A DNA stretch of 64,000 bases, taken from Rhodohalobacter sp. 614A (GTDB lineage: Bacteria; Bacteroidota; Rhodothermia; Balneolales; Balneolaceae). The translations under genes and the position numbers were made by a program. The stretch covers positions 868,001 through 932,000 of the forward strand of contig NZ_JAKEDS010000002.1 of the NCBI RefSeq assembly GCF_021462415.1, given 5' to 3'. Below, piece by piece: positions 1 to 64,000 of this stretch. The notes beneath the pieces were generated by a model. It worked only from the letters and a program-made list of their open reading frames with translations. It was not told the origin of the DNA and made no database searches. The number at the start of each line of letters is the position of its first letter. The first letter of the stretch is position 1.

Positions 1-1
1 A

Positions 2-3000
2 CAAAGAAACTGGTGGACCACGGGCGTTACATTTGTGGATATCAACAATGATGGACGATTGGATATCTACGTTTCCAATGTGGGCGGAATTTTAAATTTT
101 GATGGCCACAGTGAACTATTTATCAATCTTGGGAATAATGAAGAAGGTGTTCCGCAATTTGAAGAACGGGCCGCTGAATACGGTTTAGACCTTCAGGGCC
201 TTGCAACACAAGCGGCTTTCTTTGATTACGATTTAGACGGCGATCTGGATATGTACATGATGAATCATTCGGTTCATTCACTGGGTACATTTAATTATTC
301 CACGTTGCGGGAAGAATCTCATCCGTTTGCCGGCGACCGTCTCATGAGAAATGATGATCATACATTTACAGACGTAACAGAAAAAAGCGGAATTTATAAT
401 TCTGCACTCGGATATGGCTTGGGAATTGGAATATCAGATCTAAATCAGGACGGATGGCCGGATATTTATATCGGAAATGATTTTCATGAAGATGATTATC
501 TCTATATCAATAATCAAGACGGCACTTTTACGGAATCCCTTGGAGAGATGATCCGCCATACAAGTTATTCATCTATGGGAAATGATCTTGTTGATTTCAA
601 TAATGACGGGCTAGTTGATATTATTTCCCTGGATATGCTTCCTGAAGATTATGAAAAATTAAAAGCATCAGCGGCAGAAGATCCTCTTGAAATATTTAAC
701 ACCAAACTATCTTACGGCTATAAATATCAATTCACCAGAAATACACTGCAATTGAACCGTGGTGCAGGAAAATTCAGTGAGATTGGGATGTTGGCGGGTG
801 TATATGCTACCGATTGGAGCTGGGCAGCTTTGGGAGCCGATTTTGACAACAATGGATTTAACGACTTGTTTATCTCCAATGGTATTTACGGGCGCACCAA
901 TGATCTGGATTATATAACCTATATCACTCAGGATGACATTCAGGAAAAACTGGCGGGAGAACTAAGCGAAGACGATGTACGGCTTGCTGAGCGTGCGCCT
1001 GCTGTGAAAATCCCAAATTATATGTATAGCAATAACGGGTCGCTGGTATTTGAGGATGTCTCCGAATCGTGGGGACTAAATCAGAATACATTTTCGAGCG
1101 GTGCGGTTTTTGCAGATTTGGATAATGACGGGGCTCTCGATTTGGTCACGAACAATGTAAATCAACCGGCATCTGTTTATCGGAACAGATCACGCGAGTT
1201 AGGCGAAAAATCCAGTCGTTTCTTAAAAGTTAAACTGAATGGCCCGCAAAAAAACCGATATGGAATCGGGACAAAAGTTTCCATACACAGAGAAGCTGAA
1301 AGAGGTGTTTTGATTCGAGAACTCTATCCGGTCAGGGGATTTCAATCTTCAGTCGAGCCCATTCTTCATTTTGGTTTGGATTCCCTCCAAACAATCTCCG
1401 AAATGATTGTTGAATGGCCAGATGGAAAAAGTCAGGTTCTTCAAAATATTTCCACCAATCAAACATTGGAAATCGATTACGCAAACGCTTCAGAAATATA
1501 TCAAGAAGGTTCAGTTTCTGAGAGCGATCAAGGACAAGCATTTTTTGAAGAAATTACTGAACAGCTAAACATCTCCTATAAACATGAGGAAAATGATTTT
1601 ATTGAATTTAACCGGGAGACACTCATTCCTCATATGGTTTCCCGGGAAGGTCCGGCGATTGCTGTTGCTGATGTGAACGGGGATGGATTAGACGATTTTT
1701 TTGCGGGTGGTGCCAAACGTCAGCCAGCTTCACTTTATATCCAACAAGATAACGGCACTTTTCAACAGAAGAATATTTCGGCTTTTGAGGAAGATTTTAT
1801 ACAGGAAGATGTTGATGCGAAATTCGCTGATTTTACCGGTGACGGACACACCGATTTACTTGTTGTGAGTGGAGGAAATGAATACTCCGGCAGTTCAGAA
1901 TATATGCCGCCACGACTGTATTTAAATGACGGCAAAGGAAATTTTATTCGGGATAATGAACGGCTACCGGATTTATATATCACAGGCTCTGTAGCTGCGG
2001 TTAGTGATGTCAATCAGGATGGATTGCCAGATCTTTTTATTGGAGCCAGAGCGGTTCCCTGGAATTACGGTCATCGCCCGGAAAGTTATCTTTTAATCAA
2101 CCGGGGAGAGGGTTTTTTTAGAATTGATACTACCGAGTTTGGAAAGCAATTTTCAGATTTAGGGCTTGTTACCGGAGCTGTATGGTCTGATATGGATTTG
2201 GATGGAAAACCCGATTTGGTTATTTCCTCAGAATGGGAATCCATTAAAATTGTATTCGGTGATCAGGACAAAAGAATTCAGGAGCTTCGTGGTTCTTCCG
2301 GTCTTTGGAATACGGTTGTTGTTAGAGATTTGAATCACGATGGCTGGCCGGATATACTGGCTGGGAATCTTGGTTTGAATTCCAAGTTTAAAGCATCGTC
2401 CGACAAACCCTTGCGAATGTACGTGAATGATTATGATAACAATGGAATCATAGAGCAGATAGTTACATACGTTGATAAAAATGGGAGAGAACGACTCTTT
2501 GCCACAAAGGATGAGCTTGAAGAACAACTACCCTATATCAGGGAGCGATTTGAGGGATACCAGGCTTTTGCCGAAGCTGATTTGTATGATGTCCTTGATC
2601 AAGATCTTTTGAATCAATCCATTCAATATGAAGCAGAAGAATTACACTCTGTTGTGTTCATGAATAATGAAAATGGCTTTATCAAAAAAGCTTTACCTAT
2701 TGAAGTTCAGTTTTCCCCGGTTTATGATTTCTTCATTCATGACTTAAATAGCGATGGTTCTGAGGATGTTATTTCTGTGGGAAATTTTCTGAACGCCAAC
2801 ATCCAGCGGGGGCGTTATGATGCCGGCTATGGAAGCATTTTGTTTAATGATGGAAATGGCAATTTAGATCACATCCCCAACAGGGAAGCTGATTGGTTTT
2901 TGAACGGTCAAATCCGAAGAGCAGAAATGATTCGTATTGGTAATTCAAAGGTATTAATCACAGCAGAAAATGATGGGATTTTGAGATTCTTCAAAATAAA

Positions 3001-3010
3001 CTCTCTTTAA
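2..3010 (+). CDS. FG-GAP/VCBS repeat protein with ASPIC/UnbV domain, 5' partial
   Basis: Large secreted-type beta-propeller protein of the CRTAC1-like family. The reading frame is open to the left edge (codons from base 2 read QRNWWTTGVTF before VDINNDG), so the N-terminus and any signal peptide lie outside the window. Many calcium-binding-like repeats of the D-x-[DN]-x-D-G-x-x-D type are visible (DINNDGRLD, DYDLDGDLD, DLNQDGWPD, DFNNDGLVD, DLDNDGALD, DVNGDGLDD and others), in two blocks. Between them, around visible residues 405-475, lies an ASPIC/UnbV domain with the characteristic GIGTKV and VEWPDGKSQ stretches. In this phylum such proteins are outer-surface or exported and often sit near carbohydrate genes; the substrate is unknown. 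It faces the DUF1080 gene tail to tail across a terminator hairpin. Confidence 0.85.
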   Translation, partial: QRNWWTTGVTFVDINNDGRLDIYVSNVGGILNFDGHSELFINLGNNEEGVPQFEERAAEYGLDLQGLATQAAFFDYDLDGDLDMYMMNHSVHSLGTFNYSTLREESHPFAGDRLMRNDDHTFTDVTEKSGIYNSALGYGLGIGISDLNQDGWPDIYIGNDFHEDDYLYINNQDGTFTESLGEMIRHTSYSSMGNDLVDFNNDGLVDIISLDMLPEDYEKLKASAAEDPLEIFNTKLSYGYKYQFTRNTLQLNRGAGKFSEIGMLAGVYATDWSWAALGADFDNNGFNDLFISNGIYGRTNDLDYITYITQDDIQEKLAGELSEDDVRLAERAPAVKIPNYMYSNNGSLVFEDVSESWGLNQNTFSSGAVFADLDNDGALDLVTNNVNQPASVYRNRSRELGEKSSRFLKVKLNGPQKNRYGIGTKVSIHREAERGVLIRELYPVRGFQSSVEPILHFGLDSLQTISEMIVEWPDGKSQVLQNISTNQTLEIDYANASEIYQEGSVSESDQGQAFFEEITEQLNISYKHEENDFIEFNRETLIPHMVSREGPAIAVADVNGDGLDDFFAGGAKRQPASLYIQQDNGTFQQKNISAFEEDFIQEDVDAKFADFTGDGHTDLLVVSGGNEYSGSSEYMPPRLYLNDGKGNFIRDNERLPDLYITGSVAAVSDVNQDGLPDLFIGARAVPWNYGHRPESYLLINRGEGFFRIDTTEFGKQFSDLGLVTGAVWSDMDLDGKPDLVISSEWESIKIVFGDQDKRIQELRGSSGLWNTVVVRDLNHDGWPDILAGNLGLNSKFKASSDKPLRMYVNDYDNNGIIEQIVTYVDKNGRERLFATKDELEEQLPYIRERFEGYQAFAEADLYDVLDQDLLNQSIQYEAEELHSVVFMNNENGFIKKALPIEVQFSPVYDFFIHDLNSDGSEDVISVGNFLNANIQRGRYDAGYGSILFNDGNGNLDHIPNREADWFLNGQIRRAEMIRIGNSKVLITAENDGILRFFKINSL

Positions 3011-3065
3011 GAATGGGGTGGAACTGCTGAGCGAAATCAATTCTTGAAAAAGTAACTTTAGATAA

Positions 3066-3105
3066 AAAAATCCCTCTACTATAAATAGAGGGATTTTCTG
3101 TTTTT
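3066..3105. terminator. Bidirectional hairpin terminator
   Basis: TCCCTCTA (3071-3078) pairs with TAGAGGGA (3086-3093) across a 7-nt loop. The flanking A run (3066-3070) and T run (3094-3097) extend the stem and give a U tract on either strand. It lies between two convergent genes, as expected of a shared terminator. Confidence 0.8.
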
Positions 3106-3131
3106 GCAGGTTTGTTAGCGTAAAAAAGAGT

Positions 3132-4094
3132 TTACATACTTTTTGCAGGAGTAAGGGTGATATTTCTGAATGAAACGGGTCCATGATCTCCCTGAAGCAT
3201 AATCGGGCCCGGTTCGGCTTCTTTACTGTCCAAAGCTCCGCCGGTTGTTCCTGGAATGGGGCGGTTACAAATGATTTCCTCTCCATTAAGGACTACTGTA
3301 ACCAATCGGCCGGTAAGTGTGACGTCCAATTTTTGCCATTCACCGGAAGGCTTCATTGCATTTTTGATCGGATCGATGAAGCCATACACTCCACCGGTTG
3401 TAGTTGAAGAAGCCTTCATTTCATACGAATCCATGATTTGTACTTCGTATCGCCCGCGAAGGTATAAGCCACTGTTACTTCCTTCCGGAATGTTGAATTC
3501 CAGGGAAATTTTGAAATCATTGAACTTGTCCTTCGTAATCAGATGTCCACCGGTCTGCTTATTCACCAATACACCATTTTCCATACTGAACTGATTGTTA
3601 GCAGCCAAAATCCATTGGGACAGATTTTGGTCAAGAAGATTTACAGGTTCGCCCCATTCTGGCTTATGATCACGTTTTAATTCCGGAGCCCGCACGGCTG
3701 TCCAGTTTAGTGTGGTTGAACCGTAAGATGTTGTACCTGTGAGTTTTTCATTGGAATGAGTAAACTCCATATGCATATCGGAATCCGTTTGAATCCACTG
3801 AGGCGGAATGGTGAAACTGAAAACTCCTGTGCTTTCTGAAAATTTAACTTCAGAAACGGGGCGGGCGCTGCCATCAATTCCGACAAATTCTCCAACAAGC
3901 GCATTTGTTCCCGATGGTTTTATATAGAGCCAGGAAGGTCTCTCTCCATTTTCAGTTTGCACCGTAATATTCCAGCTCCCTGAAACTTCCGATCCCGGAA
4001 TTGACTGAGAAAAGAGAGAAAGGGGAAGAAGCATCAATGAAAAAAAGAAGAGTGTTTTAAAAAAAGTGAAATTATTTTTTTTGAGATTTTTCAT
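3132..4094 (-). CDS. Secreted DUF1080 (3-keto-disaccharide hydrolase family) protein
   Basis: 320 residues with an N-terminal signal peptide (basic MKNLKKNN, hydrophobic stretch, cleavage expected near LFSQS), so periplasmic or secreted. Residues about 35-130 form a beta-rich N-terminal domain of unknown role. Residues about 150-315 match the DUF1080 concanavalin-like fold: LLDQNLSQW, the SGLYLRGRYEVQIMDS strand, and the GPVSFRNITLTP end. DUF1080 includes characterised hydrolases of 3-keto-glycosides, but the family is large and the substrate cannot be read from sequence. The gene stands alone with a 337-bp upstream gap. Other genes of a possible 3-keto pathway are at 6.7-8.9 kb and 17.5-20.9 kb. 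Confidence 0.85.
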   Translation of the reverse strand: MKNLKKNNFTFFKTLFFFSLMLLPLSLFSQSIPGSEVSGSWNITVQTENGERPSWLYIKPSGTNALVGEFVGIDGSARPVSEVKFSESTGVFSFTIPPQWIQTDSDMHMEFTHSNEKLTGTTSYGSTTLNWTAVRAPELKRDHKPEWGEPVNLLDQNLSQWILAANNQFSMENGVLVNKQTGGHLITKDKFNDFKISLEFNIPEGSNSGLYLRGRYEVQIMDSYEMKASSTTTGGVYGFIDPIKNAMKPSGEWQKLDVTLTGRLVTVVLNGEEIICNRPIPGTTGGALDSKEAEPGPIMLQGDHGPVSFRNITLTPAKSM

Positions 4095-4431
4095 AAGAAA
4101 ATATGGTAGAATTGATAATTACAAACTTTAAATCAAGCATTTTTATATGCTGTAAATCAGCTTCTATTCTAAAATAATAGGGAAAAATGAGAAGGCAATG
4201 AAATGCTGGGATCAATTTAATTTTAAAAAACTGTTTAAATTTTTCGACATCATAACTCTTCCAAATGGACAGGTCTAAATATCCAGGCAACCAATAAATT
4301 GAATTGTTATGTTCTGCGTTAGACGTAAAGAAATTGTTAAATGAGTTCTACAACCGCGGGTTGTTATTTCAGACTTTGTACATTGCGATCATAAAAAAAG
4401 TGTCTTTTAAACAGTTCCAAAATATTTTTAT
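4095..4431. other. Intergenic region between divergent genes
   Basis: AT-rich 337-bp gap between the divergent DUF1080 and metallophosphatase genes. I see no convincing gene; a short leftward open frame (about 4072-4290) has no family features and overlaps the DUF1080 start. A 6-bp palindromic arm pair, ACAACC (4350-4355) and GGTTGT (4359-4364), may be an operator or a small hairpin. No exact TAnnTTTG box was found for either gene. Confidence 0.4.
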
Positions 4432-5241
4432 ATGAAAAGAAGAGAATTTATTAAACGGATAGGAATAGGCGGATTTCTAATTGCGAACGGCCAACTGTTC
4501 CGAACTTTTTTTACTCTTGATGATAAGGATGTAGACTTTCGATTCTTAGTTGCTTCAGACGGACATTACGGACAACCCGAAACGGATTATGAGGATTACT
4601 TTTCTACAATTGTTGAAAAAATAAATGCCTATCACGATTCATTTCCTTCGGAGTTTGTGGTTTACAATGGTGATATTATTCATGATGAACCTCAACATTT
4701 AAAACCGGCATTTGAGGCTTTATCAAAAACGAACCTGCCATTTTATGTAACGAAAGGAAATCACGATATGGTTACATCAGGAGCCTGGGAAAAGATGTGG
4801 AGTTATCCTCAAAACCATGCGGTAACTTATGAAGATCGGGTGATTTTACTTGGAACAACATCCAATGAAATGGGGGAGTATCTTTGTCCTGATTTAGATT
4901 GGTTTCAGGATTCTTTAAAGACGTATAAATCAGCGTCGGAAATTTACATTTTCCTTCATATTACACCGAATAACTGGACTGAGCATGGTGTGGACTGTCC
5001 GGAATTTCATGATTTGCTTGCTGGTTATTCAAATGTCATAGCTGTTTTCAATGGACATGATCACGATCAGGACGATATCAAAATCAGTAACAACAACATT
5101 CCGTACATGTTCGACGGACATTTTGGCGGCAGTTGGGGAACCGAATACCGTGGTTTCCGTGTAGTTGAAAGATTAAAAGACGGAACGCTTAGAACTTATT
5201 TGATGGATCCGGATATAAAAATAAATCAAAAGGAAATTTAG
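4432..5241 (+). CDS. Calcineurin-like metallophosphoesterase with Tat-like leader
   Basis: Predicted metal-dependent phosphoesterase. The motifs occur in order: D43-x-H45, GD at 80-81, GNHD at 109-112, H176, and GHDH at 208-211, which together form the binuclear metal site of the calcineurin-like fold. The N-terminus MKRREFIKRIG has a twin-arginine look (RRxFIK) followed by a hydrophobic stretch, so export through Tat is plausible; tatC is at 31.6 kb. Substrate unknown. It is convergent with the transporter gene, 26 bp away, and appears monocistronic. Confidence 0.85.
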   Translation: MKRREFIKRIGIGGFLIANGQLFRTFFTLDDKDVDFRFLVASDGHYGQPETDYEDYFSTIVEKINAYHDSFPSEFVVYNGDIIHDEPQHLKPAFEALSKTNLPFYVTKGNHDMVTSGAWEKMWSYPQNHAVTYEDRVILLGTTSNEMGEYLCPDLDWFQDSLKTYKSASEIYIFLHITPNNWTEHGVDCPEFHDLLAGYSNVIAVFNGHDHDQDDIKISNNNIPYMFDGHFGGSWGTEYRGFRVVERLKDGTLRTYLMDPDIKINQKEI

Positions 5242-5267
5242 ATAGATCTGTGAGGTTTGGCTGTATG

Positions 5268-6524
5268 CTAAATTGAACTCACCTGATCTTTTGAAACTTG
5301 TTTCTCGGCTTCCCTGTCATCAAATAAGAAAATGAAAATAATAAAAATGACAATGGCAAAGCCGGCAGGAACCCACCAGAAGTTGTACCACTGATCCAGA
5401 CTCAGAGCTGACTGATCTCCAAGGAATAGGTTGAAGACATATCCTGCAACCTGAGCGCCAATCAGCATACCTACACCGTATGTAATCAGAACGATTAGTC
5501 CCTGAGCCTGACCGCGAATTCTTTCAAACGATTTGATGTCAACATAGATCTGGCCGGTTACGAAAAAGAAGTCATAACAAATTCCGTGTAAGGCAATTCC
5601 CCCGAGAATCATCCAGGTGGTGACTTCCGGAGCTCCAAGAGCAAACAAAGCGTAACGAAGCCCCCAGGCAAGCATTCCCACACCAAGCATCCATTTTACA
5701 CCCAAGCGAACGAAGAAAAACGGAATCAGAAGCATAAAGACAACTTCCGAAGCCTGACCGATTGTTTGTGTTGCTGCGATATTCTGGAAACCTGCATTTC
5801 CAAGATATAATTGTGTAAAATTGTAATAAGCGGCAAGCGGGATGCTTATCAGCATAGAGCTGGCCAAAAAAATGTAAAACGATTTACTGCCCAGTTTTTT
5901 CAGTGCATCAATTCCAAGAATGCTCCTTGCCGATACGGAATCTCCTTTGGCAGGAGGAGGAGTGTGGGGAAGTGTGAAGCTATAGAGTCCTAAAATAATA
6001 CTGGCAATTGCAGTTAAATAAAGCGGTAATGCAGTTCCTTCGGGAGTGACTCCTTCGGCCACAAAACTTACCAGTCCAAAACTTACAGTGAGTCCCGCTA
6101 CAATCCAGCCGATTGTTCCAAAAACCCGAATCACCGGAAATTCTTTTTCCTGATCGTTAATGTTATGGAAAGACAACGTATTTGCCAGACTCATGGTGGG
6201 CATATAACAAAGATTATACGCAAGGAGCATCAGGATAAAAACAACAGGATTGTCAACAGCTTGAGGAGTCAATCCCATGATGATTCCTCCGAGGATATGC
6301 AGCGTACCTAAAACTTTCTCTGTTGCGAAATATCGGTCGGCAATCAATCCAACAAAAAAGGGTGCACAAATGGCTGCTATCGGATTAACCGTAAAGGGCC
6401 AGTGTGTTAAATCTTCCATTCCAAAATTCGACATATAAACGGCAATAGCAGTATACCAGGCTCCCCAAATGAAAAACTGGAGGAACATCATTGCACTCAA
6501 TCTGGCTTTGACGAATTTTTTCAT
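5268..6524 (-). CDS. MFS transporter, nucleoside:H+ symporter (NupG/XapB) family
   Basis: 418 residues with about 12 hydrophobic segments. The N-terminal MFLQFFIWGAWYTAIAVYM and the FVGLIADRYFATEKVLG loop are typical of the NupG/XapB branch of the major facilitator superfamily. In this phylum such members often lie beside Gfo/Idh oxidoreductases and TIM-barrel isomerases, and may carry sugars or sugar derivatives rather than nucleosides. Here it is divergent from exactly such a pair (6684-8893), which suggests co-regulation from the 159-bp shared region. The substrate is inference. Confidence 0.85.
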   Translation of the reverse strand: MKKFVKARLSAMMFLQFFIWGAWYTAIAVYMSNFGMEDLTHWPFTVNPIAAICAPFFVGLIADRYFATEKVLGTLHILGGIIMGLTPQAVDNPVVFILMLLAYNLCYMPTMSLANTLSFHNINDQEKEFPVIRVFGTIGWIVAGLTVSFGLVSFVAEGVTPEGTALPLYLTAIASIILGLYSFTLPHTPPPAKGDSVSARSILGIDALKKLGSKSFYIFLASSMLISIPLAAYYNFTQLYLGNAGFQNIAATQTIGQASEVVFMLLIPFFFVRLGVKWMLGVGMLAWGLRYALFALGAPEVTTWMILGGIALHGICYDFFFVTGQIYVDIKSFERIRGQAQGLIVLITYGVGMLIGAQVAGYVFNLFLGDQSALSLDQWYNFWWVPAGFAIVIFIIFIFLFDDREAEKQVSKDQVSSI

Positions 6525-6683
6525 GAACTGACTTTTAAAGATTTATTCATTTGTTAATAACCTGCTGAATATGAATTTTATGTATGATAAGTGCAAGTAA
6601 AAGGATGAGAAACGTTTGCAGATTTTTGAAAACTTCGTTATTTCATAAACACTACAAAAAAACTAAAGTTATATATCATAACA

Positions 6684-7841
6684 ATGAGCAAAAAATTAAA
6701 GTATGGAATGGTTGGTGGCAGCCTCGATGCCTTTATTGGAGAAGTACACAGAAAAGCTGCTGCATTGGATAGTAAATTCTCACTGGTTGCGGGAGCTTTT
6801 AGTAGCAGCCCGGAGAAATCAAAAAAAACAGGTGAAGCTTTAGGGCTTGATCCCAGCCGGGTTTATGGCTCCTATAAAGAAATGATCGAAAAAGAGAGCG
6901 AACTACCTGAAGAGGAACGCATTGATGTTGTATCCATCGTGACTCCAAATCATGTGCATTTTGATCCAGCGAAACTCGCCCTCGAAAATGGCTTTCATGT
7001 AATAATGGACAAGCCGATCACCTTTAATAGTCAGGAGGCAAAAGATCTTAAGGGAATTGTTGATGAGACAGGCCGCGTTCTTGCACTGACGCATACCTAT
7101 ACGGGTTACCCGATGGTAAAAGAAGCCAAAGAGTATGTAAGAAATGGAAAACTTGGAAAGCTTCGTAAAGTTTATGTGGAATATCCGCAGGGCTGGCTTA
7201 GTCTGCCGCTCGAAGAAGATGGTGATAAACAAGCGTCCTGGCGAACGGATCCCTCACGCTCTGGAGCCGGCGGATCAATTGGAGATATTGGTACTCATGC
7301 AGCTAATCTCGCGGAGTATGTAACCGGACTTAAAATTACTAATATCTGTGCAGATTTAAATACCAAGGTTCCCGGAAGACAATTGGATGACGATGCCGCC
7401 GCTCTTTTAAAATTTGAAGATGGCGTTTCCGGCGTTTTGATGGTCAGCCAGATTGCAGCCGGAGAGGAAAACGATATCAAGGTTCGTGTATATGGTGAAA
7501 AAGCAGGACTGGAATGGAAACAAAGTGATCAAAATACTCTTTTGTTTAAACCTCTAGACGGACCAGCTCAAATAATCAGAACGGGGACAGGATATGTGTC
7601 GGATCTTGCGAAGGCTAATACAAGAACCCCCGCCGGTCATCCGGAAGGATACCTGGAAGCTTTTGCCAATATTTATGTAGCCTTCCACAAGGCTGTAACC
7701 GATCATCAGTCTGGGGAATTTAAGTCGGCAGACAACTATGATTTTCCTGATGTTGTTGATGGCATTCGGGGAATGGTTTTTGTGGATACAATGATCGAGT
7801 CAAGTAAATCTGAAACTAAATGGACACCGTTTAAAGTATGA
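6684..7841 (+). CDS. Gfo/Idh/MocA family oxidoreductase
   Basis: NAD(P)-dependent sugar oxidoreductase. The N-terminal Rossmann region begins YGMVGGSLDAFIG, a variant of the usual GxGxxG. It continues with SIVTPNHVHFDPAKLALENG and MDKPITF, where a Lys stands in the active-site EKP-like motif. The C-terminal alpha/beta domain has GDIGTHAANLAEYVTG, containing the H of the DxxxH motif. Length (385) is usual. The stop overlaps the start of the next gene in an ATGA, so the two are translationally coupled. The partner suggests sugar or inositol derivative interconversion; 3-keto-glycoside reduction is one option. Confidence 0.88.
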   Translation: MSKKLKYGMVGGSLDAFIGEVHRKAAALDSKFSLVAGAFSSSPEKSKKTGEALGLDPSRVYGSYKEMIEKESELPEEERIDVVSIVTPNHVHFDPAKLALENGFHVIMDKPITFNSQEAKDLKGIVDETGRVLALTHTYTGYPMVKEAKEYVRNGKLGKLRKVYVEYPQGWLSLPLEEDGDKQASWRTDPSRSGAGGSIGDIGTHAANLAEYVTGLKITNICADLNTKVPGRQLDDDAAALLKFEDGVSGVLMVSQIAAGEENDIKVRVYGEKAGLEWKQSDQNTLLFKPLDGPAQIIRTGTGYVSDLAKANTRTPAGHPEGYLEAFANIYVAFHKAVTDHQSGEFKSADNYDFPDVVDGIRGMVFVDTMIESSKSETKWTPFKV

Positions 7842-8893
7842 AAACAATAAAAGGACCCGCCATATTTTTAGCACAATTTGCCGGAGATGAACCTCCGTTT
7901 AATGATCTTGAGTCAATTTGTAAATGGGCTGCCGATTTAGGTTATAAAGGCGTTCAAATCCCAACCTGGGAAACTGGTCTGATTGATGTTAAAAAGCTTG
8001 CTGAAAGCAAAACCTTTGCCGATGAATACAAAGGTAAAATCGAGGAAACAGGTGTTGTAATTACTGAATTGGCTTCCCACCTGATTGGTCAGTTGGTGGC
8101 TGTTCATCCCGCTTACGACACTATGTTTGATGCATTTGCTCCACAAGAGCTGCACGGCAAACCAAAGGAGCGTCAAAAATGGGCGGTTGAGCAACTCAAG
8201 TATACAGCAAAAGCCAGCAAAAATTTAGGGCTGGATGCGCATATCACCTTTTCCGGAGCTTTGATGTGGCATACGGTTTATCCGTGGCCTCAGCGTCCTG
8301 CAGGGCTTGTTGAAGATGGATTTGAAGCACTCGCAAAAATGTGGAAACCTGTTCTGGATGAATTTGACGAAAATGGAGTTGATGTCTGTTATGAGCTTCA
8401 TCCGGGTGAAGACCTTCATGATGGAATTACTTATGAAAAATTCCTTGAAGCTACGGATAATCATCGCCGGGCAAGGATTCTTTACGATCCGAGTCATTTT
8501 GTTCTTCAGCAGCTCGATTACTTAGAGTTTATCGATATTTATCATGACTATATTGAAGCTTTCCATGTGAAAGACGCCGAGTTCAATCCAACCGGAAGAG
8601 CCGGCGTATATGGAGGATATCAAAGCTGGATTGACCGTCCCGGACGATTTCGTTCTATCGGAGATGGCCAGGTTGATTTCAGAAGCATTTTCACAAAACT
8701 ATCACAATATGATGTGGATTGCTGGGCAGTTTTGGAATGGGAATGCTGTATCAAACACCCTGAACAGGGCGCACGTGAAGGTGCAAAATTGATCAGCGAT
8801 TATATCATCCAGGTGACCGAAAAAGCATTTGATGACTTTGCAGGCGGCGGTGGTGATACCGAACTGAATAAGAAAATTTTGGGACTTGATTAA
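7838..8893 (+). CDS. Sugar phosphate isomerase/epimerase-type TIM-barrel protein
   Basis: 351 residues of the xylose-isomerase-like/AP endonuclease 2 TIM-barrel family. Likely metal ligands are the E in CYELHPGEDL, the D and H in YDPSHFVLQ, the H in AFHVKDAEF, and the E in VLEWECC. It starts inside the stop of the Gfo/Idh gene (ATGA overlap), so both are probably made together. Such pairs act on inositols, keto-sugars or glycosides; the exact substrate is not readable. A strong hairpin with a T run follows the gene. Confidence 0.85.
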   Translation: MKTIKGPAIFLAQFAGDEPPFNDLESICKWAADLGYKGVQIPTWETGLIDVKKLAESKTFADEYKGKIEETGVVITELASHLIGQLVAVHPAYDTMFDAFAPQELHGKPKERQKWAVEQLKYTAKASKNLGLDAHITFSGALMWHTVYPWPQRPAGLVEDGFEALAKMWKPVLDEFDENGVDVCYELHPGEDLHDGITYEKFLEATDNHRRARILYDPSHFVLQQLDYLEFIDIYHDYIEAFHVKDAEFNPTGRAGVYGGYQSWIDRPGRFRSIGDGQVDFRSIFTKLSQYDVDCWAVLEWECCIKHPEQGAREGAKLISDYIIQVTEKAFDDFAGGGGDTELNKKILGLD

Positions 8894-8920
8894 AGAGTAT
8901 CTATAAATTCAAAATTTGAC

Positions 8921-8998
8921 AGGGTTTCTTATTTACTTCTCATAATAAAGTGCAGTTTTTGTATCTTTTTGAGATGTAAATAGAAACCCTATTTTTTT
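8921..8998 (+). terminator. Long hairpin with T tract; terminator or attenuator
   Basis: AGGGTTTC (8921-8928) pairs with GAAACCCT (8983-8990). TATTTAC and CTCA on the left pair with GTAAATA and TGAG on the right, giving a long interrupted stem with a loop of roughly 25 nt. Seven T residues follow (8992-8998). It would end the Gfo/Idh-isomerase transcript. The next ATG is at 9005, so any promoter for that gene lies within or before the hairpin, which makes attenuation possible. Confidence 0.65.
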
Positions 8999-9004
8999 GA
9001 AATC

Positions 9005-10333
9005 ATGCCGAAAGTTATTCAAAAGCTTCACGATTTTGCCAATCTCATTGATCCCGAAAAAAACCAAATCTTCAACATGTCTCATGAAGAGGCAGAAGAA
9101 ATTGTAGCAGGAGGAAACCCGGATGAAGTAAGAAAAATTGACGGGAGTTTCGCAATTGTTACCAAGCGGGATCAGCAGGTTCGAATGGCTCGTTCAATTG
9201 GTCGTCCAATGCGATATTTCATGGCTAAACAAGTGGATGGGCCACTGTTGGTTGTTGCCGAAAGAATAGATGATATTTACAACTACCTGAAAGAGCTTGA
9301 TCTTCATCATCAATTTAAGCCAGATTATACGCGAATGGTTCCCGCCCATTATGTTACCAAACTTGATGTGATTGGCTGCCCGGATCCGAATCCTGATTAC
9401 AAACGATATTTTACACCGAAGAGAAATCAGCTTTCCGGGAATTTGGACAAAATCGGAGAAGCCTATGTCAGCGCAATGGCTCATGAATGTGAAAAATGGC
9501 TGGATTCAATCCCTAAGGAAGAACCGATTGGTGTGCTGTTTTCCGGCGGAATTGATAGTGGTTCCGTTTTCCTGACTCTTTATGATTTATTGCTAAAAAG
9601 GGGAGAGTCACCCGCACGATTGAAAGCTTTTACACTTTCGATTAATCATGGCCCGGATGCATCCCAAGCTTACGAGTTTTTGGATTCGCTGGATTTAAGC
9701 ATGTTCCTTGAAGTTATTGAAGGAGAGGTCACCGACCTTGATTACAAGGAGACAATTCGGGTGATTGAAGACTATAAACAGCGTGATGTTGAAGCTGCGA
9801 CAACAGCACTAACGCTTTGCAAAAAAATCCGGGAGAAATATCCTGACTGGAAATATCTGGTTGATGGCGATGGGGGAGATGAAAATCTGAAAGCCTACCC
9901 GATTGAAGATAACCCGGAATTGACCATTCGGAGTGTTCTCAACAATCCACTGCTTTATCATGAAGGGTGGGGAGTCGACAAAATTAAACATTCGTTAACC
10001 TACAGTGGCGGACAAAGCCGAGGTAGTGTCCGGACGTATGCAACGGCTTCGCATTTCGGTTTTGAAGGTTTCAGTCCGTATTCGCTTCCAAATGTTATTG
10101 AGGTTTCAGAAGGAATTCCATTTATCCAACTTACAGATTGGAAGCATGAGGAGCTTTATGCCTTAAAAGGAGAAATTGTTCAGAGAGGAATAAAAGCTGC
10201 AACGGGCCTGGAGATGCCGGTATTTCCAAAGCGAAGAATGCAGCACGGTTCTGTTCAAATGGATGATTTCAGCAAGGTTTTTCCGGATGATGAAATGGTG
10301 TATCGCGATTATTTCCGGTCGCTTTATCACTAA
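9005..10333 (+). CDS. Asparagine synthase-related protein lacking the Cys nucleophile
   Basis: 442 residues, shorter than AsnB. Residues about 40-125 resemble the end of a class II glutaminase domain (IDGSFAIVTKRDQQVRMARSIGRPMRYF, compare the DGxFA...ARDRxGxKPLYY region of AsnB), but the family's N-terminal start with Cys2 is absent. Residues about 150-430 form the synthetase domain with the PP-loop SGGIDSGS (180-187) and DGDGGDENLK (287-296). ATP binding and adenylation chemistry are therefore plausible, while glutamine hydrolysis is not. Homologues with lost glutaminase function include beta-lactam synthetases and lasso peptide cyclases, but no precursor peptide or protease gene is nearby. 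It is convergent with the cupin gene, 1 bp away. Confidence 0.75.
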   Translation: MPKVIQKLHDFANLIDPEKNQIFNMSHEEAEEIVAGGNPDEVRKIDGSFAIVTKRDQQVRMARSIGRPMRYFMAKQVDGPLLVVAERIDDIYNYLKELDLHHQFKPDYTRMVPAHYVTKLDVIGCPDPNPDYKRYFTPKRNQLSGNLDKIGEAYVSAMAHECEKWLDSIPKEEPIGVLFSGGIDSGSVFLTLYDLLLKRGESPARLKAFTLSINHGPDASQAYEFLDSLDLSMFLEVIEGEVTDLDYKETIRVIEDYKQRDVEAATTALTLCKKIREKYPDWKYLVDGDGGDENLKAYPIEDNPELTIRSVLNNPLLYHEGWGVDKIKHSLTYSGGQSRGSVRTYATASHFGFEGFSPYSLPNVIEVSEGIPFIQLTDWKHEELYALKGEIVQRGIKAATGLEMPVFPKRRMQHGSVQMDDFSKVFPDDEMVYRDYFRSLYH

Positions 10334-10334
10334 T

Positions 10335-10679
10335 TTATTTTTCAGTTATGATGCGATCACCGTGACTTGGCGGAACCGAAATAACTAAAAATTCTACTGA
10401 TTTCTTTGAAGTGTTTTTAACCTGATGTAATACATTTGGCAACACATGAAGACCTTCATTGGTTTTAACTGAGAATACTTTTTCATCCATTTCAATAGTC
10501 AGGATGCCATCAAGAACATAGAAAAATTGTTCAGCTTCTTGATGATAATGCTCTGTTTCTTCTGAACCCGGAGGCATTAATTCCTGAATGATGCTAAGCC
10601 GATCGTTTTTTACAAAATGCCAGCCATCACAGGAATTTCCCCATTTGTAATGTTCTGAATTACCTTTGTTTATTTTCAT
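10335..10679 (-). CDS. Cupin domain protein
   Basis: 114-residue single-domain cupin. Motif 1 is clear (PPGSEETEHYHQEAEQFFYVLDG: two His, one Glu and the terminal Gly), and motif 2 lies near GLHVLPNVLHQVKN with its His. Such small cupins bind a metal and act as sugar-binding, isomerase or dioxygenase-like proteins. The role here is unknown. It lies 31 bp downstream of the Wzi-like gene on the same strand, so co-transcription is possible. Confidence 0.8.
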   Translation of the reverse strand: MKINKGNSEHYKWGNSCDGWHFVKNDRLSIIQELMPPGSEETEHYHQEAEQFFYVLDGILTIEMDEKVFSVKTNEGLHVLPNVLHQVKNTSKKSVEFLVISVPPSHGDRIITEK

Positions 10680-10710
10680 CTATCTGCAAAAAATTTTCAA
10701 ACATGCAGGT

Positions 10711-12189
10711 CTAATTGGACCAGATGATGCTGGTTAATACTCCAAACTGATCTCCAAAAAGCCGTCCGTTATCCAAGGCAGCTTCTATTCTGAGTGAAAT
10801 ATTCTCATTTGGAATTATCGGTAAAGGAAATTCCGCACCTGCCAGGATGGACCATTGCTCCAGCACTCGTCCGGGAAGAGTATCTACTGTATTTTCGCAA
10901 CGAATTCCGAACAACTCTTGCTCGCCTAAATTAGGAACCCGGTTATCACAGCGCTTGCCATAATTTCTGCTGTACGTAACTTTTCCAAACAGATCAAATG
11001 CCTCAAAATCAGATTCAACACCGATATGATGCGCTACAATCCGGTTGTTGAGAATTCCCAGATTTTCTTCATTCAGTTTAAATAATGGATTGCCAATCAT
11101 ACGGAATTGATAGGCCCATCCGGTTTTATAAATTCCATGATTATAGTAATTCTGATTGCCGCGATAGAGGTCAACACTGGGATCTGCATCAGGATTTAAC
11201 CTTCTCTCGCCACCCTGATTTTTTGTGTAAAGATATTCATACACAAAGTTGTCAATGGGGAAATTGAAATCTTCATCAAAATCGACAGAAATTCCGGTCA
11301 GAATATCATTCATATTCTTGAATTTCAGATCATACTTTGTTTCAATAGGAGCCTGTAGATAAATGTTTATATTCGTTTCCGGAAGTTCAATCAAAGAACC
11401 GAATGCCCACGTTCCAAGTTGATTTCCCAAAACATATGCCTGATCCTGTCCCGGAGTGGCTTCATCTCCGCTTTGAGCAAAGAAGATGTCAATAAAATCA
11501 GAAAAGCCACTTGGGATATCACCAACACTTGGATCCGGACTATTGCCCCCCCACAAAACATAATGAGCGAGTCCTCCATAAATATTTAAAACATGATCGC
11601 CCCCGAATTTAACATACCCGGCTTTTTCGTGAAGAAGTACATCATTTACATATCGTTCACTTCCCAGCCATCCATGGGAAATAAACCCTTGAATATGAAT
11701 AAAGTTATTTGTGAAAGGTATTGGTGTCCAATCAATTAAGCCAAATTTTAATTTTGGTATTGGAGTGGCGTTCGTGCTGATTCCAAGAGAGCCCATTCCC
11801 AAAGGATGATCATAAAGTGGGGAGGGATCAACAAACCTTCCACCGGCTAATTCCAAACCGTATCCCTGAATTTTAACATATCCCTGATTTAGTGAAACTG
11901 TGGACTGATCTCCAGGTCTTGCGATCAGACTGGCTCCATACAGAATGTCAATGTCTTCCCATTCATCGAATAAATTGTGGTATTGAAGCCTCGTTAGAAA
12001 CTGGCTCCCTTCCCTCGAATAGATTCCGTTCCTGTTGGAATCAAACCAAAAAGGAGTGTTGCTTTCAGAACTGATGATACCCGTTGTTTCGATTGAAAAT
12101 TGAGCCTGGATATCGTTGACAGTGAAAAGGGTAAGAAAAAATAGAACCGCTGTAAGGGTTGATATTATTCGTTTCACAAAAAAACTCAT
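10711..12189 (-). CDS. Wzi-like capsule assembly outer-membrane beta-barrel protein
   Basis: About 492 residues with a signal peptide (MSFFVKRIISTLTAVLFFLTLFTVNDIQAQ) and a beta-barrel-rich body. Features of the Wzi family include the early TPFWFDSNRNGIYS, AGGRFVDPSPLYDHPLGMGSLG and GWLGSERYVNDVLLHEKAGYVKFGG. E. coli Wzi is an outer-membrane lectin that anchors capsule; homologues in this phylum are assumed to handle surface polysaccharide. I start at ATG 12189 rather than the upstream TTG at 12216, because a perfect -7 box sits at 12214-12221 and transcription should begin between them. No other capsule gene is nearby. Confidence 0.8.
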   Translation of the reverse strand: MSFFVKRIISTLTAVLFFLTLFTVNDIQAQFSIETTGIISSESNTPFWFDSNRNGIYSREGSQFLTRLQYHNLFDEWEDIDILYGASLIARPGDQSTVSLNQGYVKIQGYGLELAGGRFVDPSPLYDHPLGMGSLGISTNATPIPKLKFGLIDWTPIPFTNNFIHIQGFISHGWLGSERYVNDVLLHEKAGYVKFGGDHVLNIYGGLAHYVLWGGNSPDPSVGDIPSGFSDFIDIFFAQSGDEATPGQDQAYVLGNQLGTWAFGSLIELPETNINIYLQAPIETKYDLKFKNMNDILTGISVDFDEDFNFPIDNFVYEYLYTKNQGGERRLNPDADPSVDLYRGNQNYYNHGIYKTGWAYQFRMIGNPLFKLNEENLGILNNRIVAHHIGVESDFEAFDLFGKVTYSRNYGKRCDNRVPNLGEQELFGIRCENTVDTLPGRVLEQWSILAGAEFPLPIIPNENISLRIEAALDNGRLFGDQFGVLTSIIWSN

Positions 12190-12213
12190 GTTTGAATGGA
12201 TGAAGTCGTAAAT

Positions 12214-12221
12214 CAAAGATA
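12214..12221 (-). promoter_or_regulatory. -7 box TATCTTTG upstream of the Wzi-like gene
   Basis: On the minus strand this reads TATCTTTG, an exact TAnnTTTG Bacteroidota -7 box. It lies about 25 bp upstream of the chosen ATG at 12189. No clear TTTG -33 box is visible at the usual distance. It supports the shorter start of the gene. Confidence 0.45.
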
Positions 12222-12321
12222 ATAAAAAACTGGTTGTTTACAGATGGATTCGTTTGCCAAAAGCAATCTAAAAATGGTATCATGATGATAGATTAATCTT
12301 TCTGAATACGTTTTCTCGATT

Positions 12322-13257
12322 TTGATTCGTCAGATAACCAATAAAACTGTTGAAAAATATCGTCCCCAAAAGGCGGAAGTTGATCATTCCATCCCTTACC
12401 TGTATTTAAATGAAAAGGAAGTTCAGAAGGATGGTACGGTTCAAGATGTAAATACCATTTTTCTGACAAACAGGGAGTGTCCGTTCAAATGTGTAATGTG
12501 TGATCTTTGGCGCCATACACTGGATAAGCCCACGCCAAAAGGAGCAATTCCGAGACAAATTGAGTATGCACTGGAAAGGTTGCCAAATGCGGACGTTGTG
12601 AAGTTGTATAATAGCGGCAATTTCTTTGATGGGAAAGCTATTCCCAGATACGATTACGAGAAAATTTCCGACTTACTTTCCGGTTATGATCACGTTATCG
12701 TTGAGAATCATCCAAGATTAATCGGATCATTCATTCCCAAGTTCAGAGATATGTTAAACAGTTCTTTGGAAATAGCGATGGGACTCGAAACCATTCATCC
12801 AAAGGTTCTTCCAAAGCTGAATAAGCAGATTACGAAAGAAGATTTTTTTGAAGCCACTCGTTTTTTAAATCAAGAGGAAATTGACGTACGGGCTTTTATT
12901 CTTTTAAATCCGCCTTTTTTAACGGATCCCAAAGAAAATATTGAATGGTGCTTAAAATCCGTTGAATTTGCATTTGATTCCGGTTGTACTGCCTGCTCTA
13001 TTATTCCTGTTCGGGACGGAAACGGAATTATGGAGGAGTTAAAAAAATCCGGAGATTATATTCCTCCAACACTTACAGCCCTTGAAACGGTGTTCGAGCG
13101 ATCTTTGCAAATGAATAACGGCAGGGTTTTCTGTGATGTTTGGGATCTCGAAAAATTTTCGGATTGTGATGTTTGTTTTGAACCCCGAAAAAAACGGTTA
13201 GAAAAGATGAATCTGTCACAGAACGTTTTGCCGGGAATCAATTGTGACTGTAATTGA
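12322..13257 (+). CDS. Radical SAM protein (CxxxCxxC), RaSEA-like/TIGR01210-type
   Basis: 311 residues. The 4Fe-4S/SAM motif is C-PFK-C-VM-C within NRECPFKCVMCDLW. Downstream are GNFFDGKAIPRYDYEKI, the GLETIHPKVLPKLNKQ strand (common in Elp3/RaSEA-type enzymes) and a C-terminal Cys-rich end (CDVC and CDCN) that might bind a second cluster or metal. The overall look is closest to the TIGR01210/archaeosine-synthase-partner type, but in bacteria the substrate is unknown. The start is TTG; no ATG precedes the cluster motif in frame. The next gene begins 14 bp later, so the pair is almost surely an operon. Confidence 0.75.
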   Translation: MIRQITNKTVEKYRPQKAEVDHSIPYLYLNEKEVQKDGTVQDVNTIFLTNRECPFKCVMCDLWRHTLDKPTPKGAIPRQIEYALERLPNADVVKLYNSGNFFDGKAIPRYDYEKISDLLSGYDHVIVENHPRLIGSFIPKFRDMLNSSLEIAMGLETIHPKVLPKLNKQITKEDFFEATRFLNQEEIDVRAFILLNPPFLTDPKENIEWCLKSVEFAFDSGCTACSIIPVRDGNGIMEELKKSGDYIPPTLTALETVFERSLQMNNGRVFCDVWDLEKFSDCDVCFEPRKKRLEKMNLSQNVLPGINCDCN

Positions 13258-13271
13258 AGTTACTGTTATAG

Positions 13272-14777
13272 ATGAAAAAGTTTGATTTTATGGTAGTTGG
13301 ATCAGGATTTTCCGGTTCAATTACAGCAATGGCCTTAAAGAATTCCGGGTACTCGGTGTGCCTGGTTGAAAAGGAAAAACATCCTCGGTTTGCTATTGGC
13401 GAATCTTCTACTCCGATTGCAGATATGATTTTGAGAGATCTGGCTGATCAGTATAATCTTCCAATTTTGAAGAAGCTGTCCAGGTACGGAGAATGGCAGA
13501 AGAATTATCCTGAAATTGTCTGCGGTTTGAAAAGGGGATTCAGTTATTATCAGCATAAAAATAGAGAGAAGTTTCATTCAGATGAAAATCATAGCAGGGA
13601 GTTACTTGTTGCTGCCAGCAAAAACGATCAAAATTCAGATACAAACTGGCTTCGAAGTGATGTGGATCACTTTTTGGTAAAGAACGCAGTTGAGACAGGA
13701 GTGACTTATTTTGATCAGACCGAAATTGATAAGCTCTCCAGAAATGCGAATGATAAAAAATGGTCGGTTTTCCTGGATTCATCCGGGGCGTTGGAAGAAA
13801 TTGAATGCAATTGGTTGATTGATGCCACAGGCGGACCCAATTTTTCAGCCAAATTCTTTAAAACTGAAAGCACTTCAACGGGTTTTGAGACTAATTCTTC
13901 CGCCATTTATTCTCATTTCAAACATGTTCCTCACTGGCTAAAACACCTCCATAATCACGGGTTTAAAACTTCTGACTATCCATATAACCCGGATTATTCA
14001 GCCCTTCACCACTTGATTGAAGAAGGGTGGATTTGGATGCTTCGGTTTAATAATGATTTGTTGAGTGCCGGGATTCTGTTGGATCATAATCACAATGAAT
14101 TGAATGCAGATATTGAGCCTGAGAAGCAGTGGAATACAATAATTGGAAAATATCCGTCCCTTAAAACTCTTTTTAAAGATGCTGAAATCGCTGAAATACC
14201 GAACCGTTATTTCGGAACACCACGGTTACAACGAAGATTGGATAAATTGTTCGGCAACGGCTGGGTGGTTTTGCCACATACAGCGGGTTTTGTAGATCCA
14301 CTTCACAGTACAGGAATTGCATTTACGCTGAGTGGAGTTGAGAAAATTTTAAAACTTTTCACTTCAAATTTGTCCGAAAAAGACCAAATAAAGTGCTTGG
14401 GAAATTATCAAGATAAAGTCTTTAATGAATTGTTCTTCATTGATTTATTGGTTTCTATTTCTTATAAAACAAGAAACCATTTTGACCTATTTTCTGCCTC
14501 CACAATGCTCTATTTTATTGCTTCTATTCGATATGAACAAAGTCGATTGAGAGGTGAAATTCCAGACACATTTTTGTGTGCAGGCGAGCCTGAAATCAGA
14601 GAATTGATTCAACAATCGTTCAATGAAATCAAATCATCGAATATGGATGCTATCTCAGATGGAGAGATTCAAAATCTTATTCAACGAATTCGCAAGCGAA
14701 TTGAACCCTACAATTCAGTTGGGCTTATGAACCCGGATCTGAAAAATATGTACAAACACACGGCTGTCGAGCTTTAA
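13272..14777 (+). CDS. Flavin-dependent halogenase-like FAD oxidoreductase
   Basis: 501 residues. The FAD-binding motif is VVGSGFSGS (8-16). RFAIGESSTP (39-48) is typical of tryptophan-halogenase-like proteins. GLKRGFSYY (85-93) places K87 where halogenases carry their catalytic Lys in a K-x-G-[IF]-x-[FY] context. GWIWMLRF (252-259) corresponds to the WxWxIP motif in altered form. FVDPLHSTG (340-348) fits the F-x-x-P-x-x-S-x-G halogenase motif. Together these suggest halogenation, though the IP of WxWxIP is replaced by LR and the family also holds non-halogenating monooxygenases. It needs reduced FAD from a partner reductase not encoded here. The radical SAM gene directly precedes it. Confidence 0.72.
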   Translation: MKKFDFMVVGSGFSGSITAMALKNSGYSVCLVEKEKHPRFAIGESSTPIADMILRDLADQYNLPILKKLSRYGEWQKNYPEIVCGLKRGFSYYQHKNREKFHSDENHSRELLVAASKNDQNSDTNWLRSDVDHFLVKNAVETGVTYFDQTEIDKLSRNANDKKWSVFLDSSGALEEIECNWLIDATGGPNFSAKFFKTESTSTGFETNSSAIYSHFKHVPHWLKHLHNHGFKTSDYPYNPDYSALHHLIEEGWIWMLRFNNDLLSAGILLDHNHNELNADIEPEKQWNTIIGKYPSLKTLFKDAEIAEIPNRYFGTPRLQRRLDKLFGNGWVVLPHTAGFVDPLHSTGIAFTLSGVEKILKLFTSNLSEKDQIKCLGNYQDKVFNELFFIDLLVSISYKTRNHFDLFSASTMLYFIASIRYEQSRLRGEIPDTFLCAGEPEIRELIQQSFNEIKSSNMDAISDGEIQNLIQRIRKRIEPYNSVGLMNPDLKNMYKHTAVEL

Positions 14778-14784
14778 GAGGTTT

Positions 14785-16554
14785 TTATCCCGCTCCACCT
14801 GAAGCCCCTCCGCCAGCCGCACCTGCCGAAGCCCCAACACCTCCGCCGGCACTGGAAAACGTTGAAGTACTGGTTGAGGCTAAAGTTGAAACCGTTGCCG
14901 CAACAGATGAAGGAGTATGAGACGAACCTTGCATCAAAATAATCCAGGTAAAAATGACCACATCATTGTCATCAGCAGATTTGACAACTGTTTCGATGTG
15001 ATGTTGTGAGAGACTTAAAGCCATGGCGTAAATAAAATGGCGATCAAGCATTTCCATTCGTATTGTACGTTTATCTGCATTCTTGAGTCCATCGCGATAG
15101 GCTTTCCATCGTTTGTACATTTCCTGGCCCTCCTTGGTTCTCCTTTGAATTCCAAAAGAGCCAACCATAAATAAAGCCGAAACAAACATTCCAATCAGTG
15201 CAAACTCATTTTCAGAAAGAATGAGCAGCGCTACAGAAGAAATGATCAAAATGGCCTGTGCTACGATATTTAGTAATACTCCTTTTTTACTTCCTTTATC
15301 AATCCAGTTTTTCTCATCGTAGACAGCCTTTACCTCCTTTTTCCATTCAGGAAACCACTTTGACATCTTGAATTCTCCCTCCTTAAAGAGTTCATCAAAT
15401 TTGTCATATCCATTTTCAATCTGGTTGTTCAGGTGATCTACAATCATCTTCTCCCAAGTTGGAAGAGAATCTTCGGGCTGAGGCTCAACCTTTCTTACTC
15501 TGAACTCGGTCGATTCTGATGAAAAAAATCCGTCTTTCTCTATTTTTTCTTCTTCAATAGTAAACCAGCCTCGGCGGGCGAGATCAAAAATGGTTGCCAC
15601 TAAATGCTGGCCGCTGGTAATATTATTTCCCATCAATTTGCCAATGATGGCGGGCGGAGTGGAATCAGGTATGAGGATGGTTTCCCGGTCAGAGATGGTT
15701 CTCGTTGGAAAACGCGTCCCATATTTTTTATAGAGTAGAATAAAAACAGCGATACTGAGAGCACAAATTAGAATAGTAATTTCAAGTGTAATCGAGTCAA
15801 AATATGCTTGTCTTTCAGCCTGCTGTTCTTTTTTCTGAACATAAGCAGCTTCATCATTTTGAATCCATTCTAACGATAAATTCGGATCCGTAACTGTGAC
15901 TGAATTCATGTCGAAAATGGAAGTGGGAAAGGCCGTACGAACCTGTAATGATTGATGTCTTGTTAGATCTTCAGCGGTAATAGTTAGTACGCCGGGTGTT
16001 TTATTGATTTTCGTTTTCTCTGCATCTGTACGCAGCCAGACATAGAGCGAATCAGTTGAAACGGCATGTGGAAACTGAATATTGATATCAAGATTCTCCG
16101 TTGATTTTTCCCGTCCTGAAGCAATGTAGTTCCAGAAGAATTCCGTCCAGTCTGGCCCAACCGACACTGCATCTGCCAGGTCGTAGGAGAGAGTGAATGT
16201 TCGATTGTCATCAAGAGCCTGGTAAAACCATTTGATAACAACGTCATTCCCATCCTCCGAAACGCTGAATGTTCCGGGTTGTTCATTATTCGTGTTGATG
16301 AAGCTCGAATCACCTTCGAAAACCTGGATATTCCGGATTTCAGAAAAACCGTTTTTGGGTAATCGATAATCTGCCCAACTAAATGAACCCATAAATTGAT
16401 AGGTTCTGTGTTCGTCAATATGAACAATTCCATTTTGTTGTATGGCTACATCTACCTGGATATCAGGAATCTCATAAGATTTATCCTGGGGAAAACCATT
16501 TTCAAACAGCAATAAGAGAAGGAAGATGAGGAATACTATTTTTTTAAGAATCAT
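14785..16554 (-). CDS. DUF2207 membrane protein
   Basis: 589 residues. A signal peptide (MILKKIVFLIFLLLLLFENGFPQ) leads to an extracytoplasmic beta domain (about 25-245) with the DUF2207 hallmarks IDEHRTYQFMGSFSWADYRLP and FTLSYDLADAVSVGPDWTEFFWN. A transmembrane helix follows (about 255-278), then a soluble segment and a pair of hydrophobic helices (about 425-465). The last 20 residues are almost all Gly, Ala and Ser, as is common in this family. Function unknown. It begins in the stop codon of the PfkB gene (4-bp overlap), which is upstream on the same strand. Confidence 0.85.
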   Translation of the reverse strand: MILKKIVFLIFLLLLLFENGFPQDKSYEIPDIQVDVAIQQNGIVHIDEHRTYQFMGSFSWADYRLPKNGFSEIRNIQVFEGDSSFINTNNEQPGTFSVSEDGNDVVIKWFYQALDDNRTFTLSYDLADAVSVGPDWTEFFWNYIASGREKSTENLDINIQFPHAVSTDSLYVWLRTDAEKTKINKTPGVLTITAEDLTRHQSLQVRTAFPTSIFDMNSVTVTDPNLSLEWIQNDEAAYVQKKEQQAERQAYFDSITLEITILICALSIAVFILLYKKYGTRFPTRTISDRETILIPDSTPPAIIGKLMGNNITSGQHLVATIFDLARRGWFTIEEEKIEKDGFFSSESTEFRVRKVEPQPEDSLPTWEKMIVDHLNNQIENGYDKFDELFKEGEFKMSKWFPEWKKEVKAVYDEKNWIDKGSKKGVLLNIVAQAILIISSVALLILSENEFALIGMFVSALFMVGSFGIQRRTKEGQEMYKRWKAYRDGLKNADKRTIRMEMLDRHFIYAMALSLSQHHIETVVKSADDNDVVIFTWIILMQGSSHTPSSVAATVSTLASTSTSTFSSAGGGVGASAGAAGGGASGGAG

Positions 16555-17420
16555 TGAATTTGTTCAAGAATTGAGTTTGAAATTTCGGGCATTCCACCTT
16601 TCTGCGATGCAACAAAAGCAGCATACTGATTGGAAAGAGCAAGGATTTTTGGGGCTGGAGTGTCCTTCAATTTCAGATATGTAAAACAGGCAAGAAACGC
16701 ATCGCCCACACCCACAAAATCCCCGTTTTCAGTAACAGGGAGGGCATCTTCATGAAAAAACCCCTCTGAAATAAACATTGAACTACCGTTTTTTCCTTCG
16801 GTCAACAAAACCGTTTTGGTTGGATTATTCTCAACTATTTCTTTCGCGAATTTTTTTGAGCCGTACCAGTCAGCCAGTGTTTTATATTCATGTTCGTTAA
16901 TCTTTATAATATCCGATTTTTTGATCAAGTTGAGAATCAGTTCTTTATCTATGAATGGAGGACGAAGATTGAGGTCAAAAACTTTAAGGCACGTATCCGG
17001 AACTGCTGCAAGCACTTTTTGAATGGTATTTCGTGAAACGTTATTTCGCTGCGATAAAGAAGCGAAACAGATAGCATCCAGCGAATCAATTTCCATTTTT
17101 AGCGAATCTGTGAGGGAGATATAATCCCATGCCGATGGTTTTTGGATTGTATATGTAGGTTCACCTTCTGCAAATGCAACAGTCACTATTCCGGTTGGAT
17201 GAACCCTGTCTTGTTGAATGTACCTGATGTCAATTTCTTTATTCTTGAGAAAACGAAGTAATTCAGAGCCTTTATTATCATCACCAACCCGGCTTAAAAG
17301 AAGTGAATCTGCTCCCAGACAATGAAGATGATAAGCGACATTTGCGGGTGAGCCTCCAGGCTTTTTATAATCGGGAAAAATGTCCCACAAAACTTCTCCA
17401 ATACTTAATGTTTTATACAT
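16551..17420 (-). CDS. PfkB family carbohydrate (fructokinase-like) kinase
   Basis: Sugar kinase of the ribokinase/PfkB fold. KKPGGSPANVAYHLHCLGADSLLLSRVGDDNKG carries the PfkB N-terminal signature, and GDFVGVGDAFLACF carries the anion hole and catalytic Asp, with GVGD in place of the usual GAGD. The fold and GEVLWDIFPDYKKPGG start match bacterial fructokinases. I start at ATG 17420 (MYKTLSIGEVLW), which is the family's normal beginning; the open frame extends 10 codons further upstream. It overlaps the DUF2207 gene by 4 bp and is divergent from the TIM-barrel lipoprotein gene. Confidence 0.88.
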   Translation of the reverse strand: MYKTLSIGEVLWDIFPDYKKPGGSPANVAYHLHCLGADSLLLSRVGDDNKGSELLRFLKNKEIDIRYIQQDRVHPTGIVTVAFAEGEPTYTIQKPSAWDYISLTDSLKMEIDSLDAICFASLSQRNNVSRNTIQKVLAAVPDTCLKVFDLNLRPPFIDKELILNLIKKSDIIKINEHEYKTLADWYGSKKFAKEIVENNPTKTVLLTEGKNGSSMFISEGFFHEDALPVTENGDFVGVGDAFLACFTYLKLKDTPAPKILALSNQYAAFVASQKGGMPEISNSILEQIQ

Positions 17421-17450
17421 AATTTTTTTGTTATGATAAAAATACAACAC

Positions 17451-17472
17451 CTCATATATGATAGAATATGAG
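17451..17472. repeat. Inverted repeat, candidate operator
   Basis: CTCATAT (17451-17457) and ATATGAG (17466-17472) form perfect 7-bp arms around an 8-bp spacer. The site lies 30 bp upstream of the PfkB start and about 28 bp upstream of the -33 box of the divergent isomerase gene. This fits an operator for a regulator of both transcripts, but no regulator gene is adjacent. Confidence 0.35.
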
Positions 17473-17499
17473 TGTTTTTTGAAAAAAAGTTAAATCTAC

Positions 17500-17529
17500 T
17501 TTGAGAGTTTAATCTTTGTTGTATTTTTG
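17500..17529 (+). promoter_or_regulatory. Bacteroidota-type promoter of the TIM-barrel/GMC unit
   Basis: TTTG (17500-17503), an 18-bp spacer, and TATTTTTG (17522-17529) match the -33 TTTG / -7 TAnnTTTG pattern of Bacteroidota. The ATG follows at 17547, giving a short leader of about 10 nt. This is the clearest promoter in the window. Confidence 0.6.
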
Positions 17530-17546
17530 TGTGATCAATTAACTAA

Positions 17547-18557
17547 ATGAATGCTATGGATAGAAAAACATTTCTAAAAAGTTTGGGAGTTGCAACAGTC
17601 GGTGGTGCGGCATTATCCGGTTTGCCATTGACATTAACAGGGTGCACAACAGAAGGAGCTAATAACGAGCTTTTTTTTGATATTTCTCTTGCTCAATGGT
17701 CGCTCAACCGAAGTTATTATGGCCCTTCCAGAGAACTTGGCTGGGATGAATTTGGCCGCTTGCTTCGTGAAAACCCCGCTGAGCTCTACCAGGGAGATAT
17801 TGATCCTCTGAATTTTGCCCAACATGCCCGCCAAAGGTATGATATTGGCGCTATTGAATATGTAAACCAGTTTTATTTTGATAAGGCAGAAGACGAACAG
17901 TATCTCAATGAACTCAAAAATATTGCGGATAATGAAGGTGTAAAAAGTGTTCTGATTATGTGTGATGCCGAAGGAAATCTGGGTGATCCTGATGACGCAG
18001 CGCGTCAGCAGGCGGTTGAGAATCACTATAAATGGGTAAATATGGCCAGTTTTTTGGGATGCCATTCCATCCGGGTAAATGCCGCCAGCCAGGGAACATA
18101 TGATGAACAAATGCAGCGCGCCGCTGATGGTTTGCGCAATCTTTCTGAATATGCCGAAAGTGAGAATATTGGCGTAATTGTTGAGAACCATGGAGGCCTT
18201 TCAAGTAATGCCCAATGGCTGGTGGGTACGATTCAAATGGTGGATCATCCTAACTGCGGAACTTTGCCCGACTTTGGAAACTTCAACATTTCCCAAACCG
18301 AATCTTATGATCCTTACCAGGGAACAGAAGAGTTGATGCCTTATGCCAAAGGTGTAAGTGCAAAAACACACAATTTCGATGCAGAAGGCAACGAAGCGGA
18401 TAAAGATTACCTGCGCTTAATGCGAATTGTGAAAGATGCCGGATACACAGGCCATGTTGGGATTGAGTATGAAGGCAATGAACTTTCCGAAGACGAAGGA
18501 ATTAAGGCTACCAAGGCTTTGCTGGAAAAAGTCGGCAGAGAACTTAATCAGGTATAA
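17547..18557 (+). CDS. Sugar isomerase/epimerase-type TIM-barrel lipoprotein
   Basis: 336 residues. The N-terminus (MDRKTFLKSLGVATVGGAAL then PLTLTGC) is a Tat-like leader (RKTFLK) with an SPII lipobox LTGC, so the mature protein is probably a periplasmic lipoprotein. The body is an AP-endonuclease-2-type TIM barrel with the likely metal-site segments VIVENHGGLSSN, LPDFGNFN, SAKTHNFDAEG and GIEYEGNELSE. ATG 17556 is an alternative start. It is the first gene of a probable unit with the GMC dehydrogenase and small subunit. An extracytoplasmic isomerase/epimerase/lyase beside a dehydrogenase suggests it acts on an oxidised glycoside. Confidence 0.82.
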   Translation: MNAMDRKTFLKSLGVATVGGAALSGLPLTLTGCTTEGANNELFFDISLAQWSLNRSYYGPSRELGWDEFGRLLRENPAELYQGDIDPLNFAQHARQRYDIGAIEYVNQFYFDKAEDEQYLNELKNIADNEGVKSVLIMCDAEGNLGDPDDAARQQAVENHYKWVNMASFLGCHSIRVNAASQGTYDEQMQRAADGLRNLSEYAESENIGVIVENHGGLSSNAQWLVGTIQMVDHPNCGTLPDFGNFNISQTESYDPYQGTEELMPYAKGVSAKTHNFDAEGNEADKDYLRLMRIVKDAGYTGHVGIEYEGNELSEDEGIKATKALLEKVGRELNQV

Positions 18558-18656
18558 AAAAATTATTTTTTTAATCTAAAAAATAAAATCTCCTTCAAAC
18601 CCTTGTAGGTTTGTCTATTAATCTTAGGCTATTTTTTAACCCCGAAGTACTATTTC

Positions 18657-20354
18657 ATGTTATTGAATCTCAAAGCTAAAAAGCAAAATAGCTATGATGC
18701 TATTGTTGTGGGAACAGGTATCAGTGGTGGCTGGGCTGCAAAAGAACTCACAGAAAAAGGTTTAAACACTCTTGTACTTGAACGAGGCAGGGATGTAAGA
18801 CATATCGAGGACTATCCCACTGCACACAAAGATCCCTGGGAATTACCCAATGCCGATAATATTTCTGCAGAAGAAGCAAAGCATTATAAAAAGCAGATGC
18901 GCACCGGATATACTGTTCGTGAATCCACGAAACACTGGTGGGTGAAGGATACTGACCAACCTTATGTAGAAGAAAAGAGGTTTGATTGGATGCGGGGTTA
19001 TCACGTAGGCGGACGATCGATTATGTGGGGGCGGCAAAGTTACCGTTTATCACAAATGGATTTTGAAGCAAATCTGCGAGATGGCATCGCTGTGGATTGG
19101 CCCATTCGATATGAAGATGTCGAAAAATGGTACGATTATGTTGAAGAATTTGCCGGTATCAGCGGCCAGACTGAGGGACTCCCTCAACTTCCGGATGGTA
19201 AATTTCTGCCTCCTATGGAGCTGAATTGTGTGGAAAAAGTTCTCAAAGAATCAATAATGGACAATTTTGGACGGGTTCTTACGATTGGCCGTGTTGCGAA
19301 TCTTACGGCCCATCATAACAATCGTGGTCCGTGTATGTTCCGGGATCGTTGTATTCGCGGATGTCCTTATGGGGGCTATTTCAGCAGTAATGCATCTACA
19401 TTGCCGGCTGCTCAAGCCACAGGAAATATGACTCTCCGCCCGCATTCTATTGTGAATTCTGTGATTTATGACGAAGAATCAGGAAAGGCAACTGGAGTTC
19501 GGGTGATTGATGCAGAAACACTTGAGGAACTTGAGTTCTATGCAAACATTGTATTTCTCAATGCTTCGAGCATGAACACAACCATGATTATGCTCAATTC
19601 CAAATCAAATCGGTTTCCAAACGGTTTGGGAAATGATTCTGGTGAATTGGGATGCAATGTCATGGATCATCATTTGGGCGTAGGGGCCAGTGGCGATATT
19701 GAAGGGTTCGAAGACCGCTACTATTGGGGAAGGCGCCCGAACGGATTTTATATTCCGAGATACAGAAATTTGAATGGGAACAACCGGGATTATATTCGTG
19801 GTTTCGGATACCAGGGCGGTGGAAGCCGCGAAGCATGGCAGCGTGGCGTTCGTGAATTGGCAATTGGTCTTGAGCTTAAAGATCTCCTGAAAGAGCCCGG
19901 AACGTGGACACTCGGTATGGGAGGTTTTGGTGAAATGCTGCCAAATCATAACAACAGGGTTTCCCTTAGTGAAGATAAAGTTGACAAATGGGGGCAACCT
20001 CAACTTGTTTTTGATGTAGAGTTCGGAGAAAATGAGTATAATATGCGCGAAGATATGAAAAGCGATGCCGCTGAAATGCTTGAAGCTGCCGGAGTGAAAA
20101 ATATCGAAACACATGACGATCCCGGCGGACCCGGCCTCGGAATTCACGAAATGGGAACAGCCCGGATGGGACGTGATCCCCAGACTTCCGTTCTCAATAA
20201 ATGGAATCAGGTTCATTCTGTGAAAAATGTTTTTGTAACCGACGGTGCCTGTATGACCTCAGCAGGCTGTCAAAATCCCTCTTTAACATATATGGCTTTA
20301 ACTGCCCGCGCAGCAAATTTTGCTGTAGAAGAACTCAAAAAAGGAAATTTGTAA
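18657..20354 (+). CDS. GMC family oxidoreductase, FAD-dependent sugar dehydrogenase large subunit
   Basis: 565 residues with FAD-binding VVGTGISGG (17-25) and GGRSIMWGRQSYR. The catalytic region is HEMGTARMG with QNPSLTYMALTARA at the C-terminus. Three cysteines spaced C226-x5-C232-x3-C236 (CMFRDRCIRGC) resemble the iron-sulfur site of multi-subunit FAD glucose dehydrogenases. It has no signal peptide of its own; in known relatives export is piggy-back on the small subunit, which here starts 2 bp downstream. Expected role: oxidation of a sugar or glycoside in the periplasm, perhaps at C3. The usual cytochrome c subunit is not in the window. Confidence 0.87.
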   Translation: MLLNLKAKKQNSYDAIVVGTGISGGWAAKELTEKGLNTLVLERGRDVRHIEDYPTAHKDPWELPNADNISAEEAKHYKKQMRTGYTVRESTKHWWVKDTDQPYVEEKRFDWMRGYHVGGRSIMWGRQSYRLSQMDFEANLRDGIAVDWPIRYEDVEKWYDYVEEFAGISGQTEGLPQLPDGKFLPPMELNCVEKVLKESIMDNFGRVLTIGRVANLTAHHNNRGPCMFRDRCIRGCPYGGYFSSNASTLPAAQATGNMTLRPHSIVNSVIYDEESGKATGVRVIDAETLEELEFYANIVFLNASSMNTTMIMLNSKSNRFPNGLGNDSGELGCNVMDHHLGVGASGDIEGFEDRYYWGRRPNGFYIPRYRNLNGNNRDYIRGFGYQGGGSREAWQRGVRELAIGLELKDLLKEPGTWTLGMGGFGEMLPNHNNRVSLSEDKVDKWGQPQLVFDVEFGENEYNMREDMKSDAAEMLEAAGVKNIETHDDPGGPGLGIHEMGTARMGRDPQTSVLNKWNQVHSVKNVFVTDGACMTSAGCQNPSLTYMALTARAANFAVEELKKGNL

Positions 20355-20356
20355 TC

Positions 20357-20941
20357 ATGGACAACACCAATAAAATTGACAGAAAAGAAGCAATCAAACG
20401 AACCGCAATGATTATCGGTGGTGCAGTTTTTGCTCCCAATATTTTAGGCATTTTGAAAGGTTGTACAGCTCAGCCGGGCGTAGACTGGAATCCGGTTCTG
20501 TTCTCCAATGATCAGGCAAGATTAGTCACTTCTCTGGCAGATGTCATTATTCCAGCCGATGAATATCCTTCTGCAAGCGAAGCCGGCGTTCCCGCTTTTA
20601 TTGAATCCATGATAAATGAGGTTTACACAGAAGAACAGCGAAATGAATTTCTTGAAGGATTAGATAGCTTTGCTGAAAATTCTCGCATCACGCTGGAAAC
20701 GGATTTTTTTGACTCATCGGATGAAAGACGTTACGAAGTTGTCTACAACGAAAATCAAAGTGCTTTAGAAATTGACAGGAATGAAAGTGCGTCATTCTTT
20801 CTTCGATTCAAGGAATTGACCATACTTGGCTATTTCACTTCTGAAATTGGTGCTTCTGAAGTCCTGCGTTATGAAGCCATTCCGGGAATGTATGATGGCT
20901 GTATGCCATTTGAAGAGATTGGAAAAACCTGGGCTGTTTAA
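20357..20941 (+). CDS. Gluconate 2-dehydrogenase subunit 3 family lipoprotein
   Basis: 194 residues. I start at ATG 20357, two bases after the GMC stop; the frame is open further upstream inside the GMC gene, but that part is a shadow. The leader contains DRKEAIKRTAMIIGGAVFAPNILG followed by LKGC, a likely lipobox at the end of a Tat-like signal. The body has the family's LADVIIPADEYPSASEAGVPAFIESMI stretch and ends GCMPFEEIGKTW. In characterised enzymes this subunit folds with and exports the GMC large subunit, so the two should form one periplasmic complex. Confidence 0.87.
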   Translation: MDNTNKIDRKEAIKRTAMIIGGAVFAPNILGILKGCTAQPGVDWNPVLFSNDQARLVTSLADVIIPADEYPSASEAGVPAFIESMINEVYTEEQRNEFLEGLDSFAENSRITLETDFFDSSDERRYEVVYNENQSALEIDRNESASFFLRFKELTILGYFTSEIGASEVLRYEAIPGMYDGCMPFEEIGKTWAV

Positions 20942-21009
20942 TGGTAAGTTCTTTGATGAAGTTTGATTTCAGTCTGTAGTAAAGAGGTATCATATCCGAA
21001 ATATTCGAG

Positions 21010-21064
21010 AGTGCAAACGAATGAGAAAGGCCTTATTTTGTTTGCACTGCCATTCTATAGAATG
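21010..21064. repeat. Two hairpins after the GMC unit
   Basis: AGTGCAAAC (21010-21018) and GTTTGCACT (21040-21048) form a 9-bp stem with a 21-nt loop. The perfect palindrome CATTCTATAGAATG (21051-21064) follows at once. No T tract follows either, so this is a weak terminator candidate or an operator for the next gene at 21095. Confidence 0.35.
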
Positions 21065-21094
21065 ATCTCAATCGATTGTTGATGTAATCTCTAC

Positions 21095-21628
21095 ATGAGG
21101 ATAGACCCAAAATATTTTAATCGCTTCATCGCTATCTGTGCACTGATAACGGCCGTCGTTATCATATATAGTACTATTCGTTATTCACAGCGCCAGGTAA
21201 CCGGTTTTGAAAGTAACGTTTCTGAAATTCTACCCGATACGCTCTCATTTCGCTCATTTTCTGCTCAGGATAGTTTACATCTGAACACGATTGAAAACCG
21301 TCCGGTAATCATTCATTTTTGGTCCACATGGTCTGACAAGTCCATAGAAGTGGGTGAGTTTCTGAATAGTTATTCAAATGATCACAATTCCCTGGTTGTG
21401 ATTGCAGCCGCCGTTAGAGATGGAGATGAACTTGTGAAAGAATATATCGCTCAACATCCAAAGCCTTTCCATTTTGTTGAAGGAACCGATGTTTATCAAT
21501 CTCTGCTTGCTCCGGGAATGCCAACCCAGATTTTCATCAACAGAAAGAAAGAGATTTTTGATATTCATGTTGGGAATGATACGATGGAAATCGAAAAAAA
21601 ATTAAATCTTCTCTTGTCTGGTGAGTAA
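21095..21628 (+). CDS. Membrane-anchored thioredoxin-fold protein without CxxC
   Basis: 177 residues with an N-terminal anchor (about 10-32, FIAICALITAVVIIYSTI) and a TlpA/redoxin-like domain. Segment IHFWSTWSDKSIEVGEFL aligns with the TlpA active-site strand, but WCxxC is replaced by W-S-D-K-S, so no thiol chemistry is expected. The cis-Pro loop is kept (APGMPTQIFI). It may act as a binding or scaffold domain on the periplasmic face. It is immediately followed by the class IV aminotransferase. Confidence 0.7.
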   Translation: MRIDPKYFNRFIAICALITAVVIIYSTIRYSQRQVTGFESNVSEILPDTLSFRSFSAQDSLHLNTIENRPVIIHFWSTWSDKSIEVGEFLNSYSNDHNSLVVIAAAVRDGDELVKEYIAQHPKPFHFVEGTDVYQSLLAPGMPTQIFINRKKEIFDIHVGNDTMEIEKKLNLLLSGE

Positions 21629-21632
21629 TTCC

Positions 21633-22493
21633 ATGAATGATATCATTCTTAATGGAGAACTTATTTCTGAAGCGGAAGCAACAATTCCGGCCGTAACTTC
21701 CGGGCTTTATTATGGTGCTGGAGCATTTGAAACTTTTCTAAGCGAAAATGGAGAAATCTTCAAGTACAATGAGCATATAAAAAGACTCAATGCCGCTCTC
21801 AAATACCTGGGTTTGTCCAAAAATATGTTAATCGACGCTGATTCGGTTTTAGGCCAGATCAAAAAACTTTTACAAAAGAATAACTTGTTGGATGAAAAAG
21901 CCAGAATTCGAATTCAGGTTTCCTTATCCGAGAAACCGGGATATTCAGGGAAGGATGAAGCATCGGTTCTTACCATTATTTCTGCTTCTGGATGTAAAAA
22001 ACCTGTCTCCCCACAGCATTTAGTTTTATCGGATACGAGTGTTGTTCCGTCTTCAGCAAGGCCCACACAGTTCAAATTGAGCAATATGCTGCACTACAGA
22101 CAGGCATTCAGGGAAGCTGAAAAAAAAGAAGCAGATGATGCAATTCTGCTCACGATTGGAGGATTTGTAGCCGAAACGTCCATTGCCAATATCTTTTGGT
22201 TGAAAGATGGGGATGTTTACACTCCATCAAAAGAATGCGATATTCTGCCCGGAATTATGCGAAAATCAATTGTATATATTCTTCGCGAAGAGTTGGGATA
22301 CGAAGTTAATGAGGGGAAATATAGCATGGATGAGCTTTTGATAGCAGATGCCGTTTGGCTTACCAATAGTGCGATTGATTTTGTGCCGGTGAGCAAAATT
22401 GAAGGAATATCATTCGATATTACGAACGGACTTTTTTCTGATTTGAGTAAGCAATTATCGGACTATAAAAAGGAGAACATGATTCATGTCTGA
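21633..22493 (+). CDS. Class IV PLP aminotransferase, probable aminodeoxychorismate lyase
   Basis: 286 residues of fold type IV. GLYYGAGAFETFLSENGEIFKYNEHIKRL is the N-terminal signature, FKLSNMLHYRQAF holds the PLP-binding Lys, and ADDAILLTIGGFVAETSIANIFW and LPGIMRKSI form the rest of the site. The family covers aminodeoxychorismate lyase (PabC), branched-chain and D-amino acid transaminases. The neighbouring folC, overlapped by 8 bp, favours a folate role. I use ATG 21633; a GTG at 21621 would add four residues and overlap the previous gene. Confidence 0.78.
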   Translation: MNDIILNGELISEAEATIPAVTSGLYYGAGAFETFLSENGEIFKYNEHIKRLNAALKYLGLSKNMLIDADSVLGQIKKLLQKNNLLDEKARIRIQVSLSEKPGYSGKDEASVLTIISASGCKKPVSPQHLVLSDTSVVPSSARPTQFKLSNMLHYRQAFREAEKKEADDAILLTIGGFVAETSIANIFWLKDGDVYTPSKECDILPGIMRKSIVYILREELGYEVNEGKYSMDELLIADAVWLTNSAIDFVPVSKIEGISFDITNGLFSDLSKQLSDYKKENMIHV

Positions 22494-23787
22494 CTCCCTC
22501 GAAAAAATCAAAAGGGTAGAGGAGTACCTGGATTCCATTCCGAAATTTAGTAAAGCGGGAAAATCTGCAGCCAATTTTAATCTGGCAAGGATGAATGAGT
22601 TTTGCAAGCGGATGGGCAACCCTCAAAATGACTTCAAATCCATTCACATTGGTGGAACGAATGGGAAAGGAACCGTCTGCAGAATGACCGCCTCCGTCTA
22701 TCAACAGGCTGGTTATAAAGTTGGACTATATACATCACCTCATTTGTTGAATGTTCGGGAAAGGTTCCAGGTGAATGCCCAACAAATTAAAAGCGATCTT
22801 CTGTTAGATTTTTTTGATGAATATGGTCCTTTCATTCAGGAATCAAACTTTACATACTTTGAAATTACAACGGCCATTGCTTTCTGGTTCTTTTCAAAAA
22901 AAGAAGTGGATATTGCCATTCTGGAAGTGGGCTTAGGTGGCCGTCTTGACGCTACCAATGTTGTCAATCCGGAAGTTAGTGCAATTACATCGATTGGGCT
23001 TGATCATACAGATATTCTGGGCGATACCATTGAAGCCATCGCATTTGAAAAGGCCGGCATCATCAAAAAAGAGCGACCGGTTGTTATTGGAAATTTGCCG
23101 GATGAAGCGGAAGCGGTTGTGCGTTCTGTAGCAGAGTCGCATCATTCAAACATTTTGAAAGGAGCTGACCTTCAGGCTGTTTCTGAGAATCAAAAAATTC
23201 ACCTTCGGGGAATCCATCCAATGGTTACGATAGATGCAAAAAATTGGAAGAAAATTGATGCTCAGAATGTTGCAATTGTCTATAAAATTGTTGAGACTTT
23301 AACTTCAGTTTTTCCAATAAAAATGGATACCTTTGCTGAAGGCATTGAACGTGTTCACACGCGGTTTTTGAATCATGCCGTTTTTGAAGAATTATCTACA
23401 GAAAAAAAATGGTATTTTGACGGCGCTCATAACGAACAGTCTGTTAAAACGTTGATTAATCACTTATTGGAGTTGGCACCTGCAAATCGATGGTCGGTGG
23501 TATTAAGTTTCATGGGGGATAAGCTAAATGCAAAAATTGCAGAGCTATGGAACAATTTCCCCAATATTTACCTCTATGAAATGGAAGGGCAACGCTCCGC
23601 TACCATTGAGACAATGAAAAGTTATTTTCCATCAGCAAGAGTGATTCAAAACCATAATTTTTTGCACTCAGATCATTTTAAATCAGAATTAGTAATTTTT
23701 AGCGGAAGTTTTTACTTTTACAATATAGTCAGCAATTGGATGGGTGCCATAGCTTCTGCTGATCAAAAAAATCCTTCCGCACTTTAA
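22486..23787 (+). CDS. folC: Bifunctional folylpolyglutamate/dihydrofolate synthase
   Basis: 433 residues of the Mur ligase fold. The P-loop HIGGTNGKGTVCRM is followed by GLYTSPHLLNVRERFQVN, the metal- and folate-binding ILEVGLGGRLDATNVV, SIGLDHTDILGDTIEAIAFEKAGIIK, and the C-terminal domain with YFDGAHNEQSVK. It adds glutamate to dihydropteroate or folates in the cytoplasm. It overlaps the aminotransferase gene by 8 bp, which supports translational coupling and a shared folate pathway. Confidence 0.93.
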   Translation: MSDSLEKIKRVEEYLDSIPKFSKAGKSAANFNLARMNEFCKRMGNPQNDFKSIHIGGTNGKGTVCRMTASVYQQAGYKVGLYTSPHLLNVRERFQVNAQQIKSDLLLDFFDEYGPFIQESNFTYFEITTAIAFWFFSKKEVDIAILEVGLGGRLDATNVVNPEVSAITSIGLDHTDILGDTIEAIAFEKAGIIKKERPVVIGNLPDEAEAVVRSVAESHHSNILKGADLQAVSENQKIHLRGIHPMVTIDAKNWKKIDAQNVAIVYKIVETLTSVFPIKMDTFAEGIERVHTRFLNHAVFEELSTEKKWYFDGAHNEQSVKTLINHLLELAPANRWSVVLSFMGDKLNAKIAELWNNFPNIYLYEMEGQRSATIETMKSYFPSARVIQNHNFLHSDHFKSELVIFSGSFYFYNIVSNWMGAIASADQKNPSAL

Positions 23788-23865
23788 GTTAATACCCTCG
23801 GCGTACTACTAATACCAAGTTGTTCGCTTTTCTCATGAATCAAATATTAGAACTAAACTTTCATT

Positions 23866-25392
23866 ATGTCGGAGAATCAAACCGATAAAGATTTTCAAAT
23901 TGACCTGGAAACTCTGCATCAAAAAAATGTTAAAGACCTGAAGGCTATTGCGAAAGCTCTTGGGCTGAAGGGGGTTTCCACTCTAAAAAAACAAGGCATT
24001 ATCGATCGTATTCGTGATAATGTTGGCCAAAATCATTCCAATTCTGACAGTAAAAATAACGAGCCGCAAAGCTCCAGTTATGGTCAGGAGTCGCATATTC
24101 AGACGTACGACGACAAGCCAAAACGAAGTAAAAAATCTTCCTCTTCCGGGTCTAACAAAAGGCAGCCAAACCGAAATAATTACAAGAAAAACAAGAAGCA
24201 TGTAAGCAATGTGCTTCCTGAGTCGGATGCTGACACCTTAGATGAGCGACTTGAAGATATCGGGCCACGGTTAGGCAAGTTTCTTTTAAATGAAGGAACT
24301 CTTGAAATTCTTCCAGATGGTTACGGATTTCTCCGATCTGTGAACTATAATTATAAAGCCAGTCCGGATGATATTTATGTTTCTCCTTCACAAATCAAAC
24401 GGTTTCGGTTAAAGCAGGGAGATTGTGTGATTGGAATTATCCGGCCTCCAAAAGTTGGCGAGCGTTATTTTGCACTGTTACGCGTTGAAGGTGTAAACGG
24501 AAAAATTCCTCGGGATATGGATAATCGCGAAGATTTCGAGGATTTGCTACCCATTTACCCCGATTCCCGATTCAAACTTGAAAATCACTTTTCCGAGTAC
24601 ACTACCCGAATTATGGATTTGTTCACTCCAATCGGGAAAGGGCAGAGGGGACTGATTGTTGCCCAGCCAAAAACGGGAAAGACAACTATTCTCAGAAATA
24701 TTGCCAACGCGGTTAATAAAAATCATCCCGAGACAAAGATTATCATTCTGCTCGTTGATGAGCGTCCGGAAGAAGTGACCGAAATGCAGCGTACGGTGAA
24801 AGACGCAGAAGTTGTAGCGTCCACATTTGATGAGAAGCCAGAAAATCACGTGGGTCTTTCCGAAATTGTATTTGAAAAGGCCAAGAGACTTGTTGAAAGT
24901 GGACATGATGTGTTATTACTGATGGACTCCATTACACGCCTTGCACGTGCTTACAACGTGGCTACGGGCAGTTCAGGTCGAACCATGACGGGCGGTGTGG
25001 ATTCTGAAGCTCTTAAAGCTCCGCGACAACTGTTCAGCTCGGCACGAAATATTGAAAATGGCGGAAGTCTAACCATCATCGCCACAGCTCTCGTTGATAC
25101 CGGTTCACGAATGGATGATGTGATTTTTGAAGAGTTCAAGGGAACCGGTAACATGGAATTGGTACTTGACCGGCGTCTTTCGGAACGACGAATTTTCCCT
25201 TCTATTGATGTTTTCAAAAGTGGAACACGCCGCGAGGAGCTTATTGTCGGTGAAGAGGAGAGAGAAAAAGTTGTATTGCTTCGACGTTACCTGAACAATC
25301 ACAACGCTTTTGAAGCCATGGAATTTCTGCTCGATAAGATGAAAGGAACAAAATCGAACGAAGAGTTTCTCATCTCTATGAATAAGCAGTAG
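23866..25392 (+). CDS. rho: Transcription termination factor Rho
   Basis: 508 residues. The Rho N-terminal helical domain is at about 13-50 ([24 protein letters not shown]). An insertion rich in Ser, Asn, Lys and Arg follows (about 52-115), as is common in this phylum. Next is the cold-shock RNA-binding domain ([16 protein letters not shown]...[10 protein letters not shown]) and the RecA-like ATPase with Walker [10 protein letters not shown], Walker [16 protein letters not shown] and the Q/R-loop region [21 protein letters not shown]. It forms a hexamer that ends unprotected transcripts. Confidence 0.96.
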
Positions 25393-25430
25393 GAAGTATC
25401 AATTCCATTCCAATCAGACAAATAAGGCAT

Positions 25431-25493
25431 CCTGATCTCAACTCAGAATCTAAAGTTCAAGTATATATTTTGCTAATGAGATTCTGAGTCAGG
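25431..25493. repeat. Inverted repeat between convergent rho and MBL genes
   Basis: ACTCAGAATCT (25441-25451) and AGATTCTGAGT (25479-25489) are perfect 11-bp arms with a 27-nt loop. An outer CCTGA (25431-25435) and TCAGG (25489-25493) could pair as an alternative extension. There is no adjacent T tract, so a terminator role for the two convergent genes is only possible. Confidence 0.45.
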
Positions 25494-25519
25494 TTCAGAT
25501 TGCTCTTTTCATATCCTTA

Positions 25520-26365
25520 TCAGGGATTGAGTAAAATATATTTCTTGTGCTGATCTCTTGATAATTGACCTGATTTTCTAAAAAGTGAATGGTAGAAAAA
25601 CATGACAGCATTCTCTTTCAAGGCCTGCCTGAGCAAAAGCGTTTTAGCCTTTTTTGATTGAATAGCATCCGTATCCACCTGCTTCATCGAATAGTGATTC
25701 AGATGATATTCTGTGGGAACCAGATCTCCCATAAAATAAGCGACTTCCTCATTGCTTTTCATTTTAACAACCAAATGTCCGGGAGTGTGTCCGCCTGTCT
25801 TAATCGTAAGAATTCCTTCAATTGGAGAAAAAATCTCTTCTTCTATAAAATGAAGTCTTTTTTCGGCTACAAGTTTATAGATTTCGTCCAGTTTATAGCC
25901 GGCTCCCGGGAGTTTATTTTCCTGATCAATCTGGGAGAGAGCATATTCCCATTCCTCCCGATGCACAAAATATCGTGCATTTGGAAAAGTTGGCAGCGTT
26001 GATAAATCATCTGATACATAGGATATTCCGGCAGCATGATCGAAATGAAGATGGGTTAAAATAACGATATCGATATCTTCCGGAGTGAGCTCAAAAATAT
26101 CGAGATTGGTAACGATATTGGATGTATTTCTATAGCTGCTTCCTGCATCCAATCCCCATCCCAGGCCGGGATCTACAATAATGTTTTTCTCTTTTGTTTG
26201 AATCAGAAGAGGATCAATTCCTATCGCTGAGGTAAATTTGCCGATATTTGGATCATCTTTGAGGTTGTCCAGCCGCGAAGGCTCCATTTTTTGAAAGGTT
26301 CCATCTTCAAATAGTTCAAAGAAACCTTCGCTCAGCTGTTCAACGGTAAATTCTCCAATCTGCAT
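25520..26365 (-). CDS. MBL-fold metallo-hydrolase
   Basis: 281 residues. The zinc motif HLHFDHAAG (HxHxDH) is present, with further ligands in KTGGHTPGHLVVKM and VAYFMGDLVPTEYHLNH. The architecture resembles quorum-quenching lactonase-like and other general MBL hydrolases; the substrate is not evident. It lies 8 bp downstream of sppA on the same strand and is probably co-transcribed. Confidence 0.87.
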   Translation of the reverse strand: MQIGEFTVEQLSEGFFELFEDGTFQKMEPSRLDNLKDDPNIGKFTSAIGIDPLLIQTKEKNIIVDPGLGWGLDAGSSYRNTSNIVTNLDIFELTPEDIDIVILTHLHFDHAAGISYVSDDLSTLPTFPNARYFVHREEWEYALSQIDQENKLPGAGYKLDEIYKLVAEKRLHFIEEEIFSPIEGILTIKTGGHTPGHLVVKMKSNEEVAYFMGDLVPTEYHLNHYSMKQVDTDAIQSKKAKTLLLRQALKENAVMFFYHSLFRKSGQLSRDQHKKYILLNP

Positions 26366-26373
26366 ATATGGCT

Positions 26374-28158
26374 TTAAGAATCGATTTTATATGGAAGGAT
26401 TGTCCAATGCTGAACTCCTTTTTGCTGGAGGATATTATTTACATCATTAACATCAGACTGAATATCTGAAGGAACCCAACCCAACATCCAGGATTTCATC
26501 TGGGCATTGGCTCCTCCAAAGAAAGCTTCAAAAAGATCTTGTTTTTTGGGATAAGTCTCGATGTTATACTCCTTAATTCCACCCATTTCTGCGGCAATTC
26601 TGAGGGCATCGTCAATATCTCCGATGGCATCCACAAGCCCTACTTCCAGAGCATTCTGACCTGTATAAACACGTCCCTGGGCAACTTCATGAACCTGATC
26701 CACAGTCATCCCTCTGTTTTCAGCTACAACACTTAAAAAAGTCTGATAGCTTTGGTCAATATTAGCCTCAAAGATATCCTGTTCTTGTTCACTCAATGGA
26801 TCAGTAAAATCAAAAAGATCGGCATACTCATGTGTTTTCAATGTTTCGTAATGAATGCCGAGATGTTCTTCCATCAATTCTTCGACGTTGAAAATCATGT
26901 TGGCAACACCGATTGATCCGGTAATTGTATTAGGACCTGCTAATACTGTATCTGCGCCCATAGCCATGTAATATCCGCCTGAGGCAGCAACGGTTCCCAT
27001 CGAAGCAACGACCGGTTTCTTTGCTGCCGCTTCTTTTACGTAGTGCCAGAGAATGTCTGAAGTGGTAGCAGCGCCACCCGGACTATCGATGTGAATAACA
27101 ATTGACTTGATGTCATCATCTTCCAAAGCGTCATCAAGTTGTTCTTTGAAATCTCCGGCAGTAATTCCGGTATTGGTCGCAAAGGGGGATTCCGCAATCT
27201 CCGGTAAAATCATTCCGGAAGCATAAATGACGGCGATTTTATCGGATGAGTCAATAACGTCGATACCCACACTGCTGTCTGAAACCCGGTTGTATCGGCT
27301 GTAAGTGACGGTTTTTAAATCTTCATCAACTTCAACGCCTATTCGTTGTTTAATGATATTAGCGACTTCATCAGTGTATGCAAGCGAATCTATCAATCCA
27401 TTTTCAACTGCAAACTGAAGCCGGTTAATCGGAGGTGTATTTATCATTGCGTTAATTTCGATTGGAGTTTTTCCGGTTCGCTCACTCACCGCATCCACAA
27501 ATGTTGCAGAGTAAGAAGCAAGAATTTCATTGATCTGTTCCCGGTACTCTGGAGAGCTGGAGTCTCTCAAATATGGTTCCACCACAGACTTATACCGGCC
27601 CGCCCGAAGCATTTCCGGTTCAACACCAATCTTATCAAGTAATTCTCTGTAGAACGTAAGCTGGGCTGCAAATCCACTAAACTGGAACATGGTTTCCGGC
27701 GGCGAGAAAATACTGTCTGCAGCTGTAGCTAAATAGTACGCTTTTTCATTCATTCCAATATCGTCTGTACTGAAATAGATGAATTTGCCGCTCTCTTTAA
27801 AATCTTTCAAATCTTGCATAACGGTTTCAAGATTAGCCCAGGAAGCAACCACGTTATTCGCCTCAATCCAAATTCCGGGAATATTATCATCAGATGCCGC
27901 TTTTTTCAGGTTTTGCTTGAGACCGGTCACAGATACCTGGTTCATCATGGCAGGATTGAGCAACTCTTGTACGGGATCGTATGGAACCCGCATTGGAATA
28001 TCTCCAGACAAGTTTATCTTTAAAACCGTATTTGAACGGATATAGGGTTCAGGCTGAGATGAACTGCTGGCAAGAAAAGCAAAAAATATCAGAACAAGAA
28101 TAGTCACCCCGATGAGCGTGCCCAAAACTGAGGCAAGAAACGTTTTAAAAAATTGCAT
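26374..28158 (-). CDS. sppA: Signal peptide peptidase SppA, long form
   Basis: 594 residues from ATG 28158 (MQFFKTFLASVLGT), where the N-terminal membrane anchor begins; the frame extends upstream into the divergent gene's leader but without family features. It has two Clp/crotonase-like S49 domains. The catalytic Lys is in GRYKSVVEPYLRDSSSPE (K190) and the Ser in GTVAASGGYYMAMGAD (S393), the pattern of the 67-kDa E. coli-type enzyme. It degrades cleaved signal peptides at the membrane. Divergent from the CrtI-like gene. Confidence 0.93.
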   Translation of the reverse strand: MQFFKTFLASVLGTLIGVTILVLIFFAFLASSSSQPEPYIRSNTVLKINLSGDIPMRVPYDPVQELLNPAMMNQVSVTGLKQNLKKAASDDNIPGIWIEANNVVASWANLETVMQDLKDFKESGKFIYFSTDDIGMNEKAYYLATAADSIFSPPETMFQFSGFAAQLTFYRELLDKIGVEPEMLRAGRYKSVVEPYLRDSSSPEYREQINEILASYSATFVDAVSERTGKTPIEINAMINTPPINRLQFAVENGLIDSLAYTDEVANIIKQRIGVEVDEDLKTVTYSRYNRVSDSSVGIDVIDSSDKIAVIYASGMILPEIAESPFATNTGITAGDFKEQLDDALEDDDIKSIVIHIDSPGGAATTSDILWHYVKEAAAKKPVVASMGTVAASGGYYMAMGADTVLAGPNTITGSIGVANMIFNVEELMEEHLGIHYETLKTHEYADLFDFTDPLSEQEQDIFEANIDQSYQTFLSVVAENRGMTVDQVHEVAQGRVYTGQNALEVGLVDAIGDIDDALRIAAEMGGIKEYNIETYPKKQDLFEAFFGGANAQMKSWMLGWVPSDIQSDVNDVNNILQQKGVQHWTILPYKIDS

Positions 28159-28270
28159 AGTTAAATCTCTGTAACATTTTATTTGAGACCGAATGAGCGG
28201 CCGTTTAGAATTATTTGCAGAACTTACTAAAAAGTAATATTCATTCCACGAACTTTTAACAATACGAAGA

Positions 28271-29878
28271 ATGCAAAAGTTTGATGCACTTATCATTGGA
28301 TCAGGCCATAACGGTCTTATTACAGCTTGTTATCTGGCAAAGGCAGGATATAAAGTTGGAATTTTGGAGCGGCGGGATACTATCGGTGGTGCCGTGTGTA
28401 CGGAAACGATGTTCAAATCACCTGAGAATCCCAACGGTTTTCGAATGGATATTGGTTCTTCGGTTCATATTATGATTCATCAAACCGGAATTATTGAAGA
28501 ATTAGGTTTGGCCAACTACGGACTTGAGTACATTGAGATGGATCCGTTTATGAGCTACCCGGTTCCTGATGGAAAAGGTGTGATCCATTTTTTCAAGGAT
28601 CTGGACCGAACCCTTAATTCCATTTCAAAAGTGGCTCCTGAAGATGTATCAAATTATAAAGATTTTATTGATTTCTGGGGACGAATCAACCGCCATGTTT
28701 TGAAGGCGTTTATGAATCCACCGACCGGCAAAAATATTGTAACGGAGATGATCAAGGGCCAAATTAAGAACGGAGCCATGTTCAAAAAAGGAGAGCAGAT
28801 GGACGGCCTTCAAAAAATTCTTGGGAGCTATGGCAAAGTGGTTGAGGATTCATTTGAAAGCCCCTATATGAAAGCTGCGTTGACGTGGTTTGCCGCACAG
28901 TCCGGGCCGCTTCCGGATCAGTCTGCCACAGGTGATTTTGCAGGATGGCAGGCCATGCTTCATGAAAGCGGGGCCAAACACCCGAGAGGCGGAAGCGGGA
29001 TGTTAACACAGGCGATGGCGGCTTTCATTAAAGATCATGGGGGAGAAATTTTCACAGATCACGCCGTTAAAAAAATTGACATCAAAAATGGAAAGGCTGT
29101 TGGAGTCATTACTAAAGATGATGAGTACTTTTCCGGTAACCTGATTGTATCGAATGCTCATGTTCAGACCACAATACTGAAAATGGTTGGGCGTGAAAAT
29201 CTGGACCGTTCATTGTTTAAAAAAGTAGAAAATATCAGCGTTGGAAATGGATTTGGAATGGTAATTCGTTGTGCGGTTGAGGAGTTGCCGGAATATACCG
29301 CGGCTCCGAATGATCCTCATATCCACAACGGTATGCAACTTTTGGCGCCTTCTACGGACTATATGAACAGGGCAATTGGTGATTACATAAAGAAACGTCC
29401 GCCCGAAAATCCGGCTGTTCTGGCAATGACGTTCTCAAAGATAGATCCCGACGTGGCAAAGGATGGAAAGCATACGTTGTTTGGCTGGGCGCAATGGCAT
29501 CCGTATGAATTATCCGATGGCAAGCACTGGGATGACATTCGGGAACGGGAAGCCGAAAAAATTTACTCGGTAGTAGAAAAATATGCTCCAAATATGAAAG
29601 GAAAGCTGATTGATTGGTATATTCAGTCTCCTTTAGATATTGAAAGAAAACACGGATTACTTCGCGGCAATGTGATGCATGTTGAGATGAATTTTGACCA
29701 AATGTTTATGTTTCGGCCCATTCCTGAAATGAGCCGGTATGAAACACCGATTGAGAATTTATATCTGTCCAGTGCGTCTTGCCATCCGGGTGGTGGAGTG
29801 TTTGGCGCTGCCGGGTATAATGCCGCACAAGTAATTCTGAGTAAACGCAAAAAAAGATTTTTCGGAGTATCCACTTGA
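28271..29878 (+). CDS. CrtI/PYROXD2-like FAD-dependent oxidoreductase
   Basis: 535 residues. It has the dinucleotide motif ALIIGSGHNGLITACYLAKAGYKVGILERRDTIGGA at the N-terminus and the phytoene-desaturase-type C-terminus YLSSASCHPGGGVFGAAGYNAA. Among this superfamily it looks closest to PYROXD2-type proteins rather than confirmed carotenoid desaturases, and no other carotenoid gene is nearby. Substrate unknown. Its stop overlaps the TTG start of alr. Confidence 0.82.
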   Translation: MQKFDALIIGSGHNGLITACYLAKAGYKVGILERRDTIGGAVCTETMFKSPENPNGFRMDIGSSVHIMIHQTGIIEELGLANYGLEYIEMDPFMSYPVPDGKGVIHFFKDLDRTLNSISKVAPEDVSNYKDFIDFWGRINRHVLKAFMNPPTGKNIVTEMIKGQIKNGAMFKKGEQMDGLQKILGSYGKVVEDSFESPYMKAALTWFAAQSGPLPDQSATGDFAGWQAMLHESGAKHPRGGSGMLTQAMAAFIKDHGGEIFTDHAVKKIDIKNGKAVGVITKDDEYFSGNLIVSNAHVQTTILKMVGRENLDRSLFKKVENISVGNGFGMVIRCAVEELPEYTAAPNDPHIHNGMQLLAPSTDYMNRAIGDYIKKRPPENPAVLAMTFSKIDPDVAKDGKHTLFGWAQWHPYELSDGKHWDDIREREAEKIYSVVEKYAPNMKGKLIDWYIQSPLDIERKHGLLRGNVMHVEMNFDQMFMFRPIPEMSRYETPIENLYLSSASCHPGGGVFGAAGYNAAQVILSKRKKRFFGVST

Positions 29879-30948
29879 AGATTCACTTTCCCAATTCATT
29901 CGCAGAAATAAGTTTGTCTGCAATTTCAAAGAACATCCAGTCCATTAAAAACAAATCCGGCAACAAGAAAATTTTAGCAGTTGTGAAGTGCGATGCTTAT
30001 AGCCACCATGCTGTAAGAGTCGCTTCCCGTATTGAAAATCAGGTTGATTGGCTGGCCGTAGCAAACGTGGATGAAGGAATTGAACTTCGAATGGGAGGAA
30101 TCAAAAAGCCGATATTGGTTTTGGGGGTTCCGACTTATAAAAATGCTGCCGCTTACCAAACGCATAATTTAACTGCAACGGTCAGTCACAGAACTCATTT
30201 TTCCATTTTGATGGACGGCACTTCTTATCACATCAATTTTGACACAGGGATGGGAAGGCTTGGGTTTGTACCTGAACAGGCAGAAGAAGTCAGGCAACTA
30301 GCTGTGGCAAATCAGCGATTAATTTGCAGCGGAATCTATTCACATTATGCAACGTCAGATGATCCCGGATCGGATTATGTACAAACTCAACATGAGCGGT
30401 TCGTCAAAATTCTGGACCATTTTGGCGAAATTCCATTGGTTCATATGAGTAATACGGGTGCCGTAGCTAACTATCCGAATCTTAATCATTTTGACATGAT
30501 CAGAACGGGTCTTGGCATGCTTGGGTATAATCCCGGGGAAACCCGTCATGACTGGCTGGAGCCGGCTTTAACCTGGAAATCAACCATCGCTCAGGTTCGT
30601 CCTATAAAAAAAGGAGATGTGGTTAGTTATTCCTCAACGTGGATGTGCCCGGAAGACGGGTATCTTGCTACCATTCCTGTTGGCTACGGAGATGGAATTC
30701 CACGCTCGCTAAGCAATAAACTGAAAGTGAATATCGGTGGAAAATTATATCCCCAGGTTGGAAATGTAACGATGGATTACATCATGATTTACTTAGGTGA
30801 AGACCAGATCCCAACGGAACAAGAAGTTATTCTGATGGGGAAAAATGGATGGACAGCACATGACTGGGCTGATCAGGGAAAGACCAACGTCCATGAAATT
30901 ATGACGAATATCCAGGGGAGAGTTTTACGCCGTTTTATCGACTCTTAG
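29875..30948 (+). CDS. alr: Alanine racemase
   Basis: 357 residues of fold type III. The PLP Lys is K38 in AVVKCDAYSHH (the usual xVVKANAYGHG, altered at CD and SH). The second catalytic residue is the Tyr in GDVVSYSSTW, followed by ATIPVGYGDGIPRSL. It makes D-alanine for peptidoglycan. The start is TTG within the previous stop (TTGA overlap). Its 3' end overlaps the convergent FKBP gene by 14 bp. Confidence 0.92.
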   Translation: MKIHFPNSFAEISLSAISKNIQSIKNKSGNKKILAVVKCDAYSHHAVRVASRIENQVDWLAVANVDEGIELRMGGIKKPILVLGVPTYKNAAAYQTHNLTATVSHRTHFSILMDGTSYHINFDTGMGRLGFVPEQAEEVRQLAVANQRLICSGIYSHYATSDDPGSDYVQTQHERFVKILDHFGEIPLVHMSNTGAVANYPNLNHFDMIRTGLGMLGYNPGETRHDWLEPALTWKSTIAQVRPIKKGDVVSYSSTWMCPEDGYLATIPVGYGDGIPRSLSNKLKVNIGGKLYPQVGNVTMDYIMIYLGEDQIPTEQEVILMGKNGWTAHDWADQGKTNVHEIMTNIQGRVLRRFIDS

Positions 30949-31492
30949 TAGGACCTATATCTGTGATAAGAATATCATAAATAAGCGTTTCTTCCACATA
31001 TTGTGAAGTCCGGTTATTTGAAGGAACAGCTTTAAATCCTTGATCGGGTGACACGACAATCGTGCGTTTTTCTCCATCTTTCATACCAAGTAATCCACGC
31101 TGAAAGCCGGGAGTATGTGTCACAAAAATATCATATGGGTTTTGTACGATTATTCCCTGCCCATCGGAATTGGCTATTGATATGTTAACAGGTGAAGATT
31201 GTCCATCCGCAAAAGTACTAAATATAACAGCACCAGACTCAGTTCTGAGTGTCAGATAAGCATTAATACTGGATATGTGATTTACTTCAAAGGGACCAAA
31301 CCCTTCTTCATGCAGGTAAACTTTTACACCTTCATAGATATCAACTGATTCAACATTGGTAGTATCAAAAGCTTCCGGAACGGTGGAGTAATCCGGCGGT
31401 TCAAATCGATAAGGGTCACTCGTATCACAAGAAACAACAATAATAAAAAGGAAAAGAAATATTGATAAAATTGAAATTCGGGACAGTTGCAT
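30935..31492 (-). CDS. FKBP-type peptidyl-prolyl isomerase lipoprotein
   Basis: 185 residues. A signal peptide ends in the lipobox VVSC (MQLSRISILSIFLFLFIIVVSC), so it is a lipoprotein of the cell envelope. The C-terminal half resembles FKBP: GFQRGLLGMKDGEKRTIVVSPDQGF matches the GxxxGLxGMKxGxKRxxxIPPxxxY signature. It probably assists folding of exported proteins. A possible -7 box lies at 31544-31551. Monocistronic, convergent with alr. Confidence 0.82.
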   Translation of the reverse strand: MQLSRISILSIFLFLFIIVVSCDTSDPYRFEPPDYSTVPEAFDTTNVESVDIYEGVKVYLHEEGFGPFEVNHISSINAYLTLRTESGAVIFSTFADGQSSPVNISIANSDGQGIIVQNPYDIFVTHTPGFQRGLLGMKDGEKRTIVVSPDQGFKAVPSNNRTSQYVEETLIYDILITDIGPTKSR

Positions 31493-31543
31493 AAACAGAT
31501 TAAATAGTACTTGGTTTCTTTAATTCGATTTCTGATTAGTCAT

Positions 31544-31551
31544 CAAAAATA
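31544..31551 (-). promoter_or_regulatory. -7 box TATTTTTG upstream of the FKBP lipoprotein gene
   Basis: On the minus strand this reads TATTTTTG, an exact TAnnTTTG. It gives a leader of about 45 nt to the ATG at 31492. No clear TTTG -33 element is seen at the usual distance. Confidence 0.3.
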
Positions 31552-31606
31552 GCAGTATTTACTGACTGTTTAAAAAGAAACATTAACATTTGATTTCGGA
31601 TGAATC

Positions 31607-32470
31607 CTAAGACTCATTAGTGAACGCAGCTTCCATGTCTTTCTTGCGTTTTCTGCTGGCAATTCTGCTAAGTAAGATAGAAAGTTGATACAGAAGAATA
31701 ATCGGCACCGCAATCATTACCTGGGAAACAGGGTCTGGCGGAGTTAAAAAAGCAGCAAGTATCAGTGCGCCAACAATAGCGTGCCGGCGGAATTTTCTCA
31801 TTGCTTCAGGATTCACCAATCCAACTTTTGAGAGAAACCAACTGATTACCGGTAACTGGAAGATTACACCGCAAGCCAGTGTCCAAACGGCAACGGATGT
31901 AAAGTATTCATTGATATCAAACTCGTTGGAAATGAAGTCTGCAATCACAAATTGGGTAAAAAACTGAACGGCAAAAGGAACAAGAATCAGATAACCAAAA
32001 GCAACACCAAGCAAAAAGAAAAAGGTGATGAACATGGAATTGAAAAAGGTCTTGAGCTTTTCACCGGATTCAAGTGCTGGTTCTATAAACGCCCACAACT
32101 GGTAAATAAAGAGAGGAGCGCCGATAATGATGCCAATAATGATTAGTGTTCCCCAGTAGGTGAAAAACTGTCCCGGAAGGCGTCTCGAAATCAGTTCGAG
32201 TGCTACTGGTTCAATGGGCATAATCCGGTACATGAAAAAGTCCGTTTTTGCCGGACCGAGGATGAACTCATTGATAAAAAAATCAGAAAAAATAAAAGCG
32301 ATAACAACACCACCCACAACCCCGGCAAGACCTTTTAAAATTCTCCATCGAAGCTCTTCAAGATGATCCAGGAAAGACATTGATGCGGTTGGATCTTTTT
32401 TTGGAGGCTGCGCCTTGGGAAGAATAGCGCCCATTATACTTCTATTGGAACTGTCTGTAGATTCGCTCAT
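31607..32470 (-). CDS. tatC: Sec-independent protein translocase TatC
   Basis: 287 residues with six hydrophobic segments. The conserved N-terminal FLDHLEELRWRILK is present, with the later IYQLWAFIEPALESGEK loop and FRRHAIVGALILAAFLTPPDPVSQ. A 28-residue hydrophilic extension precedes the core. TatC is the receptor for twin-arginine signals; exported candidates in this window are the metallophosphatase, the TIM-barrel lipoprotein and the GMC complex. Its start overlaps the stop of a 42-codon ORF by ATGA, and it follows rpiB and glyA on the same strand. Confidence 0.95.
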   Translation of the reverse strand: MSESTDSSNRSIMGAILPKAQPPKKDPTASMSFLDHLEELRWRILKGLAGVVGGVVIAFIFSDFFINEFILGPAKTDFFMYRIMPIEPVALELISRRLPGQFFTYWGTLIIIGIIIGAPLFIYQLWAFIEPALESGEKLKTFFNSMFITFFFLLGVAFGYLILVPFAVQFFTQFVIADFISNEFDINEYFTSVAVWTLACGVIFQLPVISWFLSKVGLVNPEAMRKFRRHAIVGALILAAFLTPPDPVSQVMIAVPIILLYQLSILLSRIASRKRKKDMEAAFTNES

Positions 32471-32595
32471 TTATCCTCAAACCTGCTCGTAAAAAATAAA
32501 CTGATGGATTTGCTGTACGATTTTCGATTGTACATACGCAGTAAAAAAACTAATCCGAAAGATATCAAAATCGTAGCAATATACCGTCTGTTCAT
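32467..32595 (-). CDS. Small single-pass membrane protein candidate (42 aa)
   Basis: A short open frame fills the gap between glyA and tatC. It begins ATG (MNRRYIATILISFGLVFLLR), has one hydrophobic segment of about 14 residues flanked by basic residues, then a Lys/Arg/Ser-rich tail ending FEDK. Its TGA overlaps the tatC ATG as ATGA, which argues for translation. A GGAG lies about 14 nt before its ATG, after the glyA stop. I do not recognise a family; it lacks the amphipathic helix of TatA. Confidence 0.5.
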   Translation of the reverse strand: MNRRYIATILISFGLVFLLRMYNRKSYSKSISLFFTSRFEDK

Positions 32596-32613
32596 TTATA
32601 AAAATTGTGCTCC

Positions 32614-33912
32614 TTATGCCTCAACGAAATCATAGAGTGGAAATTCTTTGCAGATTGCCTGAACCTCTTGTTTAACGGTTTCGAGCGTGGATTCATTATT
32701 GGGATTTTGAAGAACGGTGTCAATCAATTTCACCACATCAGAGAATTGTTGTTCTTTAAAACCACGGGTTGTGAGCGCAGGCGATCCCAAACGGATTCCC
32801 GATGTTACAAACGGACTTTCCGTATCAAAAGGAACCATGTTTTTATTAACGGTGATTCCTGCTTTGTCCAACGACTCTTCTGCAATTTTTCCTGTTAGAT
32901 TCTTATTCCTCAAATCAACCAGAATCAAGTGATTATCCGTACCATCACTCACTAAATTATAACCGAGATTCTTAAACTCATCGGCCATGTGTTTGGCATT
33001 TTTTTGAATTTGCTGCTGATATTCTTTGAACTCGGGTTGTAATGCTTCACCAAAGGCTACAGCTTTTGCTGCGATCACATGCATTAAAGGTCCGCCTTGC
33101 GATCCAGGGAATACAGCGGAGTCTAAAACTTCGCTGGTGTTTTTCACACGTCCTGATTTTCTGGCGGTAACTCCCAGTTTATTTTCTCCGTCGTTTCCAA
33201 CCAGGATCATTCCGCCTCTTGGGCCTCGAAGTGTTTTGTGTGTGGTAGTTGAAACTACATCACAGTAGGGCAGAGGATCATTCAAAAGATCGGTTGCTAT
33301 AAGGCCTGCGGTGTGAGCCATATCCATCCATAAAAAGGCTCCTACTTCATCGGCAATGTCGCGGAAAGCCTGGTAATCAAAATCCCGTGGATAAGCACTG
33401 GCTCCAATAGATATCATTTTCGGTTTCACTGCTTTTGCCTTATCCCGAACTTTGTCCAGGTCAATTCTGCCTGTATCTTTTTCAACTCCATAGAATTCCG
33501 GATGATATTGGATGCCGGAAAAATTTACCGGTGAACCATGTGTAAGGTGGCCTCCATGCGAAAGATCCAATCCTAAAAGTGTATCGCCGGGATTCATAAA
33601 AGCCAGGTAAACAGCAGCATTGGCTGATGCTCCCGAGTGCGGCTGTACATTCACCCAATCGGCATCAAACAATTTTTTTGCACGTTCACGGGCCAGATCT
33701 TCAATTTTGTCTACATGTTCGCAGCCACCGTAATATCGTTTTCCCGGATAGCCTTCTGCATATTTATTGGTAAGCACGGTACCCATTGCCGAGATTACAG
33801 CGCGGGACACAAAATTTTCGGATGCAATGAGTTCAAAGTTGTTGTTTTCTCTTTCAGTTTCCTGCTGAATATATGCGTAGAGTTCAGGATCCTGGTTTTT
33901 CAATACATCCAT
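32614..33912 (-). CDS. glyA: Serine hydroxymethyltransferase
   Basis: 432 residues of fold type I PLP enzyme. It contains [36 protein letters not shown], the PLP Lys in [14 protein letters not shown], and [24 protein letters not shown]. It interconverts serine and glycine and supplies C1 units. It lies 3 bp downstream of rpiB and upstream of the small ORF and tatC, so these four form one leftward transcript. Confidence 0.96.
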
Positions 33913-33915
33913 AGA

Positions 33916-34359
33916 CTATTTTTGCTCAATTACTGATTGAATTTTATTGATTCTGCGTTCGTGCCGGCCGCCTTCAAAATCTGAAGTGAACCAAGCGGTA
34001 AGTATCTTTTCAATTTCTTCTTCATTCAACTCCCTGCCGGGTATGCAAATGATATTGGCATTGTTATGTTGCCGCGAGAGTTTAGCAACTTCAGGTGAAT
34101 AAACCAAAGCCGCACGAACCTTATTGAATTTATTAGCGGTCATGCACATTCCCTGTCCACTGCCACACAATAATATGCCGGAGTCGTGCTCACCGGAATT
34201 AATCTTTTCAGCCACCTGGATTGCAAAATCAGGGTAATCAACCGAGTCTTTGGAATGGGTACCAAAATCTATTGGCATGTGTCCCATTTTCTTGAGAATC
34301 TTTTTGGTAATCTCTTTTGCTTCGAAACCGGCGTGATCACTTGCAATCGGTACAATCAT
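33916..34359 (-). CDS. rpiB: Ribose 5-phosphate isomerase B
   Basis: 147 residues of the RpiB/LacAB family. It has ASDHAGFEAKE (phosphate/substrate site), GILLCGSGQGMCMTANKF with the catalytic Cys, and RQHNNANIICIPGRE. The length is usual. It works in the non-oxidative pentose phosphate pathway. It is the first gene of the rpiB-glyA-small ORF-tatC transcript. Confidence 0.93.
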   Translation of the reverse strand: MIVPIASDHAGFEAKEITKKILKKMGHMPIDFGTHSKDSVDYPDFAIQVAEKINSGEHDSGILLCGSGQGMCMTANKFNKVRAALVYSPEVAKLSRQHNNANIICIPGRELNEEEIEKILTAWFTSDFEGGRHERRINKIQSVIEQK

Positions 34360-34472
34360 TTTACATCTGTTAATTTAAATAAGTGGTTCAATATCTTGAA
34401 AATATTCATGATGAGAAAGCAACATCCATTGATAATTTGAACAAATTTCGAAAGCTGAAAATGAGATAATAT

Positions 34473-34573
34473 CATTGCGAAAGAAATGAATGAAGTGTGG
34501 CGATTTTCAAGCGATGATTACAAAGAGATTGTGCCAAAGGCATCCCTTCGGGGGCTTTGTTGCACTCGCAATG
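34473..34573. repeat. Degenerate REP-like inverted element
   Basis: CATTGCGA (34473-34480) and TCGCAATG (34566-34573) bracket about 85 bp containing GTGGCGAT, GAGATTGTGCC and an internal CCTTCGGGGG turn. This layout resembles the dispersed CATTGCGA...GCAATCTC...TCGCAATG palindromic repeats of many bacterial genomes, here worn down. It lies in the 265-bp gap between the rpiB and alpha/beta-hydrolase genes; I see nothing else there. Confidence 0.45.
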
Positions 34574-34624
34574 GCAAATCATAGAGAACTGCAATTTTGA
34601 GAAGATTATGTTATCAATCCCAAC

Positions 34625-35434
34625 TCAGGCAGACTGTTGAAGATACCGTTTGTGATTGACAAGAAACTCGAGGGATACATCGTTAAACTCATCCGGCCTT
34701 TCAACGTTTACCACGTGTCCGCTTCCTTCAATAATGGTTAGATAAGAGTGATCAAACTCCTGGATCATCTTTTTGACAGGAGGGAGGAACATATGATCTT
34801 CCTCTCCCATGACGTAAAGTGTGGGCGCTTCCATCTCTTTTTCTTTAAAATGCCTCAAAAGCGGATTCACATCATACGTCAACCGAAACCATTTTAAGAA
34901 CTCCTTACGAGCCAGGCTTTTAGCTTCCCTCACAAAAAGAAGGCGTGACTCTTCGTGATTTTTTTTCGGCATAATGATCCATGCGAAAAGCCTGTAAAGC
35001 CACATAAATGGAACTATTTTTTTGAAGGTATGTCCCAGCCAAACCAAAATTCTCGATCGAATGTTAAGACGCGTTATAGCTCCGCACATCACCGCAGAAA
35101 TTACACGGTCGGGTTCCATTTCTGCAATTGTTCTGATGATGATTGTTCCAAGTGAAACCCCCACAAAATGAGCCCGATTAATACCATTTTTATTGAGCGT
35201 ATCTACAACATCTTTACTGACGGTTTTAAACGTATATTTCTCTTTATAATATGCCTCAAGAGAACTCATCTCTTTGGATTTTCCATGCCCGCGTAAATCC
35301 ACCAGAAGAACATTGAATTCTTCGCTGTAAGCCTTCACCTGCTTGAACCAAATGGCTGAAGAGCCACCCGCACCGTGTATAAAAACAACCCAGTCTTTTT
35401 CGGGTGAATTGAGATATTTCTTTGTAAAAAGCAT
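34625..35434 (-). CDS. Alpha/beta-fold hydrolase
   Basis: 269 residues. The oxyanion HGAGGSS, nucleophile elbow GVSLG (in HFVGVSLGTIIIRTIAEMEPD), acid region APTLYVMGEEDHMF and catalytic His in IEGSGHVVNVERPDEF are all present. It is therefore an intact serine hydrolase; the substrate is unknown. It is monocistronic and divergent from the acyltransferase gene. A 26-bp imperfect palindrome lies 23 bp upstream of its start. Confidence 0.88.
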   Translation of the reverse strand: MLFTKKYLNSPEKDWVVFIHGAGGSSAIWFKQVKAYSEEFNVLLVDLRGHGKSKEMSSLEAYYKEKYTFKTVSKDVVDTLNKNGINRAHFVGVSLGTIIIRTIAEMEPDRVISAVMCGAITRLNIRSRILVWLGHTFKKIVPFMWLYRLFAWIIMPKKNHEESRLLFVREAKSLARKEFLKWFRLTYDVNPLLRHFKEKEMEAPTLYVMGEEDHMFLPPVKKMIQEFDHSYLTIIEGSGHVVNVERPDEFNDVSLEFLVNHKRYLQQSA

Positions 35435-35456
35435 TTCTAAAATGTGCAGTCAGATA

Positions 35457-35482
35457 TGTCCTTTTCCGTACGTGAAAGGACA
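35457..35482. promoter_or_regulatory. 26-bp imperfect palindrome, candidate operator
   Basis: TGTCCTTT (35457-35464) and AAAGGACA (35475-35482) are perfect 8-bp arms around a central CGTACG palindrome (35467-35472), with two mismatched positions between. It lies just upstream of the alpha/beta-hydrolase start. It could be a regulator site or a hairpin in the leader. Confidence 0.4.
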
Positions 35483-35627
35483 AGATAAGTGAATTGTGGC
35501 GAAAATTTTATCATAACTATTTAAACGAATAAACAATTCGATAATTTTAATAGCTTACATTCTGCATGACAAAAAGTTACAAATTTGGTTTCTTTACTTT
35601 TTCTATCATACAGGAAATGCGTTTGGA

Positions 35628-36392
35628 ATGAGGAAAATTACAGCAGTCATCAAATCTTTTTTGTGCATTCTATCCACGGGTTTGGTCTATACGATTTATG
35701 CCATTGGTTTGTTATTCATCAGGATTTTTAAAGGGCGATACGAACCCTGGAGAAATAAATGCCTGAAATTATGGGGCAAACTTGCATTAACTTCTCTCGG
35801 CGTAAAGGTTGAAATGAAAGGCACACCACCTGAGCCGCCATTTTTTCTTGTCAGTAATCATTTAAGCTATATCGATATTCCGGTTTATTACTATTGTTTG
35901 AAAACAACATTTGTATCTAAAGCAGAGATTAAGAATTGGCCGATTGTGGGATTGATGGCACGGTCGCTTGGAATCATTTTTATTGACAGAAATAGAAAAC
36001 GTGATGTCCAAAGAGTAAACACAGTCATTTCAAACAAAATAAATGACAGACAGGGAGTAGTACTTTTCCCTGAAGGCAAAACCTCCGCCGGTGATGATAT
36101 AATGCCTTTCAGGCCTTCGCTGTTGCAACATCCGGCTATCGAAGGATTACAGGTTCATTACGCCGCCATTCGATATCAAACAAGCGAGAAAGATGTACCG
36201 GCTCGCGACTCTGTAGCTTGGTGGCAGGATATCAGCATGTTTCAGCATTTAATCGGTTTGGCGTCTAACCGGTCTATTACCGCCGAGGTCACCTTCGGAG
36301 AAAAAAGCATCAGGAAAGAGGATAGAAAAGTATTGGCAGCGGAACTTCATAAAGAAGTCAAATCTGTATTTAATCCAATGACACCCAATTGA
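35628..36392 (+). CDS. 1-acyl-sn-glycerol-3-phosphate acyltransferase (PlsC-like)
   Basis: 254 residues. An N-terminal membrane segment (about 9-32) precedes the acyltransferase motifs: NHLSYID (HX4D), the FIDRNRKRD block, and LFPEGKTSAGD (FPEG). It acylates lysophosphatidate or a related lysolipid at the inner membrane. It lies 37 bp before the hydrolase-DedA fusion on the same strand, so a shared lipid or membrane role is possible. Confidence 0.87.
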   Translation: MRKITAVIKSFLCILSTGLVYTIYAIGLLFIRIFKGRYEPWRNKCLKLWGKLALTSLGVKVEMKGTPPEPPFFLVSNHLSYIDIPVYYYCLKTTFVSKAEIKNWPIVGLMARSLGIIFIDRNRKRDVQRVNTVISNKINDRQGVVLFPEGKTSAGDDIMPFRPSLLQHPAIEGLQVHYAAIRYQTSEKDVPARDSVAWWQDISMFQHLIGLASNRSITAEVTFGEKSIRKEDRKVLAAELHKEVKSVFNPMTPN

Positions 36393-36429
36393 TTATGGAT
36401 ATTATCTTGAATCCATTGAAAAAAGAAAA

Positions 36430-38013
36430 TTGACTCATAATCTCTTAAAAACCATAAAGATTTTTTGCATAATCTATGCCGGAGCACTTCTTCTGTCATG
36501 GATCATTCAAATCTATTTTCCTACATCTGACAAACCCAATCGGTACCAGGAAGCTCAGGTTATTGTGGATAATGGCAAGAGAATTGATCATCAGTTTCTT
36601 TATCTCGCAAATTCAGAATCAGATCAGTCCATCATTCTTCTTCCTGATCTTTTTGGCGGGCAGGAATTTTTGTTACCGCTGGCTCGAATGCTTGATGATT
36701 CTTTGAATGTGATCATTCCTGAATATCCTCAGGTTACAACAAATAATGTATCTGTAAGCCATTCTGTGCAAAGCCGTGCACGCTTTATTGATAGCTTGGT
36801 TGATTCCCTCAATCTTGAAAATGTTCATTTACTGGGGCATGGGTATGGCGGACTTATCGCGATAGACCTGGTATCTGATTCCACTCAAACCCAATATCAA
36901 AGTTTGGTTCTGTTATCATCGTATGGTCCGCAGGAACTGCAATTTTTGGGGAATCATATCATTAACAGATCACTTTATTCAACGCTATATCCTGTTGTGA
37001 CGGTTTTTAAATATTTGGTTCCTCATATGGGCTGGTATTACGAACAGCCCGTAGATTTCAATTTTGCTAATACGCTCATTGCTTTAGATCAGCGGCCGGT
37101 TCGGGATCAGCTCCAAAGAATTGAAATACCAGTGCATATTTTACAGCCTATCAAAGATCGATATGTATCTCTGTCAATTGCTGAAGAAATCCACCGGCTT
37201 GTGCCGCATAGTTCGCTGTTTTTGGCTGATGGAGATCATCTTACAACCCGAAAAACACCCGGAGTTTGGAATCAGCAGATTATTGATTTTGTGAATATTG
37301 TACACGATGGAATGGCTATTGGAAGAGATGAAGCGATAATCAGCCGCCTGGAAGCTTCCCAGGAACCATTTGATGCGGATAAATTTGCCACAATTGGCGG
37401 CTGGACGCTAATAATTATTCTTTTTCTGCTTGCGCTGATATCCTTAATCAGCGAAGATCTCGCTTGTATTGCAGGTGGATTACTGGTTGCCAGCGGCATC
37501 ATTGATTTCTGGTTTGCGGTTTTGGGCGCTTGTATTGGCGTTTTAGGTGCCGATGTCATCCTCTATTTCCTGGGCAAGTGGATTGGAAACCCAATCCTGC
37601 AATGGATTCCATTCCGGTGGTTTATCAAAGAAGAAGACATTGTAAGGGCTGAACAGATGTACCGAATGAGAGGAGTTGAGATTATTTTTGCCACACGTTT
37701 TTTGCCAGGCACCCGCTTGCCGGTTTACCTGGTTTCAGGGATGATTCGAGTAAAGTTTTCTTTCTTCCTGCTTTATTTTGTGATTTCAATGATGATCTGG
37801 GCTCCGCTATTGGTTGGTATTTCTGCACTCATCGGCCAGCCAATGATTTCATACATGGCTACGTATCAAGAATACGCTTTATGGCTGATACCCATTATTT
37901 TGGGGACTATTTATCTGGCAATAAAGGGAATTATAATGGTTTCAACGCCAAACGGACGACGCAAAATTGTTGTGAAATATCATCGTTTCCGGGAAAAGTA
38001 TCTGGGAAAATAG
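36430..38013 (+). CDS. Alpha/beta-hydrolase-DedA (VTT) fusion without nucleophile Ser
   Basis: 527 residues from a TTG start. After a membrane anchor (about 8-30), residues 60-300 form an alpha/beta-hydrolase fold. The nucleophile elbow reads GHGYG, so Gly138 (codon GGG) stands where Ser is expected; the late DGDH His is kept. Residues about 320-520 form a DedA/SNARE-associated VTT domain: SEDLACIAGGLLVASGI, FFLGKWIG-like YFLGKWIGNP, and FATRFLPGTRLPVYLVSGM with the conserved R and P. DedA proteins are thought to move lipids such as undecaprenyl phosphate. The hydrolase part may bind but not cleave a lipid or peptide. Confidence 0.85.
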   Translation: MTHNLLKTIKIFCIIYAGALLLSWIIQIYFPTSDKPNRYQEAQVIVDNGKRIDHQFLYLANSESDQSIILLPDLFGGQEFLLPLARMLDDSLNVIIPEYPQVTTNNVSVSHSVQSRARFIDSLVDSLNLENVHLLGHGYGGLIAIDLVSDSTQTQYQSLVLLSSYGPQELQFLGNHIINRSLYSTLYPVVTVFKYLVPHMGWYYEQPVDFNFANTLIALDQRPVRDQLQRIEIPVHILQPIKDRYVSLSIAEEIHRLVPHSSLFLADGDHLTTRKTPGVWNQQIIDFVNIVHDGMAIGRDEAIISRLEASQEPFDADKFATIGGWTLIIILFLLALISLISEDLACIAGGLLVASGIIDFWFAVLGACIGVLGADVILYFLGKWIGNPILQWIPFRWFIKEEDIVRAEQMYRMRGVEIIFATRFLPGTRLPVYLVSGMIRVKFSFFLLYFVISMMIWAPLLVGISALIGQPMISYMATYQEYALWLIPIILGTIYLAIKGIIMVSTPNGRRKIVVKYHRFREKYLGK

Positions 38014-38020
38014 AAGTGTT

Positions 38021-38482
38021 TTATCTCTTCGATTTAAAAAACTCCTGAAGTAAATACTGACAATCCGCTTCCATCACGCCCTGGATCACTTCAATATTGT
38101 GATTGAGTTTATTATTGGATGAGATATTAAAAACCGTTCCGCAGGCACCAGCTTTTTCATCCATAGCCCCAAAGACAATTCGTTTGATTTTGGTCCACAC
38201 CAGTGCCCCGGCACACATGGGACAAGGTTCAAGAGTTACGTAAAGCGTACAATCGTGCAGGTATTTATTTTGAAGAGTGGAGCAAGCGGCGGAAGTCGCA
38301 ATCATTTCAGCATGGGCCGTAGAATCCTGAAGCATTTCCACTTGGTTATATCCCTTTCCAATAATGCTGTTTTCGTGGACGACCACCGCACCAACGGGGA
38401 TTTCTCCTTTTTCATAAGCGGTTTCTGCAAGCCGAAAAGCCTGCATCATATAATTTTGATGAATATTTTTTCCGTTAAACAT
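38021..38482 (-). CDS. tadA: tRNA-specific adenosine deaminase TadA-like
   Basis: 153 residues of the cytidine/deoxycytidylate deaminase fold. The zinc site is HAEMIA and PCPMCAGA, with the preceding VTLE. GEIPVGAVVV and the DEKAGACGTVFNI region match TadA, which converts A34 to inosine in tRNA-Arg. Guanine deaminases share the fold, so the assignment is strong but not absolute. It is convergent with the fusion gene (7 bp) and divergent from apt. Confidence 0.85.
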   Translation of the reverse strand: MFNGKNIHQNYMMQAFRLAETAYEKGEIPVGAVVVHENSIIGKGYNQVEMLQDSTAHAEMIATSAACSTLQNKYLHDCTLYVTLEPCPMCAGALVWTKIKRIVFGAMDEKAGACGTVFNISSNNKLNHNIEVIQGVMEADCQYLLQEFFKSKR

Positions 38483-38544
38483 TCGACAAGAAAAATGTTA
38501 AGTTTCTGCTATAGCTACGTTCACTAATCCGGGTCACAAATAAA

Positions 38545-39096
38545 ATGCCACCAATTTCTAATGTTGAGAAGTCAATAAAAGGATTACTACTCGAGAATAT
38601 CCGATCCATAAAAGACTTTCCCAAACCGGGAATTGTTTTTAAAGATATTACTCCCTTATTAAATGATAAACACCTTCTGGAATTAACTTCAATGCTGTTG
38701 GCAAATCCTTTTCGGGGAATGGAAGTAGATCACGTTGCCGGTTTGGAGTCGAGAGGATTTTTATTCGGAACGAATCTTGCCCAAGATCTTCATGCCGGTT
38801 TTATCCCCATTCGAAAACCAAACAAACTTCCGGCAGAAACTGAAAAAGTGGAATATGAATTGGAGTACGGAACGGATTCACTTGAAATTCACCAGGATGC
38901 GATCAAACCCGGTGCCAAAGTAGTCATTCATGACGATTTGATTGCCACGGGTGGAACCGCAAAAGCTGCCACCGAATTAATCCAGAAGTTAGGAGGCCAG
39001 ATCGTTGGATATTCGTTTGTTATGGAAATTAAAGCACTTCAGGGAAGTTCTAAGCTGGAAGCTGTAGCGCCTTGTTTCGCATTACTTTCAGTTTGA
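38545..39096 (+). CDS. apt: Adenine phosphoribosyltransferase
   Basis: 183 residues. It begins with the family's IRSIKDFPKPGIVFKDITPLL and has GLESRGFLFG and the PRPP-binding VVIHDDLIATGGTAKAA. It salvages adenine to AMP in the cytoplasm. The start region carries about 10 extra residues before the core. Probably monocistronic; the next gene starts 57 bp later. Confidence 0.95.
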   Translation: MPPISNVEKSIKGLLLENIRSIKDFPKPGIVFKDITPLLNDKHLLELTSMLLANPFRGMEVDHVAGLESRGFLFGTNLAQDLHAGFIPIRKPNKLPAETEKVEYELEYGTDSLEIHQDAIKPGAKVVIHDDLIATGGTAKAATELIQKLGGQIVGYSFVMEIKALQGSSKLEAVAPCFALLSV

Positions 39097-39153
39097 TGGA
39101 ACAAAAATTTTAATTCATCATCTAACCACTGAACCCTTAATTCATTTATTACT

Positions 39154-39618
39154 ATGGTACAAAAACAACTACTTACACTTTTTATGGGTGTGGTTTTAAT
39201 GCTTGGGATTATTTCTTGCGGACCATCACTCGTGATTCAAAATGTTGATTACGCACATCCGATTGAGAGTGTTCTCGAACCGGACAGCGATAACATGGTT
39301 CACGATGATCGCTACGCTATTGATTTCTCAATCGCACCTATTTTAGAAGAAGAAGGCACAACATCTGTAGATGAAATTCGGCTCATCCGGAATACTGCAG
39401 GTTACTATTTTGTGACCGCAAATGGCTTTAGCAATGTCTATGTTTTTTCGCCGGCTGAGAGTGAATTGAAGCTCAAAAATACGATTGAATTTGAGACAGG
39501 TTTAAGTGAACCAGCGTTTAACCAACGTGAGGACTTTATTGAATTGGTAGATCTTGCAAATGGTGAAACGTACAGATTAAACCATGAAGGAATACAAGAA
39601 GAAGAGGACTCAGAATGA
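39154..39618 (+). CDS. Unknown lipoprotein
   Basis: 154 residues. The signal ends in the lipobox IISC (MVQKQLLTLFMGVVLMLGIISC), so it is an envelope lipoprotein. The mature part is acidic and looks beta-rich, with DEIRLIRNTAGYYFVTANGFSNVYVF, and ends in EEEDSE. I do not recognise a family. Its stop overlaps the start of the next gene (ATGA), so it is coupled to the coiled-coil membrane protein. Confidence 0.75.
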   Translation: MVQKQLLTLFMGVVLMLGIISCGPSLVIQNVDYAHPIESVLEPDSDNMVHDDRYAIDFSIAPILEEEGTTSVDEIRLIRNTAGYYFVTANGFSNVYVFSPAESELKLKNTIEFETGLSEPAFNQREDFIELVDLANGETYRLNHEGIQEEEDSE

Positions 39619-40847
39619 ATACTTTAATCAAACAGTTTACACTTTTTGTTGTACTGACACTTTTTACAGGAATGGCTGCCGTTGCCCAGCAGTCTGACTA
39701 TCAGATTCAGCAGGATTTCAGAACAGAATACAATGAACTTCTTGAACGAATCGACCAGGCTACTACAACGGAAGCGTTAGAGGAGATTGAAGAGGCGATC
39801 AATGATCTGGAAGATGAATACGAGCAACATGCCGATTTAATTGATGCTTCCAGCAATCCTGATTCATTTGATGGCGCAATTTCCACATTACGCCAAACTC
39901 ATGCATCTGCCGTAGAAAGCATCTCGACCATTGAGGATCTGAATGATCAGATTGAAGATCTTGAAACCGAAATGGAAGGAGTGAAGTCTCGTCTGGATCA
40001 ATTAAGTGATGAACGGACAACGCTTCAACAGCAAATTGATGCATCTACTGAAAATGAAGCTCGCCAGGCTTCTTTAATTCGCCAGTATCGTGAGAATATT
40101 GAAGAGCGAAACCTCTTCGTTTCCAATTTCCTTGGCGAATTGCTTTCAAAATATCAATCAATGGATAGTGCCCAGCAGCAGGAAATTTCTGAAGCTGCCG
40201 GCCGACTTGAAGAAAATCCGATTGATGTTATCAAAAATGTAATCAACGAATACATCAATATGATGGATCAATCCTCCGCTTTGATGGCACCCGATTACGT
40301 TTCGATGAAAGCTCAGCATGGATATTTTGTGGAAGTTTGGGATAGTATCGGCGAGCAGTTGGTAAATACGTTTGCTCCTGAAAATCCTGCTCAAACACAA
40401 GAAGAAGTTGATCAACTTCTTACAGCCTGGCAATCATCCATCACCAATAATCTCTGGGGATCCATTCGAACTTCTTTCAGCGAAAATGGAGTTGAGTTAG
40501 CTGAATTCAATTCTTCTGAAGAGTTCTTTAATGCTTTAAACAGCTACCTGGATGGCTCCATCGAGACCAGCGTTGAACGTAACAGCGAAGAAGACTACGA
40601 TGTGTATCGCGAGTTCAACAACTTCTGGTCAAACACGGTGAAAGCCGAATGGGGAGAAATGTTTATTGAAGGTGATATTCTTTCTCAATCTCAAATTTCA
40701 GCGATTGATATGAAGCTTGATGATTGGAGAGACGAAGCTATGCCTACTTCCAATCTTACATTTATTTTGTTGATTGTAAGTATAGCTGTGATCATCGGCT
40801 TGATCGTACTTCTTCTCACCAGGAAAAGTGGTGAATCCAAAGCGTAG
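39615..40847 (+). CDS. Unknown exported coiled-coil protein with C-terminal anchor
   Basis: 410 residues. A signal peptide (cleavage near AVAQQ) is followed by acidic helical segments with strong coiled-coil character (about 30-180: LEEIEEAINDLEDEYEQH, IEDLNDQIEDLETEMEGVKSRLDQLSDERTTLQQQID). A soluble domain follows (about 200-375) and a C-terminal transmembrane helix (about 380-400) with a basic tail RKSGESKA. The topology suggests a periplasmic protein anchored in the inner membrane by its C-terminus. Family not recognised. It ends before a clear terminator and is paired with the lipoprotein gene. Confidence 0.78.
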   Translation: MNTLIKQFTLFVVLTLFTGMAAVAQQSDYQIQQDFRTEYNELLERIDQATTTEALEEIEEAINDLEDEYEQHADLIDASSNPDSFDGAISTLRQTHASAVESISTIEDLNDQIEDLETEMEGVKSRLDQLSDERTTLQQQIDASTENEARQASLIRQYRENIEERNLFVSNFLGELLSKYQSMDSAQQQEISEAAGRLEENPIDVIKNVINEYINMMDQSSALMAPDYVSMKAQHGYFVEVWDSIGEQLVNTFAPENPAQTQEEVDQLLTAWQSSITNNLWGSIRTSFSENGVELAEFNSSEEFFNALNSYLDGSIETSVERNSEEDYDVYREFNNFWSNTVKAEWGEMFIEGDILSQSQISAIDMKLDDWRDEAMPTSNLTFILLIVSIAVIIGLIVLLLTRKSGESKA

Positions 40848-40870
40848 ACAATAAAGTTTTAAACAGATCT

Positions 40871-40907
40871 AAAGCCGTCCTGATACACATTCGGGGCGGC
40901 TTTTTTT
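40871..40907 (+). terminator. Rho-independent terminator
   Basis: AAAGCCGTCC (40871-40880) pairs with GGGCGGCTTT (40894-40903) with one G-U pair. A run of seven T follows (40901-40907, partly in the stem). It ends the lipoprotein/coiled-coil unit and reaches the 3' end of the convergent VWA gene. Confidence 0.85.
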
Positions 40908-43026
40908 ATGGCAGGGATACAGATCTTCGGAGAATCCATTCAACAGAGAGAAGAAACAAAACTACAAAGAACCAAATTGCTGAATGATGAATGAAAACCA
41001 ACTCTTCACTGATTTCTTCCGATATCTGTACACTTTCACTGTCCTGCAGAAAATCATTCAGCCGGTTCATGTCATAGTCTTGAAGAAAAATACCTTCCGT
41101 AAATTCCGATAACCTGCGAAGTAATTCGTCATTTCGTTTTGTATTTAGAAACTCTGCAGAAGATTGACTGACCCTGACCCGTGTTTCGGCCGTTCCGATC
41201 GTTCGATTGTTTTTAGTAGCAGTGGCTTCCACACGATAGATTCCCTGGGGATAATTACCGATATCAGCTGAATACGATTCATTTTGTCGATGAGTCATTC
41301 TGTATACACTGCTCTCTTCATCACGGTCTTCATAATTTACATCAAGTTCAATGATGGCATCCGGCTCGGGTTCACCTCGTTCGTTAAACAAAGTGCCTCT
41401 TATTTCAACAGGTTCATTCTCGGAAAAAATACTTTTTGCAGGTTCAATGATCAGGTTTTCGCGATCGGGAGACGTTGAAGTCCAGGATATCAGATTGGTA
41501 AATAATTGTTCGAAAAATTGCCGTGTTTCCGGATTCTGGCTTTGTTCAAATCTGTACCAGCCATATGCGGTTACGGATGCTCGCCTGCTTGTTGAGGCGT
41601 CTTCCACTATTAAAACAGGAAGCCCCGATTGAATACTTCTGTAATTTGCGGTTAACAAAGTTTGGGATAAAGAAGAGGATTGATATTGGCCGCGATATGT
41701 TTGCAATGTTGGAAATCGCTGAATTCCGGCTGATTGTAGTTCCAGCACAGGATGTGATACCGAGGATTGAAAGGGTTCTAGCTGTACATCAATTTGCTGG
41801 TTCCCAATAGATGACAAATAACTTGCAGTCAGTTGAGTTATTTGATTGCTCATCAAAATTCTGAATGTATTGGGAGCTGCTATATAGAGAATCGGTACTT
41901 GTTGATTGTTCAACCATTCAAACAAAGATGAATTTATTGCCGGAAGTCCATGCAGCACAATTAAATCCATATCTTCATTCAATTGCTGTGGATTACTTCC
42001 CACAAACCGATTATTTCCCAGATAAGTTGAACTGAACAATTCATTCTGCTGATCCGTAGCAATCAGTCTTCGGATTGAACCGATATCAGGATGAATTTCG
42101 AAGGCAAGGGATAGAATATTTGTTTTATCCTCCAACACCTCGATGGTAAATTGCGACTGATTATTTTGTTCGGTGAATTCACCGTCTTTTGGTGGAATCC
42201 GAATCTCAAAATCAAAAAAACCGGCTTCTGTAAACTCTTGTTGAAATTCGACTATTTGGCTGCTTGTTTCTGCGCTGAATGTAAGGGAATGCGTCTCAGT
42301 TAATTCGCCGTCTTTAAATAATTGTACAGTTGTTTCTTCTCCTTCAAAACCTTGTTGCTGAATTTCGGCCGTAAAAGTCTGACGGGTTTGTGTATAGACC
42401 GTCTGAATGAAATCAACATTTGAAATGGCAATATCACGAACGGCCGTGGTATCTCCAACAGGCACAGTAATGAGAGGTATCGATAAATTTTGAGCTGCAA
42501 AAACCGGGTTTCGTCCATTTGTAAGAATTCCGTCTGAGAATATAACGGAGGCCCGATAATTCGTTTCGCGCTCACGAATAAATTCAATAAGTGAATTTAA
42601 GTTGGTACGAAATCCATCAACTGTAACCTCATCAAAAGAAGAAACCTCATCATCAAACAAAAAATAATCGTATTCGAATTCACTGCTTTCCGAACTCCTG
42701 AACTGTGCAATAATGTTTGAATAGGATTCCAGACCTGAGTACTCTCCGCGCTCTACTGAAAGACTTTGACTGTTATCAATAAATACAGCTATTCGTGGAT
42801 TGTCAGAGTCTGAGTTTTGCCGCACGAAAAAGGGATTGAGAAGTAACAACAGCAAAATGAAAAGTGAAGCGGCCCTCAGCGTAATAAGTGTATAGCGTTT
42901 TAGCTGAGGAACGGAGGAAAGGTGCTGGTAACTCCACCAGGCTAAAAAGAAAGAGACAAGCGCGAGCAGTACAATGGCCAAAATCGGAAAAACCGGACTA
43001 AAACCCTGTATAAACGCGCAGTTCAT
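40906..43026 (-). CDS. Membrane VWA-type protein linked to MoxR
   Basis: About 706 residues from ATG 43026, 10 bp after the moxR stop; the frame is open further into moxR, but that part lacks support. Two N-terminal hydrophobic helices (PVFPILAIVLLALVSFFLAWW and ITLRAASLFILLLLLLNPFF) precede a von Willebrand A domain with the MIDAS DNSQS (in VFIDNSQSLS) and a later ASVIFSDGILT. Ig-like and other extracytoplasmic beta domains follow, and a C-terminal helix (FIHHSAIWFFVVLFLLSVEWILRR) ends the protein. MoxR-VWA pairs serve as chaperone or maturation modules for envelope complexes; the client is unknown here. Confidence 0.82.
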   Translation of the reverse strand: MNCAFIQGFSPVFPILAIVLLALVSFFLAWWSYQHLSSVPQLKRYTLITLRAASLFILLLLLLNPFFVRQNSDSDNPRIAVFIDNSQSLSVERGEYSGLESYSNIIAQFRSSESSEFEYDYFLFDDEVSSFDEVTVDGFRTNLNSLIEFIRERETNYRASVIFSDGILTNGRNPVFAAQNLSIPLITVPVGDTTAVRDIAISNVDFIQTVYTQTRQTFTAEIQQQGFEGEETTVQLFKDGELTETHSLTFSAETSSQIVEFQQEFTEAGFFDFEIRIPPKDGEFTEQNNQSQFTIEVLEDKTNILSLAFEIHPDIGSIRRLIATDQQNELFSSTYLGNNRFVGSNPQQLNEDMDLIVLHGLPAINSSLFEWLNNQQVPILYIAAPNTFRILMSNQITQLTASYLSSIGNQQIDVQLEPFQSSVSHPVLELQSAGIQRFPTLQTYRGQYQSSSLSQTLLTANYRSIQSGLPVLIVEDASTSRRASVTAYGWYRFEQSQNPETRQFFEQLFTNLISWTSTSPDRENLIIEPAKSIFSENEPVEIRGTLFNERGEPEPDAIIELDVNYEDRDEESSVYRMTHRQNESYSADIGNYPQGIYRVEATATKNNRTIGTAETRVRVSQSSAEFLNTKRNDELLRRLSEFTEGIFLQDYDMNRLNDFLQDSESVQISEEISEELVFIHHSAIWFFVVLFLLSVEWILRRSVSLP

Positions 43027-43036
43027 GAGTCCAGTT

Positions 43037-44032
43037 TTAAATGTTTTTTGCCAACTTGTGGATGATATCAACGGTTGATAATCCTTCGGCTTCAGCAGCA
43101 TAATTGGTTACTATTCTGTGTCGCAAAACAGGTACGGCAAGTGCTTCAATATCTTCCATTTCCACATTGTATCGTCCTTGGGACAACGCTCTCGTCTTGG
43201 CACCCAAAACCAGGTATTGCGAAGCCCGCGGGCCGGCTCCCCAACTGAGGTATTTGTTAACAAAATCGGGAGCATGTTCCGTATTTGGCCTGGACTGAGT
43301 AACGAGTTTTACTGTTTTATCCAAAACATGATCGGGAAGAGGTACTTCCCGAACCATTTTCTGGATGTCCAGTATCTGGTCTTTCTCCAAAACCGAATTG
43401 ATTTTTACGTCCCTCGGGGAAGTAGTTTGATTTACAATCTGTTTTTCTTCATCAAAAAGCGGATAATCCAGCCAGATGTTAAACATGAAACGGTCGAGCT
43501 GGGCTTCGGGCAGGGGATAGGTTCCTTCCTGTTCAATTGGATTTTGTGTAGCCAGAACAAAGAAAGGCCGGTCCAGGTTAAACGTCTGCCCGGAAGCTGT
43601 TACGTTATATTCCTGCATTCCTTCCAGCAAGGCAGCCTGTGTTTTCGGAGGTGTTCGGTTGATCTCATCCGCCAATACAATATTTGCAAAAATTGGTCCT
43701 TTGATAAACTTGAACGCCTTTTTGCCTGTTTCCTTATCATCCTCAATCACTTCAGTTCCTGTAATATCGCCCGGCATTAAATCCGGAGTAAACTGAATTC
43801 GGCTGAAGGAGAGGTTCAACGTTTCAGCAAGTGTCTGAATGAGTAAAGTTTTTGCAAGGCCCGGTACTCCGACAAGAACACAATGTCCGCGAGAGAAAAG
43901 AGAGATTAAAAGTTGATCGACAACATCTTTCTGGCCGACAACCGTTTTGGCAATCTCATTCTTTATTTTTGCAAAAGAGTCACTAAAAAAAGATGCTGCT
44001 TCTTCAGGCGCTTCAGGAATCGATTGATACAT
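43037..44032 (-). CDS. MoxR family AAA+ ATPase
   Basis: 331 residues. It has Walker A GVPGLAKT, Walker [24 protein letters not shown] (the MoxR signature), sensor [22 protein letters not shown], and the C-terminal lid with [27 protein letters not shown]. It acts with VWA proteins as a metal-ion-insertion or folding chaperone. It lies between the SurA-like gene (8 bp) and the VWA gene (10 bp) in the same leftward run. Confidence 0.94.
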
Positions 44033-44040
44033 AAATAAAT

Positions 44041-45414
44041 CTAAATTTGTGCTTCTGTTGAAATATCTTCAGGCATTGGGATCTTGAATTCAACATAAAC
44101 TTCTGTTCTCAAATCGTCGATCCATTGACGCATAATTCTGTTTTGTTTTTGCTGCAGGGCCACTTGCCGGAGACGATCGTAATCAGTTTCAAGGTTTGCG
44201 CGGTGTTGTGGGATATGGCTATCCAAACGGACAATACGAAAAGCCCTGTTCACATTTGGATTATTCGGATTGTATGGCCTGGGTTCAGAAATATCTCCTT
44301 CCTCATCCAACAATAATACAATTCTGTAAAGAGCCGGCTCAAGCTGATCGAGCGAAATAAGCCGATTGGCATTTTGCGGATTATAAATTTTACCGCCTAC
44401 AGATGCAGTTTCTTCATCCTCGGAATATTGTCTTGCCAAGTCTGCGAATGATTTATCATGATTTAAAACACTATCGCGTAATGCGGTCAGTTTTTCAATA
44501 GCTGATTCTTCATCTACACTGGCTTCATCAACTTCAATAAGAATATGGTTGGTCTCAATATTGTCGCCCACCCGCCGATTTAACCGAATGACGTGAAAGC
44601 CGAATTGAGTTTCAACAACTTCGGAAATACCTCCGGGTTCAAGGGCAGATGCAGCCGCAGAATAATTAGCGACAAGATCATCCAGCGGCATTAATGGAAG
44701 GAGTCCGCCTCTGGGACCCGTTGGGCCGTCACTATATTTGCGAGCCATTTCCTCAAAATTTTTCCCACCGGTTGTAACAGAATCCCGTAGCGCCTGTGCA
44801 CGCTGGTAAGCTGCTTGTTTGGCGTCTTCAAGAGGAGGAGGGATTGCAACAATCTGCGAGATAGCAACCTGTTCCGGAATAATTGGAACCTGTCCATCGG
44901 GTATTTGTTCAAAGAAATTTAGTACTTCGGGCCGTGTAATATTAATCTGCTGCATTTTTTGCTGCTGAACTCTCTGAGCAGTTAACTGATCCCGGAACTG
45001 CTCTCTGAATTCAGCCCGAATTTCAATAATACTTTGCCCGAAAGCATCTTCAAGCGCCTGTTCACTTCCCGCTTGCCTGGTAAGTTGTTCAATTCGCTGG
45101 TCCATCATTCGGTTCACTTCGTCATCACCAACAACAACAGAATCAATCTGAGCTTTTTGAAGCAAAACATAGTTATCTACCATGCTTTGGAGTGCACTGT
45201 ACCAAAGTTCTTTATTGAACTCAACATCCTGGCCTTCGACCCGGGCCTGACGTAAAAAGTTTTGCACTTCGCTATCAACGTCAGATTTTAGAATAATACG
45301 GTCGTTGACAATCGCAACAATTCTGTCTGACACCTGGGAATTTTGAGCGAACAGCGGCGTTGTGAATATGATAAGCAATAATAGAGATGTTAATGCCTTC
45401 GAGTAAATGTTCAT
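44041..45414 (-). CDS. SurA-like periplasmic peptidyl-prolyl isomerase
   Basis: 457 residues from ATG 45414 ([24 protein letters not shown], a clear signal peptide); the frame runs upstream into the next gene without a plausible start. The N-terminal SurA helical domain begins [26 protein letters not shown]. Two parvulin (PpiC) domains follow, with [14 protein letters not shown]...[21 protein letters not shown] and a second [14 protein letters not shown]. It chaperones outer-membrane proteins. It is the third of three tandem parvulin genes. Confidence 0.9.
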
Positions 45415-45430
45415 TAAAATGTTTGTGTAA

Positions 45431-46327
45431 TTATTGATTTTTGAATTTTTCAGATAGAATAGCTTTGATATCGCTAACGTCAGCCAATTCAATTTCATTA
45501 TTCGCTTCCGCCTGAAGATAAAGATTTCGAATGTAAGCATTTGTTATTCTTCTGGATTTTTCCAGAGTCAGCCATTCCTGGATTTGAGGAATCAGCCACT
45601 CCAGTTCCGGGTATTCTCCTTCAGACTTAATATCCATCAACTGAACAAAATGATATTGTCCTTCATAAAAGTGAATGGGAGACCGCTCCGTAATTCCCAT
45701 GATACTTAAATATTCATTCAAAGCAGGAATATCAGCCGCAGCAAGAGATTCGGGCCAGTACATGGATGATTGCCTCAATTGCAGATCCGGATCTACGCTA
45801 TATTCTCTTACCACATCTTCCCACGGTACTCCATTCGCTATCTCGCGATTTGCGTTGTCGGCCTCCGTTCTTGTTCGGGTTGTAAGATGGCGAAATTGCA
45901 TATAGGTTTCATCGAGCATGAAGCGATCCTTGTTGGCCTGGTAATAATTTTGTGCTTCTTCGAGTGTAACGGCGAGTTCTTCTTCATTTTCCTGCAAAAT
46001 ATATTCTTTTAACTGAGCTTCCAGCACCTGGTCGTAGAAACGATCCATTTTCTCCCGAAACTGCTCTGTTTGGCTCACCCCCACACGTTCGGCATGTTGA
46101 AGAGAAACCTGTTTTCGAATCCACTGCTCGGCATAGGTTTGAATCGCACCAGCAGAATCCTCTTCAAATACAAATTCGGGAATCTCGTTCATTGCGTCCT
46201 CAAGATACAAATGCGTTCCATCTACGGATGCAATAACAGAATTGCTGGTAGATTGTGTTCTGCTCGTACAGCCGGCAGCAATCATTGAGATCAGTAAAGA
46301 AATGAAAAGAAGAGACGTGTTCTTCAT
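45431..46327 (-). CDS. Parvulin/SurA-related lipoprotein
   Basis: 298 residues. The lipobox is IAAGC (MKNTSLLFISLLISMIAAGC). The body has a SurA N-like helical region (QWIRKQVSLQHAERVGVSQTEQFREKMDRFYDQVLEAQLKEYI), an acidic helical insert, and a degenerate rotamase region (FRHLTTRTRTEADNANREI...YSVDPDL). The catalytic parvulin core looks reduced, so a chaperone role is more likely than strong isomerase activity. Its neighbours are two further parvulin genes, 3 bp and 16 bp away. Confidence 0.8.
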   Translation of the reverse strand: MKNTSLLFISLLISMIAAGCTSRTQSTSNSVIASVDGTHLYLEDAMNEIPEFVFEEDSAGAIQTYAEQWIRKQVSLQHAERVGVSQTEQFREKMDRFYDQVLEAQLKEYILQENEEELAVTLEEAQNYYQANKDRFMLDETYMQFRHLTTRTRTEADNANREIANGVPWEDVVREYSVDPDLQLRQSSMYWPESLAAADIPALNEYLSIMGITERSPIHFYEGQYHFVQLMDIKSEGEYPELEWLIPQIQEWLTLEKSRRITNAYIRNLYLQAEANNEIELADVSDIKAILSEKFKNQ

Positions 46328-46330
46328 CCG

Positions 46331-48208
46331 TTATTGGAGGTTGTCAGGATATGTTACCAGGTTATACCGCTCTTTAAGTTGGTTAAGAAAATTTTCTTCA
46401 TGGATTGATTGGTAATCAGAAAAAACTCTATCAAACGCTTCATCAAAAGATAGCATTCTTTCCGGATTTGTTTCATTCAATACATATATGAATTCCCTGT
46501 CATCAACGGTTAACGGTTCAGAAAATTCTCCAATGTCTAATTTTTCGAGCGTTGCGTAAGCAGGATTTTGGGGATGACTGGTAGAATCCTGATTTACAAC
46601 CACATTTTCCATATTCTCTGAAATGGAAGGGATATCCAATCCTTCGTTTAACTTTTGATGTACACTATTTATAAGACTGTCACTCGGCGCATAAATTTCT
46701 GTGTAAACAAATGTTTTCTCTTTCTTGTAATTACTTTTGTTGGATTCGTAATATGCCCTTAGTTCACTGCGATTTGCAGACTCGGGATTCCAGATATGAT
46801 TTTCATTTACTTCAAAAACAATCAGCCCGTTCAGGAAATGGTCCACTTCTTGTGCAAAGTCCGGGAAATATTGGCGCGTAACATCAACGAGATTTTTTTC
46901 GATGATCGAATTTCGATAAGAAGTCACGAGATCACCTGATTCCATAACCTCATCCACAGAAGCTTCTTGGTTTAACCACTCTTGAAAGTGATTATTCGTA
47001 TAACTTTTACCGTTGAAATGAATCAGTTCTTCATCCGAAGACGTTGTTTGTCCTGATAAATTGGTAAATCCGGATCGGTTAATTCTAAGGTCACTTTCAT
47101 TTGCGATACGTTCATAAACATCATCACGATCAGGGTCCAGTCTGCCAAGTTGCTCCAGCCGTTCCAAAACAAATTCCTCTTTCTGTTCCTCATTTTCAAA
47201 GGTTTGTACGGAGTCTATTTTCATGATGTGATATCCATAACTGGCTTCAAAGGGCTCGGAATAAGCACTGTCGGGATTTGTGCTCATTGCCGCTTCGATG
47301 AGTTGGGCTGGAAATCGTGTGCCGTAACCGACCCAACCTAAAAGTCCGTCCCGGTTTTTCGTGGAAGGATCTTCGGTATAAACCTGAAGAACATCGTTCC
47401 AGGATGAGTCTGATTCCAGAGCCTGAAAAGCCTGCTGAATCTTTAGTGAGCCGTCGGTTTCATCTGTTTTTCTTACAAAAATATGTTTCACCAATCTTTG
47501 GGGAGTTCTTGGACGAATATCCTGTAACATGATTACATGGTATCCAAACTGCGAACGGACAGGCATCGATATTTCTCCGGGTTCCAGGCTGTAAGCGGTG
47601 TCTTCAAACGGTTGGATAGTACTTCCAGCCGTAAACCAGGAAAGTTGGCCTCCCACAGAATTACCATTTTGTTTGGAAGAGTGCAACTCATTCATTTCTT
47701 CAGGCGAAGCGCCGTTTAGTAATGAATCCCGTACAGCGATGAGAGAATTATACACATCCGCGGTATCTTGCGGCAGAGCATCCTGTGGCAACTCTTTGAG
47801 GATGTGAAATGCTTTTATCTCATTCTTAAACCTATTCTTAAACGTTTCAACCCGTTCTTTTTTAATGTCATTCTCAATCCAATAGCGAATGGCGATATCG
47901 GAGGCATAATCATTAAATTCAGCCTGTACTGTTGAATCCTGATCATAACCCTGTTGATATCCTTCATAGAGCTTTAATCTGAAGTCAATATAAGTTGGGA
48001 AAAACTCACGGAGTTCAGAGCTGTCGGCCATTTCCGGATTTCTGTTTCTGTAGAAATTGGTTTTCAATTCATCCATTGTAACGGTCTGATCAGCAAATGT
48101 TGCGATAACCGATTCATTGATATCTTGATTTGAAAGCTCCTCAGAGCTCTTGCAAGAAGATACAATCAAAAGAAGAAGCCCTGTTATAAAAAGGAGATAA
48201 GTTCTCAT
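46331..48208 (-). CDS. PpiC-type peptidyl-prolyl isomerase lipoprotein
   Basis: 625 residues. The lipobox is VSSC (MRTYLLFITGLLLLIVSSC). An N-terminal SurA-like helical region is followed by two parvulin domains: FHILKELPQ...GGQLSWFTAGSTIQPFEDTAYSLEPGEISMPVRSQFGYHVIMLQ and KHIFVRKTDE...DGLLGWVGYGTRFPAQLIEAAMS...SYGYHIMKI. A third, more remote rotamase-like region lies near the C-terminus. It should work in outer-membrane protein biogenesis together with the next two genes. Confidence 0.88.
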   Translation of the reverse strand: MRTYLLFITGLLLLIVSSCKSSEELSNQDINESVIATFADQTVTMDELKTNFYRNRNPEMADSSELREFFPTYIDFRLKLYEGYQQGYDQDSTVQAEFNDYASDIAIRYWIENDIKKERVETFKNRFKNEIKAFHILKELPQDALPQDTADVYNSLIAVRDSLLNGASPEEMNELHSSKQNGNSVGGQLSWFTAGSTIQPFEDTAYSLEPGEISMPVRSQFGYHVIMLQDIRPRTPQRLVKHIFVRKTDETDGSLKIQQAFQALESDSSWNDVLQVYTEDPSTKNRDGLLGWVGYGTRFPAQLIEAAMSTNPDSAYSEPFEASYGYHIMKIDSVQTFENEEQKEEFVLERLEQLGRLDPDRDDVYERIANESDLRINRSGFTNLSGQTTSSDEELIHFNGKSYTNNHFQEWLNQEASVDEVMESGDLVTSYRNSIIEKNLVDVTRQYFPDFAQEVDHFLNGLIVFEVNENHIWNPESANRSELRAYYESNKSNYKKEKTFVYTEIYAPSDSLINSVHQKLNEGLDIPSISENMENVVVNQDSTSHPQNPAYATLEKLDIGEFSEPLTVDDREFIYVLNETNPERMLSFDEAFDRVFSDYQSIHEENFLNQLKERYNLVTYPDNLQ

Positions 48209-48237
48209 GTTCGGAATAGTACTTATAGAAGTGATCG

Positions 48238-49566
48238 TTAAAAAAGCATGCCGGCAATAGTAGCGGTCATGAGGTTGGCAAGAGTTCCTGCCAGCACAGC
48301 GAGCAGGCCGAAAGTAGCCAATTCTGATTTACGGCTGGGAGCCAAGCCGCCAATTCCCCCAATTTGAATGGCAATGGATGAAAAGTTGGCAAACCCGCAA
48401 AGAGCAAACGTGGCCATCGTAACTGTTTTTGGAGACAGAATATTTTGTTCAACCATATCGGCAAGCTGTAAATAGGCTACAAATTCATTCAATACAACTT
48501 TTGTCCCCAGCAAAGATCCCATATTGATCGCATCTGACCAGGGAACACCAACCAGAAATGCGATAGGAGCGATAACCCATCCAAGAAGGGTTTCAATTGT
48601 TAACTCAAAACCAAGCATCTGATTAAGGCCGACGAGGCTTCCTAGTTCACTTAAAAAATAATTGAACATAGCCAGTAATGCGATGAATGCCAATAACATA
48701 GCGCCTACATTTGCTGCCAGTTTTAACCCTGTTCCTGCGCCCGTTGCAGCCGCGTCAATTCCGTTGGCATCCGTTTTTTCAATACTCAGTTTAACATTTC
48801 CTTTTGTTGCCGGTTCTTTTGTTTCCGGGAAAAGTATTTTTGCAATGACAAGAGCGGCGGGGGCGGCCATGAGACTGGCTCCCAAAAGCTGTTCGGCAAA
48901 CATTAATCGGCCAACATCAAGTGAAACACCTTGTGCTGCGCTATAGGAATTTCCAAGCATCTGTACGTAAGCAGCCATAACTCCTCCTGCGATTGTTGCC
49001 ATGCCGCCTGTCATAATTGTGAGAAGCTCGGATTTTGTCATCTTCTCGATGTACGGTTTGATAACAAGAGGGGATTCTGTTTGGCCTACAAAGATATTGG
49101 CTACAACCGAAAGAGATTCCGCTCCGGATGTTCCCATCAGTTTCTGCATGCCGGATGACATCCAGCTTACTACTTTTTGCAGAATTCCATAATGATAAAG
49201 GATGGCGGTCAGAGAGGCGAAGAAAACGATAGTAGGGAGGACCTGGAATGCAAAAAAGTTCCCAAGGCTTCCTTCCATTCCCGGACTTTTCGCAAGATCT
49301 CCGAAAATAAATTCAGCTCCGGCAGTGGTGAAATCCAGTACAATCACAAAGAAACTGGAAACCCAACTGAAAAATGCTTTTGGCCAGCCCAAAGGTGACC
49401 AAAATTCAGCCATTACAGATCCTTTTAAAATAAATACCGCCAATACAAACTGAATACCTAAACCTGTACCCACGAGTTTCCAGTTGATGGCTTTTCGATT
49501 GTTACTAAATGCAACGGCGATACCAATAATCGCGGCCATTCCAATAGCGCCTCTTAGAATATCCAT
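48238..49566 (-). CDS. Concentrative nucleoside transporter (NupC/CNT family)
   Basis: 442 residues with about 10 hydrophobic segments. Typical CNT features are FFASLTAILYHYGILQKVV, the GQTESPLVIKPYIEKMTKSEL loop that binds nucleoside and sodium, TGGMATIAGGVMAAYV, and near the end GFANFSSIAIQIGGIGGLAPSRK. It takes up nucleosides with an ion gradient. It overlaps the stop of tdk by one base (TAATG), which fits a nucleoside salvage unit. Confidence 0.94.
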   Translation of the reverse strand: MDILRGAIGMAAIIGIAVAFSNNRKAINWKLVGTGLGIQFVLAVFILKGSVMAEFWSPLGWPKAFFSWVSSFFVIVLDFTTAGAEFIFGDLAKSPGMEGSLGNFFAFQVLPTIVFFASLTAILYHYGILQKVVSWMSSGMQKLMGTSGAESLSVVANIFVGQTESPLVIKPYIEKMTKSELLTIMTGGMATIAGGVMAAYVQMLGNSYSAAQGVSLDVGRLMFAEQLLGASLMAAPAALVIAKILFPETKEPATKGNVKLSIEKTDANGIDAAATGAGTGLKLAANVGAMLLAFIALLAMFNYFLSELGSLVGLNQMLGFELTIETLLGWVIAPIAFLVGVPWSDAINMGSLLGTKVVLNEFVAYLQLADMVEQNILSPKTVTMATFALCGFANFSSIAIQIGGIGGLAPSRKSELATFGLLAVLAGTLANLMTATIAGMLF

Positions 49567-50207
49567 TAGTCGTTTTCTTTGTTGGTTGAATCTAATTGAG
49601 TTTGAGTCAAAGGAGGGATGATCTTTCCGCGTTTTTGATCGGCCGGCGGACGAAAACAGTGCCGCGCTCTTGGTTCATAAGCATCTTTTTCACCCACAAG
49701 AACCTGGTCTTCATTTTCCACCACTCGCTGAGAGAAATTTGCCATCATTCCGCTTTCTGCGCAAATGGCATGAAGTTTCGTAACATATTCTGCAATCGCC
49801 AATAATTGAGGCATTGGCTCAAACGGTTTCCCTTCATAATCCATATCAAGTCCTGCGATAATAACCCGTTTGCCGTCATTTGCCAATGTGTTGGCAACTT
49901 CTACAATTCTGTTATCGAAAAACTGCGCTTCGTCAATACAAACTACTTTTGCAGAAGAAGTTAAAAGAATAATCTGGTCGGCCGTATCAACCGTTAATCC
50001 CGGCAGGGTGGTTTCGTTATGAGATACAACTTCCGATTCACTATAGCGGTTATCAAGAGCCGGTTTAACGATAATTACGCTTTGCCCGGCAATGTGAGCT
50101 CGTCTTGCCCTACGAATAAGTTCTTCTGTTTTTCCGCTAAACATCCCACCGCAAACAACTTCAATCCATCCTGCATGATTGGGGAGAAAAGACGGTTCAT
50201 TAATCAT
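49566..50207 (-). CDS. tdk: Thymidine kinase (type II)
   Basis: 213 residues. The P-loop GGMFSGKTEELIRRARRA, base-binding VVCIDEAQFFD and lasso region are present. The structural zinc site is incomplete: where the family has CxxC twice, this protein reads CAES and ARHC, so one Cys of each pair is lost. Activity may be kept, since the catalytic P-loop domain is intact. It is the first gene of the leftward tdk-nupC run and is divergent from the nuclease gene. Confidence 0.92.
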   Translation of the reverse strand: MINEPSFLPNHAGWIEVVCGGMFSGKTEELIRRARRAHIAGQSVIIVKPALDNRYSESEVVSHNETTLPGLTVDTADQIILLTSSAKVVCIDEAQFFDNRIVEVANTLANDGKRVIIAGLDMDYEGKPFEPMPQLLAIAEYVTKLHAICAESGMMANFSQRVVENEDQVLVGEKDAYEPRARHCFRPPADQKRGKIIPPLTQTQLDSTNKEND

Positions 50208-50371
50208 ATAAAAAAGCCTTCAAATTCTATAACAGGTTTGATGGATGGAATATATCCTGCTGGCATCAAAACAAAAAGAGAAGAATTTTATAAACTGTTT
50301 TTATGCTTTTTAGGATGGTTGCCGTACTTTGAATGCCGTTAGAAATGGTATTTTGCAACTGATCTCAGACT

Positions 50372-51598
50372 ATGACTCAAAAGCGTTCCTGTTCACAGGC
50401 TATTCTTCTGAAAAATGTTTTGTTGATCTGCATTTCTCTTTTCTGTGTTGAATCTGTTGCTGCCCAAATAGTTGATGCGTCCATTCGCGATATTCCGAAA
50501 GACAGTACATTTGATGTAGTCACCTGGAACATTGAATGGTTTGGCAGTGAAACCAATGGTCCAGAGGATATTGAACTGCAGATGAACAATGTGATTGAAG
50601 TGGTTAAAACCATGGATGCCGATCTTTATGCATTCCAGGAAATTGTTGATAAACTACTCTTTTTTGCACTGGATGACAGCCTGGAGAATTACAATGGTTT
50701 TTACGCCTCTTACGCTCAATCCCAAAAGACAGCCTATCTTTTTAAAACTTCCGTCATTGATTCTCTCGATTCCGGGTTACTGAAAGCTCAACAAAATGAA
50801 GACAACTGGGCTGGCGGAAGGTTTCCGCTTTTTTTCGAATTTGATGTAACTCTCGCCAATCAAACATTGCGTGTGTTTAGTTATAATCTTCATGCAAAAG
50901 CTTTCTCTGATCAGAATGCATACAATCAACGGAGGAATGCAGCCAATTCTCTGAAAGAATATCTGGATCGGTCGCGCTACAATGCGAGTGTAATTGTGCT
51001 TGGAGATTTTAATGATATGCTTACAACTTCTACCTTCGATGAAAGAGAATCTCCCTATTCAGTTTTTGTTGAAGATAATGATTATCTGAAGGTGACTCTG
51101 CCGCTGGAGGAACAGGGATTTGAGACATATCTTCCGGAAGAGTATAACAGCTTCATCGATCATATTATAGTGACCAACGTGTTGAAGAATATTCATATGC
51201 ACGGTGAACAGATGGTTGCTTCAACTGATTATATTGAGAATTTTGAATCAACAACTTCTGACCATGCCCCGGTTTGGACACGCTTCGATTTCACCAAAAA
51301 CTTTGAAGATCGTTATGAGGAACTTCCCGAAGAGTTCCTGGTTGGGCCAAATTATCCGAATCCGTTTAATCCATCTACGACCATACCATTTGAACTGAAT
51401 GAACTGGCCGAAGTAAGTGCTGCTGTTTATGATATCATGGGAAGGGAGATCGCCGTTCTTTCAAATGATCAGCCATTTAATGCAGGAGAACACACACTGA
51501 CATTTAATGCTGCCGGGCTGACAAGTGGAATTTATCTCTTCAGGCTGGAATTGAGTACGGGTCAGACACGAACTCAAAAAATGACTCTGATCAAATAA
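50372..51598 (+). CDS. Secreted endonuclease/exonuclease/phosphatase with T9SS type A sorting domain
   Basis: 408 residues. A signal peptide ends near VAAQ. The EEP-fold nuclease/phosphatase domain (about 45-310) shows VVTWNIEWFGS, FQEIVDK, VFSYNLHAKA, IVLGDFNDM and TTSDHAPVWTRF, so the catalytic N, E, D and H are all present. The last 85 residues form a type A C-terminal sorting domain (NYPNPFNPSTTIPFELNE, VYDIMGREIAVL, AGEHTLTFNAAGLTSGIYLFRL). It is therefore expected to leave the cell by type IX secretion and be anchored or released outside. Monocistronic. Confidence 0.9.
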   Translation: MTQKRSCSQAILLKNVLLICISLFCVESVAAQIVDASIRDIPKDSTFDVVTWNIEWFGSETNGPEDIELQMNNVIEVVKTMDADLYAFQEIVDKLLFFALDDSLENYNGFYASYAQSQKTAYLFKTSVIDSLDSGLLKAQQNEDNWAGGRFPLFFEFDVTLANQTLRVFSYNLHAKAFSDQNAYNQRRNAANSLKEYLDRSRYNASVIVLGDFNDMLTTSTFDERESPYSVFVEDNDYLKVTLPLEEQGFETYLPEEYNSFIDHIIVTNVLKNIHMHGEQMVASTDYIENFESTTSDHAPVWTRFDFTKNFEDRYEELPEEFLVGPNYPNPFNPSTTIPFELNELAEVSAAVYDIMGREIAVLSNDQPFNAGEHTLTFNAAGLTSGIYLFRLELSTGQTRTQKMTLIK

Positions 51599-51708
51599 TC
51601 CAAAAAAGCTGCTTCATATAATTCTTAGAATCTGACACATTCCTTATTACATTCTATATTTACTTTGTTATCTTAGGGATTTATGAATTTGTAACGTGAA
51701 GATCAGTA

Positions 51709-53160
51709 ATGCCTACAATTGACAATGAAAAATACGAGGCGGTTATAGGCCTCGAAGTTCATGCTCAACTTTTAACAGACAGTAAAGCTTTTGCGCCTGT
51801 TTCATCGGAATATGGTGGCGCTCCCAATACACAAGTAACACCGTTGTGCCTCGGGCATCCGGGAACTCTTCCTGTTTTGAACGAAAATCTTGTTCGTTAT
51901 ACGATCAGAATGGGGCTTGCCACTAATTGCAAAGTTGCTGAGAAATCGATCTTTGCCAGGAAAAATTATTTCTATCCCGATTTGCCGAAGGGTTATCAAA
52001 TTTCCCAGTATGAAACGCCTATCTGTTATGACGGCCACATTCAAATCGAGCTTGAAGATTATGATAAGACCATTGGCATTACCCGGATTCACATGGAGGA
52101 AGATGCCGGAAAATCGATTCACGATCAGGATCCATATCACACATTAATTGACCTGAACCGAGCCGGTACACCTTTGATTGAAATTGTATCCGAACCGGAT
52201 ATGCGAACACCGCGGGAAGCCTACGAATATCTCAAGAAAATCAAGCAGATTGTTCAATACCTGGAAGTGTGTGACGGAAATATGGAAGAGGGAAGTTTGC
52301 GCTGTGATGCGAACGTTTCCATTCGTCCGCGAGGGCAGAAAGAGTTTGGTACGCGAACGGAATTGAAGAATATGAACTCGTTCAGAAATGTGGAACGGGC
52401 ATTGATTTATGAAATTGAACGCCAGATTGATTTGGTTGAATCCGGCGGAGAAGTGATTCAGCAAACGCTTTTGTGGGATCCGAATAAATTGGAAACCCGC
52501 CAGATGCGATCGAAAGAGGAAGCCCACGATTACAGGTATTTCCCTGAGCCCGATCTTCCGCCAATTATTGTTACTTCCGATCTTCTGGATGAGGTGAAAA
52601 CTGAATTGCCGGAATTGCCGGATGTTCGTTTTGAACGGTTTATAAAGGAATTAGGACTGAATGCCGATGATGCGGAAATTCTTACAGAATCACGATATTT
52701 GGCGGATTATTTTGAAGAAGCCTTAGATATTCTTGATGATCCGAAAGCCATTGCCAATGTGATTCTTACGGAAGTTCTCAGAGTTTTGAATGAGAAAAGC
52801 ATTTCCATTCAGGAGTTTTCAATATCGCCGGAACAGCTTACCGAATTGATTCAGCTTAAAAAGGATGACAAGATCAATTCGTCAGCTATGCAAACTATTT
52901 TCAACGAAATGCTGGAAAGTGCCGATTCGCCATTGGATTTGGCTAAAAAATTAAATCTTATTCAGGTATCAGATACCGGTTTTTTGGAGCCGATTATTGA
53001 AGATGTAATCGAATCAAATCCTGAAGAAGTTCAGCGTTACAGGGAAGGTAAGAAAGCTTTGATCGGATTTTTCATCGGACAAGTGATGAAAGAATCGAAG
53101 GGCAAAGCAAATCCAAAACTGGTACGCGAACTAATTTCCAAGAAATTAGAATTGAATTAA
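51709..53160 (+). CDS. gatB: Asp-tRNA(Asn)/Glu-tRNA(Gln) amidotransferase subunit B
   Basis: 483 residues. It begins YEAVIGLEVHAQLLTDSKAF and contains CLGHPGTLPVLNE, FYPDLPKGYQISQYETPIC, HMEEDAGKSIHD, SEPDMRTPREAYEYLKK and GNMEEGSLRCDANVSIRP, with the C-terminal YqeY-like tail binding tRNA. GatB is the kinase subunit of GatCAB; gatA and gatC are not in the window. It leads a rightward run with the thioredoxin-fold lipoprotein, tpiA and purD. Confidence 0.96.
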   Translation: MPTIDNEKYEAVIGLEVHAQLLTDSKAFAPVSSEYGGAPNTQVTPLCLGHPGTLPVLNENLVRYTIRMGLATNCKVAEKSIFARKNYFYPDLPKGYQISQYETPICYDGHIQIELEDYDKTIGITRIHMEEDAGKSIHDQDPYHTLIDLNRAGTPLIEIVSEPDMRTPREAYEYLKKIKQIVQYLEVCDGNMEEGSLRCDANVSIRPRGQKEFGTRTELKNMNSFRNVERALIYEIERQIDLVESGGEVIQQTLLWDPNKLETRQMRSKEEAHDYRYFPEPDLPPIIVTSDLLDEVKTELPELPDVRFERFIKELGLNADDAEILTESRYLADYFEEALDILDDPKAIANVILTEVLRVLNEKSISIQEFSISPEQLTELIQLKKDDKINSSAMQTIFNEMLESADSPLDLAKKLNLIQVSDTGFLEPIIEDVIESNPEEVQRYREGKKALIGFFIGQVMKESKGKANPKLVRELISKKLELN

Positions 53161-53188
53161 TTTGAGGATACTCGCACCTTTAAGGTAC

Positions 53189-54550
53189 ATGAAAGCTCAA
53201 AGTTTATTTCTTTTTTTGCTGTTGCTAACAGTTGTTTCATGCTCGGGGGATGATGAAACGGACGAACATTCAGCGATTATCGAAGGACAGATTACTGTAG
53301 ATCCGGCACTCGATGAAACGAGAGATTACAGCGGGATTGAACTCATTTCAACCATTCGTTCATCTGTCAATGAAAGCGATACTCTTTTTCATGCCATAAC
53401 TGATTCGACCGGCAGCTTCTCCGGAATAGCGTCATTTTCAGAGAGGAATATTTATCCGCTGCTAATCACCAGAAATAACAATACGTTTGGGATCGTAAAT
53501 GTTGTTTTCGCTGAAAATGATACGATACGAATCACTGGACAATTGCCCAACATTAATGAGACGGTTGATGTCTCATCCCGCGAGAATGAAGTTATTGAGG
53601 TATTTCAGCGAATAGAAAGAAACTTTTCGCGGGTGGCTAGATTTATTAATGCCGGAATTATGTCCCCGGATAGTGCGGCACTTGAGGTCAATAAATGGAG
53701 CGATATTTATTGGGATATTTATGAGAAATATCCAGATACCTATGGCGCCAAGCTGGCCGGTGAAACATCGATTTCTATGCTAAGCGGACTTAACGATTCC
53801 CTGATGGTTAATCGGTCGGAAGAATTATTGCAGAACTATCATACCCTGATGCCTGTAACTAGGGAGACACTTCTTGAATATTATGCCGAAACAAGTGGTT
53901 TAGAACGTGCGCTTGCATTTATTGAAGATCTAAAAAGCCGTACAGATCAGGAGGATGATCTAATTGATCTTGAAATGGAACGAATTGAACTTCTGTATGA
54001 CAGTTCACAAACAGTGCAGGCAAACCAGGTTCTTGATCAGTTTAAAGAAACGTATGCCGAGCACGAAATGGTGATGCAATGGGCCGAGGATATAAGTTAC
54101 GACCTGGAATTTCTTGCCCCGGGTTCTCCTTTTCCCAACCTGAACTTTCAACTTGTGAATGGAGATTCCCTCCGTATTCAGGAATTGCAGGGAAATCCTT
54201 TTTTAATTGAGATTACAAGATTTGAAAATCCACTATATCAACAGCAGTTTAACAGAACGGTTGCCATTCACCAGATTTATAAAAACTTTGGGTTAGATAT
54301 AGTAACCGTTCCCTTAGCTACAACAGATGTAACCATGAATGCTTTCTTTGAAGAACGCCAACGTTTGTGGAAAGTAGTTCAACCCAACTCATTTAATGCG
54401 GACCAATTAATTGAACGTTTAAATTTAAACCGGGTCCCGACAAGATTTTTAGTCAACAGCGACGGTACCATTATCAGGAGATATGTAGCTGAAGAATATG
54501 ATGACATCGTTCGCGGACTACAACAAATAACAACTCAAACAGAAGAATAA
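53189..54550 (+). CDS. Thioredoxin-fold lipoprotein without catalytic cysteines
   Basis: 453 residues from ATG 53189 (MKAQSLFLFLLLLTVVSC), where the lipobox VVSC marks the mature N-terminus; the frame extends 9 codons upstream from a TTG. Residues about 28-120 look like a carboxypeptidase-regulatory/DUF4369-type beta domain. A helical region follows, and the C-terminus (about 325-450) is a TlpA-like thioredoxin fold (LAPGSPFPNLNFQLVNGDSLRI, NRVPTRFLVNSDGTIIRRYV). The CxxC site is absent (LIEITRFENPLY). The role is unknown. It lies 28 bp after gatB and 7 bp before tpiA. Confidence 0.78.
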   Translation: MKAQSLFLFLLLLTVVSCSGDDETDEHSAIIEGQITVDPALDETRDYSGIELISTIRSSVNESDTLFHAITDSTGSFSGIASFSERNIYPLLITRNNNTFGIVNVVFAENDTIRITGQLPNINETVDVSSRENEVIEVFQRIERNFSRVARFINAGIMSPDSAALEVNKWSDIYWDIYEKYPDTYGAKLAGETSISMLSGLNDSLMVNRSEELLQNYHTLMPVTRETLLEYYAETSGLERALAFIEDLKSRTDQEDDLIDLEMERIELLYDSSQTVQANQVLDQFKETYAEHEMVMQWAEDISYDLEFLAPGSPFPNLNFQLVNGDSLRIQELQGNPFLIEITRFENPLYQQQFNRTVAIHQIYKNFGLDIVTVPLATTDVTMNAFFEERQRLWKVVQPNSFNADQLIERLNLNRVPTRFLVNSDGTIIRRYVAEEYDDIVRGLQQITTQTEE

Positions 54551-54557
54551 GTAACAT

Positions 54558-55322
54558 ATGAGAACTTTATTAATAGCCGGAAACTGGAAAATGAATGCAG
54601 GCCCAACCGAAGCTAAAGAATTGGCTGAAAGCATGGTTGCTGCAAGAGAGGGTAAAGATGATTCACAAGATTTGTTGATTTGTCCACCGTTTATATCGAT
54701 ACCGGCAGTAGCTGAAGCATTTAGCGGTTCCAATTTTAAAGTTGGCGCACAAAATGTATCCACAGAGGATAACGGTGCTTATACCGGAGAAATCAGCACA
54801 TCCATGTTGAAGGACGCCGGATGTGAATACGTTATTGTAGGCCACTCCGAAAGAAGAGAATATTACCATGAAGATGATTCATTGGTAGCAGAAAAAGCTT
54901 TGAAAGTTTTAAAAGACGGACTGAAAGTCATCGTCTGTGTAGGTGAAAAACTTGAAGAAAGAAAAAGCGGAAACCATGAAAAAGTTGTAAAAAACCAGGT
55001 TGAAGCTGTCATCAAACAAGTGGATAAGAGCAATGCTGATAACTTTGTAATTGCTTACGAACCCGTCTGGGCAATTGGTACCGGCGAAACTGCCACCCCC
55101 GAGCAAGCACAGGAAATGCACGCGTTCATCCGCGGATTACTCTCTGAAGTATGGGGAGACGATGAAGCTGAAAAAATTCGTATTTTATACGGAGGCAGTA
55201 TGAAACCGGGCAATGCTGATGAGTTACTTTCCCAAAAAGACGTGGATGGCGGACTAATTGGCGGAGCCAGCCTGAAAGCAGACAGTTTCAGCGGAATTAT
55301 TGATATTGCTGAATCAATATAG
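54558..55322 (+). CDS. tpiA: Triosephosphate isomerase
   Basis: 254 residues. NWKMN, the catalytic His in IVGHSERREYYHEDD, the catalytic Glu in YEPVWAIGTGETATPEQA (with the loop 6), and LYGGSMKPGNADELL are all present. It interconverts DHAP and GAP in glycolysis. It lies 5 bp before purD. Confidence 0.97.
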   Translation: MRTLLIAGNWKMNAGPTEAKELAESMVAAREGKDDSQDLLICPPFISIPAVAEAFSGSNFKVGAQNVSTEDNGAYTGEISTSMLKDAGCEYVIVGHSERREYYHEDDSLVAEKALKVLKDGLKVIVCVGEKLEERKSGNHEKVVKNQVEAVIKQVDKSNADNFVIAYEPVWAIGTGETATPEQAQEMHAFIRGLLSEVWGDDEAEKIRILYGGSMKPGNADELLSQKDVDGGLIGGASLKADSFSGIIDIAESI

Positions 55323-55327
55323 ATTGA

Positions 55328-56614
55328 ATGGATACTTATAATGTTTTATTAATTGGCGGTGGAGGGAGAGAGCACTCCATCGCCTGGAAATTGAGTCAAT
55401 CGGATAAACTCGGGAAACTGTACACAGCTCCGGGTAATCCGGGGACGGCTCAATTCGGGACCAACGTAAAAATCGATCCGTTAAACTTCGAGGAAGTTGA
55501 AACATTCGTTCTAGAAAATAAAATTGAGCTTGTCGTTGTTGGCCCGGAAGCTCCTTTGGTAGCAGGAATTGCCGACTATCTTACAGAGAAAAATATCCCG
55601 GTATTTGGTCCCAGAACCTCAGCGGCGATGCTTGAGGGTAGTAAGGAGTTTGCCAAGGATTTCATGATGAAATATGAAATTCCCACTGCCGACTACGCAG
55701 TGTTCAGTGCTGATGAGTTTGACGATGCCCTGAAGTTTATCCAGCTTAAAGATTCTTATCCGATCGTATTGAAAGCTGACGGACTTGCCGGCGGTAAAGG
55801 AGTCTTTATTTGCGACAGTGAAGAGGAAGTGCAAAAAAGACTCAATAAAATCAAAAATGACCAGTCCCTTTCCGGTGCAGCCGATCGATTGGTCGTTGAG
55901 GAATTCATGGAAGGAGAAGAAGCATCCGTTTTTGTAATTTCAGATGGTCACACATCTCATATTATTCATAATGCGCAGGATCATAAACGTATTGGAGAAG
56001 GAGATACAGGTTTAAATACAGGCGGGATGGGTGCCTACTGTCCCGCGCCCGTTGTTACGGATGAGGTTCTTGCCGTAGTCAAAGAAAAAATTATCGATCC
56101 GACCATTGCCGGAATGCAACTCGAAGAATCTGCTTATTTAGGAATTCTTTATGTTGGGTTGATGATAACCGAAGACGGCCCTAAAGTGGTCGAATATAAT
56201 TGCCGCTTTGGTGATCCCGAATGCCAGGCAATTCTTCCTCCTTTGGAAAACGACCTTTTGGATCTGTTTCTTGCTACGACTCAACAAAGGCTGGATGAAA
56301 AATCTATTCAAATCAGCAACAAGCATTATTGCTGTGTTGTGTTGAGCAGCGATGGCTATCCTGTTGAATATGAAAAAGGAAAGGAAATCACAGGGATAGA
56401 AAATGTTGATGAAGATACTTTTGTTTTTCATGCCGGTACGACTCTAAAAGACGGAAAACTGGTGACCAATGGCGGACGGGTTTTAAATGTTGTAGGAAGT
56501 GGACACACCCTTCAGCAGGCCATTGATAAAACCTACGAAAATGTCGAACGAATTCAGTTTGAGAATCGATACTATCGCAAAGATATTGGGCACAAGGGCC
56601 TTCGTAGAAACTGA
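55328..56614 (+). CDS. purD: Phosphoribosylamine-glycine ligase
   Basis: 428 residues of the ATP-grasp family. It has LLIGGGGREHSIAWKL, GPEAPLVAGIADYL, the ATP-binding KADGLAGGKGV and the metal-binding NTGGMGAYCPAP and EYNCRFGDPECQAILP. It makes glycinamide ribonucleotide in purine synthesis. It sits in the tpiA-purD part of the rightward run. Confidence 0.97.
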   Translation: MDTYNVLLIGGGGREHSIAWKLSQSDKLGKLYTAPGNPGTAQFGTNVKIDPLNFEEVETFVLENKIELVVVGPEAPLVAGIADYLTEKNIPVFGPRTSAAMLEGSKEFAKDFMMKYEIPTADYAVFSADEFDDALKFIQLKDSYPIVLKADGLAGGKGVFICDSEEEVQKRLNKIKNDQSLSGAADRLVVEEFMEGEEASVFVISDGHTSHIIHNAQDHKRIGEGDTGLNTGGMGAYCPAPVVTDEVLAVVKEKIIDPTIAGMQLEESAYLGILYVGLMITEDGPKVVEYNCRFGDPECQAILPPLENDLLDLFLATTQQRLDEKSIQISNKHYCCVVLSSDGYPVEYEKGKEITGIENVDEDTFVFHAGTTLKDGKLVTNGGRVLNVVGSGHTLQQAIDKTYENVERIQFENRYYRKDIGHKGLRRN

Positions 56615-56663
56615 TTCATCGATGTCTGTATTTCAGCTATTCTAACTGGGATTGCCATCTGAT

Positions 56664-57659
56664 ATGAAAAATCCAGAGAAAGCAATCGAACTGATTTTCG
56701 ATTCATCCATTTCGTTTGAGAAAAGATGTAAGACAGTCTTTCAATTTCAGGTTGAAAACAGCCCGATTTTTAAACGATTTGTTGAACCATTTGGGTTACG
56801 TGCGAATGATCATCCAGCTTCGTACGAAATTCCACTCTTACCAATTCGTGGTTTTAAAGATGGGAAAATCATCACTCAATTAAATAGAGAACCAGAACTT
56901 ACCTTCAAAAGCAGTGGCACTTCAGATATGAGCCTTAGTGTTCACAGAGTTCTGAGCCAGAAAATTTATGAGGCTGCAATTCTAAAAGAGTTTCAAACGT
57001 ACTTTCCGTTTGAGGACTATATCGTTCTTTTTCATTTACCAGGATATGACCAGAATCCTCACTCATCTTTGATATGGATGGCGAAATATCTGATTGAAAG
57101 TGATCCTTCCGGTGATAGTCAGTTTGTATCAAAAGAAGATTTAGAGAATCTGGATTTTCGATTTCCAGACAGAAAAAAGAAATTCCTTCTGTTTGGAGCG
57201 GCTTTTGGGTTGATGGATTTTCTTGATTCTTCCAAATTCAATCCGATAGATGATTTAGAAATCCTGGAAACAGGGGGGATGAAAACCCATCGCCGGGAAA
57301 TGACAAAACCAGAGCTTCGTCGGGCTCTCTCAGATGGTTTTGAAATACCACTTGAAAACATTCATTCGGAATATGGAATGTGTGAGCTCCTCAGCCAAAT
57401 GTATGCAATAGGAGAGGAGTGGTTCCAAACTCCGCATTGGGTTCAGGTTTCTATTCGTGATCCCAAAAATCCATCTCGAATTTGTGACGTTGGGGAAGAG
57501 GGAAAAATCGGAATTATTGATTTAGCAAATGTCTATTCCTGTTCGTTTATTTTAACTGATGACAGAGGAGTAATGAATGAGACTGGCCTTTTTAAAGTCT
57601 TAGGGCGATGGAATTCCGAAGATTTACGCGGTTGTAATTTTTTGATCGATCATGAGTGA
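56664..57659 (+). CDS. LuxE-type acyl-protein synthetase
   Basis: 331 residues from ATG 56664 (MKNPEKAIELIF); a TTG at 56652 would add four residues. It matches the LuxE/acyl-protein synthetase family: EIPLLPIRGFKDGKI, the nucleotide-type FKSSGTSDMSLSVHRV, and EYGMCELLSQMYA. In luminous bacteria LuxE activates fatty acid and passes it to LuxC. Here it overlaps a LuxC homologue by 8 bp, but no luciferase (luxAB) gene is present. Activation of a carboxylate for reduction to an aldehyde is the likely task. Confidence 0.82.
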   Translation: MKNPEKAIELIFDSSISFEKRCKTVFQFQVENSPIFKRFVEPFGLRANDHPASYEIPLLPIRGFKDGKIITQLNREPELTFKSSGTSDMSLSVHRVLSQKIYEAAILKEFQTYFPFEDYIVLFHLPGYDQNPHSSLIWMAKYLIESDPSGDSQFVSKEDLENLDFRFPDRKKKFLLFGAAFGLMDFLDSSKFNPIDDLEILETGGMKTHRREMTKPELRRALSDGFEIPLENIHSEYGMCELLSQMYAIGEEWFQTPHWVQVSIRDPKNPSRICDVGEEGKIGIIDLANVYSCSFILTDDRGVMNETGLFKVLGRWNSEDLRGCNFLIDHE

Positions 57660-58731
57660 TTTGCAAAAACATATTGCGAGAGTTTCAACAGCTATTGATG
57701 AATGGCTGCAGCCGGATAATGCTGATCTCAAAAAGGCAATTGATCAAACCGTGGAAGAAGATCTGTTTAGTTTTGAGGATATCAAACATCAGATCCTCGT
57801 TCTGAAATCAACTCTTCAACAAAAGAATCTGGAAATATGGGCGAAGCGATCGGGGTTGCAACTCAACTCGCTCAATCAAAAAAAAATCTTATGTCTGCAT
57901 GCCGGAAATTTGCCTCTTGTAGGACTTCAGGATTTATTGGCTGTAGTTTTAGCTGGAGGCAATTATCACGGAAAAATATCGAAGAAAGATCCTCATTTAC
58001 TGCCATCACTTTTAAGCAAGTTTGCTGAATTCGATCTGATCAAAAAAAAACAATGGAGCCGGCATCTGAATGAATTCGCCGGGAATCAAATGGATGCGGT
58101 ATTATTTGCCGGCTCGGAATCATCGTCGGTTGAAGTAAAATCATCTCTAAAATCTTTGAAAATTATGGATGAATTTACGCCAACATTAATGCGAACAGCC
58201 CATTTTTCCATCGCTTTTATTGAAGATAATCATCCCCAAACCATGGAAGATTTGACAGAAGCTATCTTTCGATATGGCGGAACAGGTTGCAGATCGGTTG
58301 CCATAGTTGTGGCTCCGTTTCATTTGAATGATGAAAAATGTGGTTATACCGATTATGTGGAATCATTTTGGCTTAAGAATCCCCAACACAAAAAACCGGA
58401 TGAATCCCTTTTTCATCGATATGCTTATAATCGAGCTTTAGAAATTCCGCAGGCATGGCTGAATGATTTTTTAATTGAACAAAATGTTTCTATCCCGAAT
58501 CAAAAATTCCTCCTTTTTTGGGTGAAAGGAGATATGAATACTTTAGAAGAACTGGTTGAGAAATATAGGAATGGACTTCAATCCGTTTATTCTACTGCCG
58601 ATCATATCGGGAAAGAAATAAGAACATTTCGGATTGAGCCGTTATCCCAGGCACAGTCGCCTCCAATATGGTGGAAACCAGACCAAGTGGATACTATTGA
58701 GTGGCTTCAAAAAAAAGTGGCACATCTTTGA
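57652..58731 (+). CDS. LuxC-type acyl-CoA/acyl-protein reductase
   Basis: 359 residues, shorter than vibrio LuxC. It has the aldehyde-dehydrogenase-like core: LCLHAGNLPLVGLQDLLAVVLAGG, DAVLFAGSESSSV and the catalytic C213 in FRYGGTGCRSVA. It would reduce an activated acyl group to an aldehyde with NADPH. Coupled to the LuxE gene by an 8-bp overlap. The aldehyde's use is unknown; no alkane- or ester-forming gene is adjacent. Confidence 0.83.
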   Translation: MSDLQKHIARVSTAIDEWLQPDNADLKKAIDQTVEEDLFSFEDIKHQILVLKSTLQQKNLEIWAKRSGLQLNSLNQKKILCLHAGNLPLVGLQDLLAVVLAGGNYHGKISKKDPHLLPSLLSKFAEFDLIKKKQWSRHLNEFAGNQMDAVLFAGSESSSVEVKSSLKSLKIMDEFTPTLMRTAHFSIAFIEDNHPQTMEDLTEAIFRYGGTGCRSVAIVVAPFHLNDEKCGYTDYVESFWLKNPQHKKPDESLFHRYAYNRALEIPQAWLNDFLIEQNVSIPNQKFLLFWVKGDMNTLEELVEKYRNGLQSVYSTADHIGKEIRTFRIEPLSQAQSPPIWWKPDQVDTIEWLQKKVAHL

Positions 58732-58781
58732 AAAAACTCACAGTTTAAAGCAACTATCACTTAACAATAAAATATTGGAAC

Positions 58782-59537
58782 ATGGCTCGATCTATAATTT
58801 TACTAACACTTATTACGATACTTTTTTCGTCATTGTCATTTGCCCAGAATGATGAAGCAGAACCGGAAAATTCCGTTTTACTATTTACAAAAACAGAAGG
58901 TTGGAGACATGCATCGATTGAACCGGGAGCGATGGCTGTTAAAAAATTGGGCCAGGAAAATGGCTTCAGCGTAATATGGACCGAAGATACCTATAGCTTC
59001 TCTGAAGAAAATCTCGCTAAATATGACGCCGTCATTTTCCTGAATACCACCCTTGATGTTTTGGATACTCCGGAACAGAATGCTTTTGAAAATTACATCC
59101 AAAATGGAGGCGGTTTTGTTGGAATGCATGCTGCTGCCGATACTGAATATAACTGGCAATGGTATGGAGATTTAGTTGGCGGTTGGTTTAATAGCCATCC
59201 AGGTAATCCTAATGTTAGAGATGCAACTGTACTTTTGGTTGATGGAAATCATCCGGCTACTGAGCACCTTCCAAATGAATGGGACCGCGCCGATGAATGG
59301 TACAATTACAAGTATTTTAATAAAGACACAAAAACACTTCTTGAATTGGATACAAACAGTTATGAAGGGAGCGAGCATCCTGGCAATCATCCAATATCAT
59401 GGTATCATGAATATGATGGCGGGAGAGCTTTTTATACCGGTCTGGGACATACAAGCGAATCATTTTCTGAAGAAGCTTATTTAAAGCATATTCTCGGCGG
59501 CATTAAATATGCGATGGGAGTGGCTGACGCAGAGTAA
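58782..59537 (+). CDS. Secreted ThuA domain protein
   Basis: 251 residues. A signal peptide (cleavage near LSFAQN) precedes a ThuA/trehalose-utilisation domain: VLLFTKTEGWRHASIEPG, YDAVIFLNTTLDVL, FVGMHAAADTEYNWQWYGDLVGGWFNSHP and PISWYHEYDGGRAFYTGLGHT. The fold is glutamine-amidotransferase-like but without a conserved catalytic Cys. ThuA proteins act in 3-keto-trehalose-type pathways in rhizobia. Here it may belong to the same sugar theme as the DUF1080 and GMC genes, though it is far from them. A terminator follows. Confidence 0.87.
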   Translation: MARSIILLTLITILFSSLSFAQNDEAEPENSVLLFTKTEGWRHASIEPGAMAVKKLGQENGFSVIWTEDTYSFSEENLAKYDAVIFLNTTLDVLDTPEQNAFENYIQNGGGFVGMHAAADTEYNWQWYGDLVGGWFNSHPGNPNVRDATVLLVDGNHPATEHLPNEWDRADEWYNYKYFNKDTKTLLELDTNSYEGSEHPGNHPISWYHEYDGGRAFYTGLGHTSESFSEEAYLKHILGGIKYAMGVADAE

Positions 59538-59599
59538 TATCAATCCCATTTCTAAATGTCTTATTATTTCAAAGCATAATTCATAAGTTTACAGTCTCA

Positions 59600-59640
59600 G
59601 GTTCAAGGTCTAATGGTTAGACTTTGAACCTTATTTTTTG
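59600..59640 (+). terminator. Rho-independent terminator after thuA
   Basis: A 15-bp stem (59600-59614 with 59618-59632, one G-U pair) closes on a 3-nt loop (TGG) and is followed by TATTTTTT (59633-59640). The holA start lies only 20 bp beyond. Confidence 0.85.
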
Positions 59641-59660
59641 AACCTGAAACCTGTCTTTCA

Positions 59661-60722
59661 TTGGCCAGAAATAGCAGCTTAGATACATTTCGAAATCTTT
59701 ATAACACTCTCAGAAAAAGAGAATCCATAAAGCCCGTTTACTATCTCTATGGGGAGGAATCTTTCCTGATTGATATGCTTCAGGAAGAGATTGAAAAATT
59801 GATCCCTCAAGAGCAGAAAGATTTCAATTTCGATCTGATTTATGGAGGTGAATCTTCCACGGCCAATGTTTTGAACATCGCCCAAAGTTATCCGATGATG
59901 GCAGAAAAGCGTATTGTTATTGTCAGGGACTTTTTGAAGCTTAATGACAATTTTGAAGGAGAGGGGATTAAGGAATTCACCGGTTATTTCGAAAATCCAA
60001 TTCCTACAACGATTCTCTGTTTAATTGACACTAAATTTCCGGATAAAAGAAGAGATCCCGGAAAGTATCTTAACAAGAATAAGGACAACGGAAAATTTTC
60101 CATCCATGAGTTTGAAAAAATCGATGAGAGAAATCTGGCCGACTGGATTATTGATTGGGCACGCCATTCTCATAAACGCCAGATTAATCCGGACGCGGCA
60201 CAGGTTTTAGGCCAACTTGTAGGTTCGGATTTAAAATTATTGTCCTCTGAAATAGATAAACTGTGTACTTTTGTGGACACTTCTGAGCCTATTGAAGTTG
60301 GGCACGTAAAAAAAATTACACAATCATATCGCGATTTTAACGTCATAGAGCTAAAAAATGCGGTAATTAAGAGAGATTTAGATCAAGCCCTACGAATTGC
60401 GGAACAGATGTTGCTTAAAAGTAATAACAGCACGGGTGAAATAATTAAAACCGTGGGGTTCTTTTACAGTGTGTTTAGTAATATCTGGCAAATTTGTCGT
60501 TTGACAGAAAAAGGCTTGAACAAACAGCAGGTTCAGGATCAATTGAATATTAGAAGTAATTACATCTTTAATATTCAATATCAGGAAGCCTCAAGTTTCA
60601 GGCTCGCAGAAATGCCAAATATTTTTGAAGCCTTGCTGGACGCAGACAGCGCAGCAAAAGGATTCAGCACTCTGGACACCCCATCAATATTTCTCCTGCT
60701 GATAAAACGCATCATCGGCTAA
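59661..60722 (+). CDS. holA: DNA polymerase III subunit delta
   Basis: 353 residues. The N-terminus has YYLYGEESFLIDMLQEEIEKLIP and the middle FEKIDERNLADWIIDWARHSHKRQINPDAAQVLGQLVGSDLKLLSSEIDKLCTF, characteristic of HolA. It loads the sliding clamp as part of the clamp loader. The start is TTG; the frame has no ATG or GTG upstream before a stop, and the first internal Met is inside the domain. Transcription must begin at or just after the thuA terminator. Confidence 0.88.
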   Translation: MARNSSLDTFRNLYNTLRKRESIKPVYYLYGEESFLIDMLQEEIEKLIPQEQKDFNFDLIYGGESSTANVLNIAQSYPMMAEKRIVIVRDFLKLNDNFEGEGIKEFTGYFENPIPTTILCLIDTKFPDKRRDPGKYLNKNKDNGKFSIHEFEKIDERNLADWIIDWARHSHKRQINPDAAQVLGQLVGSDLKLLSSEIDKLCTFVDTSEPIEVGHVKKITQSYRDFNVIELKNAVIKRDLDQALRIAEQMLLKSNNSTGEIIKTVGFFYSVFSNIWQICRLTEKGLNKQQVQDQLNIRSNYIFNIQYQEASSFRLAEMPNIFEALLDADSAAKGFSTLDTPSIFLLLIKRIIG

Positions 60723-60777
60723 CTTTCCGAAGTCGGTGTTGCGATAAATAGCAACTAAGAATTCGGAGGTATTTTAT

Positions 60778-61386
60778 ATGGACGGTGCAACAGTAGCTCA
60801 GCTTCGCAATATGAACGATGAAGATGTAATGGAACAACTTCAGGACGGTGTGATGCAAGCATTTGATATCATAGTTCACAGGTACAAAGATAGACTCCAT
60901 AATTTTCTTTATCGTTACACACACAATCATGAAGATTGTGAAGATCTTGTGCAGGAAACATTCCTGCGGGTTTATCGAAGCCGCTATTCTTACCAGCGGA
61001 TTGCCAAGCTCTCTACGTGGATTTATACAATTGCATTGAACCTTGCTAAAAGCATGTACAAGAAAAAGCAACGAATGAGCCTGGTTTCTATACATGCTGA
61101 TGAATCAGATCCTGATGACCGGGAAATGGAAATTACAGATATGAATATTCTTCAGGATGATAAACTTCATCTGAAAAATTCCATGAATGAACTGGAAAAA
61201 GCTTTAACAGAGCTTAATGATGATTTCAAGGAAGTGATTATCCTGAGAGATATTCAACAATTAACCTATGAGGAGATCTCCGAAATTACAGGAGCTGCCA
61301 TGGGTACGGTGAAATCCAGAATTAACCGAGCCAGAAATCAACTTCAAGAGTTGATTGGAGATTACGTACAGCCGGAAACATTTTAA
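60778..61386 (+). CDS. ECF-type RNA polymerase sigma factor
   Basis: 202 residues. Region 2 is seen in FDIIVHRYKDRLHNFLYRYTHNHEDCEDLVQETFLRVYRSRYSYQRIAKLSTWIYTIALNLAKS, and region 4 in FKEVIILRDIQQLTYEEISEITGAAMGTVKSRINRARNQL. An acidic linker joins them. A good Shine-Dalgarno GGAGG lies about 9 nt before the ATG, unusual for this genome. The downstream gene is not a recognisable zinc-type anti-sigma factor. Regulon unknown. Confidence 0.92.
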   Translation: MDGATVAQLRNMNDEDVMEQLQDGVMQAFDIIVHRYKDRLHNFLYRYTHNHEDCEDLVQETFLRVYRSRYSYQRIAKLSTWIYTIALNLAKSMYKKKQRMSLVSIHADESDPDDREMEITDMNILQDDKLHLKNSMNELEKALTELNDDFKEVIILRDIQQLTYEEISEITGAAMGTVKSRINRARNQLQELIGDYVQPETF

Positions 61387-61390
61387 AAAA

Positions 61391-61436
61391 AGCGGAGTAT
61401 GGATTATTGTAATCACAACCTAATTCATACTCCGCT
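61391..61436 (+). promoter_or_regulatory. 11-bp inverted repeat abutting a start codon
   Basis: AGCGGAGTATG (61391-61401) and CATACTCCGCT (61426-61436) are perfect complements with a 24-nt loop. The right arm ends at the base before the ATG at 61437. In RNA this hairpin would bury the ribosome entry site of the next gene. There is no T tract, so a translation-control element is more likely than a terminator. Confidence 0.55.
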
Positions 61437-61745
61437 ATGGCTACTAACACAAAACGATTGTCGGAATACAGTTCACTGCTTTGCAATTGCAAAAACTTTG
61501 GATCTTTAAAGGTCGAGGATATTCTCTCCTTTGAAAGGTTATCCAACTATCAAAAAAGTATTTCTGAGAAACTCACAGAATTGCCTGAGATAAAAGCACG
61601 ACGTGGATTTGACCAGCGAATGGCAGCAGCGTTTGCAATGGAACTTGAGAGAGAAACTTTACAACGCAACAGAAGCTGGTTAGAGAAACATCCCAAAATT
61701 AAATTACCCGAGATTATTGCTGATCTTAAGAAGGATGTTCTTTAA
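61437..61745 (+). CDS. Small unknown protein after the sigma factor
   Basis: 102 residues, no signal peptide or membrane segment. It has two cysteines close together near the start (LLCNCKNFG) and a basic-charged helical remainder (RRGFDQRMAAAFAMELERETLQRNRSWLEKHP). Family not recognised; a partner of the sigma factor is possible from position. The start codon touches the right arm of an 11-bp inverted repeat. Its 3' end overlaps the convergent TPR gene by 42 bp. Confidence 0.6.
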   Translation: MATNTKRLSEYSSLLCNCKNFGSLKVEDILSFERLSNYQKSISEKLTELPEIKARRGFDQRMAAAFAMELERETLQRNRSWLEKHPKIKLPEIIADLKKDVL

Positions 61746-62333
61746 ATCATCATGATTAGCGTCTGTCTCTAAACCTTTTTTTGCATAGGTGAGGGCTTTG
61801 TCATATGCTTTAACTTCATTTAAAATCCAGGCGATATTAAGATAGGCGTCAGCAAAGCTTTCCTCGATTTCAATGGCATCTTCATATTTTTTTACGGCTT
61901 TAATATGCTCATTTTGCCGTAAAAGAAAATTTCCATGATTAAAAAATGCCAGCGCATTTTGGGGTGCCAACTGTGTAATATATTCAAAGAGCTCTCCAGC
62001 TTTCTCTATATCACCGGATGCTTCATAAGAATCTGCAAGATTGGTTAACGATGGTATATGTTCAGGATCAATCTCCAGAGCATCCAGGTAATACTTAATT
62101 GCCAATGGATATTCTTCTAACTGCGAATATGCGTTGGCGAGGTTGAAAAGATAAGTCGCATTCTTTTCATCAGACTCCACAGCAGATCTCAAATTTTCCA
62201 CTGCTTTTCTATATTTTCCAATCAGATAATAACCAACTCCAAGATCATGAAGCAAAGAAGCATCACTTGGATTTTTAGCTAATTGTTTTTTTATCTGATT
62301 TATTTGATTGTTGATATACTCTTCACTACTCAA
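61704..62333 (-). CDS. Tetratricopeptide repeat protein
   Basis: 209 residues with about five TPR units from residue 22 to 200 (for example DASLLHDLGVGYYLIGKYRKAVENLRSAVE, ATYLFNLANAYSQLEEYPLAIKYYLDALEIDPE, PSLTNLADSYEASGDIEKAGELF). No signal peptide, so cytoplasmic or a bound partner. It starts within the stop of the patatin-barrel gene (4-bp overlap), which lies upstream on the same strand, so a protein-protein scaffold for that protein is conceivable. Confidence 0.88.
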   Translation of the reverse strand: MSSEEYINNQINQIKKQLAKNPSDASLLHDLGVGYYLIGKYRKAVENLRSAVESDEKNATYLFNLANAYSQLEEYPLAIKYYLDALEIDPEHIPSLTNLADSYEASGDIEKAGELFEYITQLAPQNALAFFNHGNFLLRQNEHIKAVKKYEDAIEIEESFADAYLNIAWILNEVKAYDKALTYAKKGLETDANHDDLKNILLKISNNLG

Positions 62334-64000
62334 AACTGATATCCAATTTGTAAATCTGCACGCAAGTTATTTAAAGTATTTCCTGAAAAAATCAGTTTGG
62401 CAGGGCCTAAAATGGTTAAAGCTCCTACCGAAAGAGAGAGTCCGTATTCCGTATCATCAGAGAGAAAATCGAAACTCCAGTTTTTTTCAAACTGACCTGC
62501 ATATAATTCGAGCTCTATAAACCGATGGTAGAAGGGCTCAATCTGAATTCCCAGAGAAACCATTTGGGCATTTCGTGTTGATATTTCATATGGTTCGGCT
62601 CCACCAAACTGTATAAAATCGTAAATGGGATCGTACCGATTTGGAGACTTCCAATACTCCCAAGGGAGATTGCGCCCGGTTGTGTATCCCATCCAAACTG
62701 AATTTGTGAGTGACACATCATCATTAAGCTGATAATATGCATTGTAGTACAGAGTGGAGGAGCTGAAATTTATTTCACTTAAAAAAAGTTCGTCACTATA
62801 ATGTCCCTCGAGAATCAAATGATGGCCTGCCGTTGGATAAGCTTTGCGATTTAACGTATCTCTTATATATCGAATAAATACCGAATGATAGTTTCTATCT
62901 GAAACCTTAATATCTGAAAAATTAATTCGATTCGATATGGTGTTAAAATCCCTTCGTAATCCAAGAGAAACAAGGTTTTGTGCACTGAAGTAGTTCCCTC
63001 CTGATATTTCCGCTCTCACAATTTCATTTTTAAACTGAGAAACTCTGGTATCTCCGGAATACCAGTTAACCTGTTCAGAATTGTATTGAATGCTTGAAAG
63101 CAGTGCCAGGTTAGAACCTAAAGCTCCGTAGTAAACATGGTCCGCCTGAAAGTTGATACGATCTCCTAATCGTGTTTCAAACCGGGTTAATGATCCATCG
63201 TGCAGCAGATTCTGGAAAATTCCTTCCAGCAAAATAGACGCTTGTGAACCCGTTTCATACCGCAGTCCAACTTTAAACTCATCCGAATTGTTTTCCTGCA
63301 CATTTATCTGAAGTGTGTAAAAATTATCAGAACTGGGAAGAAGGCGATAAGTAACGTTTTCTATATATTGAGAGCTGTATAATTGCGTTACTTTCTCTTC
63401 TATTGTCTCCGGGTCCAGTGTAGATCCCGGAATGAAATTCAGTTGATTTAGCACAAAATTGTCATCATAAAATGTGTTGCCTTCAACGATGATTTGATCA
63501 ATCGGAAACGACCCGGTATTCTCAAGACCTTTTCTTTCATAGGGAGCGGCTTTTTGTAGAGCCGCAATTTTTCTAAAATCATCCAAGTGCCGTTTACCTG
63601 CTTCCTGGCCTATTTTGAGAAACCTTTCTGCAAGGTCGAAATCGGCAGCAGAATAGGGTTTCAGTTCGTCAATAGTTACCACATAATCGGCCATTTCCCT
63701 CTGAACATCTGCATAATCATGAATTCTGAAATTAATACTCTGATTCAATACTTTCGCGAAGGTGTTTAAACTATCCTTGGCCATTAATGGAGAACTTACA
63801 TCCACAGCTATGGTATAATCTGCCCCCATTTCAATAACATCCTGAACGGGAATATTTCGAATAAGCCCGCCATCTACGTAAACTTTTCCATCAATGGTAT
63901 GAGGACTGAAAAAAGAAGGTATTGAAATACTTGCACGAAGTGCATCGGGCAAATAACCGGACCTGAAAACTTTTGCAGAGCCCGTTTCAAGATCTGTAGC
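62330..64000 (-). CDS. Patatin-like phospholipase fused to POTRA and outer-membrane barrel, 5' partial
   Basis: The frame is open to the right edge (upstream codons read ATDLETGSAKVFRSGY before LPDALRAS), so the N-terminus with the expected GxSxG is outside the window. The visible patatin end has ALRASISIPSFFSP and the catalytic-Asp region VYVDGGLIRNIPV. A POTRA-like segment follows (FPIDQIIVEGNTFYDDNFVLNQLNFIPGSTLDPE...). The rest is a 16-strand-type BamA/Omp85 barrel ending in LQIGYQF with a terminal Phe. This layout is that of type Vd autotransporters (PlpD, FplA). It would be a surface phospholipase. Confidence 0.86.
   Translation of the reverse strand, partial: ATDLETGSAKVFRSGYLPDALRASISIPSFFSPHTIDGKVYVDGGLIRNIPVQDVIEMGADYTIAVDVSSPLMAKDSLNTFAKVLNQSINFRIHDYADVQREMADYVVTIDELKPYSAADFDLAERFLKIGQEAGKRHLDDFRKIAALQKAAPYERKGLENTGSFPIDQIIVEGNTFYDDNFVLNQLNFIPGSTLDPETIEEKVTQLYSSQYIENVTYRLLPSSDNFYTLQINVQENNSDEFKVGLRYETGSQASILLEGIFQNLLHDGSLTRFETRLGDRINFQADHVYYGALGSNLALLSSIQYNSEQVNWYSGDTRVSQFKNEIVRAEISGGNYFSAQNLVSLGLRRDFNTISNRINFSDIKVSDRNYHSVFIRYIRDTLNRKAYPTAGHHLILEGHYSDELFLSEINFSSSTLYYNAYYQLNDDVSLTNSVWMGYTTGRNLPWEYWKSPNRYDPIYDFIQFGGAEPYEISTRNAQMVSLGIQIEPFYHRFIELELYAGQFEKNWSFDFLSDDTEYGLSLSVGALTILGPAKLIFSGNTLNNLRADLQIGYQF

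Follow-up and report, generated by a model that had tools for sequence, protein, structure and literature searches.

The maturation of QHNDH pairs a radical SAM enzyme with the flavin monooxygenase QhpG, and the cyclases that form lasso peptides are asparagine-synthetase-like. Among the flavin-dependent halogenases of phenolic compounds are the tetracycline 7-halogenase CtcP and the phloroglucinol halogenase PltM; the latter possesses a conserved catalytic lysine, Lys87, whose replacement (K87A) leaves the enzyme inactive, and a C-terminal helical region described as unique (PMC6424973). RaSEA acts on the preQ0-lysine made by ArcS and forms a complex with it (PMC11298593). In addition, the ammosamide cluster encodes the flavin halogenase Amm3 together with Amm20, a candidate AsnB-like amidase (PMC12715798). 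Beyond ammosamide, nothing relevant to a combination of such a ligase with a radical SAM enzyme and a halogenase was found in the literature searched, a coverage that leaves out most subscription journals.

In this report, we focus on a locus of Rhodohalobacter sp. 614A, studied within a window of 64,000 nucleotides (the whole stretch of DNA analysed). Two of its genes lie 14 bp apart on the forward strand: rSAM (12322..13257, 311 aa, TTG start), encoding a radical SAM enzyme that is a remote relative of RaSEA, and HAL (13272..14777, 501 aa), encoding a homologue of the PltM/CtcP-like flavin-dependent halogenases. Both reading frames were found where the first-pass annotation had placed them, as were the motifs it had listed, which read CxxxCxxC in rSAM and GSGFSG, K87 in G-x-K-R-G-F, W253-I-W255-M-L-R and FVDPLHSTG in HAL. 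That annotation described a unit of just these two genes, a reading rejected here because a third, ligase-like gene, ASN, co-occurs with them in an all-or-none manner and is co-inherited. ASN (9005..10333, forward strand, 442 aa) encodes an ATP-dependent ligase similar to asparagine synthetase and beta-lactam synthetase, with a truncated Ntn domain, and lies about 2 kb upstream of rSAM. It had been overlooked because a Wzi-like gene (10711..12216) and, in this genome, a cupin gene (10335..10679), both on the opposite strand, separate it from rSAM; these genes interrupt the cassette and are not members of it. Wzi on the other strand also sets ASN apart in some close relatives, and in most of the neighbourhoods compared (relatives in Balneolota, Pyrinomonadaceae of the Acidobacteriota, Phycisphaerae of the Planctomycetota, and Verrucomicrobiota) the third gene is found directly upstream of rSAM.

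Three independent searches located ASN and rSAM in an identical set of 36 of 119 related genomes, and HAL in 35 of these. The single genome without HAL (G011) has its rSAM at a contig end, and one other genome (G104) contains a distant HAL homologue alone (29% identity). The set is missing from seven of the 28 genomes of the same genus, and its presence is thus patchy at short distance. Nine genomes from other phyla were identified by way of rSAM; all of them also possess ASN and HAL, which in several lie on other contigs. Within the Planctomycetota, ASN was detected in 13 of 294 genomes; in each of the 12 new ASN-positive genomes it is accompanied by rSAM and HAL, with E-values no worse than 2.5e-76 and 1.3e-128, respectively, whereas neither was present in any of 20 ASN-negative ones, where the best matches reached 2e-12 and 3e-20. 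HAL lies far from ASN and rSAM in eight of those 12 genomes, and linkage alone therefore cannot explain the association. Acidobacteriota encode ASN in 30 of 297 genomes, and among 23 neighbourhoods from this phylum ASN was found with rSAM in 21 and all three genes together in 19. Overall, the set occurs in Balneolota, Acidobacteriota, Planctomycetota and one genome of Verrucomicrobiota; Fodinibius roseus, F. sediminis and Rhodohalobacter sulfatireducens are carriers that have been cultured. rSAM and HAL, the frequency of whose adjacency had been proposed as a check on the two-gene unit, stand side by side in almost all sampled genomes having both, much more often than chance would allow, and their association reaches well beyond Balneolota.

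The arrangement of the genes is equally regular. Loci were searched by a six-frame HMM search, and wherever the three genes were all full-length (52/52 loci) they followed the order ASN-rSAM-HAL on one strand, with median gaps, measured to the HMM start, of about 42 bp (ASN-rSAM) and about 12 bp (rSAM-HAL). Pairwise distances between the families are correlated (Mantel r of 0.92 for ASN-rSAM, 0.79 for ASN-HAL and 0.76 for rSAM-HAL, with 0 of 999 permutations as high), a correlation that partly reflects shared species history. Phyla cluster in a quick ASN tree and are not cleanly separated, a pattern compatible with transfer between phyla; a plasmid search with ASN gave no match. A fourth gene family common to the sampled neighbourhoods was not found; additional members may lie unlinked.

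ASN is the most conserved member of the set, with a mean identity of 59% vs 45% for rSAM and 39% for HAL, and matches Pfam Asn_synthase (2.9e-11). The ATP-pyrophosphatase signature of its PP-loop, SGGIDS at residues 180-185 (9542..9559, forward strand), follows the SGGxDS pattern, the S, G, G, D and S being conserved in 75/75 sequences. The DGDGGDE motif aligns with GEGSDE of human asparagine synthetase, and its central Asp is kept in 72/75; D289 is an Asp at the position held by Glu in asparagine synthetases, and K328 and K388 are invariant. In fold comparison, the structural model of ASN (pLDDT 80.1) reaches a Z score of 23.5 with beta-lactam synthetase, of 22.7 with AsnB, of 22-23 with asparagine synthetases, of 20.6 with carbapenam synthetase and of 18.9 with TsnB9; the segment holding the active site (residues 290-340) is poorly modelled, at pLDDT <50. 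Beta-lactam synthetase closes its amide intramolecularly by means of a catalytic Tyr-Glu pair. As the alignment with asparagine/beta-lactam-type synthetases begins only from their residue ~30-44 onward, and with asparagine synthetases from ~37-40, ASN is missing the start that holds the glutaminase cysteine; indeed, no N-terminal glutaminase cysteine was seen in the sequence or in the model alignment. ASN scores 41 bits against TIGR01536, the glutamine-hydrolysing asparagine synthetase family, whose cut-off is 267 bits. In one metagenome-assembled genome, an in-frame TGA breaks ASN (L043:4556-5884, also G027:C195:9180-10502), the reading frame of rSAM and the first part of that of HAL being uninterrupted.

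rSAM matches Pfam Radical_SAM (4e-08), and the CxxxCxxC motif of its [4Fe-4S] site, C53-x3-C57-x2-C60 (12478..12501, forward strand), is retained in 78/78 family sequences. The resemblance to TIGR01210 (RaSEA) noted at first pass holds as a distant kinship and not as membership: this is the best named-family match of rSAM, at 104.9 bits vs a cut-off of 212.15, and the family matched most widely among its homologues, by 16/16 sampled rSAM proteins. No protein of the genome itself scores above the TIGR01210 cut-off. Searched as a profile, the rSAM family found no match in the PDB, and rSAM itself gave no match to SPASM of Pfam. A distant relative of rSAM (27%) is carried by the Streptomyces plasmids pFRL5 and pFRL3 (L160, L161), in a row with genes for a P450, a serine hydroxymethyltransferase, a glycosyltransferase, a carbamoyltransferase and a GDSL esterase; this row is perhaps a secondary-metabolite cluster, and its different gene setting makes it uninformative. 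In two Planctomycetaceae (L065:640-6900 and L066:586-6897), rSAM directly follows apparent nuoL, nuoM and nuoN genes, identified by reading their sequences, and ASN and HAL are located elsewhere in these genomes.

HAL matches Pfam Trp_halogenase (1.1e-14), and its best PDB matches by phmmer are PltM (8.1e-41) and CtcP (5.7e-35). The AlphaFold model (pLDDT 87.8) matches both halogenases over their full length, with a TM score of 0.82 to PltM chains (499-501 residues) over ~510 alignment columns. The likeness to flavin halogenases proposed earlier is thus borne out by sequence and fold, with the phenolic enzymes as nearest relatives. In the FAD motif (residues 10-15) G10 and G15 are invariant. 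Lys87 (codon 13530..13532, forward strand) aligns with Lys87 of PltM and is present, as are Arg88 and Trp253, in 69/69 family sequences, a sample that includes a few second copies from one genome; loss of this lysine in close relatives, named earlier among the observations that would speak against the first-pass reading, was not seen. Leu257 is found in 68/69; within FVDPLHSTG, S346 is kept in 68/69 and G348 in 69/69. The departure from WxWxIP, here WIWMLR at residues 253-258 (14028..14045, forward strand) with Arg where Pro is expected, is real and family-wide: the family form is W-x-[WY]-x-L, Pro occurs in 0/69 and Arg in 54/69, the replacing residues being Arg, His, Gly, Gln or Ala. Because of this altered motif, HAL is classed as halogenase-like and not as a canonical halogenase. 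Judged from sequence and model, halogenating activity of HAL is nonetheless more likely than not.

On balance, ASN, rSAM and HAL appear to constitute one three-enzyme biosynthetic pathway, encoded as a compact cassette or dispersed in some lineages, in which each enzyme probably works like its known relative. That the three genes make a small molecule is likely, and the product is probably a small modified aromatic compound. ASN would adenylate a carboxylate with ATP and join it to an amine, forming an amide; ammonia or an amino compound is proposed as this amine because the glutamine-hydrolysing cysteine is absent. rSAM would generate a 5'-deoxyadenosyl radical and remodel the amide or amine furnished by ASN. 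By analogy with RaSEA and ArcS, in which ligation precedes radical C-N cleavage, one possibility is that rSAM cleaves a C-N bond and leaves the nitrogen behind, and a nitrogen could thereby be delivered; the parallel is one of analogy, with rSAM well below the RaSEA cut-off. HAL would use FADH2, O2, a halide and Lys87 to halogenate an electron-rich, probably phenolic, ring, hydroxylation of this ring being less likely. Because the set has no conserved companion among genes for a PKS, NRPS, carrier protein, precursor peptide or transporter, it most likely forms a free-standing pathway of three steps that starts from a housekeeping metabolite, e.g. tyrosine, 4-hydroxybenzoate or a quinone precursor. 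More tentatively, this widespread pathway might define a new class of halogenated, radical-remodelled amides (signal, pigment or cofactor) whose source in Balneolota, Acidobacteriota, Planctomycetota and Verrucomicrobiota would be an aromatic acid of housekeeping metabolism; HAL would then represent a new halogenase clade, its WxWxIP proline mostly exchanged for Arg.

Several neighbours were considered as further partners. The sugar isomerase, cupin, Wzi, DUF2207 and PfkB genes were set aside, as they are not conserved outside Balneolota; Wzi stands beside rSAM in only part of the Balneolota loci and is absent elsewhere. Proteins with FG-GAP/UnbV_ASPIC domains (PF07593) are encoded in the window at 2-3010 on the forward strand and close to the cassette in L119-L126, L063/L158, L096, L099 and L106. 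In 11 of 24 genomes such a protein is encoded no more than 10 kb from a cassette gene, vs 1.4 expected (4-25 copies per genome). The genomes behind this enrichment are related to one another and hence not independent, and six of these 11 are Acidobacteriota with partly shared synteny. These many copies and the shared synteny led to the rejection of UnbV/FG-GAP as an obligatory fourth gene, and it is kept as a lead. In three Phycisphaerae loci (L105:856-4137, L069, L072), the gene of a TPR/FG-GAP protein begins right at the end of HAL. An NQR2/RnfD/RnfE-like membrane protein is encoded among UnbV proteins beside the cassette in L119 (14844-15704), with similar genes in L120, L121, L122, L123 and L126.

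Shared ancestry and passive linkage could in principle bring together three genes of unrelated function, given that linked genes are gained and lost jointly and that the sampled genomes are related. However, co-occurrence persists where HAL, or all three genes, are unlinked, and presence is patchy within a single genus; the unlinked cases largely refute an explanation by linkage alone, three unrelated functions are very improbable, and ASN, rSAM and HAL almost certainly act as one functional unit. Within such a unit HAL might be a hydroxylase or oxidase, the product then being a non-halogenated oxidised amide. The family-wide loss of the WxWxIP proline is in line with this, as is the finding that the HMM of the flavin monooxygenase QhpG scores about as high as that of the halogenase CmlS in all 13 members, both being below cut-off for HAL of the window. 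The conservation of Lys87 and FxDPxxSTG, and a full-length fold and sequence nearest to two halogenases, weigh against it and make an oxidising, non-halogenating HAL rather unlikely.

The same similarity to QhpG, together with the precedents of QHNDH maturation and of the asparagine-synthetase-like lasso-peptide cyclases, would also suit a set that matures a protein or peptide, through QhpD/QhpG-like cofactor formation or on a ribosomal peptide. Compact loci, however, leave no space for a precursor peptide gene inside the cassette, which led to its rejection as a candidate, and the lack of a Pfam SPASM match on rSAM and the proximity of ASN to small-molecule synthetases further argue against maturation, which we regard as very doubtful. 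Slightly less improbable is the modification of a nucleic acid such as a tRNA base, in which ASN and rSAM would transfer nitrogen in a RaSEA-like manner and HAL would oxidise or halogenate the base. The TIGR01210 matches of all sampled rSAM proteins and the complex of RaSEA with its amine-attaching partner ArcS (PMC11298593) speak in its favour, and some PP-loop ligases do act on tRNA, with TilS, NcsA and TtuA appearing lower among the fold matches of ASN. Yet rSAM attains about half of the RaSEA cut-off, ASN is closest in fold to small-molecule ligases (Z 22-23 vs 10 for TilS), the nearest relatives of HAL are small-molecule phenol halogenases, and a tRNA modification would not usually be so patchily distributed within a single genus.

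That the three genes accompany one another, unlinked cases included, in phyla that are distant and for the most part uncultured points to a common product with some value for the cell. The proposed three-enzyme pathway is short enough for reconstitution, and a halogenase clade associated with a ligase/radical SAM pair would allow a direct test of RaSEA-type chemistry outside archaeal tRNA. By the tests of those families themselves, the set does not belong with RaSEA, AsnB or the canonical halogenases. HAL shares with PltM and CtcP the full-length fold, including the C-terminal helical region of PltM, as well as Lys87 at the same place and FxxPxxSxG, but is only ~24% identical to them, lacks the proline of WxWxIP and is partnered by a ligase and a radical SAM enzyme instead of a polyketide pathway. 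rSAM and RaSEA have CxxxCxxC in common, and RaSEA is likewise paired with an amine-attaching enzyme; in contrast, rSAM is bacterial, is linked to ASN and HAL, and lacks the C-terminal cysteine in some clades. With asparagine synthetase B, beta-lactam synthetase, carbapenam synthetase and TsnB9, ASN shares the PP-loop ligase fold and a remnant Ntn domain, whereas it is devoid of their initial 30-40 residues, where the glutaminase cysteine sits, and has DGDGGDE in place of GEGSDE. Finally, ammosamide is made by a large peptide-scaffold (PEARL) cluster for which no true radical SAM enzyme has been described, but that cluster resembles the present set in joining a flavin halogenase to an enzyme similar to AsnB.
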